Assembly: GCA_021845905.1 (NCBI GenBank)
Contig: JAJZVA010000015.1
Location: 1-58,436, forward strand
DNA length: 58,436 nt
Direction of reading: 5' to 3'
From: Pseudomonadota bacterium
Lineage (GTDB): Bacteria; Pseudomonadota; Alphaproteobacteria; Micavibrionales; UBA2020
Numbering within the stretch: position 1 is the stretch's first letter; each line of letters begins with the position of its first letter. Positions 1-58,436 of this stretch are shown here, piece by piece. The position numbers were made by a program, and so were the translations under genes. Under the pieces are notes generated by a model. That model was not told the DNA's origin, searched no databases, and saw only the letters and a program-made list of their open reading frames with translations.

Positions 1-125
1 TCCACGCAAACACTTCTTCTTGTTCCTCAAAGAGTGCGAGTTCCGCTTCAATTACGGAACTCCAAAACAGCAACTTGCTACAATCAAAAAATGGGCTAAA
101 CTCTAGCCTTATCTAGGACAGCCCC
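1..125 (+). mobile_element. IS1595-type insertion sequence, 3' end (truncated by window edge)
   Basis: The window opens inside a transposase gene whose C-terminus is readable at 2-106. It is followed at once by ATCTAGGACAGCCCC (111-125), which has the look of an insertion-sequence terminal inverted repeat. The left part of the element lies outside the window, so neither the other inverted repeat nor a target duplication can be checked. Family placement rests on the transposase tail. Confidence 0.55.
2..106 (+). CDS. IS1595-family transposase, C-terminal fragment
   Basis: Reading from base 2 gives 34 codons ending in TAG at 104-106. The peptide contains FLKECEFRFN followed by a short basic tail (IKKWAKL), resembling the C-terminal end of ISXO2-like DDE transposases of the IS1595 family. 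In that family the catalytic domain lies upstream, here outside the window. Only the tail is visible, so it cannot be judged whether the transposase is intact. Confidence 0.6.
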   Translation, partial: PRKHFFLFLKECEFRFNYGTPKQQLATIKKWAKL

Positions 126-186
126 TAAATCTTTTGCCCAAACCAACAAGAGCTTACCCAGCCGCTATAGTTTTGCCGTGATAAAA

Positions 187-474
187 ATGAATTACCTTGT
201 AAGGTTTGATGATAATGCAAGCGATTATGGCGTTGTCGTTATTGAAGCAGGCGGGACGAACCCCATCGATGCGCCACTGCAGGGGTTAGAAAAAACTATG
301 AATTCACTCTATGAGGTATCGGATCCATCCGTTAAAAGCCTCGCTGACGTGCTTGAGCTTATGAAGAAAAACGGCGCGCAATGGAGTAAAAAGTTGCAAA
401 ATCAGGTTGAACCTTCCCTGACAAAAAAAATTGAACAGAAAAAACCTTCCGCGCCCAAAGGTCCGAGGGCTTAA
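187..474 (+). CDS. hypothetical protein, 95 aa
   Basis: A short open frame starting ATG at 187; an in-frame GTG at 178 would add three residues. The product is soluble with no signal peptide or membrane segment. It has an acidic N-terminal half (MNYLVRFDDNASDYGVVVIE) and a basic Lys/Pro-rich tail ending PSAPKGPRA. No family is recognised. Base composition is more AT-rich than the genes from 677 onward, and it lies directly after an insertion-sequence end, so it may have been acquired with mobile DNA. Another overlapping frame (431-658) lacks protein-like features, so this one is preferred. Confidence 0.45.
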   Translation: MNYLVRFDDNASDYGVVVIEAGGTNPIDAPLQGLEKTMNSLYEVSDPSVKSLADVLELMKKNGAQWSKKLQNQVEPSLTKKIEQKKPSAPKGPRA

Positions 475-676
475 ACTTTGCGATTATTTTGATTATTTGG
501 TTTCAGCGTCAAGCCACGACAAAAAGACGGAATACGATCTTTCCATGCAGTGCCCTTTCGAAACGGCATACCAATGCAGTTGGGGCGAAACAGCCAATGC
601 CGGCGCCTGCAATGCCAAGCTCGTCTCGCAGGCGCCGATGCCCCCCGGCAGAAAATAAAAGCGCGTAAATCCCGCT

Positions 677-1441
677 TCAGTTTTTGCGCGGCGCGCGGGA
701 CAAAATCCAGTCGCCCATGCACCGCGGCATCACGCCGAGGAGCCAGCAAAACACATGCATCTGCCACGGAAAGGCGATGGCGGATTTTTTGCCGTCGATC
801 CCGCGCCGGACGATCTCCGCGGCGCGTTCCACATCCATCAGAAACGGCATTTTGAAGGTGTTGACGTCGGTCATTGGCGTCTTGATGAAGCCGGGGAAAA
901 TCGTCGAGACTTTGATGCCGTCGGGTTTCAAAAGCGGGCGGAGCGCGTCGCCGTAGGCGCGGACGGCGACCTTGCTGGTCGAATAGGCGGGCGCATTGGG
1001 CATGCCGCGAAAACCCGCCATCGAGGACATGAGAACAATGTGCCCGCTTTTGCGCGCCTGCATGCGCGGAATGAGCGGATTGACGGTATTGAAAGTGCCG
1101 CCAAGGTTGATGTCGAAAATTTCGCGCAACTGGCTTTCGTTTTGCGCGGCATCCATCGAGGTGCCGCCGGAGACGCCCGCGTTGGCGACGGCGACGTCGA
1201 TTTTGTAGGCGTCGTCCCAGTCGAGAATCCGTTTTTCAAACGCCGCGCGGTCGGTGACGGGGAGGGTTGTCGTCTCGACCGTCGCGCCCTTTTCGCGGCA
1301 GAGCCGCGCCGTGTCTTCCAGCCGTTCGGCGTTGCGCCCGGCAAGCAATAAAACGGTATCCTGCGCGGCATAGGCGCGGGCGAGCGCGTGTCCGATGCCG
1401 CTGGAGGCGCCGGTGATCAGAATGGTCCGGTTTTTTGTCAT
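677..1441 (-). CDS. SDR-family NAD(P)-dependent oxidoreductase
   Basis: A 254-aa classical short-chain dehydrogenase. The N-terminal nucleotide-binding motif TGASSGIG, the NAG motif (VANAGVSGG), the catalytic Ser in VLMSSMAG and the YSTSK catalytic Tyr/Lys are all present. The family uses a Rossmann fold to oxidise or reduce an alcohol/ketone with NAD(P). The substrate cannot be inferred. The C-terminus is extended and hydrophobic (WQMHVFCWLLGVMPRCM), as in SDRs thought to associate peripherally with membranes or handle lipids. It is divergent from gmk with 93 bp between the starts and no strong ribosome-binding site, so the start is chosen from the Rossmann motif position. Confidence 0.88.
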   Translation of the reverse strand: MTKNRTILITGASSGIGHALARAYAAQDTVLLLAGRNAERLEDTARLCREKGATVETTTLPVTDRAAFEKRILDWDDAYKIDVAVANAGVSGGTSMDAAQNESQLREIFDINLGGTFNTVNPLIPRMQARKSGHIVLMSSMAGFRGMPNAPAYSTSKVAVRAYGDALRPLLKPDGIKVSTIFPGFIKTPMTDVNTFKMPFLMDVERAAEIVRRGIDGKKSAIAFPWQMHVFCWLLGVMPRCMGDWILSRAPRKN

Positions 1442-1534
1442 AGTTTTCGGGTTATGTTTCCTGCTTGGCGGTTGTCTTGTCGGGTGCGGCGCGTTATAAG
1501 GTTAGAAACGGACACTCCTCGAAGTTAGTGAAAA

Positions 1535-2203
1535 ATGACGCAAGCATCAAGCGCGACGCAAATCCCCCAGACGCAGGCGGCCTTTCGGCGGCGCGGCGTC
1601 ATGCTGGTTCTGGCCTCGCCGCCCGGCGGCGGAAAAACCACGATTACGCGCGAACTGATGCGCTCCGACGCCCAGACGACCGTTTCCGTTTCGGCGACCA
1701 CCCGCGCGAGGCGCCCGGGCGAGGTGGACGGCACGCACTATCATTTCGTCAGCACGGAAAAGTTTCAGGACATGGTGCGCGCGGGCGAGATGCTCGAGCA
1801 TGCGCTGGTCTACAATAAAAATTACTACGGCACGCCGAAAGCGCCGGTGGAAGAGGCGCTGTCCGAAGGGCGCGACGTGCTGTTCGACATCGACTGGCAG
1901 GGCAACCGCCAGCTCAAAGAGATGGCGCCCGCCGACGTGGTCTCGGTTTATATCCTCCCGCCGAGCTGGGAGGCACTGGCGCAGCGCCTGCATACCCGCG
2001 CGCAGGACAGCGAGGAGGAAATCTCCCGCCGTCTCGGCATGGCGCGGGAGGAAATCTCGCACTACGGCGAATTCCAGTACGTGATCGTCAACAACGACCT
2101 CGGCGAGAGCGTGCAGCTGGTGCACAACATTCTCCGCGCCGAACGCGCGCGCCGCGAGCGGCTCGTCAATCTCGATGATTTCGTCAAGACGTTGAAACCC
2201 TGA
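1535..2203 (+). CDS. gmk: guanylate kinase
   Basis: Phosphorylates GMP to GDP with ATP in the cytoplasm, an essential step in purine nucleotide supply. The 222-aa protein has the P-loop SPPGGGKTT, the GMP-binding stretch TTRARRPGEVDGTHYHFV, the YGTPK motif and LFDIDWQGN. A Ser at the first P-loop position is common in alphaproteobacterial Gmk. About 22 residues precede the P-loop strand; an internal ATG at MLVLAS is an alternative start. The 3' end overlaps the end of the convergent rsmA by 20 bp. Confidence 0.95.
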   Translation: MTQASSATQIPQTQAAFRRRGVMLVLASPPGGGKTTITRELMRSDAQTTVSVSATTRARRPGEVDGTHYHFVSTEKFQDMVRAGEMLEHALVYNKNYYGTPKAPVEEALSEGRDVLFDIDWQGNRQLKEMAPADVVSVYILPPSWEALAQRLHTRAQDSEEEISRRLGMAREEISHYGEFQYVIVNNDLGESVQLVHNILRAERARRERLVNLDDFVKTLKP

Positions 2204-3035
2204 AAGCCTGCGCCAGCCGGATGAATCCGGCGATGTCGATTTCCTCCGCCCGCGCGGTCGGCGGGATGTCCGCGGCGTCCAAAAGCTTTTCGGCGTCGAC
2301 GTTCAGCTGTTTCAGGCTTTGCCGCAGCATCTTGCGCCGCTGGCCGAAAGCCGCGCCGGTGACGCGCTCCATGACGTTGAAGGGAATGTCGTCGGCGCGC
2401 TTCTTCGGCGTCAGGCGCACGACGGTCGAGGTCACTTGCGGCGGCGGCGTGAAGGCGGAGGGCGGAATGTCGAACTTGATCTCGACGTCGGCCAGCCACT
2501 GGGAGATGATGGAAAGCCGCCCGTAATCCTTGGTGCGCGGCGGCGCGGCGATGCGCAGGGCGACTTCGCGCTGGAACATTAAAGTCAGGCTGTCGAACGC
2601 GGAGATGTTCTCCAGCCAGCCGATCAAAAGCGGCGTGGCGATGTTGTAGGGCAGGTTGGCGATGATGACGCGGGGCGCGGGCGCGAGCGCCGTCATGTCG
2701 GTTTTCATCGCGTCGCCGGCGTGCAAAACGAGGCGGCCCTGCGCCACGGAAGCGACCTCCTGCAACGCTTTGATGCAACGGTCGTCGCGTTCCACGGCGT
2801 GGACGCAGACGGCATCCGTATCGAGCAGCGCCCTTGTGAGGCCGCCGGGGCCGGGGCCGATCTCGATGACGTTTTTGCCCGCAAGATCGCCCGCGGCGCG
2901 GGCGATTTTCGCGGTGAGGTTGAGATCGAGCAGGAAGTTCTGCCCCAGCGACTTTTTCGCCGCGAGGCCGTGCCGCGCGATGACCTCGCGCAGGGGCGGG
3001 AGGTCCGTCAGCGCGTTTTTGCCGGATATGTCCAC
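2184..3035 (-). CDS. rsmA: 16S rRNA (adenine(1518)-N6/adenine(1519)-N6)-dimethyltransferase
   Basis: RsmA/KsgA dimethylates two adjacent adenines in the 3'-terminal helix of 16S rRNA using S-adenosylmethionine, late in 30S assembly. The 283-aa protein begins at a GTG (3035). It shows KKSLGQNFLLD, the SAM-binding VIEIGPGPGGLT and the catalytic NLPYNI motif, followed by the usual C-terminal domain. It lies 16 bp after surA on the same strand. In many proteobacteria lptD-surA-pdxA-rsmA is the order; here pdxA is not between the two genes. Confidence 0.95.
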   Translation of the reverse strand: MDISGKNALTDLPPLREVIARHGLAAKKSLGQNFLLDLNLTAKIARAAGDLAGKNVIEIGPGPGGLTRALLDTDAVCVHAVERDDRCIKALQEVASVAQGRLVLHAGDAMKTDMTALAPAPRVIIANLPYNIATPLLIGWLENISAFDSLTLMFQREVALRIAAPPRTKDYGRLSIISQWLADVEIKFDIPPSAFTPPPQVTSTVVRLTPKKRADDIPFNVMERVTGAAFGQRRKMLRQSLKQLNVDAEKLLDAADIPPTARAEEIDIAGFIRLAQAFRVSTS

Positions 3036-3051
3036 GTCGGATATGCCCGTT

Positions 3052-4398
3052 TCAGATATGCTTGTTGATGAAGGCCGCGGCGCGCAGGTCGCTCAGGTAA
3101 TGCGCCGCCATCTGGCTCAGCCGTTGCATGCCGAGCTTGTCCGCGACCTGCTGGCGTTCCTGCTTTTCATCGAGGCTGAGGTTGGCGGGCGTCTCGGCGG
3201 CGGAAGAGGCTTGCTGCGCCTGCGCGCTCCCTGTTGCTGCCGCGGCGCGCGCGCAAACCATGATCACCGCCCAGCCGCCGGGCATGCGGATGGGCGCGGA
3301 GAGCCGGCCGACCGCGAGTTTGGCGACGATATCGCGCAAGGGTTCCGGCAGGGCGTCCTGCGGCCCGCTGCCGAGATCGCCCGTGCCCTTGTAGGGGAAG
3401 TTCTTCATCTCTGCGTCCATGTCCGCGCAGGATTTGATCTGGCCGGCCAGCGTCTGGGCGCGCGCCATCTTGGCATCGACGACTTCGGCGGGGTCGCCGG
3501 GCTTGAAGGGAATGACGATTTGCTTCAGCGCGACGACGGGGCCTTGCGCGGCGGCGGAGTTTTGCGCGTCGGACGCGCCGGGCTCCTGCGTGGCGCGGGT
3601 GTCGAGCAGGAAGAGGATGTGATAGCCGCCGTTGGCGAAGACGGGGTCGGTGATCTGCCCGGGTTGCAGGGTTTTGAGCGCCTGATCAAGAGGCTGGCTG
3701 AGCTGGCCGCTTTCGATCCAGCCGAGGTCGCCGCCGCTCTGCGCCGCCGCGCCTTGCGAATATTTCCGCGCCATGGCGGCGAAGTCCGCGCCATTGCGTA
3801 TTTCCTGCGTCAGCCGTTCGGCGCGGCTCCGGACAGCCGGTTTCGCGGCGGCGTTCGGCGCGCGGAGCATGATTTCGGCGATGTGATATTCTTTCTTGGT
3901 GTTTTGCCGCGAGAGACTTTTCAGCGCCGTGTCGATATCGCTCTCGCTGACGTTGATCTGCGGCTTGATCACGCGCTGGATGACCTGATCCCAGGCGATT
4001 TCCGCCTTGATCTGGGCGTAGAGCGTGTCGATGTCGACGCCCGCGGCCTGCAGGTGCTGCTTGAACTGGTCGGGCGTGAAGCCGTTCTGCTTGGCGAGGA
4101 AGGCGAAGCCGGCGTTGACCTGCGCCTCGTCGACGGTGATGCCGAGCTTTTTGGCCTGTTGCAGCTCGAGCTTTTCGTCGATGAGCTTGTTGAGGACCTT
4201 TTGCTCCATTTCGGCGCGCTGCGCGGATGAAACTTTTTCTCCGGAGAGATAAAGGTCGGTGCGTTGCTTCACGTCGGTCATGGTGATGATGTTGCTGTTC
4301 ACCACGGCGGCGATGTTGTCGACCGTTTCGGCGCGGGCGGGCGCGATGCCGAGCAATAAAACCATTGCGACGATGAAAGGCAGGAGCCGTTTGGTCAT
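3052..4398 (-). CDS. surA: periplasmic peptidyl-prolyl isomerase / chaperone SurA
   Basis: SurA escorts unfolded outer-membrane beta-barrel proteins through the periplasm and carries parvulin-type prolyl isomerase domains. The chosen start (4398) gives 448 aa with a clean signal peptide (MTKRLLPFIVAMVLLLGIAPARAE) and an AGAGGCTCC ribosome-binding site just upstream. A longer in-frame start would put 37 residues ahead of the signal peptide and is rejected. Features: SurA N-terminal domain (KVLNKLIDEKLELQQAKKLG), a first rotamase domain around AEIMLRAP to GGYHILFLLD, and a second, weaker one near QIVIPFKPGDPAE. The protein probably acts in the Tol-Pal and outer-membrane maturation context. Confidence 0.92.
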   Translation of the reverse strand: MTKRLLPFIVAMVLLLGIAPARAETVDNIAAVVNSNIITMTDVKQRTDLYLSGEKVSSAQRAEMEQKVLNKLIDEKLELQQAKKLGITVDEAQVNAGFAFLAKQNGFTPDQFKQHLQAAGVDIDTLYAQIKAEIAWDQVIQRVIKPQINVSESDIDTALKSLSRQNTKKEYHIAEIMLRAPNAAAKPAVRSRAERLTQEIRNGADFAAMARKYSQGAAAQSGGDLGWIESGQLSQPLDQALKTLQPGQITDPVFANGGYHILFLLDTRATQEPGASDAQNSAAAQGPVVALKQIVIPFKPGDPAEVVDAKMARAQTLAGQIKSCADMDAEMKNFPYKGTGDLGSGPQDALPEPLRDIVAKLAVGRLSAPIRMPGGWAVIMVCARAAAATGSAQAQQASSAAETPANLSLDEKQERQQVADKLGMQRLSQMAAHYLSDLRAAAFINKHI

Positions 4399-4483
4399 GG
4401 AGCCTCTGATGATGTTGAAAACGGACTTAAAAATACACATTTTTGGCTTTTTGTGCAGGTGTTTTTGCAACCTGTTGATATGT

Positions 4484-6691
4484 TTATGCTTTTTTAACGA
4501 AACTATCAATCACCTTTTTGCGTCCCGCCTTATCGAAGCGGATGTCGAGCTTGTTGCCGTCGGTGGTGACGACGGTGCCGGGGCCGAATTTCTCGTGAAA
4601 GACTTTATCGCCGGGCCCGAAGCCGCGCTCCGACTCGATGGACGGCGCGGGGCCCGCGATTTCGGCGAGCCGCGCCGGACGTCCGCCCGGAATAAAGCTT
4701 TGCTGCCGCGGCGCCCCGCCATTGTAAAGCCCGGTTTCGGTCACCACCTCGACATGGTCTTTGGGAAGCTCGTCGATGAAGCGCGAGGGCAGGGCGCTTT
4801 GCCAGCTGCCGTAGATCATCCTGTTGGCGGCGAAGAAAATGACGGCGCGTTTTTTGGCGCGGGTCAGTCCGACGTAGGCGAGGCGGCGTTCCTCTTCCAG
4901 CCCCGCGATGCCGTTTTCATCCATCGCGCGCTGGTTGGGGAACAGGCCTTCTTCCCAGCCGGGCAGGATCACCGCGTCGTATTCAAGCCCCTTGGCGGCG
5001 TGATAGGTCATGATGGTGACTTGCTCGTCGCCGGCGTTGTCGTCGGAATCCATCACCAGCGAGACATGTTCGAGGAACATGTCGAGGCTGTCGAATTCAT
5101 CGAGCGCGCTTACGAATTCCTTCAGGTTCTCCAGCCGCCCCGCCGCTTCCGGAGATTTGTCGGCCATCCACATCGCGGTATAGCCGGATTCGTCGAGCAC
5201 GATCTGCGCCAGCTCGACATGCGACATCTCGCGCAGCAGCAAGCGCCAGCGCTCGAAATTCTCCATGAAGGTTTTGAGGCGGTCTTTGGTCTTGCCCGTG
5301 AGCTCGTCGGTCTCCAGCATCATGCCGAGCGCGTTGTGCAATGATGTCTGGCGGGAACGGGCGAGCGTGTGGATTTTGGCGACGGTGGAGGGGCCGAGGC
5401 CGCGTTTGGGCACGTTGATGATGCGCTCGAAGGCGAGGTCGTCGTCCGGCTGGGCGATGAGGCGGAGGTAGGCGATCGCGTCGCGGATTTCCTGCCGCTC
5501 GTAAAAGCGCTGACCGGCGAGGACTTTGTGCGGAATGGCCTCCTTGATGAAGCGCTCTTCGAACGCGCGGGTCTGGTGCTGGGCGCGCACCAGCACCGCC
5601 ATTTCGCTGAGTTTAATTCCCTTGCGCTGCAAATCCTCGATCATCTCGGCGGCGGCGGCGGCTTCCTGCATCCCGTCCCACACGCCGCGGATGACGATTT
5701 TGTCGCCGGGGTCTCCCGCGCTCCACAGTTCCTTGCCGAGGCGGCTCTGGTTGTTGGCGATCACGCCGTTGGCGGCGGAAAGGATATGCTGCGTCGACCG
5801 GTAGTTCTGTTCGAGGCGGACGATCTTCGCCCCCGGAAAGTCCTTTTCGAACTTCAGAATATTGCCGATGTCCGCGCCGCGCCAGCCGTAGATCGACTGG
5901 TCGTCGTCGCCGACGCAGCAGATGTTTTTGTGTTTCTGCGCCAGAAGGCGGAGCCAGAGATACTGCCCGGTGTTGGTGTCCTGATATTCGTCGACGAGGA
6001 TGTATTTGAAGCGTTCCTGATAGCGCGCGAGAACATCCGCATGCGCGGGGTCGCGGAAGATCGTCAGCACATGGAGGAGAAGATCGCCGAAATCGCAGGC
6101 GTTGAGGATTTTCAGGCGTTCCTGATAGGCGCGGTAAAGCAAAAGCAGCCGGCCGTCGGCGATATGCTCCACTGCGGCGTCCAGCCCCACGCCGTCAGGC
6201 GTCAAACCTTTGTCTTTCCATTTCTGGATAAGGTTGATGAGCAGGCGCGGCGGCCATTTTTTGACGTCGATGTTCTCCGCTTCCATCAGCTGCTTCAGAA
6301 GGCGGATCTGGTCGTCTTCGTTGAGGATGGTGAAGCTGGATTTGAGGCCGGCAATCTCCGCGTGCTGCCGCAGCATCCGCGCGGCGAGGGAGTGGAACGT
6401 GCCGAGCCACCAGCCCTCGACCGGTTGTTGCAGCATGTCCGCGACGCGGCGCTTCATCTCCGCCGCCGCCTTGTTGGTGAAGGTCACGGCAAGGATTTCC
6501 CAGGGTTGCGCGCGCCGCGTCATCAGCAGGTGGCCGAGACGGGTTGTCAGAACGCGGGTTTTTCCGGTGCCCGCGCCCGCCAGCACCAGAACGGGGCCGT
6601 CAAGCGTTTCGACGGCAGCGCGTTGCGCCGGATTCAGAGTTTCAAGATATGAAAAATCCGTGTGCGTTTGGGAGATAATATTTGCTGTCAT
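4484..6691 (-). CDS. uvrD: ATP-dependent DNA helicase, UvrD/PcrA type
   Basis: A superfamily 1A 3'-5' helicase of 735 aa, the expected length for UvrD/PcrA, acting in nucleotide excision and mismatch repair and in clearing recombination filaments. Visible helicase motifs: Q-motif LNPAQRAAVE, Walker A AGAGTGKTR, DEYQDTN (motif II), VGDDDQSIYGWRGA (III), LEQNYRST (IV), MTYHAAKGLEYD (V) and EERRLAYVGLTRAKK (VI). The C-terminus carries a Tudor-like segment, GDKVFHEKFGPGTVV, typical of UvrD/PcrA. The start at 6691 is the only good one. pal lies divergently upstream and surA follows 85 bp downstream. Confidence 0.95.
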   Translation of the reverse strand: MTANIISQTHTDFSYLETLNPAQRAAVETLDGPVLVLAGAGTGKTRVLTTRLGHLLMTRRAQPWEILAVTFTNKAAAEMKRRVADMLQQPVEGWWLGTFHSLAARMLRQHAEIAGLKSSFTILNEDDQIRLLKQLMEAENIDVKKWPPRLLINLIQKWKDKGLTPDGVGLDAAVEHIADGRLLLLYRAYQERLKILNACDFGDLLLHVLTIFRDPAHADVLARYQERFKYILVDEYQDTNTGQYLWLRLLAQKHKNICCVGDDDQSIYGWRGADIGNILKFEKDFPGAKIVRLEQNYRSTQHILSAANGVIANNQSRLGKELWSAGDPGDKIVIRGVWDGMQEAAAAAEMIEDLQRKGIKLSEMAVLVRAQHQTRAFEERFIKEAIPHKVLAGQRFYERQEIRDAIAYLRLIAQPDDDLAFERIINVPKRGLGPSTVAKIHTLARSRQTSLHNALGMMLETDELTGKTKDRLKTFMENFERWRLLLREMSHVELAQIVLDESGYTAMWMADKSPEAAGRLENLKEFVSALDEFDSLDMFLEHVSLVMDSDDNAGDEQVTIMTYHAAKGLEYDAVILPGWEEGLFPNQRAMDENGIAGLEEERRLAYVGLTRAKKRAVIFFAANRMIYGSWQSALPSRFIDELPKDHVEVVTETGLYNGGAPRQQSFIPGGRPARLAEIAGPAPSIESERGFGPGDKVFHEKFGPGTVVTTDGNKLDIRFDKAGRKKVIDSFVKKA

Positions 6692-6832
6692 GCGTCAAGC
6701 TTATAGCAGAGAAGGCTATCCGTTGCCGCAAAAATGTGATTTTATATCCGGGCAGTCTTGCAGGGGCTCCCTGAGGGTGAAGCGGCAAGTCACTGCGACA
6801 AGGAATTTTTGCCCAACAAGGAGATATATCAC

Positions 6833-7372
6833 ATGGGTAAGCGCATTGTTACTTTACTGGCCGTTTCCTCTCTGCTGCTGGTCGCGGCCTGCAGCCATCC
6901 CAACAGCGACACGGGGGCTGTCCTCACGCAAGGCTCGATGTCGGGCGACAACGGCAACGTGACGGCGACCGCCGCGCCCGTGACGCAACAGGCCGCGCCG
7001 CAACCCGGCCCGACGCCGGGCACGGAGCAGGATCTCGTCGTCAACGTCGGCGACCGCGTCTTCTTCGCGACCAACAAATACGACCTCAGCCCCGAGGCGC
7101 GCGCCACCATCGAGAAGCAGGCGCAGTGGCTGAAGGAATATCCCAACATCAACGTGACGATCGAAGGCCATTGCGACGAGCGCGGCACGGAGGAATACAA
7201 CCTTGCCCTCGGCGAGAAACGCGCCATCGCGGTGCGCAACTATCTCGTCGCGCTGGGCATCAACGCCTCGCGCCTGCAAACGATCTCCTACGGCAAGGAA
7301 CGTCCGGCGGTGCTCGGCGACAATCCGGCCGCCTGGGCGCAAAACCGCCGCGGCGTGCTGGTCGTCCAGTAA
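6833..7372 (+). CDS. pal: peptidoglycan-associated lipoprotein Pal
   Basis: Outer-membrane lipoprotein of the Tol-Pal complex that binds peptidoglycan and links the outer membrane to the wall during division. The 179-aa protein starts at 6833, eight bases after AAGGAG. It has a lipoprotein signal ending in the lipobox LVAAC, a disordered Thr/Pro/Gln-rich linker, and an OmpA-like domain with VFFATNKYDLSP, IEGHCDERGTEEYN and LGEKRAIAVRNYL, the standard Pal peptidoglycan-binding signature. cpoB follows within 6 bp. The tolQRAB genes that often precede pal are absent; the upstream neighbour is the divergent helicase gene. Confidence 0.96.
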   Translation: MGKRIVTLLAVSSLLLVAACSHPNSDTGAVLTQGSMSGDNGNVTATAAPVTQQAAPQPGPTPGTEQDLVVNVGDRVFFATNKYDLSPEARATIEKQAQWLKEYPNINVTIEGHCDERGTEEYNLALGEKRAIAVRNYLVALGINASRLQTISYGKERPAVLGDNPAAWAQNRRGVLVVQ

Positions 7373-7378
7373 GGCTTG

Positions 7379-8344
7379 ATGACGATGCCGCATTCCGCGC
7401 TTAAAGGCAAAACAAGGCTCCTGTTTGCGACGGGGGCCTTGTTTGCCTGTTGCGCCGCGCCCGGCCTCGCCCGCGCGCAGGATGCGGCGGGAAGCAACAG
7501 CCAGCTCGTCAATCAGGTGCAGGAACTGCAAAATCAGGTGCAGACGCTCAGCCGCGCCGTTTATAAAGGAGATATTATGCCGGCGGCATCAGCATCCGGC
7601 GCGTCCGCGTCCGGCGCCGTGAGCGCGGCGGGCTTGTCGGATTTTTATTCGCAGCTGACGTCGCTCCAGAATGCCCAGCAGAAGCTGACCGGCGAAGTCG
7701 AGAAGCTCGGCTTTCAACTGCAACAACTGACCGACCGAGTCAACCGCATGCAGTCGGACACGGACGAACGCTTCCAGCAACTGGCGCAGAACGGCCAGAG
7801 CGCGACAACGGCGACGCCGTCGAACATAACGGCGACGCCGTCGAACATAACGGCGACGCCGTCGGGCGCAACGCCCGCGCCGTCGGGCGCAAGCACGCCC
7901 GCCGCCTCGACATCGTCCGCCGCGCCGTCAAAAACACTGGGCACGCTGGGCGGAGATGCCGCGCCGCAAAAACTCTATGAGGACGCTTTCGCCGACGTGC
8001 GCAACAACAAATACGCCGATGCGGAGGGCAAGTTCAAATCCTTCATGCGGCAATATCCGGGCAACCGCCTTTGCGCCAACGCCGAATACTGGCTCGGCGA
8101 GATTTACTACGCGCAAGGAAAATACAAGGACGCCGCCCGCACTTTCGCCGAGGGCTATCAGAAATATCCCAAAAGCAGCAAGGCGGAGGACAGCCTCTAC
8201 AAGCTCGGACTCGCGCTCGAAAAAATGAACAGGCGCGACGACGCCTGCCTTTCCCTGCAGCAAATCCACAAGAACTTCCCCGGCGACGCGGGGCCTTTGT
8301 ATCAGAAGACAAAGGCGGAGATCAAAAAACTGAACTGTCAGTAA
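7379..8344 (+). CDS. cpoB: cell division coordinator CpoB / Tol-Pal system protein YbgF
   Basis: Periplasmic TPR protein that coordinates peptidoglycan synthesis with outer-membrane constriction through Tol-Pal. The protein is about 321 aa. It has a signal peptide (TRLLFATGALFACCAAPGLARAQ), then a coiled-coil with many Gln/Leu (NQVQELQNQVQTLSRAV and a second stretch around LTSLQNAQQKLTGEVEKL), a low-complexity Ala/Thr/Ser/Pro linker, and C-terminal TPR repeats (AEYWLGEIYYAQGKYKDA, KAEDSLYKLGLALEKM). The linker contains a 21-bp tandem repeat. TTG 7376, ATG 7379 and ATG 7385 are all possible starts close to the pal stop; translational coupling with pal is likely. Confidence 0.9.
   Translation: MTMPHSALKGKTRLLFATGALFACCAAPGLARAQDAAGSNSQLVNQVQELQNQVQTLSRAVYKGDIMPAASASGASASGAVSAAGLSDFYSQLTSLQNAQQKLTGEVEKLGFQLQQLTDRVNRMQSDTDERFQQLAQNGQSATTATPSNITATPSNITATPSGATPAPSGASTPAASTSSAAPSKTLGTLGGDAAPQKLYEDAFADVRNNKYADAEGKFKSFMRQYPGNRLCANAEYWLGEIYYAQGKYKDAARTFAEGYQKYPKSSKAEDSLYKLGLALEKMNRRDDACLSLQQIHKNFPGDAGPLYQKTKAEIKKLNCQ
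7808..7891 (+). repeat. 21-bp tandem repeat in cpoB, four units
   Basis: Units start at 7808, 7829, 7850 and 7871. The first two are identical, the third differs only in its last six bases or so, and the fourth is degenerate. The repeat is in frame and encodes TATPSNI, TATPSNI, TATPSGA, TPAPSGA in the disordered linker between coiled-coil and TPR domain. Copy number could vary without breaking the frame. Confidence 0.9.
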
Positions 8345-8349
8345 GCCGC

Positions 8350-8925
8350 GTGGCAACCGCCGACAAATACAAAAACTTCGTGCACCTCGCCCGCCATGCC
8401 GAAGAAGGCGTGGACTATGACATCCTTATCCGCAAGGCGCGCGGCAGCGCCGTCGCCGTCGTCGCGCCGCACGGCGGAAAGATGGAATTGCGCACCGAAG
8501 AAATGGCCCGCGCCATCGCCGGAAAAAAGCATGCGCTTTACGTTTTCAGGGGGATGTGCAAAAACGCTTTCAACGAGCTGCATGTGACAAGCACGCATTT
8601 CGACGAGCCTCGCTGCCTCGATCTGGTGGCGCGTTCGGACGTGACCGTCACGATACACGGCAGCCGCGTCGCGGAGCCGGTGGTCTTCCTGAGCGCGATG
8701 GACAAGGCGCTGCAAAAAAAGCTGATGCAGGCTTTCACAAAAGCTGGCGTGCGCGCCGTCGCCGATGAAACGCATCCCTACCAGTCGGGAAAAGATCCGC
8801 GCAACATCTGCAACCGCAACCGCCGCGGACAGGGCGTGCAACTGGAATTCAGCCGCGGCATCCGCGACAATCCGCGTCTGGCCGCAAAATGCGTGAAAGC
8901 CGTGCGCGCCTGTCTGAAAAATTGA
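8350..8925 (+). CDS. poly-gamma-glutamate hydrolase family protein (DUF867-like)
   Basis: A 191-aa protein starting at GTG 8350 (VATADKYKNF), six bases after the cpoB stop. It resembles the phage PghP / YjqB family of zinc-dependent poly-gamma-glutamate hydrolases. The shared features are KYKNFVHLA near the start, a VDYDILIR strand, the metal-site motif VVAPHGGKMELRTEEMA, LHVTSTHFDEPRCLDLVARS, and VTIHGSR. It has no signal peptide, so if secreted it would need another route. Poly-gamma-glutamate genes are not visible nearby, so the substrate is uncertain. A longer upstream open frame in the cpoB region is antisense-like noise and was excluded. Confidence 0.8.
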   Translation: MATADKYKNFVHLARHAEEGVDYDILIRKARGSAVAVVAPHGGKMELRTEEMARAIAGKKHALYVFRGMCKNAFNELHVTSTHFDEPRCLDLVARSDVTVTIHGSRVAEPVVFLSAMDKALQKKLMQAFTKAGVRAVADETHPYQSGKDPRNICNRNRRGQGVQLEFSRGIRDNPRLAAKCVKAVRACLKN

Positions 8926-8929
8926 TTCT

Positions 8930-9295
8930 TCAGCCGATGCCGGGGTTCAGCGGCTTGGATTTTTTGTGGAGCGCCTTTTCGTAGTGGCGCAGTTCCCTGG
9001 AGAAGTCGACCATGCTTTGCGTCTGGTTCGCTTCCGTCGCGTGCCGGAATTTTTCAAAAAGCGCCTGCCGCGTCTTGGCCATCTGGGAATTTTTTTCCAG
9101 GTTTTCCGAGTTTCCCGACATGCCCTTGATCGTCTTGCCCCATTTGCGCGCCTCTCTGGCGAGGGCGGCCGAGGTCGCGCTGACCGTTTCGTTTTGCACC
9201 GCTTTGAAGAGCGCGTTGCGCACGCTTGCCGCTTCCTGCATTCTGGCGATGGCGTCCTGATCGAGATCGGCTTCGATGGTGAATTCGTTTTTCAT
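8930..9295 (-). CDS. hypothetical protein, 121 aa, helical and charged
   Basis: A small soluble protein preceded by AAGGAA. It has no signal peptide or membrane segment. It is predicted by eye to be nearly all alpha-helical, with repeated Ala/Lys/Glu/Arg patterns (AIARMQEAASVRNALFKAV, SRELRHYEKALHKKSK) and a Pro/Gly tail. No family is recognised. It converges with the hydrolase-like gene (4 bp between stops), and an AT-rich stretch of about 110 bp lies upstream. Confidence 0.6.
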   Translation of the reverse strand: MKNEFTIEADLDQDAIARMQEAASVRNALFKAVQNETVSATSAALAREARKWGKTIKGMSGNSENLEKNSQMAKTRQALFEKFRHATEANQTQSMVDFSRELRHYEKALHKKSKPLNPGIG

Positions 9296-9407
9296 GGCCT
9301 GTTCCTTGTCGGCGTTTAAAAAATGATATCACCTACAGTATAGAGTTTTATTAATTATGTCAATTAAAATCGGAATGTATAATATCATTTAAAATCAAAT
9401 AGTTATA

Positions 9408-9450
9408 AAAATCCGTCCGGTCTGCGTTTTTGCAAGACGGGGCGGATTTT
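9408..9450 (-). terminator. probable terminator of the slipin-nfeD operon
   Basis: AAAATCCG (9408-9415) pairs with CGGATTTT (9443-9450), with further partial pairing inside. On the minus strand the stem ends in a T-rich run. It lies 22 bp downstream of the slipin stop. Confidence 0.5.
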
Positions 9451-9471
9451 ATAAAACCGTGACTTTTGCGG

Positions 9472-10203
9472 TTACATCAGGCGTTTGAGGATCTCCATCG
9501 GCAAGGGCAGGAGGATGGTCTTGGTCTTGTCGTCGGAGATGTCCTGCACGGCGGCAAGATAGCGCAGTTGCATCGCGCCGGGATCGGTCGCGAGTTTCCG
9601 CGCCGCTTCGACGAGCTTGTCGGCGGCCTGCTGTTCGCCCTCGGCGCTGATGATCTTGGCGCGGCGTTCGCGTTCCGCTTCGGCCTGGCGGCCGATGGCG
9701 TGGATCATCGAAGGGTCGATGTCGATGTTCTTGATCTCGACGCTGTCGACCTTCACGCCCCAGTGCTCGGTTTTCTCATCCAGCAGGTTGCGGATGTCGG
9801 TGGAGAGCTTGTCGCGCTCGCTCAGCATTTCGTCGAGCTCGTGCTTGCCGAGCACGGCGCGGAGCGTGGTTTGCGACAGTTCCGAGGTCGCGCGGTTGAA
9901 GTCCGTCACCTGATTGATGGCCTTGTCGGCGTCGACGACGCGGTAATACATCACGGCGTTGACCTTGACAGAGATGTTGTCGCGCGAGATGACGTCCTGC
10001 GAGGGCACGTTCATCGTCTGCACGCGCATGTCGACCCGCACCATGCGCTGGATCATCGGCAGAAGGAAGATCAGCCCCGGGCCTTTGGGCGGCGAGGAAC
10101 GGCCAAGGGTATAGATCACGCCGCGCTGGTATTCCGGCAGGATGCGCAACACGTAAGGCATAAAGATGAGAAGGATGACGATCGGGAAGGCGAATTCGGC
10201 CAT
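9472..10203 (-). CDS. slipin / stomatin-like SPFH-domain membrane protein
   Basis: A 243-aa SPFH protein of the stomatin/slipin group. A single N-terminal hydrophobic anchor (FPIVILLIFMPYVLRIL) is followed by the SPFH domain (PEYQRGVIYTLGR, PGLIFLLPMIQRMVRVDMRV, VKVNAVMYYRVVDADKAI) and a helical region (SMIHAIGRQAEAERERRAKII). These proteins form oligomeric membrane scaffolds, and in bacteria pair with NfeD proteins. The nfeD-like gene ends 4 bp upstream on the same strand, consistent with translational coupling and a physical partnership. Confidence 0.92.
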   Translation of the reverse strand: MAEFAFPIVILLIFMPYVLRILPEYQRGVIYTLGRSSPPKGPGLIFLLPMIQRMVRVDMRVQTMNVPSQDVISRDNISVKVNAVMYYRVVDADKAINQVTDFNRATSELSQTTLRAVLGKHELDEMLSERDKLSTDIRNLLDEKTEHWGVKVDSVEIKNIDIDPSMIHAIGRQAEAERERRAKIISAEGEQQAADKLVEAARKLATDPGAMQLRYLAAVQDISDDKTKTILLPLPMEILKRLM

Positions 10204-10207
10204 GGCG

Positions 10208-10825
10208 TTACTCCTTGGTTGCGGCGTTGAGAGGTTCGACGATCAGGCACAGCCCGTCGATATCGCGTATCTTCACTTTTTCGCCCTTTTGCGGCGCGTA
10301 ACCCGCGGCGGCAGAGGCTTTCCAGACGGATCCCGCCGCCTGAACCTCGCCTTTGGCGCCGTTCCAGCCGACGATCTCGCCCGTCGCGCCGCGCAGGGCC
10401 TCGGCGCCGGTCGAAACGGCGCGTTTTCTGGTGCGCAAGGCCATCTTGAGGCCGAGGGAAAGAACGACGAGGCTGACCAGCGTCGTGCTGCCGATCAGCC
10501 AGACGGACACGGGGTGCGCGTCCGCGCCGGGCGTGATGAAGATTTTTCCGCCGACGGCGAAGAGCGAGGCGCCGAAGAGAGCCAGCGCGCCGCGCGATTT
10601 GAAAAAGGCTTCCGCCGTCATGCCGCCGATGCCGAGAACCATCAGCAGGATGCCGGCGTAATTGACCGGCATGCCGCTGATCGCGAAGATCCAAAAGAGG
10701 AGGCAGATCGTGCCGGTGATGCCGGGCAAAAGCCCGCCGGGCACCGCGGCTTCATAGATGACGCCGTAAAAGCCGACGGTCATGAGCAGAAAAACGACAT
10801 CCGTATTGGAGAGAAGAGCCGTCAT
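10208..10825 (-). CDS. NfeD-family membrane protein lacking the protease domain
   Basis: A 205-aa membrane protein. Several transmembrane helices (VVFLLMTVGFYGVIYEAA, GTICLLFWIFAISGM, YAGILLMVLGIGGM, VWLIGSTTLVSLVVLSL) are followed by a soluble C-terminal OB-fold-like domain (GATGEIVGWNGAKGEVQ, KIRDIDGLCLIVEP). The N-terminus matches the membrane segment of long-form NfeD, which in that form follows a ClpP-like serine protease. Here that protease is missing: the frame upstream of 10825 is a shadow of the kinase gene. Start ATG at 10825. It pairs with the slipin downstream. Confidence 0.82.
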   Translation of the reverse strand: MTALLSNTDVVFLLMTVGFYGVIYEAAVPGGLLPGITGTICLLFWIFAISGMPVNYAGILLMVLGIGGMTAEAFFKSRGALALFGASLFAVGGKIFITPGADAHPVSVWLIGSTTLVSLVVLSLGLKMALRTRKRAVSTGAEALRGATGEIVGWNGAKGEVQAAGSVWKASAAAGYAPQKGEKVKIRDIDGLCLIVEPLNAATKE

Positions 10826-10847
10826 GCGCGCGCCTCCGTTCGAGGTT

Positions 10848-11846
10848 TCATGGCTGGGGTTTTTTCGGGCTGGTGTTGCGCGCAGGCTTGAGATTTTGCG
10901 GTTCCGCGCCGATATGCTGGATGGCTTCCGAGGCCCATTGCGCGCCCTGATGGCCCGCGTCGGCGGGACTCTTGCCGCGCGCGAGGCCGTGCATGAATCC
11001 GGCGGCGAAGGCGTCTCCCGCGCCGTTGGTGTCGACGATGTTGTCCACTTTTTTCGCGGGAACATGGGTGACTTCGCCCCGGCTGACGACATAAGCGCCT
11101 TTCGCGCCCGCGGTGATGGAGGCGGTGCAGCCGAGCGCGTGCAATGCTTCAAACGTTTCCTCAAGGGTCTCCGTGCCGAGCAGGGCCATGAACTCGCGCC
11201 GGTCGCCGAGCAGGATGTCGCCGTGCGATCTGGCGAGAGCGAGGAACATGTCGCGGTTTCGCGCGACGATGTTGGCGTCGTTGAGCGCGATGGCGACGCG
11301 GCTGCCCGCGCGCTTCGCTTCTTCGGCGGCGCGGTGGACGGCGTCGCGGCCGGAATCCGAAAGCCAGAGATAGGCGTCGAGATAGGTGATTTCGGCTTGG
11401 CTGATGGGCGCGGCGTCGATATCCTCGGGCGCGAGATGATAGCCCGCGCCGTGGATGAAGGCGAAGGTGCGCTCCTTGTCCGGCGTGGTGACGATGAGGA
11501 CGCAGGTGGTGGCGGCCCCGGGCCGGTCGGAGACCGAAGGCGTGAAATCGATGCCTTTTTCCGCGACGCGCCCGGCGACGAATGCGCCGTGATTGTCGTT
11601 CGCCACCTTGCCGATGACGGCGGCCGCGCCGTCGCGGTGGGCGACGCCGGCGGCGACGTTGTAGCCGGGGCTGCCCGCCGTTTTGACGAGAATGTCGCCC
11701 GCCACCAGTTCCGCCAGTTTTTCCGCCGTGACCACGTTGGAGAGGCCTTTTTGCAGGCCGGATTTTTCAAGCAGGGCGTCATCGGCCTTGATCTGGATTT
11801 CAAGGCACAGGGCGGTGACGGCGACAATATCGTATTTTTTTGCCAT
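10848..11846 (-). CDS. PfkB-family sugar kinase, probably adenosine kinase
   Basis: A 332-aa ribokinase-family protein that would phosphorylate a nucleoside or sugar hydroxyl with ATP. The N-terminal substrate motif GSPGYNVAAG and the anion-hole/catalytic signature DTNGAGDAFAAGF near residue 288 are present. The DTNGAGDAF form, in place of DTTGAGDAF, is common in bacterial adenosine kinases, so purine salvage is the likeliest role, but other PfkB substrates are possible. The tail is Lys/Pro-rich. It lies 22 bp upstream of nfeD on the same strand; a functional link is not obvious. Confidence 0.82.
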   Translation of the reverse strand: MAKKYDIVAVTALCLEIQIKADDALLEKSGLQKGLSNVVTAEKLAELVAGDILVKTAGSPGYNVAAGVAHRDGAAAVIGKVANDNHGAFVAGRVAEKGIDFTPSVSDRPGAATTCVLIVTTPDKERTFAFIHGAGYHLAPEDIDAAPISQAEITYLDAYLWLSDSGRDAVHRAAEEAKRAGSRVAIALNDANIVARNRDMFLALARSHGDILLGDRREFMALLGTETLEETFEALHALGCTASITAGAKGAYVVSRGEVTHVPAKKVDNIVDTNGAGDAFAAGFMHGLARGKSPADAGHQGAQWASEAIQHIGAEPQNLKPARNTSPKKPQP

Positions 11847-11919
11847 AATTACAATCTCTGCAAAATATTTTTAGAACATTGCCACTCTAGCATGGCGCGG
11901 TGTTCTGTAAAGAAAAAAA

Positions 11920-13044
11920 TCAGGCGGCCTTGGCGGCTTTCAAGCTTTCCAGCTCCGCGATCACCGCCGCGCCCATGTCGGAGGTGGAGAGCTGCTTGCA
12001 ACCCCCTTTGTCCTTTGTGGGCATGATGTCGGCGGTGCGGAGATTCTTGGCGAGAACGCTTTCGACCGCCGCTTCGAGCAGGTCGGCTTCTTTGGAAAGA
12101 TTGAAGGAATAACGGAACATCATCGCCGCGCTCAAGATGGTGGCGAGGGGGTTGGCGATGTTCTTGCCCGCGATGTCGGGCGCGGAGCCGTGGATCGGCT
12201 CGTACACGGCGGCGCGTTTTCCGTTTTTCTCCGCGCCGAGCGAGGCCGACGGCAGCATGCCGAGCGATCCGGTGAGCATCGAGGCTTCATCCGAGAGGAT
12301 ATCGCCGAAAAGATTGTCGGTGACGATGACGTCGAACTGCGCGGGGTTGCGCAAAAGCTGCATCGCGCAGTTGTCGGCGTACATGTGGCTGAGCGCGACG
12401 TCTTTATATTCGGCGGCGTGGAGCGCGGTCACTTCCTCGCGCCACAGCTTGCCCGATTCCATCACGTTGGCTTTTTCGCAGGAGCAGACTTTATTGCCGC
12501 GCAGCTTCGCCAGCTCGAACGCGACGCGCGCGACGCGGACGATCTCATGCGTGGTGTAGACTTGCGTGTTGACGCCGCGGCGCTCGCCGTTGGGGAGCTT
12601 TTCGATGCCGCGCGGCTCGCCGAAGTAAACGCCGCCGGTCAGCTCGCGGACGATGAGGATGTCGAGCCCTTTGACCACCTCGGGTTTCAGCGTCGAGGCG
12701 TCGATCAGCGCGTCGAACACTTTCGCGGGACGGAGGTTGGCGAAGAGGTCGAGCTCCTTGCGCAGTTTGAGCAATCCCGCCTCGGGGCGGAGCGCGTAAT
12801 CGACCTTGTCCCACTTCGGCCCGCCGACCGCGCCGAGCAGAACGGCATCGGCCTTGCGGCATTTTTCGAGCGTGTCGTCGGAAAGCGGCGTGCCGTGCTT
12901 GTCGTACGATCCGCCGCCGATGTCGCCTTCGGTCGTTTGGATGTTGGCGTCGAAATTGTCGTTGAACCAGCCGATGACCCGCGCGGCTTGCGCCATCACT
13001 TCGGGGCCGAGCCCGTCGCCGGGCAGGAGGACGATGTTTTTCAT
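11920..13044 (-). CDS. leuB: 3-isopropylmalate dehydrogenase
   Basis: Oxidatively decarboxylates 3-isopropylmalate to 2-oxoisocaproate with NAD, the third step of leucine synthesis. The 374-aa protein starts [16 protein letters not shown] and has the leuB-specific [13 protein letters not shown] segment and the metal-binding [15 protein letters not shown] motif. The start ATG (13044) overlaps the leuD stop as ATGA; a much longer in-frame extension through leuD is a shadow. It is the last gene of the leuCDB operon. Confidence 0.97.
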
Positions 13045-13634
13045 GCGCGATACAGCCACGGCTGGCTGCCTTTCTGTTGTTGTTCGAATGCGGAAATGTC
13101 GGTCTGGTGCGCGAGCGTGAGGCCGATGTCGTCCAGCCCCTCGATCAGGCAGTGCTTGCGGAACGGGTCGATGTCGAAAGAAAAATTTTCGACTTTTTGC
13201 GCCGGAAGATCGACGGTGATCTCTTTTTGCGCTTCCGCTTCTTTCATCAGCGCCGCGACGTCGTTCGCGGGCAGGGCGAGCGGCAGAATGCCGTTCTTGA
13301 AACAGTTGTTGTAGAAGATGTCGGCGAACGACGGCGCGATCACGCAGCGAATGCCGAAATCCAGCAGCGCCCACGGCGCGTGCTCGCGCGACGAGCCGCA
13401 GCCGAAGTTCTCGCCCGCGACGAGGATGCTCGCCTTGCGGTAGGGCTCCTTGTTGAGCACGAAATCGGGAATCTCCTTGCGATCCGATGTAAAACGGATC
13501 TCGTCGAACAAATATTTGCCCAGCCCTGTGCGCTCGATGGTTTTGAGATATTGCTTGGGGATGATCTTGTCCGTATCGACATTCGGTACGGGTAGCGGTG
13601 CGGCGATGCCTTTGAGAATGGTGAATTTTTGCAT
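13041..13634 (-). CDS. leuD: 3-isopropylmalate dehydratase small subunit
   Basis: The swivel-domain subunit of isopropylmalate isomerase, which interconverts 2- and 3-isopropylmalate with LeuC. At 197 aa it is of normal length, with the signature [26 protein letters not shown] and [16 protein letters not shown]. The start overlaps the leuC stop by one base (TAATG) and the stop overlaps the leuB start by four, so the three genes are translationally coupled. Confidence 0.97.
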
Positions 13635-15040
13635 TATGCGAGCTCCCTAACATCAGTGAGGTGTCCCGTCACCGCGGCGGCGGCGGCCATCGCGGGGCTC
13701 ATCAGGTGCGTGCGTCCGCCGCGGCCCTGACGGCCTTCGAAGTTGCGGTTCGAGGTGGCGGCGCAGCGTTCGCCGGGGTTCAGCTTGTCGGCGTTCATGG
13801 CGAGGCACATCGAGCAGCCGGGCTCGCGCCAGTCGAAGCCGGACTCCTTGAAGATTTTGTCGAGCCCTTCTTTTTCCGCCTGTTCTTTCACAAGGCCGGA
13901 GCCAGGCACGACCATCGCGTAAACGCCCTCGGCCACTTTGCGGCCTTTGGCGATCGCGGCGGCGGCGCGCAGGTCTTCGATGCGCGAATTGGTGCAGGAG
14001 CCGATGAAGACCTTGTCGATCTTCACGTCGGTGAGTTTTTCGTTCGGCGTGAGGCCCATATATTCAAGCGCGCGGGTCATGGCGGATTTTTTGTCGCCGT
14101 CGGGCAGCTTGGCGGGATCGGGAACATGGCCGGTGATCGGCGCGACGGCTTCGGGGCTGGTGCCCCATGTCACTTGCGGAATGATGTCGGCGGCGTTGAG
14201 CGTGACTTCTTTATCATACGTCGCGCCCGCATCGGAAGGCAGCGTCTTCCAGACGGCGACGGCCTTGTCCCAGTCCGCGTTTTTCGGCGCCATCGGGCGG
14301 CCTTTGAGGTAGGCGAAGGTGGTTTCGTCCGGCGCGATCAGCCCGGCGCGCGCGCCCGCCTCGATCGCCATGTTGCAGACGGTCATGCGGCCTTCCATGG
14401 AGAGGCCCTTGATCGCCTCGCCCGCGAATTCCAGCACATGCCCCGTGCCGCCGGCGGTGCCTATTTTCCCAATAATGGCGAGGATGACGTCTTTCGCCGT
14501 CACGCCGTTGGGAAGTTTGCCCTCGACGGTGATGCGCATGTTCTTGGCGGGTTTTTGCTGGAGCGTTTGCGTGGCGAGCACGTGTTCGACTTCCGACGTG
14601 CCAATTCCAAAAGCGAGCGCGCCGAACGCGCCGTGGGTCGCGGTGTGGCTGTCGCCGCAAACGATGGTCGTGCCGGGCAGGGTAAAGCCCTGTTCCGGCC
14701 CGATGACGTGGACGATGCCCTGACGCTTGTCGTTCATGTCGAAGAGCTGCACGCCGAAGTCCTTGGCGTTTTGCGTCAGCGCGTCGACCTGCACGCGGCT
14801 CTCGATGTCCTTGATGCCTTGGGAACGGTCGGAGGTCGGCACGTTGTGGTCGGCGACGGCGAGGGTCGCGTCCGTGCGGCGCACGCGGCGGTTGGACATG
14901 CGCAAGCCTTCGAAAGCCTGCGGACTGGTGACTTCATGCACCAGATGGCGGTCGATGTAGAGAATGCAACTGCCGTCATCCCCTTTTCTGACGACGTGGC
15001 TGTCCCAGATTTTCTCGAACAGGGTGCGCGGTTTTGACAT
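13634..15040 (-). CDS. leuC: 3-isopropylmalate dehydratase large subunit
   Basis: An aconitase-family [4Fe-4S] enzyme of 468 aa. It shows [14 protein letters not shown], the iron-sulfur Cys in FIGSCTNSR and in GCSMCLAMN, and [10 protein letters not shown], all diagnostic of LeuC. It heads leuCDB and is preceded by a GGGAG ribosome-binding site. The rplS terminator lies 40 bp upstream of its start, so the operon needs either a promoter in the short 15041-15127 gap or read-through from rplS. No leucine-rich leader peptide was seen in that gap. Confidence 0.97.
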
Positions 15041-15079
15041 GGCTCATCTCCCTTTTCTGAGCCATCATTTATAAAGCAA

Positions 15080-15105
15080 AACAGCCCCGCTTGCGAGGGG
15101 CTGTT
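15080..15105 (-). terminator. intrinsic terminator after rplS
   Basis: A perfect 9-bp stem, AACAGCCCC (15080-15088) with GGGGCTGTT (15097-15105), and an 8-base loop. On the minus strand it is followed by TTTGCTTT. It lies 23 bp beyond the rplS stop and just ahead of leuC, separating the ribosome operon from the leucine operon. Confidence 0.8.
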
Positions 15106-15127
15106 CCGTATCCGTATTATGTAAGAA

Positions 15128-15571
15128 TTAACCGACGGCGGCTTTCTTTTCCGCGGCGTCTGCCTGTGCGGCATCCGTCGCGCCGTCTTGCTCATAAGCA
15201 TCCGTGCGCTCGGTGATGCGGGCGGATTTGCCGCTGCGGTCGCGCAGATAATAGAGCTTGGAACGGCGCACCGTGCCGCGGCGGACGAGCTCGATGGAAT
15301 CGATGCTCGGGCTGTAGAGCGGGAACACGCGTTCGACGCCTTCGCCGTAAGAAATTTTGCGCACCGTGAAGCTCTGGTGCAAGCCTTTGCCGCCGCGCGC
15401 GATGCACACGCCTTCATAGGCCTGAAGACGGGTTTTGGCTTTTTCGCCCGTGCCTTCAATGATTTTCACGTTGACGCGCACCGTATCGCCGGGGGCGAAG
15501 ACGGGGATTTTTTTCTGTTCGGCTTCCAGCTTTGCGCTTTGGCGCTGTTCGAATTTCTCAAGATCGTTCAT
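15128..15571 (-). CDS. rplS: 50S ribosomal protein L19
   Basis: L19 sits at the 30S-50S interface of the ribosome. The 147-aa product shows [33 protein letters not shown], and [26 protein letters not shown], the L19 signature. The tail is an Ala/Asp-rich extension. An ATG three codons upstream (15580) is possible, but the GAGAG before 15571 favours the shorter start. In most proteobacteria rplS follows trmD directly. Here a divergent ankyrin gene and about 325 bp separate it from trmD, so it needs its own promoter. Confidence 0.95.
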
Positions 15572-15896
15572 GGCTCTCATCCCATTTGTTTTTCAAGGCC
15601 CGTGAATTTCGCACATGACAGGGGTCATGCCGGCGGCCCGTTTGTTGGTTACCGGCTCCGGCGCAAGGCTTGCGGCGGAGCTGTGGGTTGTGGATTATTA
15701 CCCGAGAATCATAGGTAAATTCAAGGAAAAAGTGCGCTTCTTTAAACCCGTGCCGGGCCGGTTTGTTATAATTATGTCTAATTATATGATTTTTCAGGAT
15801 ATTTTATCCATAAAATAAATCATATAGCATAACGTTAAAAATGCGCTATAAGGGTTTTTGCATTTTCACATTAAGTAAAAATAAAAGAGAAGTAAT
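15572..15896. other. intergenic region between rplS and the ankyrin gene
   Basis: About 325 bp without a credible gene. The half next to rplS is GC-rich; the half next to the ankyrin gene is strongly AT-rich and holds a nested inverted repeat. It must contain divergent promoters for rplS (minus) and the ankyrin gene (plus), but no clear -35/-10 pair could be assigned. A weak GAGAAG lies before the ankyrin ATG. Confidence 0.6.
15783..15826. repeat. nested AT-rich inverted repeat
   Basis: The outer arms TATATGATTT (15783-15792) and AAATCATATA (15817-15826) are perfect 10-bp complements. Between them GGATA (15797-15801) and TATCC (15805-15809) form a small hairpin. It lies 70 bp upstream of the ankyrin gene start. 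It could be an operator, a cruciform or the scar of a small mobile sequence. Confidence 0.7.
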
Positions 15897-17111
15897 ATGA
15901 TTATTCGTAAACAAAAAAGAGTCAATGAACTGGGTGCTGCCGCTCATGCCGGTGATCTCGAGACGGTCAAGCGGCTCGTCGAAAAAGGCGTTCCTCTGGA
16001 TAGAGAGACGAACATCAGGGCGCCTAATGAAAGGTTCATTAGTCTGCCGTCGCCCAATCGCCCACGCATGAAGCCTTTGGAGGTGTCCATTCATTGTGGC
16101 AACCTTGCGATATCTCAATATCTGGTGGACAACGGAGCAAAGGTGGAAAAAGTAGACATCCATCGTGCCATTGAAGATGGAAGGCTTGATTTTCTTGAGT
16201 TTTTAGCGGCAAAAGACAGCGACCTTTTCGGCTTGATACAGGATCCCGTAGAAATCGTCAAAACAGGCAGCCCGCGCATACTGGATATAGCCTTGCGGCG
16301 CGGCATGGACAAAGACGCGCTTTTGAAGGCAACATTGCGGCATTTCTATTCTTCAGAAGGACATATACGAGAGGATGCGAAGCATAATAAACAAAGGGTC
16401 GAGTCGGCGCGGTATCTGATAGAAAAAGGCGCGACGGTCACGCGCGAGATGGTGATGTCCGCCCGCCAAAATAACCCCGACCTTGCCGACGTGCTTGGTT
16501 TTGCGCAGGATCCTGAAGATGCCAAACTTTGGAGGCAAAGACAAAACCTGATCGCCGAAGGCACGATGGAAGAAAAAGCCCGTGCGCGCGTCGAGGAATT
16601 GCAGGACATGGCGAAAGAAGGATGCGCACCGGTTCCGAATAACGACAGACAACCGAAGGAAGCGATCGCCTGTGCCGAGAAGCGGCAGGAATCAGCGGCG
16701 GAGATCCGCGCGGTTGCCGAGCAACTGGAGCAGGGCCTGCGTGTTTTGCAACAATCCCCCGCTGTCGATTTCAACTACGCGGTGATGCGCGACAAAGAGG
16801 GCCTTCCATATGCGATCTCGACGAATATTGAGGGAGAACGCGCGCCTTTGCAGATCAGTATCTATTTCCCTAAGCGGGTGTATGTATATTCCGGCGATGG
16901 AAAGTGGGATCGTAACATGTATTCTCTTCACCACGGTTTTTCATACCATGCGGAATTGAACCCTCTCGAGTTTTCCACTCCGGAGGCCGTCATTGACCAC
17001 GTGATCAAGGAAGCCTTCGCCAAAAACGCGGTGAAACCTTCAACGGATGCAAAACTTGCCGCGCAAACGGCAAAACAGGCAACGGAAAAGCCGGGCGGCA
17101 ACGCGCCCTGA
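15897..17111 (+). CDS. ankyrin-repeat protein, 404 aa
   Basis: No signal peptide or membrane segment. The N-terminal half holds ankyrin-like repeats: GAAAHAGDLETVKRLVEKGV near residues 13-32, PLEVSIHCGNLAISQYLVDNGAKVE near 62-86, and IHRAIEDGRLDFLEFLAA after that. Ankyrin repeats are protein-binding modules. The middle is a charged, probably coiled region (MEEKARARVEELQDMAKEG), and the C-terminal half is unrecognised and ends Ala/Lys/Thr-rich. It is more AT-rich than its neighbours and sits antisense inside the trmD-rplS junction, its stop codon abutting the trmD stop with no spacer, which suggests a later insertion. Its target is unknown. Confidence 0.8.
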   Translation: MIIRKQKRVNELGAAAHAGDLETVKRLVEKGVPLDRETNIRAPNERFISLPSPNRPRMKPLEVSIHCGNLAISQYLVDNGAKVEKVDIHRAIEDGRLDFLEFLAAKDSDLFGLIQDPVEIVKTGSPRILDIALRRGMDKDALLKATLRHFYSSEGHIREDAKHNKQRVESARYLIEKGATVTREMVMSARQNNPDLADVLGFAQDPEDAKLWRQRQNLIAEGTMEEKARARVEELQDMAKEGCAPVPNNDRQPKEAIACAEKRQESAAEIRAVAEQLEQGLRVLQQSPAVDFNYAVMRDKEGLPYAISTNIEGERAPLQISIYFPKRVYVYSGDGKWDRNMYSLHHGFSYHAELNPLEFSTPEAVIDHVIKEAFAKNAVKPSTDAKLAAQTAKQATEKPGGNAP

Positions 17112-17822
17112 TCAGTCGTTCTTTTTGAATTTTTCCCACAAGTCGGGGCGGCGCTCTTTCGTGATGGCTTCGGATTGTTCGTGCCGCCATGCCGCGACCC
17201 TGGCGTGATGGCCGGAGAGCAGCACTTCCGGCACCGCGCGTTCCACGCCGTCCGGGCCCGTCCAGCGCGCGGGGCGCGTGTAATGCGGATATTCCAAAAG
17301 GCCGTTCTCGAAGCTTTCCTCGTCATGCGTGCCGGCGTTGCCGATCACGTCCGGCAAAAGCCGCACAATCGCGTCGAGCAAAATCATCGCCGCCGGTTCG
17401 CCGCCGGAAAGAACGTAGTCGCCGATGGAAATTTCCTCGGCGTCGTAAGCGTCGAGCAGCCTTTGGTCGACGCCTTCATAGCGTCCGCAGAGAATGGCAA
17501 GCCGCTGTTCGCGCGCAAGCGCATGCGCCATTTTCTGGGTCAAAGGCTTGCCGCGCGGGGTCATGTAAATAAAGCGGCCGAGCGGCTGATGCGCATGAAG
17601 CGCGCGGTCGAGCAGGTCGGGCTTCATCACCATGCCCGCGCCGCCGCCGAAGGGCGTGTCGTCCACGGTTTTGTGGTTGTCGGTGGCGAAATCGCGGAGC
17701 TGCACGGTTTCGAGAGACCAGATGCCGCGCTCCAGCGCCTTGCCGGAAAGGCTTTGCCCCAGAAAGCCCGGAAACATCTCGGGAAAGAGCGTGAAGAGCG
17801 CGACATGAAACGGTGCGGTCAT
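17112..17822 (-). CDS. trmD: tRNA (guanine37-N1)-methyltransferase
   Basis: Methylates G37 next to the anticodon in several tRNAs, preventing +1 frameshifting. The 236-aa protein has the SPOUT-fold markers [48 protein letters not shown] and [18 protein letters not shown] at 17822 is preferred, two bases after the rimM stop; a TTG two codons upstream overlaps the rimM stop and is an alternative. It is part of the rpsP-rimM-trmD operon. Confidence 0.95.
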
Positions 17823-17824
17823 TT

Positions 17825-18367
17825 TCAATCCAGCAATCCGGGCGGGATGATCACCGTCGCTTCTTTGGCGGCGAGGTCGACGCGCGGCACGTTGGCGTTG
17901 GTGAAAGGCAGGTAAAAGCTCGCGCCTTTTGATTTGCCGTCTTTTTGCGGCTTGATCTCCAGAAGGTCGCCGCCGCCGAAGTTGGCCACGGCGATGATTT
18001 TTCCGAGAGGCTCTCCGTTTTCATCCGTCACCGCAAGCCCGACCAGATCGACGTGATAGTAGGTGTGTTCGTCCTCGATCTTCGGCAGGCGGCCGCGCGG
18101 CACGTAGAGTTTCGCGCCGCGCAAAGAGTCCGCCGCGGTGCGGTCCGCGACGCCTTCCAGCGTCGCGAGGAAAATCCCGCCGTGCGGCTGGAGCGACGTG
18201 AACGTGAAGGCGGGCTTGCCCGAAGCGTCGCAAAGCGGCGCGTAATCCGCGAGCTTTTCCGGCGCGTCGCTGAAGACTTTCACCTTCAAAACGCCCCGTA
18301 CGCCATGCACGCCGACGATTTCGGCCATGCAGACAAGATCGGCGGATACGGCCTCTTTGCTGCGCAC
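17825..18367 (-). CDS. rimM: 16S rRNA processing protein RimM
   Basis: An assembly factor for the head of the 30S subunit that binds ribosomal protein S19. The 180-aa product has the N-terminal barrel motif [18 protein letters not shown] and a PRC-barrel C-terminal half ([28 protein letters not shown]). A GTG at 18367 is used as start; an ATG at 18331 (MAEIVG) would cut the protein very close to the domain. It is nine bases after rpsP and two before trmD. Confidence 0.93.
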
Positions 18368-18376
18368 GGAAGGGGT

Positions 18377-18751
18377 TTAAGCTTCGGCGGCGGCTTCGGC
18401 GGGCGCGCTGGCCGCTGCGGCTTTTTCGGCGCGCTCTTTCTTGCGCTCGGTCATCTTGGCCTTGGCGACGGCCTTTTTCGGGTTGTTCTTCCTGGCGGGC
18501 ATGGCGATGACGCCGGCCTTGCCGAGGAAAATCGCCACGCGGTCGGACGCCTGCGCGCCTTTCGAGAGCCAGAATTTGGCGCGGTCGGCGTTCAGGCGCA
18601 CGCGGTCGGCGTGGTCTTTCGGCAGTTTCGGGTCGTAGGTGCCGATCTGCTCGATGAAGCGGCCGTCACGCGCCGCGCGGCTTTCCGCGACGACGATGTG
18701 GTAGTAAGGGCGGTTTTTTGCGCCCCAGCGGGCCATGCGTATTTTCAACAT
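18377..18751 (-). CDS. rpsP: 30S ribosomal protein S16
   Basis: The 124-aa product starts [20 protein letters not shown], the S16 signature, followed by [20 protein letters not shown]. The start at 18751 has GGAGA seven bases upstream; an upstream ATG is rejected because it places extra residues before the conserved N-terminus. The C-terminus has an Ala/Lys/Glu-rich extension common in alphaproteobacteria. It is the first gene of rpsP-rimM-trmD. Confidence 0.96.
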
Positions 18752-18844
18752 TTCAGTTTCTCCGTTCTTTTTCAGTGGCTGCAATTAAAAATTTTATGAG
18801 ACTGCAACCGTTTCGTCTCAAATTTCAGTTCCTTAAATTCCGTT

Positions 18845-20296
18845 TTATTTCTCCGGAAAGGGGTTGGGGCCGAGGATGCCGTGTCCGCCGCCCAAACCAT
18901 TGCCTTGTGCCTGCATGTTTTTGGCCATTTCTTCCATCTCGTTCATCGCGTTTCCGCCGAGCATGCCTTGCAGGCTGCGCATCATGCCCTTGCCGCCGAG
19001 CTTGTTCATGCGCTTCATCATCGTCTGCATGTCCTGAAACTGCTTCAGGACCTGATTGACCTGCTGCACCGTGGTGCCGGAACCGGCGGCGATGCGCTTC
19101 CTGCGCGAGGCGTTGAGCAGGTCGGGTTTGGCGCGTTCCTTGTTGGTCATGGAAAGAATGATGGCTTCGTGCTTTTTGAGGATGCCGTCGTCGAGGTTCG
19201 CGCCCGCCATGGCGTTCTTGATCTTGCCGACGCCGGGCAGCATGCTCATCAGGCCGGAAAGGCCGCCCATCTTCTGCATCTGGCGGAGCTGGTCGAGATA
19301 ATCGCCGAGGTCGAAGTTACCCTTGGCGAGCTTTTCGGCGGCCTTCTTCGCGTCTTCGAGCTTGATGTTTTCGGAGGCTTTTTCGACCAGGCTGACGATG
19401 TCGCCCATGTCGAGGATGCGCCCCGCGATGCGCGCCGCGTCGAACGGCTGCAGAGCGTCCATCTGCTCGCCGACGCCGAGGAACTTGATCGGCTTTTGCG
19501 TGACCGCGCGCATGGAGAGCGCCGCGCCGCCGCGCGCGTCGCCGTCAATGCGGGTGAGGATGATGCCGGTGATGCCGACGCGGGAATGGAAGTTTTCCGC
19601 CGTGACGACGGCGTCCTGACCCGTGAGGCTGTCGGCGACGAGCAGGGTTTCGACCGGTTTGGCGAGATCGCGCACGGCGATCAGTTCGTTCATCAAATCG
19701 TCGTCGATGGACAGACGGCCCGCGCTGTCGAGGATCAGCACGTCATAGCCTTCGAGCTTCGCGGCTTTGAGCGCGCGCTGGGTGATGGCGGCGGGTTTTT
19801 CGCCCGCGACGATCGGCAATGTCGCGACATTGATCTGCCTGCCCAGAATTTCCAGCTGTTCCTGCGCCGCCGGACGATACACGTCGAGCGAAGCGAGCAG
19901 CACTTTCTTGCGCAGCTTGTTCGTGATGAATTTGCCGAGTTTTCCCGCGCTGGTGGTTTTGCCCGAGCCTTGCAGGCCGGCCATGAGGATCACGGCGGGC
20001 GGCTGCGTCGCGAGATTGAGTTCGGCATTTTCGTGGCCGAGCGTTTCGATGAGCGCGTCGTGGACGATCTTGACGACCTGCTGGCCCGGGGTGACGGAGC
20101 GCAGGACTTTTTCGCCGATCGCTTCTGCGCGCACCTTGTCGATGAACGCCTTGACGACCGGCAGGGCGACGTCGGCTTCGAGCAACGCCGTGCGGATGTC
20201 GCGCAAGGCGAGCAACACGTCTTCCTCTTTCAGCGCGCCGCGCTTCTTGAGGGCGTCGAGGACGTTGCCAAGCTTTCCGGTCAGGTTTTCAAACAT
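18845..20296 (-). CDS. ffh: signal recognition particle protein Ffh
   Basis: The SRP54 GTPase that, with 4.5S RNA, delivers membrane proteins to FtsY at the inner membrane. The 483-aa protein has the N domain, G1 GLQGSGKTTSAGKL, DVYRPAAQEQL, the DSAGR motif (DVLILDSAGR), and TRIDGDARGGAALS, then a Met-rich M domain (QTMMKRMNKLGGKGMM, MNEMEEMAKNMQ). It precedes rpsP in the same direction, as is usual. The gene encoding the 4.5S RNA was not found in the window. Confidence 0.97.
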   Translation of the reverse strand: MFENLTGKLGNVLDALKKRGALKEEDVLLALRDIRTALLEADVALPVVKAFIDKVRAEAIGEKVLRSVTPGQQVVKIVHDALIETLGHENAELNLATQPPAVILMAGLQGSGKTTSAGKLGKFITNKLRKKVLLASLDVYRPAAQEQLEILGRQINVATLPIVAGEKPAAITQRALKAAKLEGYDVLILDSAGRLSIDDDLMNELIAVRDLAKPVETLLVADSLTGQDAVVTAENFHSRVGITGIILTRIDGDARGGAALSMRAVTQKPIKFLGVGEQMDALQPFDAARIAGRILDMGDIVSLVEKASENIKLEDAKKAAEKLAKGNFDLGDYLDQLRQMQKMGGLSGLMSMLPGVGKIKNAMAGANLDDGILKKHEAIILSMTNKERAKPDLLNASRRKRIAAGSGTTVQQVNQVLKQFQDMQTMMKRMNKLGGKGMMRSLQGMLGGNAMNEMEEMAKNMQAQGNGLGGGHGILGPNPFPEK

Positions 20297-20651
20297 CTCT
20301 TTTTGTTCCTCATATACACATAGTCTTTTCGCCCCGGTGAGCGTATCTTCGCCGACCGGGGGACGCGGAGCGCTGAAACTTCCAAAAGGCGGAGGTTTGG
20401 CTTCGTCAAAAACTTAGACCTATATATATGTGCGCGGACGGATGAGAGTCAAGTCATTTTAGGGAATATGGGATCTTTATATTTACATAACGCAAAAATG
20501 AAGGATTGAAGACAGGGAGGGCGCGAAATCATCAGAAATACGGGTAAATACAGGCAAATGCGGGCAGATACGGTTCTTTTATAGGCAAATGCGGAGGCTT
20601 GCGGACAAATGCGGGTGTTTTGCGGGCAAATATGGACAAGATTTTCAGGCT
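20297..20651. other. intergenic region upstream of ffh
   Basis: A gene-free stretch of about 355 bp. The ffh-proximal part forms a leader on the minus strand with a hairpin: CCCCGGT (20332-20338) pairs with ACCGGGG (20355-20361). An AT-rich stretch around 20410-20515 could hold the ffh promoter, although no convincing boxes were assigned. The distal part (20536-20637) is a degenerate repeat of about 10 bp. Confidence 0.55.
20536..20637. repeat. degenerate 10-bp tandem repeat, AAATRCGGGY type
   Basis: Consecutive units AAATACGGGT (20536), AAATACAGGC (20546), AAATGCGGGC (20556) and AGATACGGTT (20566) are in exact 10-bp register. After an interruption come AAATGCGGAG (20587), GCTTGCGGAC (20597), AAATGCGGGT (20607), an 11-base unit, and AAATATGGAC (20628). 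It lies just past the stop of the first HExxH gene. Confidence 0.75.
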
Positions 20652-21704
20652 TCAGGCGGGTGCGCGGGCGGGAACTGCATTTGGCGCAGGCGCGGCTTTT
20701 TGCACGATCGGCATGTTGAAGAGAATATCTTCCTGCGCCAGCTTGAATTCGCGCAGCTTCAGTTTTTGACGCAACGCGTTCCGCTCGTCCTGCGGGATGT
20801 TGAGAGGCTTGCCGTCCATGGCTGCCTCATCACGCAGATACCCGTCGAGCAGAATTCTGCCGCACCTGAAGCCGTAATAGCCGTTTCCGGGATCAAGCGT
20901 GATTTTCGCGAGCTCTTTGAAAGCGTCTTCCGGAGACGTGGAAAATGATTTTACAATCGGCGCGTAAATTTCATGCAGATAGTCAATCACGGCTGGCGGC
21001 GGCGCATATCGCATGGCGAACCGCCAGGCCAGATTGGCAGTTTTGTCGGCATCCATGTTTTTGAAATCGATCATATCCTTGCGCTTGATGATTTCTTCGA
21101 GAACGAAGGAGGTGAAATGCGAAATGGCGTGTGTTTTATTGTTCTTTTTCGCCATATAGATAGCGCGGTGGAGCGGATTTGCGGGGTCGTCAGCGGTTTC
21201 TTCCTCCGTGCCGTAGCGCTGATAATGAGACAGCAGGGAGTAGGAGTCGGCGATGCATTCGGCGATTGTGGCTTCGGACAAGTTGTTGTCTTTAAATCCT
21301 TCAGGCGTTGTCAGATGCCCCAATTCATGATCAAGAATATAAAGAAGAAGTTTCTTGGCTTTTCCGGACAGGCTGGAGAGTTCTTTTTCCAGTTTTTCTT
21401 TTTTTATCACGTCGGCCATGTCGAGCACGATGAATTTTATATCCGTATTTTCAAACAAGATCACTTCCGATCCTTCAAGATCGTTTATCCGGTAAAATTT
21501 GTTTATACAATTCAGGGCTTCTTCTTTTTTGTTTTCAGGCATGTCTCTTCCGCTATAGAGGCGAAGAGAGTGTATATTGTAGACGCTGAGCTTGTCCTTC
21601 AGAGCGGGAAAACGCTCTTCCGTCTCGTCAACAAAGCCCTGACAAAGTTCATCTATCGTGCTTACCCTGTCATGCAGTTGCTGTTTTGCTGTTACGTTTG
21701 TCAT
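20652..21704 (-). CDS. predicted HExxH metallopeptidase-like protein (paralogue A)
   Basis: A 350-aa protein of unrecognised family with a zinc-peptidase signature. HELGH at residues 126-130 would supply two zinc-binding His and the catalytic Glu; AECIADSY at 148-155 could supply the third ligand (Glu149), a gluzincin-like spacing of 18 residues. It has no signal peptide or membrane helix. It shares with the adjacent gene the blocks DHELxH, HYQRYG, HFTSFVLEEIIKRKDMIDF, and a C-terminal FNMPIVQK followed by a Pro/Ala tail. It is more AT-rich than housekeeping neighbours. The two genes probably arose by duplication; substrate and role are unknown. Confidence 0.75.
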   Translation of the reverse strand: MTNVTAKQQLHDRVSTIDELCQGFVDETEERFPALKDKLSVYNIHSLRLYSGRDMPENKKEEALNCINKFYRINDLEGSEVILFENTDIKFIVLDMADVIKKEKLEKELSSLSGKAKKLLLYILDHELGHLTTPEGFKDNNLSEATIAECIADSYSLLSHYQRYGTEEETADDPANPLHRAIYMAKKNNKTHAISHFTSFVLEEIIKRKDMIDFKNMDADKTANLAWRFAMRYAPPPAVIDYLHEIYAPIVKSFSTSPEDAFKELAKITLDPGNGYYGFRCGRILLDGYLRDEAAMDGKPLNIPQDERNALRQKLKLREFKLAQEDILFNMPIVQKAAPAPNAVPARAPA

Positions 21705-21806
21705 TTCGTCCTCGAAAAGCGATTTATTTATTATATGTAAAATATAAAAAGAGTCAAGAACGCGATAAAAAATACTTATAAATCAATAATATATTATTAC
21801 ACGCAC

Positions 21807-21838
21807 AAAAAAACCGGCCCGTGAAGGCCGGCTTTTTT
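21807..21838. terminator. bidirectional intrinsic terminator
   Basis: CCGGCC (21814-21819) pairs with GGCCGG (21826-21831) around a six-base loop, with seven A on the left and six T on the right, so it works on both strands. It lies 19 bp past the stop of paralogue B (21857) and would end its transcript. Confidence 0.85.
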
Positions 21839-21856
21839 GATCCGTGCAACGCTGCT

Positions 21857-22936
21857 TCAGGCGGCTTTGAAAGACCGGTTGAAGCTGACCACATTGTTGC
21901 CCGGCGGTTTCGGCTTTTGCACGATCGGCATGTCGAAAAGAAGGCCGTCGTTTTCGAACTTTTCCGTGCGCGTTTTCAGCTTCGCCACGACGTCGTCGAG
22001 ATATTGCCTGGGCAGCTGGATGGGCCGGCCGTCGGGGTATGTGCCCGTTGCCAGCATGTCCTTCAGCCAGAGGCTTGCGAACTTGAAGGTGTAATAATCC
22101 GCCTTCGGATCGAGCGCCTTGCTGACCAGCGCCTTGACGCCTTCTTCCTTGTTGAAGCGGAAGATGTTGCGGATCGGCGCGAACGCAAAGGAGATATCCT
22201 GCACGACGCGTTTCGGCGGCATGTATTCCAGCGCGAAGCGGCGGGCGAGATCCGCCGTCTGTTGCGGCGTCAGTTTGTCGAAGTCGATCTTGTCCTTTTG
22301 CTTGTTGATGGCTTCGAGAACGAAAGAGGTGAAGTGCACGGAATCCCCGCTGAGGATGAAGTTTTCCGCCCGTCCGCCGGGGCTGACGTATTTGTTGTGC
22401 GCGTATTCGTCCACGCCGTAGCGCTGGTAGTGGCGGATTTGCGCGTAGGCGTCGGCGACGGACTCGCCGAGAAGGATATTGTAGTCATAGGCCGACTGGA
22501 CGTCCCTTGACGCGCCGTCCTTGATGGCGTTGTGCGCCAGTTCGTGATCCATGACATAAAGCAGATGTTGCTCCGTTTCCTTCGAAACGCCGGCGCGCTC
22601 CGCCGGGCTGACGGATTCGTTCATGAACACGAGCATCAGGTTGCGCTTTTCGTCGCGGGTGGCGGCGGAAGACATCGCTTTGTTACGCTCCATCTCCTTG
22701 TAAAGCTGGTGGTTGCTGATGTAATCCGGCACATCTTCCCTGGCGAGGCCCGTTTTCTGCTTGTCGACGGATTCGGCGTAGACTTTCTTTTCGTCCATGT
22801 CGACGATCAGAATCTGGCCCTTGAGGTGCGGAAAACGCGCGACGGCGTCATGGGCGAACTCGTTGAAGATTTCCGACAACGATCTCCCTTTGGGCGCAGG
22901 CGCCGCCTGCGATGAAGAAGATAGCGATGATTGCAT
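21857..22936 (-). CDS. predicted HExxH metallopeptidase-like protein (paralogue B)
   Basis: A 359-aa protein. Start ATG 22936 is preceded by AGGGGG; an upstream in-frame ATG is not. It begins with a Ser/Ala/Pro-rich stretch (MQSSLSSSSQAAPAPKG), then an unrecognised domain with HELAH at residues 131-135 and GESVADAY at 157-164 (candidate third ligand Glu158, spacing of 22 residues from the second His), then HYQRYG and VHFTSFVLEAINKQKDKIDF. The C-terminus has LLFDMPIVQK followed by Lys/Pro and an Asn/Ser-rich end. No signal peptide is present. The same pattern in paralogue A shows they are homologues. Its own terminator suggests it is transcribed separately. Confidence 0.78.
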   Translation of the reverse strand: MQSSLSSSSQAAPAPKGRSLSEIFNEFAHDAVARFPHLKGQILIVDMDEKKVYAESVDKQKTGLAREDVPDYISNHQLYKEMERNKAMSSAATRDEKRNLMLVFMNESVSPAERAGVSKETEQHLLYVMDHELAHNAIKDGASRDVQSAYDYNILLGESVADAYAQIRHYQRYGVDEYAHNKYVSPGGRAENFILSGDSVHFTSFVLEAINKQKDKIDFDKLTPQQTADLARRFALEYMPPKRVVQDISFAFAPIRNIFRFNKEEGVKALVSKALDPKADYYTFKFASLWLKDMLATGTYPDGRPIQLPRQYLDDVVAKLKTRTEKFENDGLLFDMPIVQKPKPPGNNVVSFNRSFKAA

Positions 22937-23120
22937 GATAGTAACCCCCTGTAGTTTTTTTTGAGATGAGATATCCACATAGCCTACGAAAGTTAGTATC
23001 AATTAGAGTATTGAAAGGGTTAATAATTTGTCAAGAAAATGCACTTTTTTAGTAATTTATTTTTACTTTATGAAATATTGTGGGCTGTTTTATTTTCCTC
23101 ATATCTGCTATTTATAGCGT

Positions 23121-24719
23121 ATGACAAAAGAATGGTGGTCTTTGGAAAATTATGCGCGCCGCATTCCTTATCTTAAGGAACGCGCGCAAATCGTTGCGGA
23201 GGTGCGCGAATTTTTTAATGCGCGCGGTTATCTCGAAGTCGAGACGCCGGCGTTGCAGATCGCGCCGTGCATGGAGCCGCATATAAAAGCGTTTCGCACG
23301 GAAAGCGTTTACAGCCCGGGCTTGTATCTTCACACCAGCCCCGAGTTCGCGATGAAAAAACTGCTCGTCGCGGGCCTGCCGAAAATCTATCAGATCGCGC
23401 AGGTGTTCCGCGACGAGGAAAAATCGAAACTGCACAGCCCGGCCTTCAGCCTGCTCGAATGGTATCAGGCGGGCATGGATTATAAGGAGATGATGCAGGA
23501 GACGATCGACCTCGTCCGCGCCGTCGTGCGGGAGAAGATCGTCTTTCACGGCAAAACCTCCGATCCGTGCGCGGAATGGGAAATCATCACGGTTGCCGGT
23601 GCCTTGAAAAAATACGCAGGCGTGGATATTTCCGCGCACCTTGGCGATCTTGCGCACATCAGGGCGGAAGCGGCGCGCATCGGCGTTTACGTGTCACCTC
23701 ATGACGACTGGGAAAACGCGCTTTTAAAAATCCTGATGGACAGGGTCGAGCCGCATCTCGGCGCGCCCGCGCCGGCGATTTTGTGCGATTATCCCGTTTC
23801 GATGGCCGCGCTCTCGCGCCCGAAGCCCGAAGATCCGCGCTTTGCCGAGCGGTTCGAGGTTTATATCTGCAGCGTCGAGCTTGCCAATGCCTTTGGCGAG
23901 CTGACGGACGCGACGGTGCAGCAGATGCGCTTCTTGCACGATATCGCCTTGCGCCGGAAAATTTACGGCGTCGATTATCCTCTGGATGAAGATTTTATCG
24001 CCGCGCTAAAACACGGCATGCCCGCCGCGAGCGGCAATGCGCTCGGCATCGACCGTCTCGTCATGCTGCTGACCGGCGCGGAGGATATCGCGCTGGTGCG
24101 GGCGGCGCCGGTGGAGGAAAATCGGCACACCGGCTGGACGGCGCTGCATCATGCCGCAGCCGCCGAGGCAGAAGGCATCGACGTGGCGAAGATCGTGGCG
24201 GAGTTGTTGGATGCGGGGGCGGATCCGCACGCGCCCGACAGGAAAGGCGACACGGCCTTCAATATCGCCGCGCCGTCCTCGCCGGTTGCGGGGCGCTTGA
24301 TGACCTTGCATTGGCTTTCAGGAAAAACAGCGAAGGGGCTGAACGAAACATCGGGTTCGCACGGCTCGACGCTTGCGCAATATATCGCCAAATGGTCGCG
24401 TGACGACGAGATCGAGGCGCATTTGAAAACAGAAGGCTTGAAGATCGATATTCAAAACGCCAGCGGCTGGACCCCGCTCCATGCGGCGGCGGCGATGGGC
24501 CGCGCAAAGGCGGTGGAGGTTCTCGCGCGATTCTATGATGCTAAATCCCGCGCCGCCCTGACGAGGGAAGAATACCGCGCGAATTATAACGGACATACGG
24601 TCGTTTACGCGGCGGGTCTGGACGCGGCGGGCATTGCGCGTGCGCGGCTTGCGCAGGATAAAGGCCTCTCGCCCGCCTTGCGCGAAGATTTGCAAGCGTG
24701 CGGAGAGCTTCTCGTTTAA
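23121..24719 (+). CDS. epmA: EF-P--lysine lysyltransferase EpmA fused to C-terminal ankyrin repeats
   Basis: Residues 1 to about 330 are a complete EpmA/GenX (class II lysyl-tRNA-synthetase-like) enzyme, which attaches (R)-beta-lysine to elongation factor P. Visible: EVETPALQIAP, LYLHTSPEFAMKKLL, the motif 2 region FRDEEKSKLHSPAFSLLEWY, SVELANAFGELTD, and motif 3 GNALGIDRLVMLLTGA ending near residue 320. The reading frame then continues without interruption into about 195 residues with ankyrin-type repeats: TGWTALHHAAAAE (337-349), VAELLDAGADPHAPDRKGDTAFNIAA, and SGWTPLHAAAAMGRAKAVEVLAR (448-470), with later weaker copies. EpmA is normally about 330-350 aa and has no such tail. EF-P and EpmB genes are not in the window. 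A start at 23121 gives the canonical WWSLENYARRIPYL N-terminus. Confidence 0.88.
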   Translation: MTKEWWSLENYARRIPYLKERAQIVAEVREFFNARGYLEVETPALQIAPCMEPHIKAFRTESVYSPGLYLHTSPEFAMKKLLVAGLPKIYQIAQVFRDEEKSKLHSPAFSLLEWYQAGMDYKEMMQETIDLVRAVVREKIVFHGKTSDPCAEWEIITVAGALKKYAGVDISAHLGDLAHIRAEAARIGVYVSPHDDWENALLKILMDRVEPHLGAPAPAILCDYPVSMAALSRPKPEDPRFAERFEVYICSVELANAFGELTDATVQQMRFLHDIALRRKIYGVDYPLDEDFIAALKHGMPAASGNALGIDRLVMLLTGAEDIALVRAAPVEENRHTGWTALHHAAAAEAEGIDVAKIVAELLDAGADPHAPDRKGDTAFNIAAPSSPVAGRLMTLHWLSGKTAKGLNETSGSHGSTLAQYIAKWSRDDEIEAHLKTEGLKIDIQNASGWTPLHAAAAMGRAKAVEVLARFYDAKSRAALTREEYRANYNGHTVVYAAGLDAAGIARARLAQDKGLSPALREDLQACGELLV

Positions 24720-25453
24720 GCGGCGAAGCGGCGCGCGCTGTCATAGCCTAAACCCAGCGCGACGCTGGAAAGTTTGTTGTCCTCGGAGAGCGCGGCGGCG
24801 GGGAATCCGTTTTTAATGAAACGTTTCAAGAGCGGCGTCTCCGTTGGCCCGCCGGTGAGGACAACCAGCTTGATCCTGTCTTTCGCAACGTTGAACAGGG
24901 CGAGGCATTCCGCAATCGCGGAGGATATTTTCTCCACGTCGGAGGCAATGGCGTCTTCGAAATCCCTGCGCGTCATGTCGATGCTGAAATCAGGCTCGAT
25001 CAATCCCAAATTCGCCGTCGTGCTTTCCGCATCCGTCAGGGCGATCTTCGCCTGCTCGGTGATATCGAGCAGGTTGTGGCCGGTTTCGCCTTCCAGCACG
25101 TTTTGGCAGCGGTCGTGTTTTCGTCCGGCACGCGGATCGAGGCGGATGACCATGAAATCCGATGTGCCGCCGATGATCTCGTCGAACTTGCGCGGCCTGT
25201 TGTTGACCTGCGTGCTAAAGTTCATCAGGTTGGTGCCGAGCAATCTTTTCAGGCTACGCATGAAGCGTCCTTCTTCGCCTTCGGTGAAAAGCCGCATGGC
25301 GGCATGGCCGTAGACGGGCGGCTTTTGAAGCGGATAAAAAAGCGCGCTTGGCAGGGTGATGTTGTTTTGTTCCACCGGCGCGAGCCTGACGCCTTGTTCA
25401 TCCGCGATGGCGATGGCCGAGTTCGAGGTGCCGAAATCAATCCCGCAATACAT
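24716..25453 (-). CDS. Hsp70/YegD-family protein with two in-frame internal deletions
   Basis: 245 aa, against roughly 430-450 in the YegD-type family. The N-terminal phosphate-1 motif GIDFGTSNSAIAI and the C-terminal adenosine-site LTGGPTETPLLKRFI are intact. Between them the family's middle is missing in two places. One gap follows NNRPRKFDE, where the chain jumps to IIGGTSDFMVIRL, so about 100 residues with the rest of subdomain I are absent. The second follows RAGRKHDR, jumping to LEGETGHNLLDITEQAKIALTD, so about 100 residues of the second lobe are absent. The phosphate-2 motif is altered (EIIGGT where DIGGGT is expected). Frame is preserved throughout and the ribosome-binding site GGAGGTGA is strong, yet a functional ATPase is unlikely. 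The stop overlaps the end of the EpmA-ankyrin gene by 4 bp. Confidence 0.72.
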   Translation of the reverse strand: MYCGIDFGTSNSAIAIADEQGVRLAPVEQNNITLPSALFYPLQKPPVYGHAAMRLFTEGEEGRFMRSLKRLLGTNLMNFSTQVNNRPRKFDEIIGGTSDFMVIRLDPRAGRKHDRCQNVLEGETGHNLLDITEQAKIALTDAESTTANLGLIEPDFSIDMTRRDFEDAIASDVEKISSAIAECLALFNVAKDRIKLVVLTGGPTETPLLKRFIKNGFPAAALSEDNKLSSVALGLGYDSARRFAA

Positions 25454-25510
25454 GGCGTCACCTCCTTCAAAAGGGGTGATTTCTAAATGTTTTCTTTCAA
25501 GCTGTCAACT

Positions 25511-26440
25511 TCAGGCGGCTTTTTTCTTGCGCGGTTTGGCGGTCTGCGCCTTGCTCACCAAAAACGCATAGGTGAGAATCTTGTAAGCCAGCTTGGCGGC
25601 GAGGAAGTTGCAGCCGTGGAGGTTGGGCTTGGGCGCGAGTTCGTTGACGTCCGCGCCGACGAAGTTGGAAACCTTCGCGACTTCGCGGATGATGTCGACC
25701 GATTCCTGCCAGAAGAGCCCGCCCGGCTCCGGTGTGCCGGTCGCGGGCATCAAGGAGGCGTCGAGTCCGTCGATGTCGAAGGTGACATAGACGTTCTTGC
25801 CTTTGAAGTGGCTGACGATCTCCTTCATGTTCCACTTGGCTTTCTCTCGCGCCCAGTAGATTTTGACGCGCTGGCCGCTCTTTTCAAGGAAAGGGATTTC
25901 GCTCTGCGAGATGTTGCGGATGCCGAAGGACGAAAGCCAGGTCACGCTCTTGTGGTCGAGCACGCGGCGGAGCGCCGCGGCGTGGCTGTAATGCTCGCCG
26001 TCGTAGCCGTCGCGCAAATCGGCGTGCGCGTCGAAGTGCAGAACGTGCAGATCTTTATAGCGCTTTGCAAAGGGGCGGATGGTGCCCGCGGTGATCGAAT
26101 GCTCGCCGCCGAAGGTGATCGGGAACTTGCCCATTTGCAAAACCTCTTCGACCATGGCTTCGAGCTGGTCGAGCGCCTTGGGCACGTTCTTGCCGATCTT
26201 CGGCTCGACGGCGGTGAGGATGCCGATCTGGCGGAACGGCTCGCACCAGAACTCGTCGTCGAACAGTTCCACCTGATGCGAGGCGTCGATCATCGCCTGC
26301 GGGCCTTTCGAGGTGCCGCCGCCGTAGGAGACGGACGCTTCGAGGCCGAAGGGAACGACGACGGCCTGCGCGGATTTCACCGTCGCCGCGTCTTTTTTCT
26401 CAAGGCCGAGAAAGGCCTTGTCGGGCGTCATGAATTGCAT
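25511..26440 (-). CDS. speB: agmatinase / ureohydrolase
   Basis: A 309-aa ureohydrolase with the binuclear manganese signatures GGEHS, HFDAHADLRD and FDIDGLDASLMPATGTPEPGG. Agmatinase hydrolyses agmatine to putrescine and urea; arginase or a related guanidino substrate cannot be excluded. The C-terminus is Lys-rich. GGAG lies six bases before the ATG at 26440. It follows the deoxyhypusine-synthase-like gene on the same strand, supporting a polyamine role, although arginine decarboxylase is not in the window. Confidence 0.88.
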   Translation of the reverse strand: MQFMTPDKAFLGLEKKDAATVKSAQAVVVPFGLEASVSYGGGTSKGPQAMIDASHQVELFDDEFWCEPFRQIGILTAVEPKIGKNVPKALDQLEAMVEEVLQMGKFPITFGGEHSITAGTIRPFAKRYKDLHVLHFDAHADLRDGYDGEHYSHAAALRRVLDHKSVTWLSSFGIRNISQSEIPFLEKSGQRVKIYWAREKAKWNMKEIVSHFKGKNVYVTFDIDGLDASLMPATGTPEPGGLFWQESVDIIREVAKVSNFVGADVNELAPKPNLHGCNFLAAKLAYKILTYAFLVSKAQTAKPRKKKAA

Positions 26441-26462
26441 TTTTTACTCCTGTACAAACGCC

Positions 26463-26568
26463 ATGCAGCACTTGTTGCTGCATCCATATGGACGCCGGAA
26501 CGAGCCCGGCGTGGCGGTGATTGTTTGTTCGGATCCCGGATCAAGTCCGGGATGACATCTGCGATGTC
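26463..26568. repeat. cluster of four palindromes including an alphaproteobacterial intergenic element
   Basis: Four consecutive hairpins fill the gap between the two genes. ATGCAGCA/TGCTGCAT is at 26463-26483; ACGCCGG/CCGGCGT at 26492-26512; ATCCCGGA/TCCGGGAT with loop TCAAG at 26533-26553; and GACATC/GATGTC at 26554-26568. The third is the core of a palindromic sequence widespread in alphaproteobacterial intergenic regions. The last one overlaps the stop codon of the deoxyhypusine-synthase-like gene. They may stabilise or terminate the upstream mRNA. Confidence 0.8.
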
Positions 26569-27643
26569 ATTTGAACAGCTTCGCCCAGTTGCGGCGGGCG
26601 CGCTTTTTCCAGTGGGCGCGGTGATAGGCGTCGGAAGCGAGCAGCGGAATGACCGAACCCGCTTCTGCATAGACCATTTGTTCCATGGCGACGTCGACCT
26701 TGCCCCACGAGCAGGCTTCCTTCAGCGTCGAGGAGGAGCAGGCGCCGTCGCGCACGTCGGCGACCGTGACCTGAATGGCGTATTTGTGCATTTCGACGTT
26801 TTTGTGGCCGAGAATTTCCGCGCAGACGACGGTGTCCTGCACAAAGTTCTTCGGCACGCCGCCGCCGATCATCAAAAGGCCGGTGGTGCCCGCGGCGATC
26901 TTGATGTCGGTCAGTTCGCGGAAGTCGGCGACGCTGTCGATGGAAACATAGTTTTTAAGGCCTTTTTCGAGGCTCTTCTTCTGGTGCAGCACGAGGCCGA
27001 AACCGGCGGAAGAATCCGAGAACGCGGGGCAGAAAATCGGCACGCCGTGTTCATAGGCGGTTTGCACCAGCGAGTTTTTCTTCTTGGAGTTTTTCGAGAG
27101 CCATTTGCCCATCTCCCAGATGAACTCGCGGGAAGAGTAGGGGCGGCGCTCCAGGGATTCCGCGATCTTGAAGATCGTGCCGTCCACTTCCTGCAAATCT
27201 TCTTCATCAATATATGTGTCGTAGATGCGGTCGATGTAAAGGTCGCGCAGGTCGCGGTCGTCCACCGCGCCGTCGGCCTGCCAGTGCTTGAAGCCGAGCG
27301 CTTCGAAGAAGTCCATGTCGACGATCGAGGCGCCGGTCGAGACGATCACGTCGACCATGTTGCTCTTGACCATTTCGGTATAGAGGTCCATGCAGCCGCC
27401 CGCCGAGGTCGAGCCCGCGAGGGTGAGGACGGAGGTCGCGTTTTTGTCCTTCAGCATGGTGTTGAAGATTTCCGCGGCGCGGGCGAGGTCGCGCGAGGTG
27501 AAGGACATTTTGCCCATGCCCTTGATGATCGGCCGGGCGTCGAAGGATTTGATGTCGATATGCTCGACCGGCACGGAGAGCAGGTCGGCCTTGCGGTTGT
27601 TTTTGGGGTGCGGCTTGGGTTTCACCGATTTCAGGTTTTTCAT
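26567..27643 (-). CDS. deoxyhypusine synthase-like protein (probable homospermidine synthase)
   Basis: A 358-aa protein of the deoxyhypusine synthase family. Visible: TLAGSTSAGGCMDLY, ASIVDMDFFEALG, FCPAFSDSSAGFGL, LMIGGGVPKNF, and the active-site block EACSWGKVDVAMEQMVYAEAG, in which Lys315 corresponds to the catalytic lysine of eukaryotic enzymes (SWGK). Eukaryotic enzymes make hypusine on eIF5A from spermidine, but bacteria lack eIF5A. Related bacterial proteins have been assigned homospermidine synthase activity, joining aminobutyl groups from polyamines. It sits between a type III decarboxylase and an agmatinase on the same strand, fitting polyamine synthesis. Confidence 0.87.
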   Translation of the reverse strand: MKNLKSVKPKPHPKNNRKADLLSVPVEHIDIKSFDARPIIKGMGKMSFTSRDLARAAEIFNTMLKDKNATSVLTLAGSTSAGGCMDLYTEMVKSNMVDVIVSTGASIVDMDFFEALGFKHWQADGAVDDRDLRDLYIDRIYDTYIDEEDLQEVDGTIFKIAESLERRPYSSREFIWEMGKWLSKNSKKKNSLVQTAYEHGVPIFCPAFSDSSAGFGLVLHQKKSLEKGLKNYVSIDSVADFRELTDIKIAAGTTGLLMIGGGVPKNFVQDTVVCAEILGHKNVEMHKYAIQVTVADVRDGACSSSTLKEACSWGKVDVAMEQMVYAEAGSVIPLLASDAYHRAHWKKRARRNWAKLFK

Positions 27644-27674
27644 GGCGTCTCTCTTTCTTTGATTTCAGGGGATG

Positions 27675-28859
27675 TTAAACAGTGGCCGGTTCTTTCGCGT
27701 CCTCGAGCTCGTACATCGAAGCAAGAGGCGGCGCGGCGACGGCAACCGTTTCCGTCGCGTCGAAGCCGTTGAAGGCGGTGCGCATGGTGTTGCCGTAGGC
27801 GCCGAGCTGTCCGATCTCGATATAATCGCCTTCGCGCACGTCTTCGGGCAACATAAAGGGGCCGGGCATGTAGTCGATACTGTCGCAGGTCGGCCCGTAG
27901 AAGCGGAAAGGCTTGAGGCGCGCCTCGGTGCCGCCGGGAACGGGACGGATCAGCCGCACGGGATAGCGGAAGCCGAGGTGCCCCGCGTCGAACAGGCTAC
28001 CGTAGGTGCCGTCGTTTATATAGAGAACGTCGTTCTTGCGCAGGTCGACGCGCGTGATGACCGAGCAGCTCTCGGCGACCAGCGCGCGGCCCGGCTCGCA
28101 CCAGAATTCCGTGCGGTCGCCGTGCGGCAGACGGTCGAAGCCCTGCTCGATCGCGGCTTTGTAATCGGCCAGCGCGGGCGGGCTCATGTCCGGATAAAGC
28201 GACGGAAAGCCGCCGCCGACGTCGACGATATCGACCTTGGTGCGCGGAATGGACTGCAAAATCTCGGCGACCAGCGCGAGCGCGGTGATGTAGGCCTGCG
28301 GATCCATGGTTTGCGAGCCGACGTGAAAGGTGATGCCAAGGCGTTTGGCCGCCTTGCGACCGGCTTTCAAGAGGGCGGCGGCCTTTTCCGGCAACACGCC
28401 GAACTTGCCGGAGAGCGGCAGTTCGGATGCCGTATTGGGCACGGCGAGGCGCAAAAGCAGTGTCAGATCCTTGCTCTTGCCGGTGCAGGTGACGATTTTT
28501 TCCAGCTCTTCAAGGCTGTCGAAGGCGAAATCGCGCACGCCGTGGTCGAAATAGGCGCGTTCGATGGCGCTGCGGCTTTTGACCGGATGCATGAAGGCGA
28601 GGTGCGCTTTGGGCAGGAGACCGCGCACCAGCTCGACTTCGGGAATGGAGGCGACGTCAAAATGCCTGATTCCGGCATGAAAAAGCCCCGTGAGCACATA
28701 TGGCGCGGGGTTGGCCTTGACGGCGTAAAGAACCTTGCCGGGAAAATTCTGCGTGAACCATTTGGCGGCGGCGGAAAGAGATTCCGGGCGGAAGCAGGTT
28801 ACAGGAATATCGGGACGGCGCTGGCGCACCAATTCGTCCGGCGTATCGTAATTATCCAT
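27675..28859 (-). CDS. ornithine/lysine decarboxylase, type III PLP fold
   Basis: A 394-aa alanine-racemase-fold decarboxylase. The PLP lysine is in VLYAVKANPAPY (Lys48), and the glycine-rich phosphate site is VDVGGGFPSLYPD. The substrate-site GPTCDSIDYMPGP supplies the catalytic cysteine across the dimer. The proteins called ornithine (or lysine) decarboxylase in alphaproteobacteria have this form; carboxynorspermidine decarboxylase is a less likely alternative. It would make putrescine (or cadaverine) for the downstream deoxyhypusine-synthase-like enzyme. Start at 28859 (MDNYDTPDEL); an upstream start adds a non-conserved stretch. Confidence 0.88.
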   Translation of the reverse strand: MDNYDTPDELVRQRRPDIPVTCFRPESLSAAAKWFTQNFPGKVLYAVKANPAPYVLTGLFHAGIRHFDVASIPEVELVRGLLPKAHLAFMHPVKSRSAIERAYFDHGVRDFAFDSLEELEKIVTCTGKSKDLTLLLRLAVPNTASELPLSGKFGVLPEKAAALLKAGRKAAKRLGITFHVGSQTMDPQAYITALALVAEILQSIPRTKVDIVDVGGGFPSLYPDMSPPALADYKAAIEQGFDRLPHGDRTEFWCEPGRALVAESCSVITRVDLRKNDVLYINDGTYGSLFDAGHLGFRYPVRLIRPVPGGTEARLKPFRFYGPTCDSIDYMPGPFMLPEDVREGDYIEIGQLGAYGNTMRTAFNGFDATETVAVAAPPLASMYELEDAKEPATV

Positions 28860-29294
28860 TTCATGCAGTCTCCATAGAAACAGTAACAACGTACCCTTCC
28901 GGACGAATCACTCCGCCTTGGGGCCTTTATAATTTTAATCATATACGGTGATTCTTGAATTTTTGTAAAGAAAACTTTATGGATTTGAAATTATTTTGGA
29001 GGCGTGAGAGAAACGCTTGCGCCGCAAGCGCAAAAAAGCCGGTGCTGTTGCGCGTGGGAAGCTTCCGGCAGAAGTCAGAAAAGCTTTTTCGAAGCGTCAC
29101 GGCGGGGTATCCGTTTATCGCGGCGGCGGCTTGGCAAGTGTGAAGCGCACGGCGCGGCGCGCGCGGCGGCGCACTGAATGGGTACGAGATTTTTCTATAC
29201 ATAATTTTGAAATCGTGTATGATCTCCCCTGCGCGCGCCGGAAAAATAAAAAATATATACTTTTCAATAAGATAAGCGCGAAAAAGAGGATGAG
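28860..29294. other. intergenic region between the polyamine operon and typA
   Basis: About 435 bp of divergent upstream sequence. Both ends are AT-rich and the centre is GC-rich. An 8-bp palindromic pair, CGCTTGCG (29014-29021) with CGCAAGCG (29023-29030), sits near the middle. Several short open frames pass through it on both strands, including a very basic one from a TTG at 29017, but none has protein-family features. A promoter for each flanking gene is expected; GAGGATGAG before the typA ATG is its ribosome-binding site. Confidence 0.5.
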
Positions 29295-31124
29295 ATGACG
29301 CAAAAACTGAAAAATATCGCCATTATCGCTCACGTCGACCATGGCAAAACCACCCTGGTGGATGTGCTGCTGAAGCAATCCGGACAGTTCCGCGACAACC
29401 AGCAGGTTGAAGAATGCGTCATGGATTCAAACGATCTGGAGCGCGAGCGCGGCATCACCATCCTTGCCAAAGTGACTTCTGTCGTCTGGAAGGACACGCG
29501 CATCAATATCGTCGACACCCCCGGCCACGCCGACTTCGGCGGCGAGGTGGAGCGGATCTTGTCGATGGTCGACGGGGTTGTCATCCTCTGCGACGCGGCC
29601 GAAGGCCCGTTGCCGCAAACCAAATTCGTCTCCGGCAAGGCGCTGAAAATGGGCCTGAAGCCGATCGTGGTGATTAATAAAGTCGACCGCCCCGACGCGC
29701 GTCCGGACGAGGTGCATGAAGAAGTGTTCGACCTCTTCGCCGCGCTCGACGCGACCGACGAACAGCTTGATTTTCCGCTTCTTTACGCGTCCGGCCGTCA
29801 GGGCTGGGCCTCGGCGACGCTCGACGGGGAGCGCACCGACATGGCGCCGCTGTTCGACCTGATTTGCGATTACGTGCCCTCGCCCAAGGTCGAGGCGGAC
29901 AAGCCCTTCGCCATGCTGGGAACGCTGATCGAGAACAATCCCTATCTCGGACGTCTGGTGACGGGGCGCATCATGTCCGGCACGGTGAAGACCAATCAGT
30001 CCGTCAAGGCGCTCGATCTCGACAACAACCTTGTCGAAAACTTCCGCATCTCCAAGATCCTCGCTTTCCGCGGCATCGAGCGCGTGCCGCTGGATGAAGC
30101 CGCCGCGGGCGACATCGTCTCCGTCGCGGGCATGACGGAAGCGACCGTTTCCAACACCATCTGCGACCCCGCGGTCACGGAAGCCCTGCCCGCGCAGCCG
30201 ATCGACCCGCCGACCATCTCCATGTCCTTTTCGGTCAACAACGGCCCGTTCGCCGGGCGCGAGGGCAAGAAAGTCACTTCGCGCATGATCCGCGAGCGTC
30301 TGTTCCGCGAGGCGGAGAGCAACGTCGCCATGAAGGTGAAAGACGGCCAGACGGCGGATACGTTTGAAGTCTTCGGGCGCGGCGAACTGCAAATGTCCGT
30401 GCTGATCGAGACCATGCGCCGCGAAGGTTTCGAACTGATGATCGGCCGCCCGCGCGTTCTGTTCAAAACCGACGAGCAAACCGGCGAGCGCCTCGAGCCG
30501 ATGGAAGAAGTGGTGATCGACGTCGATCAGGACTATTCCGGCCAGGTGGTGCAGAAAATGGCCCTGCGCAAGGGGGAGATGACCTCGATGCTGCCTTCCG
30601 GCGCGGGCAAGGTGAAGATGACCTTCATCGCGCCGACGCGCGGCCTGATCGGCTATCACGGCGAATTTCTCACCGACACGCGCGGCACGGGGATCATCAA
30701 TCGTTTGTTTCACGGCTATGCGCCGCACAAGGGTCCCATCGAAGGCCGCCGCACCGGCGTCCTGCTCGCCATGGCGACCGGCGAGGCGACGGAATACGAC
30801 CTTTACAACCTCGAAGAGCGCGGCATCATCATGGTCATGCCCGGCACCAGGGTTTATGAAGGGATGATCGTCGGCGAACACAACCGCGAAAACGACCTGC
30901 CGGTGAACATCCTGCGCGGCAAGAAGCTGACCAACGTCCGCGCCTCGGGCACCGACGAGGCGACCAAGCTCACCCCGCCGCGCCTTCTGACGCTGGAGCA
31001 GGCGATCACCTACATCAACGACGACGAACTGGTGGAAGTGACGCCGACGTCTTTGCGCCTGCGCAAGGTGATCCTCGACCCCAACCTGCGCAAGCGCGCG
31101 GAAAAGGTCGCCGAAGCGGGTTAG
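29295..31124 (+). CDS. typA: ribosome-associated GTPase TypA/BipA
   Basis: A translational GTPase of 609 aa that assists 50S assembly and stress adaptation. G1 AHVDHGKTT, switch I RERGITI, DTPGHADFGGEV, NKVDRPDARPDEV, EF-Tu-like domain 2 and the EF-G-like domain FEVFGRGELQMSVLIETMRREGFEL are all visible. The C-terminal BipA-specific part includes NVRASGTDEATKLTPPR and LTLEQAITYINDDELVEVTP. Length and motifs are typical, and it is transcribed alone. No clear terminator was seen before mgtE. Confidence 0.97.
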   Translation: MTQKLKNIAIIAHVDHGKTTLVDVLLKQSGQFRDNQQVEECVMDSNDLERERGITILAKVTSVVWKDTRINIVDTPGHADFGGEVERILSMVDGVVILCDAAEGPLPQTKFVSGKALKMGLKPIVVINKVDRPDARPDEVHEEVFDLFAALDATDEQLDFPLLYASGRQGWASATLDGERTDMAPLFDLICDYVPSPKVEADKPFAMLGTLIENNPYLGRLVTGRIMSGTVKTNQSVKALDLDNNLVENFRISKILAFRGIERVPLDEAAAGDIVSVAGMTEATVSNTICDPAVTEALPAQPIDPPTISMSFSVNNGPFAGREGKKVTSRMIRERLFREAESNVAMKVKDGQTADTFEVFGRGELQMSVLIETMRREGFELMIGRPRVLFKTDEQTGERLEPMEEVVIDVDQDYSGQVVQKMALRKGEMTSMLPSGAGKVKMTFIAPTRGLIGYHGEFLTDTRGTGIINRLFHGYAPHKGPIEGRRTGVLLAMATGEATEYDLYNLEERGIIMVMPGTRVYEGMIVGEHNRENDLPVNILRGKKLTNVRASGTDEATKLTPPRLLTLEQAITYINDDELVEVTPTSLRLRKVILDPNLRKRAEKVAEAG

Positions 31125-31244
31125 GTGTTTAGTTCCACGGTGTGGTGGAGCGGAGCTACGGTTCTCGCAAGGCACCGCATTGGCTTCGCCGCAACTGCGT
31201 TGTCGTCTCAAAATTCTTGAATGCAAACAGTGCCTGATAAGCTC

Positions 31245-32657
31245 TCAGGTCAGCAGCCACGCCGCGAGGCCGAGGAAGGCGACGAATCCCACCACGTCGG
31301 TGACGGTGGTGAGAAAGACCGTGGCGGAATTGGCGGGGTCGAAGCCCGTTTTGTGGAGCGCCAGCGGGATAAGCGCGCCCGAAAGCCCCGCGGCGGCGAG
31401 GTTGATGACCATCGCCGCGGCCATGATCCCGCCCAGCTTCCAGTTGTGATACCAAATGGTGATCCCGACGATCATGACGATGCCGAACAGGATGCCGTTG
31501 ATGCTGCCGACGAGAAGCTCCTTGAGAACCGTGCGCCAGGTGTTGGCGTCGGTGAGGTCTTTCGTGGCGATGGCGCGGACGACGACGGCCAGGGTTTGCG
31601 TGCCGGCATTGCCGCCCATCGAGGCGACGACCGGCATCAGCGACGCGAGCACGACGATCTTCTGGATCGTGCCGGTGAAGAAGCTGATGACGAACGTGTC
31701 GAGAAACGCCGTGCCGAGGTTGACGAACAGCCACCAGAAGCGCGCCTTGACCGTGGAAATCGGCGGGCTGAAAAAGTCGGGGTTGCTGACGCCGCCCATT
31801 TTCAGCAGGTCTTCCTCGGCTTCTTCCTGGATGACGTCGACGACGTCGTCGACGGTGATGACGCCGATCAGCTGGTCGTCGTCGTCCACCACCGGCGCGG
31901 ACAAAAGGTCCTTGCGGCGGAAGAGCATCGCCACCTGCTCCTGATCCATCGTCACGGGCACGGAGACGTGCTCCTCTTCCACCAGCGTGTCGATTTTGAC
32001 CGGGTGCTGGGCGCAGAGCACGTGGCTTAAAGAGACCGCGCCGATGAAGCGGTGCATCGGGTCGACGATGAAGACGTTGTAAAAGCGGTCGGGCAGGGTC
32101 GCGGCGGCGGCGCGCAGATAGTCGACCGTCTTGCCCACCGTCCAGAACTGCGGCACGGCGACGAATTCGCGCTGCATCATGCGGCCCGCCGAGGCTTCGG
32201 GGAAGGTCAGGCCTTCCTCGACCGCGGCGCGGAGATTGCGGTTGAGATGGCGGATGATGTTGCCCTGCCGTTCCTCGTCGAGGCGGGTGATGAGGTTGAT
32301 GGCGTCGTCGCTGTCCAGCTCGTTGACGATCGCGGCGATGTTCTTGCCCGACATGTGTTCGAGAAGGTCGTTGAGCAGGTCGCGCTCGAAGTAGGAAAAG
32401 GTTTCGGGATGAAGCTCGTCCTCGAGCATCTCGACGAGCTTGTGGCGGCGGCCGCCGTCCAGCTTGACGATCAGCTCGGCGGCGTCCGGCGCGGGCATGT
32501 CGCGGCAGAGTTCCTGCACGCGGTCGGTATAGTCCTCGTCGATGAGCCCGGCGATCTCGCGGATGAAGGCGTCGGTGAGGCCGACCTGATGCAGCTCGGC
32601 GGCGTCGTCGCTGTCGGCTTCCTTGGGTGCGCCGGTTTTGTCGTGTTCTTCGGTCAT
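31245..32657 (-). CDS. mgtE: magnesium transporter MgtE
   Basis: A 470-aa inner-membrane Mg2+ channel. It has an N-terminal superhelical domain (LSGKNIAAIVNELDSDDAINLITRL-type repeats), a CBS pair around FIVDPMHRFIGAVSLSHVL and APVVDDDDQLIGVITVDDVVDVIQEE, and five C-terminal transmembrane helices with MGGNAGTQTLAVVVRAIA, the pore-lining MgtE signature. Mg2+ binding by the cytosolic domains gates the channel. Its start lies six bases after the maeB stop, so the two are probably co-transcribed. Confidence 0.95.
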   Translation of the reverse strand: MTEEHDKTGAPKEADSDDAAELHQVGLTDAFIREIAGLIDEDYTDRVQELCRDMPAPDAAELIVKLDGGRRHKLVEMLEDELHPETFSYFERDLLNDLLEHMSGKNIAAIVNELDSDDAINLITRLDEERQGNIIRHLNRNLRAAVEEGLTFPEASAGRMMQREFVAVPQFWTVGKTVDYLRAAAATLPDRFYNVFIVDPMHRFIGAVSLSHVLCAQHPVKIDTLVEEEHVSVPVTMDQEQVAMLFRRKDLLSAPVVDDDDQLIGVITVDDVVDVIQEEAEEDLLKMGGVSNPDFFSPPISTVKARFWWLFVNLGTAFLDTFVISFFTGTIQKIVVLASLMPVVASMGGNAGTQTLAVVVRAIATKDLTDANTWRTVLKELLVGSINGILFGIVMIVGITIWYHNWKLGGIMAAAMVINLAAAGLSGALIPLALHKTGFDPANSATVFLTTVTDVVGFVAFLGLAAWLLT

Positions 32658-32663
32658 GTGCGG

Positions 32664-35018
32664 TCAGCCGCGCTTTTTCGCGCGCTTTTGGGGCGCGGCG
32701 TCTTTTTTCTGTTTGGCTTTTCTAAGGACGCGCTGCGGCGCGGCGACGGTCTCCCCCGCGGCGGCGCAGGCGTATGCCGCGGCGTTGGCGATGCCGCGCG
32801 AGGTGACGGAGGGAATGAGGACATGCGCGGGTTTGGCCGCGCCGAGCAGCAGCGGCCCGACGACGATGCCGTCGCCGAGGATCTTCATGAGGTGAAAGGC
32901 GATGTTGGCGGCGTCGATGTTGGGCATGACGAGCAGGTTCGCCTGTCCTTTCAGCTCGGAATTGGGGAAGAGCTTTTCGCGGATCTCCTCGGAGAGCGCG
33001 GCGGAGGCGGTCATCTCGCCTTCGACGGAAAGTTCCGGCGCGCGGTCCTTGATCATCTGCGTGGCCGTGCGCATCTTGAGGGCCTCGGGGCAGTCGATGC
33101 TGCCGAAGTCGGAGCGGGAGAGCAGCGCGATGCGCGGCTCGATGCCGAATTTCTTGATCTCCTCGGCGGCGAGCAGGGTCATGTCGCAAAGGTCCTCAGC
33201 TGACGGATCGGCGTTGACGAAGGCGTCGCAGAAGAAGAACGTGCCCTTGGGCAGGATCATGATGCTCAAAGAGGCGCAGGCGCGCACGCCCTCGGCGAGG
33301 CCGATGACGTCGGTGATGTGCTGGTAATGGCGGTCATAGCGGCCGATGGTGCCGCAGATCATCGCGTCGGCGTCGTTCTTGCGCAAAAGCAGCGCGGCGA
33401 TGAGGGTGTTGCGCGTGCGCACCAGCTGCCGCGCCGAGGCGGGCGTGATGCCTTTGCGTTCCATCAGCTTGTGATAGGTCTGCCAGTAATCGTTGAAGCG
33501 CGGGTCGTCCTCGGGATTGACGATGTCGAAGTCGCGGCCTTTTTTCATGCGCAGGCCGAGCTTGTCGATGCGCGCGCGGATGACTTCCTCGCGTCCGACG
33601 AGCACGGGCCGCGCGGCGCGGTCCTCGACCAGCGTTTGCGCGGCGTGGAGCACGCGCATTTCCTCGCCTTCGGCGAAGGCGACGCGCTTGGGGTTGGAGA
33701 TGGCGCGGGCGTAGATCGGGCGCATCAGCTGGCCCGATTTGTAGACGTATTTTTCCAGCCGCGCGCGGTAGGCGGCGAGATCCGCGATCGGGCGCGTGGC
33801 GACGCCGCTGTCCATCGCCGCTTTCGCGACCGCAAGCGGCAGTTCGAGGATCAGGCGCGGATCGAACGGCTTGGGGATCAGGTATTCCGGGCCGAACTGC
33901 AACGGCACGTCGCCGTAGACGGCGGCGACTTCCGCCGTGGCTTCGGCCATGGTGAGCTGGGAGAGCGCCTCGACGCAGGCGACCTTCATCTTTTCGTTGA
34001 TCGTCGTCGCGCCGACGTCGAGCGCGCCCCTGAAGATGAACGGGAAGCACAGTGCGTTGTTGACCTGGTTGGGATAATCCGAGCGTCCGGTGCAGACGAT
34101 CGCGTCGGGCCTTGCGGCGCGCGCTTCCTCGGGCATGATCTCGGGCGTGGGGTTGGCGAGCGCCATGATCAGCGGCGCCTTGCCCATCGACCGCAGCATC
34201 TGCTGCGTCAGCACGCGCGGGGCGGAGAGGCCGAGGAAAACGTCGGCGTCGCGGATCGCTTCCTTCAGCGTGCGGAGTTTCGTTTCCTGAGCGAAGGTTT
34301 TTTTCGTTTCGTCCATGTCCTCGTTGCGGCCCTTGTGGACGACGCCGTAAAGGTCGGTGAGCAGGATGTTCTTTTTCGGCACGCCCATCTCGACCAGCAA
34401 AGAGACGCAGGCGAGCGCCGCCGCGCCCGCGCCCGCCGTGACGATTTTCACGTTTTTGATGTCGCGCCCGGAATAGGTGAGCCAGTTGCGGAACGCCGTG
34501 GCGACGATGATCGCCGTGCCGTGCTGGTCGTCGTGGAAGACGGGGATCTTCATGCGCTCCTTGAGGCGCCGCTCGACCTCGAAGCATTCGGGCGATTTGA
34601 TGTCCTCGAGGTTGATGCCGCCGAAGCTCGGCTCAAGCGCGGCGATGATGTCGACCAGCTTGTCGACGTCCGTCTCGGCGATTTCGATGTCGATGGCGTC
34701 GATGCCGGAGAACTTCTTGAACAGGACGGACTTGCCTTCCATGACCGGCTTGGCGGCCAGCGGGCCGATGTTGCCGAGGCCGAGCACGGCGGTGCCGTTG
34801 GTGATGACGGCGACGAGATTGCCGCGCGCGGTATAGAGGCTGGCGGCGTTCGGGTCGGCGGCGATCTCCTCGCACGGCGCGGCGACGCCGGGCGAATAGG
34901 CGAGCGCGAGGTCGCGCTGGGTCAGGACGGCTTTCGTCGGCGTAATGGAGATTTTCCCCGGGCCGTTCGGTTCCCGGTGATAGGCGAGCGCGTCATTGTA
35001 AAGTGAGTCTTTTTTCAT
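32664..35018 (-). CDS. maeB: NADP-dependent malic enzyme with C-terminal phosphotransacetylase-like domain
   Basis: Decarboxylates malate to pyruvate with NADP. The 784-aa length is that of the hybrid MaeB class. The N-terminal malic domain ([39 protein letters not shown], and the metal/catalytic [12 protein letters not shown]), an NAD(P)-binding domain ([15 protein letters not shown]), and a phosphotransacetylase-like C-terminal domain ([42 protein letters not shown]) are in order. The C-terminal domain is regulatory, binding acetyl-CoA, in studied homologues. The tail is Lys/Arg-rich. It is the first gene of a probable maeB-mgtE operon. Confidence 0.96.
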
Positions 35019-35345
35019 GATTTTCCCCGAAAGCCGGATAAAATTCTCCGCGTGTCAGATTATACACTTTTTTGGCTAAAGGATTGTAATTTTTGAAAGT
35101 TATGACTTTTGAAAAATTCTTTAAAGCGCTTTTGGCAAAAAGTCGCCGCGGCACTGACGAAACTATGCTGTTTATCAGAGGCTTATATCAATATTTGATA
35201 TTAAATTACATTAAAATAATATTTTTCGCAATAAAAAGTCTGTAAAAGGTCTCCCATAAGATATAGAATTACATTCGCTATTCATATAACGCAATGAGCG
35301 CATGCCGGTTTATCGACTGACTCATCACTGACGGTACAAGAAGAT
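35019..35345. other. divergent intergenic region, maeB / bdhA
   Basis: About 327 bp, strongly AT-rich, separating divergent genes. TTGTAATTTTTGAAAG and a TATAGAAT element near 35265 are compatible with promoters, but no pair with convincing spacing was assigned. AAGAAG lies just upstream of the bdhA ATG. No gene seen. Confidence 0.5.
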
Positions 35346-36137
35346 ATGGAAAATTCTTCGGCAAGAAAAACCGTACTTGTTACAGGCTCCACCAGCGGCA
35401 TCGGCCTTGGGGTGCTGCAAGCTTTCGGCGCGCAAGGCTGCAATCTGGTGATGAACGGTTTCAGGGATCAATCCGAGATCAAAGACCTTCAGGAAGACAT
35501 CATGCGCCGTTGCGGCGTGGAGATGATCTATTCCGGCGCCGACATGCGCAAGCCCGAAGAGATCCGCGGCATGATGCAGGCGGCGGAAAAAGCTTTCGGC
35601 GGCGTCGACATCCTCGTCAACAACGCCGGCATCCAGAACGTGCAGCCGATCGACGAATTCTCCGATGAAAAGTGGGACGACATCATCGCCGTCAACCTCT
35701 CTTCCGCCTTTCACACTATCAAGGCCGCCGCGCCGGCGATGAAGAAAAAGGGCTGGGGGCGGGTCATCAACATCGCCTCGGTGCACGGGCTGGTCGCGTC
35801 GAAGTTCAAATCCGCCTACGTCGCCGCCAAGCACGGCATGGTGGGGCTGACGAAAGCGGCGGCGCTCGATCTCGCCGAATTCGGCATCACGGTCAACGCC
35901 ATCTGCCCCGGCTATGTCGATACGCCGCTGGTCAGGGGGCAGATTCCGCAGCAGATGAAAGAGCATAACTTAAGCGAAAAAGAGGTCATCGAAAAAGTCA
36001 TGCTGAAAAATCACGCGGTGAAACAGTTTGTCGAAGTCGGGGATCTTGCCGCGCTGGCGGTCTTTCTGTCTTCGGACGCCGCCGTCGCCATGACGGGGCA
36101 GGCTTTGGCCATGGACGGAGGGTGGACGGCGCAATGA
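35346..36137 (+). CDS. bdhA: 3-hydroxybutyrate dehydrogenase
   Basis: A 263-aa SDR that oxidises (R)-3-hydroxybutyrate to acetoacetate with NAD. Motifs: TGSTSGIGLGV, NNAGIQNVQPI, IASVHGLVASKFKSAYVAAKHG, and the family-specific ICPGYVDTPLVRGQIPQQM, which distinguish it from generic SDRs. Its stop overlaps the start of phaZ as ATGA, so PHB depolymerase and this dehydrogenase are coupled and together mobilise stored polyhydroxybutyrate. Confidence 0.94.
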   Translation: MENSSARKTVLVTGSTSGIGLGVLQAFGAQGCNLVMNGFRDQSEIKDLQEDIMRRCGVEMIYSGADMRKPEEIRGMMQAAEKAFGGVDILVNNAGIQNVQPIDEFSDEKWDDIIAVNLSSAFHTIKAAAPAMKKKGWGRVINIASVHGLVASKFKSAYVAAKHGMVGLTKAAALDLAEFGITVNAICPGYVDTPLVRGQIPQQMKEHNLSEKEVIEKVMLKNHAVKQFVEVGDLAALAVFLSSDAAVAMTGQALAMDGGWTAQ

Positions 36138-37495
36138 GCAAGCAACAACCGGACAAGGCCATATATTCCTTCTATCAGGCGGCCGAACGCGGCATCAAGG
36201 CCTACTTCAACATGCTGGCCGCGGGCGCGTCGCTCCAGTCGCAGATGCTGGAGGCTTTCGGGCCGGTCGTCATGATGCCGCAGGTTTACAAGGACGTCGG
36301 CAACCGGCTTGCGGCGGCGTCGGGCGTCCTGGCGCAGATGGGCAAGGAGTTCCCGAAACCGGCCTTCGGACTGACGGAGACGTCCATCGGCGGCAAGCCG
36401 GTCAACGTGACCGAGGAGGCCGTGCTGAAAAAGGATTTCTGCACGTTGCTGCATTTCAAGCGCGACACGAAGCGCAACGACCCGAAGGTCGTTATCGTCG
36501 CGGCGATGTCCGGCCATCACGCGACGCAGTTCAGGGACACGATCGCGGCGCTGCTGCCTGGGCATGACGTTTATATCGTCGACTGGAAAAACCCCCGCGA
36601 CGTGCCCATGGACAAGGGCGCATTCGGCTTTGACGACTATGTCGCGCATGTGGAAGACGTGATTGAAGCCGTCGGGCCGGGCGCGCACGTCATCGGCGTG
36701 AGCCAGTCGACGGTGCCGCTGATGGCGGCCGTGGCGCTGCTGGCGGAGAAAAATTCTCCCGTCCAGCCGCTTTCCATGACGCTGATGGGAGGCCCGATCG
36801 ATACCGCCGCGGCCAGGACGGCGGTCACGGAATTCGTCAAGGGCCGCGACATCTCGTGGTTCAAGGAAAATTTCATCGCCGAAGTGCCGGAAGGGTATGC
36901 GGGCGCGGGGCGTCCGGTTTATCCCGGGTTCCTGCAGCTGGCGGGGTTGCTGGCCGTCAATCCGCTGGCGCACATCGGCGCCTATGTCGACCTTTTCAAT
37001 TACCTCGCCGCCGGCGAGACCGGGAAGGCGAACGAGATCAAGTCGTTTTACAACGAATATCTTTCGGTCTGCGACTTGACGGAAAAGTTCTATCTCGACA
37101 CGATCGCGCGGGTCTTCCTGAAGCAGGAGCTGGCGGACGGCGCCATGCAGGTCAACGGGCAAAAGGTTGCGCCGGAAAAAATCGCCAAAACCGCGCTGAT
37201 GACCATCGAAGGGGCGAACGACAATATCGTCGCGCCGGGGCAGACGCGCGCGGCGCACAAGTTGTGTACGGGGCTGGACGACGGTCTTCATTATCATCTT
37301 TTGCAAAAAGGCGCCGATCACTACGGCATTTTCAACGGCAGGATATGGCGCGAAGAGGTCATGCCGCGGCTGGCGGGGATGATCCGCGAGAGCGCGGCCA
37401 AACAGGGCGTGCATTACGATCCGCTGGCGGGAACCGTCGCGCCGGACAAATGGAATTCTCCCAAGGCGAGAAAAAGCAAGCCGCCCCGGCCTTGA
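36134..37495 (+). CDS. phaZ: intracellular polyhydroxyalkanoate depolymerase (Ser nucleophile variant)
   Basis: A 453-aa alpha/beta-hydrolase of the intracellular PHA depolymerase family. It degrades PHB granules to 3-hydroxybutyrate. The N-terminal helix region is SFYQAAERGIKAYFN. The elbow is HVIGVSQSTVPLMAA: Ser190 occupies the position that is Cys (VCQP) in well-known family members. A candidate acid is in ANDNIVAP, and the His in ADHYGIFNGRIW matches the family motif GHYGVFNG. Start ATG 36134 overlaps the bdhA stop by four bases; an upstream in-frame codon inside bdhA is discarded. Confidence 0.9.
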   Translation: MSKQQPDKAIYSFYQAAERGIKAYFNMLAAGASLQSQMLEAFGPVVMMPQVYKDVGNRLAAASGVLAQMGKEFPKPAFGLTETSIGGKPVNVTEEAVLKKDFCTLLHFKRDTKRNDPKVVIVAAMSGHHATQFRDTIAALLPGHDVYIVDWKNPRDVPMDKGAFGFDDYVAHVEDVIEAVGPGAHVIGVSQSTVPLMAAVALLAEKNSPVQPLSMTLMGGPIDTAAARTAVTEFVKGRDISWFKENFIAEVPEGYAGAGRPVYPGFLQLAGLLAVNPLAHIGAYVDLFNYLAAGETGKANEIKSFYNEYLSVCDLTEKFYLDTIARVFLKQELADGAMQVNGQKVAPEKIAKTALMTIEGANDNIVAPGQTRAAHKLCTGLDDGLHYHLLQKGADHYGIFNGRIWREEVMPRLAGMIRESAAKQGVHYDPLAGTVAPDKWNSPKARKSKPPRP

Positions 37496-37498
37496 AGC

Positions 37499-38710
37499 TT
37501 AATGCCGGCGTTCCCAGTCTGTCATGTAATCGCGCGTCAGCGGCAGGGCGTTCAAATTCCTGGTGAACTGGATCTGGTAGACGCCGGTGCCGAGATGGAG
37601 AAATTCCATCTCCGCCATCTTGAGGTAAAACTCCCACATGCGGCAGAAGCGCTCGTCGTAGAGCGCGGCGGCCTTGGCGCGGCTGGCCTGAAAGCGGTCG
37701 TGCCAGGCGCTTAAGGTGTAGGCGTAATGCATGCGCAGCACCTCGATGTCGGTCATGAACAGGCCCGCTTTTTCCAGCACCGGCGCGATTTCCGAGAGCG
37801 CGGGCGAATAGCCGCCGGGGAAGATGTATTTGCGCAGCCACGGGTTGGTGGTGCAGGGGCCGTCGAGGCTGCCGATGAAATGGAACAGGCTGACGCCGTC
37901 GTCGTTCAGAAGATCGCGCACTTTTTCGAACACCTGTTTGTAAAAACCGACGCCGACATGCTCGAGCATGCCGACGGAGACGATGCGGTCGAACCCGCCT
38001 TCCACCTCGCGGATGTCTTTTAAAACGAAACGCACCTTGTCGTGCAGGCCTTCTCTTTCCGCGCGGGCGGTGGCCCATTTCCGCTGCTCTTCGGAAAGCG
38101 TGACGCCGGTCACGTCCGCGCCGCAGGTCTTGGCGAGATAAATCGCCAGCGCGCCCCAGCCGCAACCGACGTCGAGCACTTTCATGCCGGGCTCCACGCG
38201 CAGTTTCGAGGCGAGGTGGCGGAGCTTGTCCTGCTGCGCGCGGTCAAGGTCGTTGGCGGGATCGGTATAGTAAGCGCAGCTGTAAATCATCTCCTTGTCG
38301 AGAAAGAGCTCGTAGAGTTTGTCCGAGATGTCGTAGTGCGGCGCGACGTTCGCCGCCGCGCGCCCAACGGGATTGTACTGCTGCAGGCGCTGCAAAAGAG
38401 GCGTGAAGGCATCGCCGATTTTCTTGAGCGCCGAGGGTTGCTTTTCCCACGCGGCGAGGTTGATGGCGATCACGGTCATGAAGTCGTCGAGCGTTCCTTC
38501 TTTGATGAGCAGCGTGCCGTTCATGTAGGCTTCGCCGATATGGAATTCCGGATTGAAGAAAAGTTTATGATGCAGGGATTTGTCCGTCAGCCGGATGACG
38601 GATTTCGGCTTTTGCCCCGCGACGCCGAAGCGGTATGTTTTGCCGTTCGCGTCGATGACGGAAAGATCGCCCGATTTCACCAGCGCGCGCAACAGATAAG
38701 ACCACAGCAT
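37499..38710 (-). CDS. cfa: cyclopropane-fatty-acyl-phospholipid synthase
   Basis: Transfers a methylene group from S-adenosylmethionine to cis double bonds of membrane lipids. The protein is about 403 aa. The N-terminal lipid-binding region includes FHIGEAYMNGTLLIKEG, the SAM site is VLDVGCGWGALAIYLAK, and YDISDKLYELFLDKEMIYSCAYY and EMLEHVGVGFYKQVF are diagnostic. Start 38710 is chosen because GGGAG is six bases upstream; ATG 38716 abuts the same site. It converges with phaZ (3 bp between stops). Confidence 0.94.
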   Translation of the reverse strand: MLWSYLLRALVKSGDLSVIDANGKTYRFGVAGQKPKSVIRLTDKSLHHKLFFNPEFHIGEAYMNGTLLIKEGTLDDFMTVIAINLAAWEKQPSALKKIGDAFTPLLQRLQQYNPVGRAAANVAPHYDISDKLYELFLDKEMIYSCAYYTDPANDLDRAQQDKLRHLASKLRVEPGMKVLDVGCGWGALAIYLAKTCGADVTGVTLSEEQRKWATARAEREGLHDKVRFVLKDIREVEGGFDRIVSVGMLEHVGVGFYKQVFEKVRDLLNDDGVSLFHFIGSLDGPCTTNPWLRKYIFPGGYSPALSEIAPVLEKAGLFMTDIEVLRMHYAYTLSAWHDRFQASRAKAAALYDERFCRMWEFYLKMAEMEFLHLGTGVYQIQFTRNLNALPLTRDYMTDWERRH

Positions 38711-38999
38711 GAACATCTCCCGTGTGAATGAAGAATCGTTTTTAGGACAGAACGGCACGAGCCGCAACTCCCATCCCCCTGTTTTTACGCGCAAAGATCT
38801 TTTCGGGGGATTTTATTGACGGACGGGGCTTTTTTTCAGTTTAGCTTCATAATCGGGTGCTAACTCAAGGGAACAATGCTGTTTTCTTATGATTATGAAA
38901 ATAAATAGCCTGTCTTGCGTTTTTAGTGGCTTTTTATTTTTTGAAAATAAGCATATACATTATGCGTAATAAAAACGGGAAAGCCCAAGGTACCCTTGC
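38711..38999. other. intergenic region upstream of the HAD-phosphatase operon
   Basis: About 290 bp separating the divergent cfa and the HAD gene. It has AT-rich runs near 38875-38960 that may carry the promoter of the HAD-aminotransferase-hydrolase operon. AAGG lies eight bases before its ATG. No open frame with coding character was found. Confidence 0.4.
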
Positions 39000-39668
39000 A
39001 TGATACATGTTTACTGCGATTTTGACGGAACGATCACGACGCGCGACGCCACGGATTTCGTGCTGGAGCGGCTTGCGTCTCCCGGCTGGCTGGAGCTTGA
39101 AGCGCAATGGCAGCGCGGCGAGATGGGCTCGGCGGAATGCATGCGCCGTCAAGTGGCGCTGATGAGCGCGCCGCGCGAAGAGCTGAACCGCGTGCTGGAT
39201 GAAGTGGAGATCGACGAGGGCTTTTCCGAGTTCGTTTCCTTCTGCGACTATTCAAGCATCCCCGTGACGATCATCAGCGACGGCGTCGATTATTTCATCC
39301 ACCGCATTCTCGGCCGCCGCAAGCTCGACGTGTTCCGCGTCATCGCCAACCGGCTGACGATCTCGCCCGACAACGTTTATCAGCTGGCCTCGCCGTGGCG
39401 CTCGAGCGCCTGCACGTCGGGCGCGGGCGTGTGCAAATGCCGCGAAGTCGAAAAGGAGACCGCGCACCGCGCCTATGTCGGAGACGGGCGCTCGGATTTC
39501 TGCGTTTCCGCGACGCCGGAAACCGTGTTCGCCAAAGGCAAGCTCGCCGCCCACTGCGAAAAGACGAACACGCCCTACAAGCCTTATAAAAACTTCTACG
39601 ATGTGACTGCCGGACTGGAACTTCTGCTCCAGGAGACCTACAACCCCGAGCCGATAAAAATAATATAA
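39000..39668 (+). CDS. HAD-superfamily phosphatase, MtnX/SerB-like
   Basis: A 222-aa HAD-IB phosphatase. The nucleophile motif is YCDFDGTITTRD (Asp7 and Asp9), motif II VTIISDGVDYFI, and the metal site YVGDGRSDFCVS. It resembles MtnX-type phosphatases of methionine salvage, but no other methionine-salvage gene is present, so its substrate is open. Sixteen bases separate it from the aminotransferase downstream, and an esterase-like gene follows, so it probably acts in the same pathway. Confidence 0.8.
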   Translation: MIHVYCDFDGTITTRDATDFVLERLASPGWLELEAQWQRGEMGSAECMRRQVALMSAPREELNRVLDEVEIDEGFSEFVSFCDYSSIPVTIISDGVDYFIHRILGRRKLDVFRVIANRLTISPDNVYQLASPWRSSACTSGAGVCKCREVEKETAHRAYVGDGRSDFCVSATPETVFAKGKLAAHCEKTNTPYKPYKNFYDVTAGLELLLQETYNPEPIKII

Positions 39669-39684
39669 CAAAAAAGGAAAGATC

Positions 39685-41100
39685 ATGACCAAAGCGCTCA
39701 AAGACAATGTGATCAATATGCCCGGATCCTTCTCCGAGGAGGAGCTGCGCGCAATGGAAGCGCAATACTGCTCCCACGGCGACACGGTGCACTACATGGA
39801 AAAGCCGCCGTTTTTCGAATCGTGCGAGGGGTCCTACCTTTATGACGCGAAGGGCACGCCGTTTCTCGATCTGCAGATGTGGTATTCCGCGGTCAACTTC
39901 GGCTACCGCAACCCCCGCCTCGACGCCGTCGCCAAGCGCCAGCTGGACCGTCTGCCGCAGGTCGCCTCGCAGTATCTGCACCGCGAAAAGGTCGAGCTTG
40001 CGGCGATGATCGCGCAAGACGCCGAGCGCAAGTTCGGCATCAAGGGCCGCGTGCACTTCAACGTCGGCGGCGCGCAGGCCATCGAGGATTCCCTGAAGCT
40101 GGTGCGCAACTACACCGGCGGCAAGAGCCTGATGTTCGCCTTCGAGGGCGGCTATCACGGCCGCACGCTCGGCGCGTCGTCGATCACGTCGAGCTACCGC
40201 TACCGCCGCCGCTTCGGGCACTTCGGCGAGCGCGCGCAGTTCATCGAGTTCCCCTACCACTTCCGCGGCCCCAAGGGCATGAGCAAGGAGGAATACGGCC
40301 ACTATTGCGTGCAGAAGTTCGCCCGCCTGTTCGAGACGGAATATAACGGCGTGTGGGATTTCAAGGCGAAGAAAGCGGAATACGCCGCCTTCTACGTCGA
40401 GCCGATCCAGGGCACGGGCGGCTACGTCATCCCGCCGATGAACTTCTTCTCCGAACTGAAAAAGGTGCTCGACCAGTACGGCATCCTCATGGTGGTGGAC
40501 GAGATCCAGATGGGCGTCTACCGCACCGGCAAGCTGTGGTCGATCGAGCACTTCGGCGTCAAGCCGGACGTTATCGTCTTCGGCAAGGCCATCACCAACG
40601 GGCTCAACCCGCTCTCCGGCCTGTGGGCGCGCGAGGAAATGATCAACCCGACGATCTTCCCGCCGGGTTCGACGCACTCCACCTTCGCCAGCAACCCGAT
40701 GGGCACGTCGGTCGCGCTCGAAACCATGAAGATGCTGGAAGAAGAGGATTTCGAAGGCCAAGTGGCGCAAAAGGGCGCGCGTTTCCTTTCCGGCATTCAG
40801 ACGCTTCAAAAACGGCACAAGATCATCGGCGACGTCGACGGTCTCGGACTCGCGCTGCGCATCGAGGTGTGCAAGGAAGACGGCTTCACTCCCGACAAGG
40901 AGATGATGGACTGGATCGCCGAAGAAGGCATGAAGGCCGACATGGTCGTCGACGGCAAGCGGCACGGCCTGGTGCTCGATATCGGCGGCTATTACAAGAA
41001 CGTCATCACGCTGGCTCCTTCGCTGACGATTTCCAACGACGAGATCGACCTCGCGCTCCGCCTGCTCGACGAGCTCTTCACCCGCGCGGAGAAAAGATAA
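39685..41100 (+). CDS. class III (PLP-dependent) aminotransferase
   Basis: A 471-aa fold-type I omega-aminotransferase-like enzyme. GYRNPRLDAVAKRQLD, NVGGAQAIEDSLKLVRNYT, the pyridine-ring contact VVDEIQMGVYRTGKL and the PLP lysine in VIVFGKAITNG (Lys301) are visible. Substrates of the class include ornithine, 4-aminobutyrate, diaminobutyrate and amino-ketones; none can be chosen here. AAAGGA lies before the ATG. It is co-directional with a phosphatase (upstream) and a hydrolase (three bases after its stop), forming a compact three-gene unit. Confidence 0.9.
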   Translation: MTKALKDNVINMPGSFSEEELRAMEAQYCSHGDTVHYMEKPPFFESCEGSYLYDAKGTPFLDLQMWYSAVNFGYRNPRLDAVAKRQLDRLPQVASQYLHREKVELAAMIAQDAERKFGIKGRVHFNVGGAQAIEDSLKLVRNYTGGKSLMFAFEGGYHGRTLGASSITSSYRYRRRFGHFGERAQFIEFPYHFRGPKGMSKEEYGHYCVQKFARLFETEYNGVWDFKAKKAEYAAFYVEPIQGTGGYVIPPMNFFSELKKVLDQYGILMVVDEIQMGVYRTGKLWSIEHFGVKPDVIVFGKAITNGLNPLSGLWAREEMINPTIFPPGSTHSTFASNPMGTSVALETMKMLEEEDFEGQVAQKGARFLSGIQTLQKRHKIIGDVDGLGLALRIEVCKEDGFTPDKEMMDWIAEEGMKADMVVDGKRHGLVLDIGGYYKNVITLAPSLTISNDEIDLALRLLDELFTRAEKR

Positions 41101-41103
41101 GTC

Positions 41104-41910
41104 TTGTCCGGCATTTCGACGACAGATCGCAGCTTCTTCCTTGAAGGAACGGGCGCCAAGGCCGTTTTGCTGGTGCATGGCCTGACGGGCACGCCGTCGG
41201 AGATGCGCTTCGTCGGCAAGCATCTCAACAAGATGGGCTTCACCGTCTATGCGCCGACGCTCGCGGGGCATTGCCTTGACGAGGCGGCGCTGACGCAAAC
41301 CACCTATGAAGACTGGATGGCGAGCCTGCAAAAGGCGCTGGCCCATCTTGAAACGAAGGCGGACGACGTTTCGGCGGCGGGGATCTGCGTCGGCGGGGCG
41401 CTGGCGCTCTATCTCGCGCATCAGGAAAAAGGCAAGGTCGGCAAGGTCGCCATCTACGCGCCCGCGCTGGATTACGACGGGTGGAACCAGCCGGTCTGGT
41501 CGCGCGCCGCGCGGGTGTTCAAGGACGTGCTGATCCACGTGCCCGCCATGCGCGACATGCGTTTTCAGGAAAGCCACCCCTTCGGCGTGAAGGACGACCG
41601 CATCCGCCGCTTCATCGAAAACCCGTCGAACCTCGACGGCGCGCTGCCTTATTTTCCCGCCAGGGCGCTCTATCAGAACTACCGCCTCAACGACGCCTTG
41701 AAAAAGGCGTTGCCGGAGATCACCGTGCCGACGCTTCTGCTCCACGCGCGGGAAGACGACGTCAGCAATCCGCGCAATTCATACGCCATCCAGAAGCGGC
41801 ACGGCGGGGATTGCAGGGTCGTCCTGCTCGAAGACAGCTATCACATGATCCACGTCGACCGCGAGCGTCACAAGGTCGCGGAGCTGACGGGTGAATTCTT
41901 CAAGGGTTGA
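41104..41910 (+). CDS. alpha/beta-fold hydrolase with Cys in the nucleophile position
   Basis: 268 aa from a TTG at 41104. It resembles carboxylesterases (Est30-like): the oxyanion loop is VLLVHGLTGTPSEM, the elbow is AAGICVGGALALY, in which Cys95 occupies the position normally held by Ser, the acid is in REDDVSNP and the His in DSYHMIHVDRE. A Cys nucleophile with GxCxGG is typical of dienelactone-hydrolase-like enzymes and suggests thioester or strained-ester chemistry. The start is inferred from coupling to the aminotransferase stop. Its 3' end overlaps convergent tpm by 11 bp. Confidence 0.82.
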   Translation: MSGISTTDRSFFLEGTGAKAVLLVHGLTGTPSEMRFVGKHLNKMGFTVYAPTLAGHCLDEAALTQTTYEDWMASLQKALAHLETKADDVSAAGICVGGALALYLAHQEKGKVGKVAIYAPALDYDGWNQPVWSRAARVFKDVLIHVPAMRDMRFQESHPFGVKDDRIRRFIENPSNLDGALPYFPARALYQNYRLNDALKKALPEITVPTLLLHAREDDVSNPRNSYAIQKRHGGDCRVVLLEDSYHMIHVDRERHKVAELTGEFFKG

Positions 41911-42556
41911 TTTTCAGCAAGAACGCATTTTCGAAGATCGCATCCAGACCGCGCTGCGAAAATCGCGGATTGGCTTTGAGCGCGTCCTCGCGGGTAAGCT
42001 GACGGATATCCGCCCTACCGCCATAGAGCCTTTTCACCTCGGCCGCGTCGACGGAGAACGGCGGGCCTGACATTTTTTCCTGCGGATATTCGAATGTGAC
42101 CAGTAAAACGGGCGTGCCGGAGGGCAGGATCTCCGTCAAATGCGCTGCGTATTTCTCGCGCATGTCCCTGGGCAGGGCGACAAGCGCGGCGCGGTCGTAA
42201 ACCGCCGTGACGTTTTTCACATCGTTTTGCGTCAGGTCGAAAAAATCTCCCTGAAGGATGTGAAAGCCGTCCGCCGCGCGCGCCGTAAAAGCGCCCTGTT
42301 TTTGCGTTTCTGCCGTCAGGCCGTTTTCGCGGAAAAATTCCTCCGCCGCGATCTCGCTGAGCTCCACGCCGAGAACGTCGTGCCCCTGCCGCCGGAGCCA
42401 CAGCATGTCCTTGCTTTTTCCGCAGAGAGGCACGAGAACTTCGCCGCCCTTGCGGCCGGTTTCGTGCCAGAATTTCTTTAAAAAGCCGTTGATCTCGGCC
42501 TGATGAAAGCCCGTTTCCTGTTTTTCCCAGCGCTCGATCCAGAAAGATTTTTCCAT
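41900..42556 (-). CDS. tpm: thiopurine S-methyltransferase family protein
   Basis: A 218-aa SAM-dependent methyltransferase with the bacterial TPMT hallmarks: FWIERWEKQETGFHQAEINGFL at the start, VLVPLCGKSKDMLWLRRQGHDVLGVELS, and GDFFDLT followed by VYDRAALVALPRDMREKYA. Bacterial members methylate thiopurines and, in some species, selenium and tellurium oxyanions. The natural substrate here is unknown. Its stop region overlaps the hydrolase gene. Confidence 0.92.
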   Translation of the reverse strand: MEKSFWIERWEKQETGFHQAEINGFLKKFWHETGRKGGEVLVPLCGKSKDMLWLRRQGHDVLGVELSEIAAEEFFRENGLTAETQKQGAFTARAADGFHILQGDFFDLTQNDVKNVTAVYDRAALVALPRDMREKYAAHLTEILPSGTPVLLVTFEYPQEKMSGPPFSVDAAEVKRLYGGRADIRQLTREDALKANPRFSQRGLDAIFENAFLLKINP

Positions 42557-42696
42557 GCGTCCTCTCTTGTTTTTCCCATTGTATTACAAGGATTGTTTTA
42601 AACAAAGCCCGCAAAAATCAGCCGGTTACCTTTTGTTAAAGATATGCGGCTATACTTGTGAGGTATGTCTTTTGCACCATTTTGGGGGAGATTTCC

Positions 42697-43056
42697 ATGG
42701 CTCTTTATTTGAAAAAAACAGCGCGTGCGGCGGGTGTCGCGGCGATCGGCCTGTTGCTTTTCCATCCGTCTGCCGCGCGCGCCGACGGCGCCGCCGCCAA
42801 CGCGGCCAATAACGCGGCCGGCATCATCTGGCAGGCGGGCAACGATATTTTGCAACAGCAGATCAACGGCGCGGCCAACACCTACGGACGCGACACGGGC
42901 CGGGGTTACGGCGAGCGCGGCGACGATCGTCGCGGCTACGACCGCGGCGACGACAATGGCGGCGACGACCATGGCGCCGACAGGAGAGACGACCGCGGCG
43001 GCGATCGCGGTGGCGACGACAATGGCGGCGGAGACCGCGGCGGCGGCGACGATTAA
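42697..43056 (+). CDS. small secreted protein with an Asp/Gly/Arg low-complexity tail
   Basis: A 119-aa protein with GGGGGAG before the ATG at 42697. A signal peptide (LKKTARAAGVAAIGLLLFHPSAARAD) is followed by an Ala/Asn-rich helix (AAANAANNAAGIIWQAGNDILQ). The last 55 residues or so are almost entirely Asp, Gly, Arg and Asn in near-repeats such as DRGGDRGGDDNGGGD. The tail should be disordered and could bind cations, but no known repeat family was matched. Its stop overlaps the end of hisC by 4 bp. Confidence 0.7.
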   Translation: MALYLKKTARAAGVAAIGLLLFHPSAARADGAAANAANNAAGIIWQAGNDILQQQINGAANTYGRDTGRGYGERGDDRRGYDRGDDNGGDDHGADRRDDRGGDRGGDDNGGGDRGGGDD

Positions 43057-44114
43057 ATCTCTTTCAATGCGGCGAGAAGCCGTGCGTTTTCCTCCGGCAA
43101 TCCGACGCTGACGCGCAGGCATTGCGGCAGGCCGTATCCCGCGGCATGCATGACGAGGATGTTTCGCGCCGCAAGGCCATCGCGAATGGTTTCCGCGCGC
43201 GCGCCGCAGTCGGCGAGCAAAAAGTTCGCCGCCGAGGGATAGACTTTCAAGCCTGCTTTTTGCAGGCCTTCGGCCAGCGCCGCGCGTTCGGCATGGTTGA
43301 AAAGGCACGATTTTTTGACGAAATCCTGATCGGCCAGCGCGGCGATGCCCGCCATTTGCGCGGCAACGCCAGTGTTGAAGGCGCCGCGCACGCGGTTGAT
43401 GACGTCCGCCACGGCTTGCGGAAAATATCCCCAGCCGATCCGCAATCCCGCCAAACCGTAAACTTTTGAAAAGGTGCGCAGCATGACGGTATTGGGCGTG
43501 GCGTCGGCGAGCGCGCGTCCGTCCCCGTAGTCGCTTTCCGCGACATATTCCGCATAAGCCGCGTCGACGACGAGCAGCACATGCTCCGGCAGTTTTTCGC
43601 GCAAATATTTCAATTCATCGGCCGAGAGCAAACTGCCCGTCGGGTTGTTGGGATTGGCGACGAACATGATTTTCGTCCTGGGGCTGACGGCGGCGAGCAG
43701 AGTCTCCACGTCTCCGCGCATGTCCTTTTCCGGCGCGGAGACGGGCGCGGCGCCGGCGGCCTGCGCGGCGAGCCGGTACATGATGAAACCGTGCGCGCTG
43801 TGAACGACTTCGTCGCCGGCTCCGGCATAGGCGCGGATGATGAGCGCGATCAGCTCGTCCGCGCCCGCGCCGCAGACGATGCGGCCTGCGTCCATGCCGT
43901 GCAGCGCGGCGATTGCGTTTCGCAAGGCTGTCGCGCCGCCGTCGGGATAGCGGTGAATGCCGTCTTGCGCCGCAACATAAGCTTCGCGCGCGCGGGGGCT
44001 GCATCCCAGGGGATTTTCGTTGGCGTTGAGGCGCACCGGATGCGCGCGGCCCGCGGCGGCGGCCTTGTAAGGCGTGATCTCCAGAATGCCGGAGCGAGGC
44101 TGTGGCAGAGACAT
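43053..44114 (-). CDS. hisC: histidinol-phosphate aminotransferase (or aromatic aminotransferase)
   Basis: A 353-aa fold-type I aminotransferase. LNANENPLGCSPRAREA, GAGADELIALIIRAYAGAGDEV, VANPNNPTGSLL, DAAYAEYV and the PLP lysine in RTFSKVYGLAGLRIGW identify the HisC family. HisC converts imidazole-acetol phosphate to histidinol phosphate. Some paralogues act on aromatic amino acids instead. No other his genes are here, and the divergent neighbour is an arylpyruvate-type decarboxylase, so an aromatic substrate is possible. Confidence 0.92.
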   Translation of the reverse strand: MSLPQPRSGILEITPYKAAAAGRAHPVRLNANENPLGCSPRAREAYVAAQDGIHRYPDGGATALRNAIAALHGMDAGRIVCGAGADELIALIIRAYAGAGDEVVHSAHGFIMYRLAAQAAGAAPVSAPEKDMRGDVETLLAAVSPRTKIMFVANPNNPTGSLLSADELKYLREKLPEHVLLVVDAAYAEYVAESDYGDGRALADATPNTVMLRTFSKVYGLAGLRIGWGYFPQAVADVINRVRGAFNTGVAAQMAGIAALADQDFVKKSCLFNHAERAALAEGLQKAGLKVYPSAANFLLADCGARAETIRDGLAARNILVMHAAGYGLPQCLRVSVGLPEENARLLAALKEI

Positions 44115-44260
44115 GATTTTCCTTTTGCGCTATAAAAGACTATCATAATGAAGGAGCGGGCAGGCTTACAAGGCTTAAAAATCGCCGCGCTTGATATAGG
44201 TCAAGAGACGGGCGGCCGGGCTTCATATTATATCTGAACTTTCATAGCGGAAACGGTGAG

Positions 44261-45934
44261 ATGAAAATGACGAAAGAAAAAATGACCACGGGTGAAACGC
44301 TGTTGCGGGCGCTGAAAGACGCTGGTGCGAAGGCGCTGTTCGGCATTCCCGGCGATTACATCCTGCCGTTTTTCGACGTGGCGGCGCAAAGCGGCATTCT
44401 GCCGGTGCACACGCTGAGCCACGAGCCCGCCGTCGGTTACGCGGCGGACGCGGCGGCGCGCTTCGGCGGCGGCGTGGGCGTCGCGGTTGTGACCTACGGC
44501 GCGGGCGCGCTCAACATGATGAACGCTGTCGCCTGCGCTTTCGTGGAGAAATCGCCGCTGGTCGTCATCTCCGGCGCGCCGGGCGCGGACGAGTTCAAAT
44601 CCGGCCTGCTGCTGCACCACCAGCTCACGCATGTCAAAAGCCAGCTCAACATGTTCAGGGAGATCACCTGCGCGCAGGGAGTGCTCGACAATCCGAAAAC
44701 GGCGGCGCGGGAGATCGCCCGTGTGCTCGGCGAATGCAAGCGCTGCTCGCGCCCGGTTTATATCGAACTGCCGCGCGACACGGTGAAATCGCCATGCAAA
44801 CCCGCCGCGCCGCTTAAGGAGAAACCCGTGAATGAAAAAGCGGCGCGCAACGCCGCCGCCGCGATCGTCCGCAGGCTGAAAAACGCGCGCCGGCCGGCCA
44901 TTCTCGCCGGCGTCGAGGTCAGGCGTTTCGGGCTGGAGGAAAAACTCGCCGCGCTGGCCGAAAAAGCCGCCCTGCCGCTCGCCACGACGCTGATGGGCAA
45001 GGGGATGTTCACGCATGTCGCCGCGCCCTGCCTTGGCGCCTACATCGGTGCGGCGGGCGACGACGCCATCCGCAAGGCGGTGGAAGAATCGGACGCGCTG
45101 CTGATTTTCGGCGCGATCCGCAGCGATACCAACTTCGGCGCGGCGGGGAAAAAGATCGCGCCCCGAAACGCCATCTACGTCAACGCGGACGAACTCTCCG
45201 TCGGCGGCAAAAAAATGCCGCCCGCCGATCTCGCGCGGCTGCTCGATCTTGTGCTTGAAAAAACGCCCGCGCGGCGGGAAAAACGCTTCAGCCTCTTTTC
45301 CCGCAAGACGAAACCCGTTGCCGCGCCCGCGCCGCAATTCACCGACGCGCTGCTGACCGCGGACAACGTCATGGACGCGCTCCGCCTGTTGCCGCAAGAA
45401 GGAAAAGAGATGCCGGTCGCCGCCGACATCGGCGACTGCCTGTTCATGTCGGCGGGCATTCCCGACGTGCCGTTTCTCGCCTCCGGCTATTACGCGACGA
45501 TGGGCTTCGGCGTGCCAGCGGGGCTCGGCGTGCAGGCGGCGACGGGCGCGCGCCCGCTGATCGTCACCGGCGACGGCGGCTTTCAGATGACCGGATGGGA
45601 GTTGCTGAACTGCCGGATGCACGGGCTCGACCCCGTCGTGCTGGTCTTGAACAACGGCGGCTGGGGAATGCTGAAGCGCTTCTCCGGAGACGCGGATTAT
45701 ATTTCGCGCGGCGCGTTTTCCTATGCCGCGCTGGCGCGGGAACTGGGCGGCGAAGGCTATGCGGCGCGCACGGGACGGGAGCTGCAAACCGCGCTGCAAA
45801 CGGCGCTGAACCGACGCGGAAAATTCCAGCTGGTCGAGGCGGTGCTGTCGCACAACGAAGTTTCCGCCGCGCTCAAAAATTACGTCTCCGCCCTGCGCGC
45901 GAACAAGGAAGGCTTGAGGAAAAAACGCGCCTGA
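44261..45934 (+). CDS. ThDP-dependent decarboxylase, indolepyruvate/phenylpyruvate type
   Basis: A 557-aa enzyme with the three domains of the pyruvate-decarboxylase family: PYR domain (ALFGIPGDYILPFFD, LSHEPAVGYAADAAAR, containing the activating Glu), central domain, and PP domain with the ThDP motif GDGGFQMTGWELLN to NNGGWGML. The family splits 2-oxo acids to aldehydes. Length and the ARFGGGVGVAVVTYGAGALNMMNAVA segment resemble indolepyruvate and phenylpyruvate decarboxylases. The neighbouring divergent aminotransferase could make its oxo-acid substrate. The tail is Lys/Arg-rich. Confidence 0.85.
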   Translation: MKMTKEKMTTGETLLRALKDAGAKALFGIPGDYILPFFDVAAQSGILPVHTLSHEPAVGYAADAAARFGGGVGVAVVTYGAGALNMMNAVACAFVEKSPLVVISGAPGADEFKSGLLLHHQLTHVKSQLNMFREITCAQGVLDNPKTAAREIARVLGECKRCSRPVYIELPRDTVKSPCKPAAPLKEKPVNEKAARNAAAAIVRRLKNARRPAILAGVEVRRFGLEEKLAALAEKAALPLATTLMGKGMFTHVAAPCLGAYIGAAGDDAIRKAVEESDALLIFGAIRSDTNFGAAGKKIAPRNAIYVNADELSVGGKKMPPADLARLLDLVLEKTPARREKRFSLFSRKTKPVAAPAPQFTDALLTADNVMDALRLLPQEGKEMPVAADIGDCLFMSAGIPDVPFLASGYYATMGFGVPAGLGVQAATGARPLIVTGDGGFQMTGWELLNCRMHGLDPVVLVLNNGGWGMLKRFSGDADYISRGAFSYAALARELGGEGYAARTGRELQTALQTALNRRGKFQLVEAVLSHNEVSAALKNYVSALRANKEGLRKKRA

Positions 45935-45965
45935 CGAATTTTCAGGGGCTTGCGCGCGGGGCGCG

Positions 45966-47054
45966 TCATGCCTTGCGGCAGAATTCCAGAACGGCGGCGG
46001 AGTCGCCGCTGAAGAGCGGCGGATTTCCGCGCCGTTCCATGTGGTATGCGTATTGCGGATCGTAGTATTGCGTCAAAAGCGCGCCGATCCACTGGCGGTG
46101 GAGCGAAACGTCGCCGCTTTCCGCCTGCGCTGCAAGCGCGGCGTCGAGCGCCGTGGAAATATCCTTGTGGCGCTGCGGTCCGAGCCTTTTGCGGATGCGA
46201 TAGAGGCTCGTGCGCAGGAATTCCGCGAACAATGAAAATCCCTCTTCGCCGTAAGTCGCCCGGTATTCGGCGCAAAGGCCGGTCACGTAATCCTTCTGCA
46301 CGGCGGCGATGCGCTTTTCGAGAGGCTCTTCCAGCACGACCACCGGCGCCGTCGCGATTTTATCGATCAGGCATTGCGGCAGCGCGCAGCGGCCGACGAG
46401 GCGGCTTTCGTCTTCGATAAAGATCGGCGCGTCGCCGTCGGACCGCAGGAGGCGGATGGCGAGCGCGTTTTCGAAATCGATCTGCGACGGCTGGCCGCCG
46501 ATGCGCCCGCCGAAGCTCGACCCGCGATGGTTGGCAAGTCCTTCGAGGTCGACGGCGCGCGGCAGCTGATGGAGGACGCCCGTCTTTCCTGTGCCCGTAT
46601 GGCCGCTGATGACGATGAAATCGCGCTTTGCGACAGTGTCTTCCAGCGCGTCGAGGAGAAAGCGGCGCATCGCCTTGTAGCCGCCGGTGACGCGGGGATA
46701 AGCGACGCCCGCCTCGGCCAGCCATTGCTGGGCGATTTGCGAGCGCAGGCCGCCGCGAAAGCAGAAGAGGTAGCCGTCGGGGTGCGCCCGCGTGAAATCG
46801 CGCCACGCCGCGACGCGCGCCTCTTTCGTCGCGCCGTTGACGAGCTGCTGGCCGAGGGCGATGGCGGCTTGCTGTCCGTGTTCCTTATACATCGTGCCGA
46901 CGGCGGCGCGTTCTTCATCGTTCAGCAGCGGGATGTTGACGGCGCCGGGAAACGATCCGCCGGCGAATTCCACCGGCGCGCGCACGTCGAGCATGGCAAC
47001 GCCCGCGCGGAAAATCCGCGCGAAGTCGCTTGTGTCCGGGCGCTTGTCCGTCAC
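45966..47054 (-). CDS. mnmH: tRNA 2-selenouridine/geranyl-2-thiouridine synthase MnmH
   Basis: Exchanges sulfur for selenium at the wobble 2-thiouridine of tRNA, using selenophosphate. 362 aa from GTG 47054. The N-terminal rhodanese domain has the catalytic Cys in FCFRGGLRSQ, and the C-terminal P-loop is SGHTGTGKTGVLHQL, followed by HRGSSFGG. All are typical of MnmH (SelU). The selenophosphate synthetase gene selD is not in the window. Its start lies two bases after the DUF2892 gene, making it the last gene of the arsR-efflux operon. Confidence 0.93.
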   Translation of the reverse strand: MTDKRPDTSDFARIFRAGVAMLDVRAPVEFAGGSFPGAVNIPLLNDEERAAVGTMYKEHGQQAAIALGQQLVNGATKEARVAAWRDFTRAHPDGYLFCFRGGLRSQIAQQWLAEAGVAYPRVTGGYKAMRRFLLDALEDTVAKRDFIVISGHTGTGKTGVLHQLPRAVDLEGLANHRGSSFGGRIGGQPSQIDFENALAIRLLRSDGDAPIFIEDESRLVGRCALPQCLIDKIATAPVVVLEEPLEKRIAAVQKDYVTGLCAEYRATYGEEGFSLFAEFLRTSLYRIRKRLGPQRHKDISTALDAALAAQAESGDVSLHRQWIGALLTQYYDPQYAYHMERRGNPPLFSGDSAAVLEFCRKA

Positions 47055-47056
47055 GG

Positions 47057-47260
47057 TTATTTAAAGGCTTCGCCGCATTTCATCCCCGTTTTTTTGAGGA
47101 CGATGGCGAGCGGGCAAAATTCGGTGAACGAGGCTTGCAGCAGGTTAAGCCCGACGAATCCGGTCAGAAGCAGCCAGCCGTGGCCGAAGCGCCAGGCGAG
47201 CAGGGCGGATGCGAGCGTGACGAGACCGGCGAACCGCATCACGGCTTTGTCAATGTTCAT
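47057..47260 (-). CDS. DUF2892 (YgaP-like) membrane protein, 67 aa
   Basis: A 67-aa protein with AAAGGAG seven bases upstream of ATG 47260. Two hydrophobic helices (MRFAGLVTLASALLAWRF, LLLTGFVGLNLLQASFT) are followed by a Cys-bearing loop FCPLAIVLKKTGMKCG. This matches the DUF2892 domain that forms the membrane part of the rhodanese YgaP. Family members often sit with ArsR regulators and sulfur-transfer genes. Its start lies within the last 11 bases of the RND gene, indicating translational coupling. Confidence 0.88.
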   Translation of the reverse strand: MNIDKAVMRFAGLVTLASALLAWRFGHGWLLLTGFVGLNLLQASFTEFCPLAIVLKKTGMKCGEAFK

Positions 47261-50200
47261 TGTTTTTCTCCTTTGGGTTGATGGTGAGGGGTTTTCCGTC
47301 ATCGCGCAGCACGATGTAGATCGCGGGGATGACGAGGACGGTCAGAATGGTCGAGGAGGCGAGGCCGAACAGGAGCGAGATGGCGAGACCCTGGAAGATC
47401 GGATCGGAGATGATCGTCACCGCGCCGATCATGGCGGCGAGCGCGGTCAGCAGGATGGGGCGGAAACGCACCGCGCCCGCCTCGAGCAGCACGTCGCGCA
47501 AGGGGCGTCCATCGACGCAGCGGCAGCGGATGAAATCGACCAGCAGGATGGAATTGCGCACGATGATCCCCGCCAGCGCGATGAAGCCGATCATCGACGT
47601 CGCCGTGAAGGGCGCGTTGAAAAGCCAGTGGCCGAACATGATGCCGATGAAGGTCAGCGGCACCGGGGTGAGAATGACCAGCGGCAGCTTGAAGCTTTTG
47701 AACTGCGCGACCACCAGAACGTAAATCCCCAGCAGCGCGACTCCGAAGGCCAGCCCCATGTCGCGGAAGGTGACGTAGGTGATTTCCCATTCGCCGTCCC
47801 ACAGCAGCGTCGGGTGCGCCTCGTTCAGCGGCGCGCCGTGGTATTTGATGGCGGGTTTGGGAAGATTTCCCCAGTTCGTCCCGTTGATGATCCTGTCGAC
47901 GTCGAGCATGGCGTAAACGGGAGCTTCGTATTTTCCCGCCAGCGCGGCGGTGACCATATCGACGTATCTGCCGTTGTGGCGGAAGATGACGCGCGAGCCT
48001 TTTTCGTCCGTGACATGCACGACGTCGCCGAGCTCGACGACGGATTTGTCGCCCGGTTCGAGATTGGCGGGCACGGGCGTCGCGGCGAGCTGTTGCGTCC
48101 AGCTGAGGTCGCGCTTGGGCAGGCGCATGTCGATGGCGACCGGCGCATGGCCCGCGCCGCGGTGAGAGTAGCCGATGGGCACGCCGTCCATCAGCATGCG
48201 GATCGTGCTGTAAACATCCGACTGGCGCACGCCGAAATATTCCAGCTTGTCCTGGTCGATGGCGATATGCAGCTGCGGGCGCGGATGGCCGTAGGAATCG
48301 TCGATGTCGGTGATATAGGGCACTTCCGCGAAAATTTTCTTGAGCTTTTGTGCGACTTCAAAGCGCACCTTCGCGTTCGGGCCGTAGACTTCGGCGAGCA
48401 GTGTCGCGAGCACCGGCGGGCCCGGGGGCACTTCAACGACCTTGAGGAGCTTGCCTTTCAGCTCCGGCGCGGCTTTGAGCATTTTGCGCAAGGAGAGCGC
48501 GATGGCGTGGCTGGTGCGGCCGCGGTCGGCCTTGGGATAAAGGTTGATCTGCAATTCGCCCAGTTCCGGGGAGCGGCGGAGATAATAGTGCCGCACGAGT
48601 CCGTTGAAATTGAACGGCGCGGGCGTGCCGGCGTAGATTTGCATCGACTTGACTTCGGGAATTTCGCCTGCGACCTTTGCGGCTTCGAGCAGCGTGCGCT
48701 CTGTGTCTTCCAGCGTCGCGCCGGCGGGGAGATCGGCGACGATGGAGAGCTCCGACTTGTTGTCGAACGGCAAAAGCTTGACCGTCACGCTGCGCGTCGC
48801 GAACAGGCCGAGGGAGAGCAGCGTCGCGGCGCCGACGAAAAGCAGGAATTTCCAGGCGGATTGCTTGCTGGCGATGACGGGCGCGGCGACGCGGCGATAA
48901 AGCGCGCCGAGCTTTCCGCCGTCGTGCCTCTCTATATTTTGATTTGGCGCGGCAAGTTCGGAGTTTTTGCCGATCTTGACCATCAGCCATGGCGCGATGG
49001 TCACGGCGATGAAAAACGAAAACAGCATGGCCGCCGTGGCGTTGACGGGGATCGGCGCCATGTAAGGCCCCATCATGCCCGAGACGAACAGCATCGGCAA
49101 AAGCGCCGCGACGACCGTCAGCGTCGCGACGATGGTCGGGTTGCCGACTTCCGCGACCGCGCCGATGGCGGCCTCGGCTTTTGAGCGCCTGTCGGGCATG
49201 CCCCAGTGGCGGGCGATGTTCTCGATCACCACGATCGCGTCGTCGACGAGTATTCCGATGGAGAAGATCAGCGCGAACAGGCTGACGCGGTTGATGCTGT
49301 ATCCCATCAATTTCGCGGCGAAGAGCGTGAGTAAAATGGTGACGGGGATGATGACGAAGGTCACAGCCGCCTCGCGCCAGCCGATGGCGAGGCCGATGAG
49401 CAGAACGATGGAAACGGTGGCGAGCGCGAGGTGAAACAAAAGCTCGTTGGCCTTCTCGTTGGCGCTGTGGCCGTAGTTGCGCGTGACTTCGACGTGCACG
49501 TCGGCGGGGATCATGTGCTGTTTTTCGAGCAGATGCACGCGCTTTAAAATGTCGTCGGCGACCACGACGGCGTTCGCGCCCGCGCGCTTGGCAACGGCGA
49601 GAGTGACGGCGGGCACCGGTTCGTTCCATGTTTTTCCGTCTTTCGTCACAGTCCAGACGCGCTGTTCCTCCGGCCTGGGGCCGGAGACGATGCGCGCGAT
49701 GTCTTTCACGTAGACGGGGCGGCCGTCGCGCGTGGTGACGAGCAGAAGACCGATGTCGGGGATGCCGAACAGCGTTTGCCCGGCGACGACGGTCATCGCC
49801 TTGCCATCCTGCCGCACCGCACCGGCGGAAAATTCCTCGTTCGCGCCCTTGAGCCTTGCCGCGAGCTGCTGCAGCGTCACGCCGTATTCCGCCATTTTCT
49901 CCGGTTCCGGCTCGACGGTGATTTGCGGCGGGTCGCCGCCGGCAAGATAGGTGAGGCCGACGTCTTTGACCTTGACGACCTCGGCCTTGAGCTTTTCGGC
50001 GAGCAGGGTCAGCTCGCCCGCGCTCCAGCGGCCCGCGGCGGAAGGTTTGGGCGAGAGGGTGAGCGTGACGATGGCGACGTCGTTGATGCCGCGCCCGACG
50101 ATCAGCGGCGGCGGAATGCCGACGGGAATGCGGTTGTAGTTGGCGCGGATTTTCTCGTGCACGCGCAAGAGCGCCGTGTCTTCCGGCGTGCCGACTTTGA

Positions 50201-50534
50201 AGCGCGCGGTGACCAGCACGCGGTCGTCCTGCGTCTGGCTGTAGACGTGCTTCACGCCCTTGATGCTCTTGACGATCTGCTCCAGCGGCTCGGTGACGAG
50301 CTGCACGGCGTCGGCCGCCTTGAGCCCGTCGGCCTGCACGTGAATATCGACCATCGGCACGCTGATCTGCGGCTCTTCCTCGCGCGGAATGGTGGCAAGC
50401 GCGAGCAGGCCGAAGACGATCGCGGCGATGAGGATCAGCGGCGTCAGGGGCGAGCGGATCGTGGCGCGCGTGAGGTTTCCGGCCAAGCCTGTTTTGGGGC
50501 CGGTTTTGCGGTCGGGTTTTGCATCTTCGCTCAT
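47250..50534 (-). CDS. RND-family efflux pump permease
   Basis: A 1,094-aa inner-membrane proton-driven transporter. It has a 30-residue cytoplasmic leader, TM1 (LTPLILIAAIVFGLLALATI), the RND motif PREEEPQISVPMVDI, a porter domain, TM4 with ILVDDAIVVIENIARHWG (charged residues for the proton relay), and the second half of the repeat with IIVRNSILLVDFIRC and TALAAMIGAVTII. It belongs to the hydrophobe-type group more than to the metal CzcA group. No outer-membrane factor gene is adjacent, so it would use a TolC-like channel encoded elsewhere. The start overlaps the adaptor stop by four bases. Confidence 0.93.
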   Translation of the reverse strand: MSEDAKPDRKTGPKTGLAGNLTRATIRSPLTPLILIAAIVFGLLALATIPREEEPQISVPMVDIHVQADGLKAADAVQLVTEPLEQIVKSIKGVKHVYSQTQDDRVLVTARFKVGTPEDTALLRVHEKIRANYNRIPVGIPPPLIVGRGINDVAIVTLTLSPKPSAAGRWSAGELTLLAEKLKAEVVKVKDVGLTYLAGGDPPQITVEPEPEKMAEYGVTLQQLAARLKGANEEFSAGAVRQDGKAMTVVAGQTLFGIPDIGLLLVTTRDGRPVYVKDIARIVSGPRPEEQRVWTVTKDGKTWNEPVPAVTLAVAKRAGANAVVVADDILKRVHLLEKQHMIPADVHVEVTRNYGHSANEKANELLFHLALATVSIVLLIGLAIGWREAAVTFVIIPVTILLTLFAAKLMGYSINRVSLFALIFSIGILVDDAIVVIENIARHWGMPDRRSKAEAAIGAVAEVGNPTIVATLTVVAALLPMLFVSGMMGPYMAPIPVNATAAMLFSFFIAVTIAPWLMVKIGKNSELAAPNQNIERHDGGKLGALYRRVAAPVIASKQSAWKFLLFVGAATLLSLGLFATRSVTVKLLPFDNKSELSIVADLPAGATLEDTERTLLEAAKVAGEIPEVKSMQIYAGTPAPFNFNGLVRHYYLRRSPELGELQINLYPKADRGRTSHAIALSLRKMLKAAPELKGKLLKVVEVPPGPPVLATLLAEVYGPNAKVRFEVAQKLKKIFAEVPYITDIDDSYGHPRPQLHIAIDQDKLEYFGVRQSDVYSTIRMLMDGVPIGYSHRGAGHAPVAIDMRLPKRDLSWTQQLAATPVPANLEPGDKSVVELGDVVHVTDEKGSRVIFRHNGRYVDMVTAALAGKYEAPVYAMLDVDRIINGTNWGNLPKPAIKYHGAPLNEAHPTLLWDGEWEITYVTFRDMGLAFGVALLGIYVLVVAQFKSFKLPLVILTPVPLTFIGIMFGHWLFNAPFTATSMIGFIALAGIIVRNSILLVDFIRCRCVDGRPLRDVLLEAGAVRFRPILLTALAAMIGAVTIISDPIFQGLAISLLFGLASSTILTVLVIPAIYIVLRDDGKPLTINPKEKNNEH

Positions 50535-51535
50535 GGACGCACCACAACGTCGCCGTCATGCAGGCCGGAGAGGATTTCGCGGCCTTTCGGCAACAACTGT
50601 CCGCGCTGCACGGGCACGGCTTCCGTCTTTCCGTCCGGCCTTTGGATGCGCGCGTAGTAAACGCCGAAGCGCGAGAAGATATCGTCCGGCGGAATGACGA
50701 TGGTCCGGCGCGCGCCGACGGAAATCCACACGCGCACGCGCTGGCCGACGAAATAGTCGCCAAGGCCGGGCGCGGCCGCATCTGCCTCGACCCGACCGTT
50801 TTTGATCAGCGGGTAGACGAGGGTGATTTTTCCCTGCGCGGCTGCTTTGTCCGCCGCGCCGCCGTCGAGCCGCACCGCATCGCCGACATGGATCGAGGCG
50901 GCGTGGCGCTCGGGCACTTCGAGGCGCAATATATAATGCTGTTCGGCGACGGTGGCGATGGTTTCGCCCGGCATCACGACGGTATCCGCCGTGACCGGCA
51001 CGTCGAGCACCCTTCCGGCGACGGGCGCGCGCACCGCGCCGTCGGCGATCCGGCGGCGGAGCACGTCGCGCTCCGCGAGGGCGGCGTTTTCCGCGCTCAG
51101 GGCGACGCTGTAGTTCTTGCGCGCCTGCTCCATCGCCGCGCGCGAGGCGATGCCCTCGGCGAGCAGTTTTTTCTGGCGGGCGTTTTCTTTCTGCGCTTGC
51201 GCCGCCGTCGCGGCATAGCCTTTGATCTGCGCGTCGAGCGCGTCGATCTGCAGGGCGATTTTCTTGTCGCCGACCACGGCGATGACCTGGCCTTGCGTCA
51301 CGGCGTCGCCGGCGCGGACGGTGAGATCGGCGAGCGTGCCGCCGATGCGCGCCCGCGCCGGCACGACGTTGGCGCTTTCGACGGTGGCGAAGACCGCCTT
51401 TTCGTCCGGCACGGAAACCTCTTTCACCACGAAGGCGGCGGCGGGCGGGTTTGCGGCCGCGGCGGCGGGCACGGAGAGAAAAACGGCCAGCAGGGCCGGA
51501 ATGATTTTTTTGCCGATGATTTTCTTGCCGTCCAT
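50531..51535 (-). CDS. RND efflux periplasmic adaptor subunit (membrane fusion protein)
   Basis: A 334-aa adaptor linking the RND permease to an outer-membrane channel. The start at 51535 gives a signal peptide (KIIPALLAVFLSVPAAAAAN) and has GGAGC upstream; a longer frame is rejected. It has a lipoyl half-motif (VPARARIGGTLADLTVRAGDAVTQGQVIAVV), a coiled hairpin (QAQKENARQKKLLAEGIASRAAMEQAR) and GRVLDVPVTADTVVMPGETIATV. The start is 13 bases after the arsR stop. Confidence 0.9.
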   Translation of the reverse strand: MDGKKIIGKKIIPALLAVFLSVPAAAAANPPAAAFVVKEVSVPDEKAVFATVESANVVPARARIGGTLADLTVRAGDAVTQGQVIAVVGDKKIALQIDALDAQIKGYAATAAQAQKENARQKKLLAEGIASRAAMEQARKNYSVALSAENAALAERDVLRRRIADGAVRAPVAGRVLDVPVTADTVVMPGETIATVAEQHYILRLEVPERHAASIHVGDAVRLDGGAADKAAAQGKITLVYPLIKNGRVEADAAAPGLGDYFVGQRVRVWISVGARRTIVIPPDDIFSRFGVYYARIQRPDGKTEAVPVQRGQLLPKGREILSGLHDGDVVVRP

Positions 51536-51548
51536 TTTCAAGCTCCGC

Positions 51549-51848
51549 TCATTTTTCGCAATAGATGCCATAGAGACTCTTCACCACCTGTTCGGCGCGC
51601 GGCGAGGCGATTTTGTAGTATACGGTTTGCGCCTCCTTGCGGTTCTCCAGCAGGCCTTCGCTTTTCATTTTCCCGAGGAATTGCGAAATCTGCGGCTGGG
51701 TGACTGCGCCGTCTTCCGCGGCGACGATCTCGCCGACGCTCATTTCGCCCCTTTGCAGCAGGTTGCAGAGAATGGACAGCCTGACCGGATGCGAGAGCTG
51801 CTTCAAGAGGCCCACGGCGCCTTTTATTTTCATGCTTTTTTTGTCCAT
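51549..51848 (-). CDS. ArsR-family repressor with a BigR/SqrR-like cysteine pair
   Basis: A 99-aa winged-helix protein: LSHPVRLSILCNLL, GEIVAAEDGAVTQPQISQFLGKMKSEGLLENRKEAQTVYYKI. Two cysteines only, Cys28 in ILCNLL and Cys97 in IYCEK. Their placement matches the dithiol pair of BigR/SqrR/YgaV-type ArsR proteins, which sense persulfides and related reactive sulfur. The metal-binding ELCV(C)DL motif of metal-sensing ArsR proteins is absent. An AT-rich palindrome lies just upstream. It is first in the operon ahead of the pump and probably autoregulates it. Confidence 0.85.
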   Translation of the reverse strand: MDKKSMKIKGAVGLLKQLSHPVRLSILCNLLQRGEMSVGEIVAAEDGAVTQPQISQFLGKMKSEGLLENRKEAQTVYYKIASPRAEQVVKSLYGIYCEK

Positions 51849-51880
51849 CCGGCGATTCTCTCCCGCGCTTAGTATATAAA

Positions 51881-51894
51881 TATATTATAATATA
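51881..51894. promoter_or_regulatory. AT-rich palindrome, candidate operator/promoter of the arsR operon
   Basis: TATATTATAATATA is a perfect 14-bp palindrome inside a 35-bp AT-only tract, 33 bp upstream of the arsR ATG on the minus strand. TATAAT on the minus strand inside the tract could serve as a -10 element, so repressor binding would cover the promoter. No -35 was assigned. Confidence 0.5.
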
Positions 51895-51927
51895 ATAATA
51901 TTAGTAAAGCAAGCGGCGAAAAAAAGC

Positions 51928-53016
51928 TTATCCCCACGGCCCGCGCGGCGGCTCGGGCTGTTGCGGCTCTGCAATTTGCGCGCCCCACGGCCCGGCGGGT
52001 CTCGGCCCCGCGGCGGGCGGCAGGGATTGCGGAATGGGCGTCGCGGTCATTTCCGAGATGGCTTTGATACGCGCGGCGATCGGCGGGTGGGTGGCGAACA
52101 TGCCGATGATGCTGCTGTGGCTGTTTTCGATGCACATCTGCTGCATCTCGTGGGGGAAATGCGGCAGTTCGTCGTGCCCTGCGATGCGCATCAGCGCCCG
52201 CATCATCGCGTCGGGGTTTTTTGTGAGCTCGACGGAGCCTGCGTCGGCGAGGTATTCGCGCCTGCGCGAGAGCGCGAAGCGGATCAGCATGGCAAGCGCA
52301 TAGCCGACCATCAGAACCGCGAGCGCGATCAGCATCATCGCCGCGCCGCCGAGCCGGTTGTCGTCGTCGCGGCGGGAATAGAAGTTCGGCTGAAAGCCGA
52401 AGATCATCGAGCGGTAGATCATCTGCGCGAGGAAGCTGAGAATGCCGACGAAAATGACCGAGACGACCAGCAGCCGCACGTCGCGGTTCATGATGTGGGT
52501 CAGTTCGTGGCCGATGACGCTCTCCAGCTCGTCGTCCGGCAGGTGCTCGACGAGGCCGCGCGTCAGCACGATCTTGTAGCTTTTTTCGTCGAGGCCGGTG
52601 GCGAAGGCGTTTAAAGCGGGGCTATCAATGATCTCGAACGCGGGCATGGTAAGGCCGCGCGAGATGCAAAGATTCTCCAGCATGTTGTAGATTTTCGGGT
52701 ACTGCCGGCGCGTGACCGGCTCTGCGCCCGTCGCCATGCGCATGATGCTGTCGTGGAAAAAATAGGCGATGACGAACCAGATGAAAGCGCCGAGAAACGC
52801 CCACTGGCCATAGGCCAGAATGCCCTGCCAGCCCGCCTGAAAAGCCTCGGTCCAGTTGGTGCGCGCGCCCGGCACGGCATGTTGCGCGAGGGCGTTCATG
52901 ATGGCGAAGAAGCTACCGGTCATCCCCAGCAGCAACACCGGAAACCCCGCGAGCAGAATGCCCGATTTGATATGGTTGTTGTAGATCTGGGTATTGAGGC
53001 CGAAGGCGGAAGACAT
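51928..53016 (-). CDS. M48-family (HtpX-like) membrane metallopeptidase
   Basis: A 362-aa integral membrane zinc protease. N-terminal helices (LLAGFPVLLLGMTGSFFAIM, WAFLGAFIWFVIAYFF) are followed by the peptidase domain with GLVEHLPDDELESVIGHELTHIMNRD (HExxH) and the downstream zinc Glu region RREYLADAGSVEL. The C-terminal tail is a disordered Pro/Gly-rich stretch ending PRGPWG. HtpX-type proteases degrade damaged membrane proteins. It follows lemA with 15 bp between, a common lemA-htpX pairing. Confidence 0.92.
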   Translation of the reverse strand: MSSAFGLNTQIYNNHIKSGILLAGFPVLLLGMTGSFFAIMNALAQHAVPGARTNWTEAFQAGWQGILAYGQWAFLGAFIWFVIAYFFHDSIMRMATGAEPVTRRQYPKIYNMLENLCISRGLTMPAFEIIDSPALNAFATGLDEKSYKIVLTRGLVEHLPDDELESVIGHELTHIMNRDVRLLVVSVIFVGILSFLAQMIYRSMIFGFQPNFYSRRDDDNRLGGAAMMLIALAVLMVGYALAMLIRFALSRRREYLADAGSVELTKNPDAMMRALMRIAGHDELPHFPHEMQQMCIENSHSSIIGMFATHPPIAARIKAISEMTATPIPQSLPPAAGPRPAGPWGAQIAEPQQPEPPRGPWG

Positions 53017-53031
53017 TTCAGGCCCCGCCCG

Positions 53032-53595
53032 CTAGAAGCTGACCGCGGGCGCGTCCTTGACCGCCTGTTTTTCGCTTTCGTCGACCTCGAAGAAACTTTC
53101 CTCGTGAAAGCCCATCGTGCCGGCGAGCAGCACGGCGGGAAACTGCTTGATCGCGGTATTGTATTCCTGCGTCGCGTTGTTGAAGAAGCGGCGGGCCGCG
53201 GCGATCTTGTTTTCGATGTCGGAAAGGTCGGACTGCAACTGGCGGAAGTTGGCGTCGGCCTTGAGTTCGGGATAGTTTTCCGCGACGCCCATCAGGTTCA
53301 TCATCGCGCCGGAAAGCGCGCCCTCGGCTTTCGCCCGGGCGGCGACCGGCCCCGCCTGCATCGCCTGCGCGCGCGCTTCGGTCACTTTTTCAAAAACGTC
53401 CTTCTCGTGGCTCGCGTAGCCCTTGACGGTATTGACGAGATTGGGGATCAGGTCGTGCCGCTGCTTCAACTGCACGTCGATGTCGGAAAAAGCGGTCTTG
53501 CGCGCCTGCGCCAGCATGACGATGCGGTTGTAGAGCGAAATGACGAAGAGGACGACAACGCCGAGGATAACAGCCCAGATAACCCAGCCATGCAT
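53032..53595 (-). CDS. LemA family protein
   Basis: A 187-aa protein with one N-terminal membrane anchor (VIWAVILGVVVLFVISLY) and a long helical domain: NRIVMLAQARKTAFSDIDVQLKQRHDLIPNLVNTVKGY, then EGALSGAMMNLMGVAENYPELKA and IAAARRFFNNATQEYNTAIKQFPAVLLAG, the LemA signature. Start ATG 53595 has AAGGAG upstream. It is paired with the M48 protease downstream. The molecular role of LemA is unsettled. Confidence 0.93.
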   Translation of the reverse strand: MHGWVIWAVILGVVVLFVISLYNRIVMLAQARKTAFSDIDVQLKQRHDLIPNLVNTVKGYASHEKDVFEKVTEARAQAMQAGPVAARAKAEGALSGAMMNLMGVAENYPELKADANFRQLQSDLSDIENKIAAARRFFNNATQEYNTAIKQFPAVLLAGTMGFHEESFFEVDESEKQAVKDAPAVSF

Positions 53596-53694
53596 GATGA
53601 ATTCTCCTTATAAAATATATACCTTTGGTGTGATTTTCGGGCAAAACGGCGCGGCGCGCAAGGATGAAAAAGGCGGGCTCCGCAAAGACGGTAT

Positions 53695-53909
53695 CCAAAA
53701 AGACAGTCGGCCGGGCATTTAACCCGGCCGACTTGCGCTTTACAAAAGCAGGAGCCTTGAGCGCTCCATCCAACCGAAGAAGATGGAACCTGTCCTGCTC
53801 CGCCGGTCTCCGCCACATATCGGCAAAGAGCACCGACGCAAAGTCTCCCCCACCCAAGTCCTAAAAGCATCGTTATTTCAGCTTCAAGACCAGAATATCA
53901 TAACTGGAT
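53695..53909 (-). ncRNA. candidate structured small RNA (about 215 nt), possibly 6S-like
   Basis: A gene-free, GC-rich interval between lemA and the Sel1 gene. On the minus strand a perfect TATAAT (53916-53921) lies seven bases before the proposed start, and a strong intrinsic terminator (10-bp stem 53706-53732, then TGTCTTTTTGG) lies at the end. Internal pairing includes AGCAGGA/TCCTGCT (53793-53799 with 53747-53753) and a hairpin GATGGA/TCCATC (53782-53787 with 53765-53770); a stem linking 53855-53860 with 53730-53735 is also possible but would compete with the terminator stem. The segment GCCGATATGTGGCGGAG loosely recalls part of 6S RNA. The signal recognition particle, RNase P and tmRNA motifs were looked for and not found. 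Identity is unproven. Confidence 0.45.
53697..53732 (-). terminator. strong intrinsic terminator at the end of the candidate ncRNA
   Basis: GTCGGCCGGG (53706-53715) pairs perfectly with CCCGGCCGAC (53723-53732) around a 7-base loop. On the minus strand the stem is followed by TGTC and a run of five T. It lies 219 bp beyond the Sel1 gene stop. Confidence 0.8.
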
Positions 53910-53915
53910 TAACAA

Positions 53916-53921
53916 ATTATA
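53916..53921 (-). promoter_or_regulatory. candidate -10 element of the ncRNA
   Basis: On the minus strand this reads TATAAT, exact consensus, 30 bp after the Sel1 stop. Upstream, only weak matches to a -35 (GTAAAA or CTGTAA at 17-19 bp spacing) are present. A second possible -10, TATGAT, lies about 18 bp nearer the RNA. Confidence 0.4.
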
Positions 53922-53950
53922 AACGGGTTTTCTGCCGTTTTTACAGGGCG

Positions 53951-55303
53951 TTACCAGTTGATGGCGTTCGGGCCGGAGGCCTGCCACGAGCTGGCGTCCT
54001 GTCGCGCCTGATCGAGCTGGGACTGCGACATGGCGTTGGCCGTTTCGATTCGCGCGACCACGGCGGCCGATTTTTGCTTTCCGTCGGGCAGACCCTGCGC
54101 CGCGAGATCGAGCCACATGTAGGCCTGCACGAGGTCTTTGTTCACGCCTTGTCCGTTTTTATAAAAGAAGCCGAGCTGGAACTGGCATTCGGGCATGCCG
54201 GCGGCGGCGCAGGCCGTGTAGAGCCGGACGGATTCCTGAAGATTCTGCGGAACGATCTTCCCTTGCAGGTAGATGCGGGCGAGCGCCATCAGCGCCGGCA
54301 TGTAATGGTTCTCGTCCATGGCTTTTTGATACCATTTGATCGCGGCGGAGGCATCCTGCGGCAGGCCGTAGCCGTGCTCGTAATAAGAGGCGAGACGCAC
54401 GCGCGCTTCGGCGCTGCCCTGCCGCGCGGCCTTGAAGTACCACAGCGCGGCGTCCGCGGCGTTTTTGGCGGGGTCGCCTTCGCCGCGCGCGTACATGTGG
54501 GCGAGCTTGAGCTCCGCCGGGATATGGCCGCGCTCGGCCGCGGCGTGATAGTAGGAGAGCGCCCGCGCGAGATCTTTTTGAACGCCGATGCCGTTGGCGT
54601 ACATGTAGCCGAGCGCCGTCAGAGCGTAAACGTCGTTCTGCCGCGCGGCGTATTTGTACCAGTAAAGCGCGGCGGCGGTATTTTTTTGTACGCCGTGGCC
54701 CGCGAGATACATCTGGGCGAGATCGGCCTGGGCGCGGGCGTTGTCCTGCATCGCCGCCTGCTGGAACCATTGCGTCGCGAGTTCGTAGTTTTGCGCATAG
54801 CCGACGCCGTCGCGGAGCATGGTGCCGAGCGCTTCCTGCGCGTCGGCGCTGCCCATTTGCGCGGCCTTGGTATACCATTGCGCGGCGGTTTTTTCATCGC
54901 GCGGCGTGCCGTGGCCGACGCTGTTGAGGTATCCCATGTAGGTCATCGCGGGCAGGTAGTCCTGCTCGGCCGATTTCTGATACCAGCTGTAGGCGGCGTA
55001 TATGTTGGGCGCGCCGTAGAGGCCGTGATCCAGCATGTAGGCGAGGTAGAACTGCGCCTTCGCGTCGCCGTTGGCGGCAAGCTGGCTGAAGTCGTTGAAG
55101 GCCGCGCGCATGTCGCCGCCGTTGAAGGCGTTCATCGCGTCGCTGATCGAGAGGTTCTGGTTGTAGGCGTAATAGGAAGTCTGGCCGTCGTTTTTGGAGG
55201 GCGGCACGATTTGCGCCGCCGCCGGTATCGCCGCCGCCGGTATCGCCAGCGCGGTCAGCGCCAGAGCGAGAAGCGCGCCGCTTTTCCGCGTCCGCGATCT
55301 CAT
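53951..55303 (-). CDS. Sel1/TPR-like repeat protein, periplasmic
   Basis: A 450-aa exported protein. The signal peptide (SGALLALALTALAIPAAAIPAAAQ) is followed by about nine Sel1-type repeats, such as AQFYLAYMLDHGLYGAPN, AQEALGTMLRDGVGYAQN, AQADLAQMYLAGHGVQKN, ALTALGYMYANGIGVQKD and CQFQLGFFYKNGQGVNKD. Each repeat is a helix pair that serves as a protein-binding solenoid. Its partners are unknown. The start overlaps the gapR stop by four bases, so gapR and this gene are translationally coupled. The candidate ncRNA lies downstream. Confidence 0.9.
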   Translation of the reverse strand: MRSRTRKSGALLALALTALAIPAAAIPAAAQIVPPSKNDGQTSYYAYNQNLSISDAMNAFNGGDMRAAFNDFSQLAANGDAKAQFYLAYMLDHGLYGAPNIYAAYSWYQKSAEQDYLPAMTYMGYLNSVGHGTPRDEKTAAQWYTKAAQMGSADAQEALGTMLRDGVGYAQNYELATQWFQQAAMQDNARAQADLAQMYLAGHGVQKNTAAALYWYKYAARQNDVYALTALGYMYANGIGVQKDLARALSYYHAAAERGHIPAELKLAHMYARGEGDPAKNAADAALWYFKAARQGSAEARVRLASYYEHGYGLPQDASAAIKWYQKAMDENHYMPALMALARIYLQGKIVPQNLQESVRLYTACAAAGMPECQFQLGFFYKNGQGVNKDLVQAYMWLDLAAQGLPDGKQKSAAVVARIETANAMSQSQLDQARQDASSWQASGPNAINW

Positions 55304-55584
55304 TCAGCCATGCCTATCGCCGACATGTAGAGATCGAGCAGTTCCTGCTCCTCGCGGCGTTTTTCAAGGTTGGTTTTGCGCAAACTCACGATCTTGCGCA
55401 TGATCTTGGGATCGAAACCGCTGGCCTTGGCCTCGCCATAGACGTCGCGGACGTCCTCGGCGATGGCGGCTTTTTCCTCCTCAAGGCGCTCGACGCGCTC
55501 GATGAAGGATTTGAGGCGGCTGCCGGAGACTTCGCCCGCGTCGTTCGCCACCATGTTTTTTTGTTTCAGATTTTCTTTTGCCAT
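55300..55584 (-). CDS. gapR: GapR-family (DUF2312) nucleoid-associated protein
   Basis: A 94-aa protein with the DUF2312 pattern: GSRLKSFIERVERLEEEKAAIAEDVRDVYGEAKASGFDPKIMRKIVSLRK, then EQELLDLYMSAIGMAE. In Caulobacter GapR binds AT-rich, overtwisted DNA and aids topoisomerases ahead of replication and transcription forks. The family is largely alphaproteobacterial, which supports the taxonomic call. The N-terminal 20 residues are variable. The coupling to the Sel1 gene is unusual and its meaning unknown. Confidence 0.93.
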   Translation of the reverse strand: MAKENLKQKNMVANDAGEVSGSRLKSFIERVERLEEEKAAIAEDVRDVYGEAKASGFDPKIMRKIVSLRKTNLEKRREEQELLDLYMSAIGMAE

Positions 55585-55698
55585 GTCGTGATATCCCGCT
55601 GTTGAATGCCCGTCCGGAACAATAAAGCCTTCCCGCAGGAGGTCAATCTTTGAATTTTTGCCAGTTCAAAGTGCGCATGACAGAGAATCGGATCCCCT

Positions 55699-56226
55699 TC
55701 AGGCTTCAAGCCGGATCTCGATTGTGCTGGATTCAGTGCAGGTTTTCAATACTTCGAGCATATCCGGCGTTTTGAGGCCGACGCAGCCCGCGGTCGGCGT
55801 CCATTCGGGTTTTGCTATATGTATGAAAATAGCGCTGCCCTTGCCGGGCACGACCGGGCTGTCGTTATGGCCGATCACCACCACGTAATCATAAAGCGCG
55901 TCGTCGCGCGTCATGTGGTCGGTCACGGCGGGGTGCGGCAGGGATATTTCGCGGTTGTAATCGGGATGCGACGGGTCTTCGCACCAGCCGGTTTGCGGCG
56001 TCAGCACCCTGAGCGGCAGTCCGGTTGCGGGTTTTGCCACCCGGTCGGCGCGGTAATAAAGCGTGCGCAGGGGATAGACGCCGAGCGGCGTTTTGCCGTC
56101 GCCTTCGGTTTTCTTTTCCGGGTCGATGACGCCGGAACGTCCGATCGTGCAAGGGTAGGTTTTGCCGCCGGCGGAGAGCGTGCCTGTCGTGGCGGTCGGC
56201 GATGGGACGGTCACGGTCAGATTCAT
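55699..56226 (-). CDS. L,D-transpeptidase (YkuD) family protein
   Basis: A 175-aa protein of the YkuD family without an obvious signal peptide. Key motifs: YPCTIGRSGVIDPEKKTEGDGKTPLGVYPL near the start, YVVVIGHND, and the active-site region IFIHIAKPEWTPTAGCVGLK with a His-x-x-x and nucleophile Cys. The subgroup (COG3786-like) is often annotated as L,D-peptidoglycan transpeptidase. Start ATG 56226 overlaps the lipB stop (ATGA), so it is expressed with lipB. Confidence 0.87.
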   Translation of the reverse strand: MNLTVTVPSPTATTGTLSAGGKTYPCTIGRSGVIDPEKKTEGDGKTPLGVYPLRTLYYRADRVAKPATGLPLRVLTPQTGWCEDPSHPDYNREISLPHPAVTDHMTRDDALYDYVVVIGHNDSPVVPGKGSAIFIHIAKPEWTPTAGCVGLKTPDMLEVLKTCTESSTIEIRLEA

Positions 56227-56876
56227 CCGAAAACCTTGTGCCAGTTGCGGTGCAGGGCGGCGTCGAGATCGGCCATCGTCGCTGTCGCGCCGAGTTTGGC
56301 AAGCGATGTCACGCCGTATTCCTTTATGCCACAGGGCACGATGCCGTTGTAGTGCGAAAGATCGGGGTCAAGGTTGATGGCGACGCCGTGAAAAGTCACC
56401 CATTTGCGCACCCGCACGCCGATGGCGGCGATTTTCGCCTCGCTATCGCCTGTTTCGACCCAGATGCCGACGCGGCCTTTGCGCCGCGCGCCTTTGACGC
56501 CGAAGTCCTTCAGCGCGAGAATCATCCATTCCTCAAGATCGCAGATATAACGGCGCAGGTCGCACCCGCGCTTTTGCAGGTCGAGCATCACGTAGGCGAT
56601 GCGCTGCCCCGGCCCATGATAGGTATATTGCCCGCCGCGGCCTGTCGTGTGGACGGGAAAGGTTTTATTAATCAAGTCTTTAGGGTTCGCGCTGGTGCCC
56701 GCCGTGTAGAGCGGCGGATGCTCGATCAGCCAGACCAGATCCCGCGCGCCATCTTCGCGGATCGCCCTGACCCGTTCTTCCATGGCGCGCACGGCCTCTT
56801 CATAGGCGACGGGCTTTTCCGCGGTCTGCCAGTCGGCGGGAAGGGGATCAAAAGCTGTTTTCGGCATTGTTTGCAT
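56223..56876 (-). CDS. lipB: octanoyltransferase (lipoate biosynthesis)
   Basis: Transfers octanoyl groups from acyl carrier protein to lipoyl domains. A 217-aa protein with LVWLIEHPPLYTAG, the RGGQYTYHGPGQRIAY motif, the Lys region KIAAIGVRVRKWVTFHG and the acyl-accepting Cys in NGIVPCGI. All are characteristic of LipB. The lipA gene is not in the window. It heads a short operon with the L,D-transpeptidase gene. Confidence 0.96.
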   Translation of the reverse strand: MQTMPKTAFDPLPADWQTAEKPVAYEEAVRAMEERVRAIREDGARDLVWLIEHPPLYTAGTSANPKDLINKTFPVHTTGRGGQYTYHGPGQRIAYVMLDLQKRGCDLRRYICDLEEWMILALKDFGVKGARRKGRVGIWVETGDSEAKIAAIGVRVRKWVTFHGVAINLDPDLSHYNGIVPCGIKEYGVTSLAKLGATATMADLDAALHRNWHKVFG

Positions 56877-57014
56877 GGGCTGAGTTTATATAAATTACAT
56901 AAGCCTGTAAAGTGCCCGTAAATCTTGTGGCGGCCGAATTGCAGCGCTTGCGTTTTTTCCGGCAGTCTGTTATTGAAACCGAACCTCAGTTGGACTTTAA
57001 GGCCTACACGATGT

Positions 57015-57099
57015 GCGGTCGTGGCGGAATTGGTAGACGCACTACCTTGAGGTGGTAGCGGGGCGACCCATGGAAGTTCGAGTCTTCTCGACCGCACCA
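57015..57099 (+). tRNA. tRNA-Leu (anticodon GAG)
   Basis: An 85-nt class II tRNA. The acceptor arms are GCGGTCG (57015-57021) and CGACCGC (57089-57095), the anticodon stem is CTACC/GGTAG with loop TTGAGGT, and the anticodon GAG is at 57049-57051, decoding CUC/CUU. A long variable arm typical of tRNA-Leu is present, the T-loop is GTTCGAG, and CCA (57097-57099) is genome-encoded. A terminator follows. Confidence 0.96.
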
Positions 57100-57137
57100 T
57101 ACTTAAGTAATTGTTTTTAAACGATAAAAACGACATC

Positions 57138-57165
57138 AAAAAGCCCGCGAAATGCGGGCTTTTTT
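57138..57165 (+). terminator. intrinsic terminator after tRNA-Leu
   Basis: AAAAAGCCCGC pairs with GCGGGCTTTTTT around GAAAT, 39 bases beyond the tRNA 3' end. It is followed by GCG and works on the plus strand; it could also act on the minus strand for the gene at 57318. A near-identical copy occurs near 58361. Confidence 0.9.
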
Positions 57166-57317
57166 GCGATTGTGTTTCAGTGCGATATGCTGAGAGCCTC
57201 GTTTTCTCGCACGAATCCTTAGCTTTTCTCAATTGGCTCTTTCACCAGTCCGCACGCGCCTCAACTGAGACTCCGGAGTGCGTGGTATGAATTGCGTCAT
57301 CGCTAATTCAAGAGAAT

Positions 57318-57698
57318 TCAGTGCGCGTAAAGCTCCGGAGATCCGATGTTCATATCCAGTTTGATATGCGAATACGGCACATGCGGCGCGAGGCGGCCTC
57401 GCGGGCCGCGGCGCATATTCACGAGTCCATAGTGCTCCATCGTCTTGAGCGTGCGCGAGAGGTTGGATTTCTGCCGACCCGACATTTCCGCAAGTTCGGC
57501 GAGAGATTCCGGCTGCTGTTCGTGGATCAGCTTCAGCAGTTCCCTGTTCTTATCCGACAGCACGCGCGCAAAACTTTCGATGGAGGTAAACCAGATCTTC
57601 GGCTCGTTGCGGGCGGATTTTCTTTCGCCTCTGGCAATCTCCAAAGTTCTTTCCTTCATGCGCTTATAGCCCGCGATACCCACAAAAAGCGTTTTCAT
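57318..57698 (-). CDS. HTH-type antitoxin/regulator, TumA-like
   Basis: A 126-aa protein. The centre is a winged helix-turn-helix of the MarR/HVO_A0114 type: VLSDKNRELLKLIHEQQPESLAELAEMSGRQKSNLSRTLKTMEHYGLVNMRR. The N-terminus has MKTLFVGIAGYKRMKERTLEIARGE and FTSIESFARVL. AGGAG is seven bases before the ATG. The start overlaps the stop of the upstream partner by four bases. This gene pairing, with a TumE-like protein, is that of a toxin-antitoxin module in which the HTH protein neutralises and regulates. Confidence 0.75.
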   Translation of the reverse strand: MKTLFVGIAGYKRMKERTLEIARGERKSARNEPKIWFTSIESFARVLSDKNRELLKLIHEQQPESLAELAEMSGRQKSNLSRTLKTMEHYGLVNMRRGPRGRLAPHVPYSHIKLDMNIGSPELYAH

Positions 57699-58069
57699 GT
57701 TTTTACTCCTCTTTTCTTCAATACGGCCTCAACCTCGGCCCAGAAATCTTGCAGCAATTTTACTGCGCTCTTGTACGCGTAAGGCTTGATATGTCGCAGG
57801 TGGTGCCGATGGTCATAGCTCTTGCCTTTCTTTTGTGCCCGACCTTTCCGTACGGGCACGGCATGCGCATTATCAAACCCGACCAGCCTTTCCCCATTCT
57901 CGTCATGCAGCGTCAGGGAGTAATCAAGGCCATGCGGCTTTTCCGGACTGGCAGGAACCTTGGTCACCCGAAACTTCACCCAGTGTTTTCCGGCGGGATC
58001 GACCACGAAAACCTGCCCGTCCAGTTCCAGCAACGTATCCAGTCCGTGGTCCCGCTCATGCGTTTTCAT
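57695..58069 (-). CDS. TumE-like (DUF6516) toxin candidate
   Basis: A 124-aa protein from ATG 58069. The family pattern is visible: LLELDGQVFVVDPAGKHWVKFRV, PHGLDYSLTLHDENGERLVGFDNAHAV, SYDHRHHLRHIKPYAY, and a helical C-terminus LLQDFWAEVEAVLKKRG. It agrees with the TumE toxin family. The molecular activity of that family is not settled to my knowledge. An in-frame start at 58105 exists but lacks a ribosome-binding site, whereas AAGGAG precedes 58069. It is translationally coupled to the HTH gene. Confidence 0.72.
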   Translation of the reverse strand: MKTHERDHGLDTLLELDGQVFVVDPAGKHWVKFRVTKVPASPEKPHGLDYSLTLHDENGERLVGFDNAHAVPVRKGRAQKKGKSYDHRHHLRHIKPYAYKSAVKLLQDFWAEVEAVLKKRGVKT

Positions 58070-58436
58070 GCTCCTTAAGTTATCAATTAATGATAACTCA
58101 CGCAACGTAAATTTATGGTTAAAGTTAGCGATAAACTCTATGTCTGCAGCGGGAACTCTCAGTCAATCGCTAACAGCTCTCAGGGAGCAGAAATGAGCAA
58201 TAAGTGATGGGAAAACCCAAAAAAGTCTGCTTGTTTGTGACACTAATCTGCTGAAAATGCTCAGAAAAAGACAAAATTTTTCGGAGGACCTGCCTAAGTT
58301 CGAGTCTTCTTTTGGGCACCATACTTAAATGGTTGTTTTTAAACGATAAAAATAACCTCCAAAAGCCCGCGAAATGCGGGCTTTTTTGCGATTGTGTTTT
58401 GATACGATATGCTGAGAGCCATGTTTTCCCCCGCGA
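58070..58436. repeat. end of TumE promoter region and diverged duplicate of the tRNA-Leu 3' end and terminator
   Basis: 58070-58295 is AT-rich, without a gene, and should hold the promoter for the TumE/TumA pair. From 58296 to the window end the sequence repeats 57074 onward. The first 15 bases (AAGTTCGAGTCTTCT) are identical to the tRNA T-arm, then CACCATACTTAA, TTGTTTTTAAACGATAAAAA, the AAGCCCGCGAAATGCGGGCTTTTTTGC hairpin region and ATATGCTGAGAGCC are shared, with scattered differences between. The rest of the tRNA is missing here, so this is a tRNA fragment. The copies lie 1,222 bp apart. Confidence 0.8.

Follow-up and report, generated by a model that had tools for sequence, protein, structure and literature searches.

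An EpmA-type EF-P lysyltransferase fused in frame to an ankyrin domain in a small Micavibrio-related clade

The window analysed here, a contig of 58,436 nucleotides (C23), belongs to a 2.42 Mb genome (G000) that is 98.8% complete and assembled in 26 contigs. On its forward strand, a complete EpmA sequence runs directly into an ankyrin domain, next to genes that are also found beside epmA in related bacteria:

18845..20296, reverse strand: ffh (TIGR00959, 576.7 bits), marking the ancestral epmA locus (trmD-rimM-rpsP-ffh ... epmA)
23121..24719, forward strand: EpmA-ankyrin fusion gene, 532 amino acids from an ATG in a single open frame
23121..24119, forward strand: EpmA half, residues 1-333, a complete catalytic core with motifs 1-3
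24120..24131, forward strand: junction, residues 334-337 (NRHT), placed by alignment with stand-alone EpmA and stand-alone ankyrin proteins
24132..24716, forward strand: ankyrin half, residues 338-532, defined by Pfam Ank matches, identity to stand-alone proteins and AlphaFold2 (AF2) models
24716..25453, reverse strand: Hsp70-like gene (PF00012), convergent with the fusion gene and overlapping its stop by 4 bp
25511..26440, reverse strand: agmatinase-like gene (TIGR01230), the downstream neighbour of epmA both in an unfused congener and in the fused species

Neither an internal stop nor a frameshift was found in 23121-24719 on the forward strand, and the claim of a preliminary description that EpmA and ankyrin sequences share one frame is thus borne out by the 532-residue open reading frame. 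We conclude that the fusion is genuine, lineage-specific and traceable, and that it gives a known enzyme a new domain architecture within one small Micavibrio-related clade.

The same description had read the first half as a full EpmA core through motif 3. Indeed, TIGR00462, the EpmA equivalog profile, covers residues 18-326 with 358.9 bits (curated cut-off 286.9); PRK09350.1 scores 291.4 on this half (cut-off 264), and the PF00152 match spans residues 17-330. The solved EpmA structures 3a5z and 3g1z align with residues 13-331 at an E-value of about 1e-58. An N-terminal anticodon-binding domain is absent, the core starting at residues 13-18. In an alignment of the fusion EpmA with eight other EpmAs, one of them gamma-proteobacterial, the columns of R97, E100, H105, E113, E253, N256, E260, G305, A307, G309 and R312 are invariant, with R97 and E100 located in motif 2 and A307 and R312 in motif 3. 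We count among these columns the arginine of motif 2, the glutamates and the asparagine that bind lysine, and the alanine and arginine of motif 3. The motif 3 alanine sets EpmA apart from LysRS.

No second EpmA was found in the window genome. Its EF-P, encoded on another contig (C6, 86645-87193), keeps the PGKG loop with the modified Lys34 (...SPGKGAA...), a loop reported in 97% of EF-Ps from organisms with both YjeA and YjeK (PMC2821294). In G024, a member of the same order, neither an EpmA nor an EpmB-like protein was found, and its EF-P is devoid of the PGKG loop. The KamA-family protein of the window genome reaches 243 bits with TIGR03821 (EpmB), below the cut-off of 369. Because the catalytic residues are conserved and the lysine loop of EF-P is kept, the EpmA half is probably active on EF-P; it would most likely still activate (R)-beta-lysine and attach it to Lys34.

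In the second half, Pfam Ank_2, Ank_4, Ank and Ank_3 exceed their gathering cut-offs from residue 338 to about residue 475, and AF2 models the tail with a pLDDT of about 76-95. Its last ~50 residues were modelled as a beta-hairpin followed by two helices, unlike canonical repeats. The assignment of the tail to ankyrin repeats therefore stands, while the earlier figure of about 195 residues was slightly generous. That the tail could be another EpmA-like domain is excluded by both profile and fold. The stand-alone orthologue described below is modelled with a pLDDT of 92.7 and a pTM of 0.88, and in the PDB it matches ankyrins best (Z up to 14.6, rmsd 4.2 over 194 residues). For the tail itself, no one solved structure stood out as the closest, the best-scoring ankyrins being tied in the comparison with the PDB. 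In the AF2 model of the full fusion, for which the alignment of the EpmA half held only three sequences, that half lies mostly below a pLDDT of 50. Residues 408-432 (window positions 24342-24416) form a near-invariant stretch, N-x-x-SG(S/A)HxSTLAQYxAKW, that recurs in all orthologues and is better conserved than the remainder; it is possibly a ligand-binding site.

Where do the two halves come from? The order of the rplS-like, trmD, rimM, rpsP-like and ffh genes (rplS and rpsP assigned from their position, trmD and rimM from profile matches) is common to the window and to the sister genera g2 and g3, which carry an ordinary EpmA of ~335 amino acids near ffh; synteny of ffh and epmA was seen in g1, g2 and g3. 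This shared gene order near ffh places the EpmA half at its ancestral position. A stand-alone protein of ~240 amino acids in g2 and g3 shares 49-61% identity with the ankyrin half; its gene is unlinked to epmA and lies between a glutamine-synthetase-like gene and clpX (both named from their sequences), with a creA gene ahead of it in some genomes. These stand-alone proteins (L117-L121, L124, L125) share the orthologous domain and the invariant SG(S/A)HxSTLAQYxAKW with the fusion tail, but they are encoded by an independent gene and mostly possess an extra N-terminal repeat, whereas the tail is joined to EpmA without that repeat. The window genome has retained the glutamine-synthetase-like gene and, next to it, the FAD-oxidoreductase gene; no separate ankyrin orthologue was found in it. 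As judged from these sequence comparisons, the ankyrin half is the orthologue of this specific stand-alone protein, now joined to the 3' end of epmA.

The junction contains no real linker. In the alignment, the EpmA C-terminus (...RAAPVEE) passes almost directly into the second ankyrin repeat (GWTALHH), and the stand-alone EpmA ends in ...APV. The ankyrin half lacks the first ~35 amino acids of the stand-alone protein, i.e. its first repeat, which forms two helices in the AF2 model of that protein. In the congener G007, an unfused EpmA ends in ...ASPVKTSGG and a stop, followed by a small membrane-protein-like open reading frame and then by agmatinase, an arrangement that represents the state prior to fusion. 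The fused proteins form one clade of the EpmA tree (support 100/96) with G007 as its sister (96/94). Comparison with the relatives thus shows that, in one sub-clade of a Micavibrio-related genus, a stand-alone ankyrin gene came to lie at the 3' end of epmA, that loss of the EpmA stop and trimming of the first ankyrin repeat yielded one in-frame protein, and that the original ankyrin gene vanished.

A search for the same architecture, as the preliminary description had suggested, returned the full-length fusion in two congeners and both of its ends in a third. G004 carries it in a 534-aa frame at 81% identity and G005 in a 543-aa frame at 79% identity. In G002, residues 1-99 lie at one contig end next to the neighbours known from the ffh side, and residues 423-530 lie at the end of another contig, next to agmatinase, a layout as would be expected for the same fusion gene split by an assembly gap. 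Pairwise dS among the fused species is about 0.6-1.05, and dN/dS lies at 0.10-0.15 in the EpmA portion and at 0.13-0.18 in the ankyrin portion; both halves are therefore under purifying selection.

Is the fusion found beyond this clade? EpmA was detected above the cut-off in 186 of 398 sampled genomes of the phylum. Among the matches listed, 13 EpmA frames of about 428 amino acids or more showed no C-terminal extension, their extra length being upstream read-through, and a widespread architecture was rejected, as these long frames end soon after motif 3. All other EpmAs inspected stop about 30-35 residues past the start of motif 3, in line with the earlier statement that EpmA is otherwise a stand-alone protein, while the fusion has ~200 residues more. 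A scan for the ankyrin family in about 85,000 GTDB genomes gave 11 loci, with fusion only at those of G004 and G005; most of the others bear the title Micavibrio or Alphaproteobacteria. When the class was searched for the family at E <= 1e-20, the window genome alone was recovered among 385 sampled. One stand-alone homologue (L122:3959-4669) lies in a contig of 39% GC binned as 'Rhizobium sp. Q54' and reflects either bin contamination or horizontal transfer. No EpmA or ankyrin homologue was confirmed in viral contigs, the matches from phage collections were ordinary EpmA-like records, and a viral origin was rejected; so was a defence function, for which PADLOC returned just weak, ankyrin-driven hits.

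In the literature searched, no paper combines EF-P, EpmA and an ankyrin repeat, and no such architecture is described, as had been supposed from the outset. A large survey counted EpmA solely as single-domain proteins (PMC6544042), a criterion under which such a fusion would be left out; any survey demanding a single domain would overlook variants of this kind. The closest known system is EpmA itself (GenX, PoxA or YjeA of E. coli; PDB 3A5Z and 3G1Z), the EF-P (R)-beta-lysine ligase, which has the same LysRS-class core with all motifs, no anticodon-binding domain and, as its partner, an EF-P with a PGKG loop; known EpmAs end about 30 residues past the start of motif 3, whereas the fusion adds an ankyrin domain of ~200 residues. 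LysX of Mycobacterium, in which LysRS is fused to an MprF domain (PMC9437257), likewise joins a LysRS-family catalytic core to another domain, but it is not an EpmA, transfers lysine to lipid, and its added domain is an enzyme rather than an ankyrin module. Bd3460 of Bdellovibrio (PDB 5CEC), an ankyrin self-protection protein which acts by binding enzymes and inhibiting them (PMC4686830), has the fold of the tail (Z 13.0, rmsd 4.7 over 188 residues, a match that many other ankyrins equal); however, it is a separate protein directed at peptidoglycan endopeptidases, and the likeness is that of the repeat fold only.

Does the ankyrin half serve EpmA and EF-P? Our best explanation, to which we assign a probability of about 0.45, combines the fusion history given above with an active EpmA and an ankyrin module that serves EF-P modification in cis. 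The ankyrin half would be a folded binding module that holds a partner beside EpmA or EF-P and thereby recruits or regulates the modification, and the stand-alone ankyrin protein of the sister genera would play the same role in trans. The earlier suggestion that EpmA could be tethered or regulated through its tail is plausible. In the family, a weak pattern of joint presence or absence of the two genes points to a shared role: of 18 genomes, 12 have both genes or the fusion, in four (G001, G003, G006 and G010) neither was found, and two have one alone, G007 having EpmA without the ankyrin protein and G014 the reverse. The co-occurrence (Fisher p = 0.008) is computed over related genomes with no correction for relatedness or missing sequence, and four of these six absence or exception genomes are assemblies less than 90% complete, G007 and G014 being just 79% complete. 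We read the ffh locus of G003 and G001 and found no EpmA there. The four genomes in which EpmA was not found (loci L176, L177, L178) do have the PGKG loop of EF-P and a KamA-family protein.

The main alternative is that the fusion is a passenger, i.e. EpmA modifies EF-P as usual, the ankyrin half keeps an unrelated role, and the covalent link is tolerated and may only couple expression. We regard this as a serious possibility, somewhat short of even odds. The genes are unlinked in g2 and g3, so nothing there shows a joint role; furthermore, the two halves are conserved separately, and the junction adds no linker and takes away one repeat only. Against it speak the retention of the covalent link in at least three well-diverged species and the joint presence or absence of both genes in the family. 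We thus slightly favour functional coupling over a passenger fusion, and the lean is weak because the genomes are related, several are incomplete, and EpmA often occurs in the absence of this ankyrin protein once one looks beyond the family. If the ankyrin half is a passenger, the locus is a well-resolved case of two unlinked genes merging in a small bacterial clade.

A frame that yields two proteins, either from an internal start near residues 315-331 or by proteolysis at the junction, is improbable. An in-frame GTG at 24096 is preceded by GGAGG, and the same stretch occurs in G004, but the GGAGG falls in codons of the conserved EpmA stretch GAED, the GGAGG/GTG pattern was not found in G005, and the stand-alone ankyrin genes of the relatives have a normal start of their own. 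Still less credible is a loss of enzyme function that would leave the EpmA half as a scaffold: EpmA was not found in some congeners and may thus be dispensable in the genus, which is nothing direct, while the active-site residues are conserved, dN/dS in this half is low, EF-P keeps its Lys34 and the genome yielded no other EpmA. Although every available sequence is a metagenome or draft assembly, we give practically no credence to an assembly chimera or sequencing error that put the two genes together, and rule it out on the identical junction in three assemblies of species apart by a dS of about 0.6-1.05.

So far, EpmA has been regarded as a minimal enzyme of one domain with EF-P as the only protein it recognises. 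Its lasting fusion to a protein-binding module suggests that a third partner can regulate or localise the modification of EF-P; for this partner, the stand-alone ankyrin protein of the sister genera is a concrete candidate. The stronger proposal, that this protein is a hitherto unrecognised partner or regulator of EF-P modification which EpmA has incorporated in this clade, so that the gene would be a 'Rosetta stone' fusion exposing a missing component of the beta-lysylation pathway, we consider rather unlikely.

The neighbourhood of the fusion gene shows further peculiarities. Between ffh and epmA, as elsewhere in this genus, lie two tandem paralogues of 350 and 381 amino acids (20652-21704 and 21857-23002, both on the reverse strand) with HExxH-type motifs (HELGH and HELAH), for which no Pfam or NCBIfam match was found. 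The agmatinase gene belongs to a polyamine-type cluster adjoining the fusion (25511-28889, reverse strand), together with a deoxyhypusine-synthase-like 1,9-bis(guanidino)-5-aza-nonane synthase and an ornithine/DAP-type decarboxylase. In this genome, the Hsp70-like gene is reduced to 245 amino acids, compared with 415-422 in G004 and G005; its product aligns with the 422-aa copy in G005 over residues 5-110 and 292-422, with about 180 middle residues gone.
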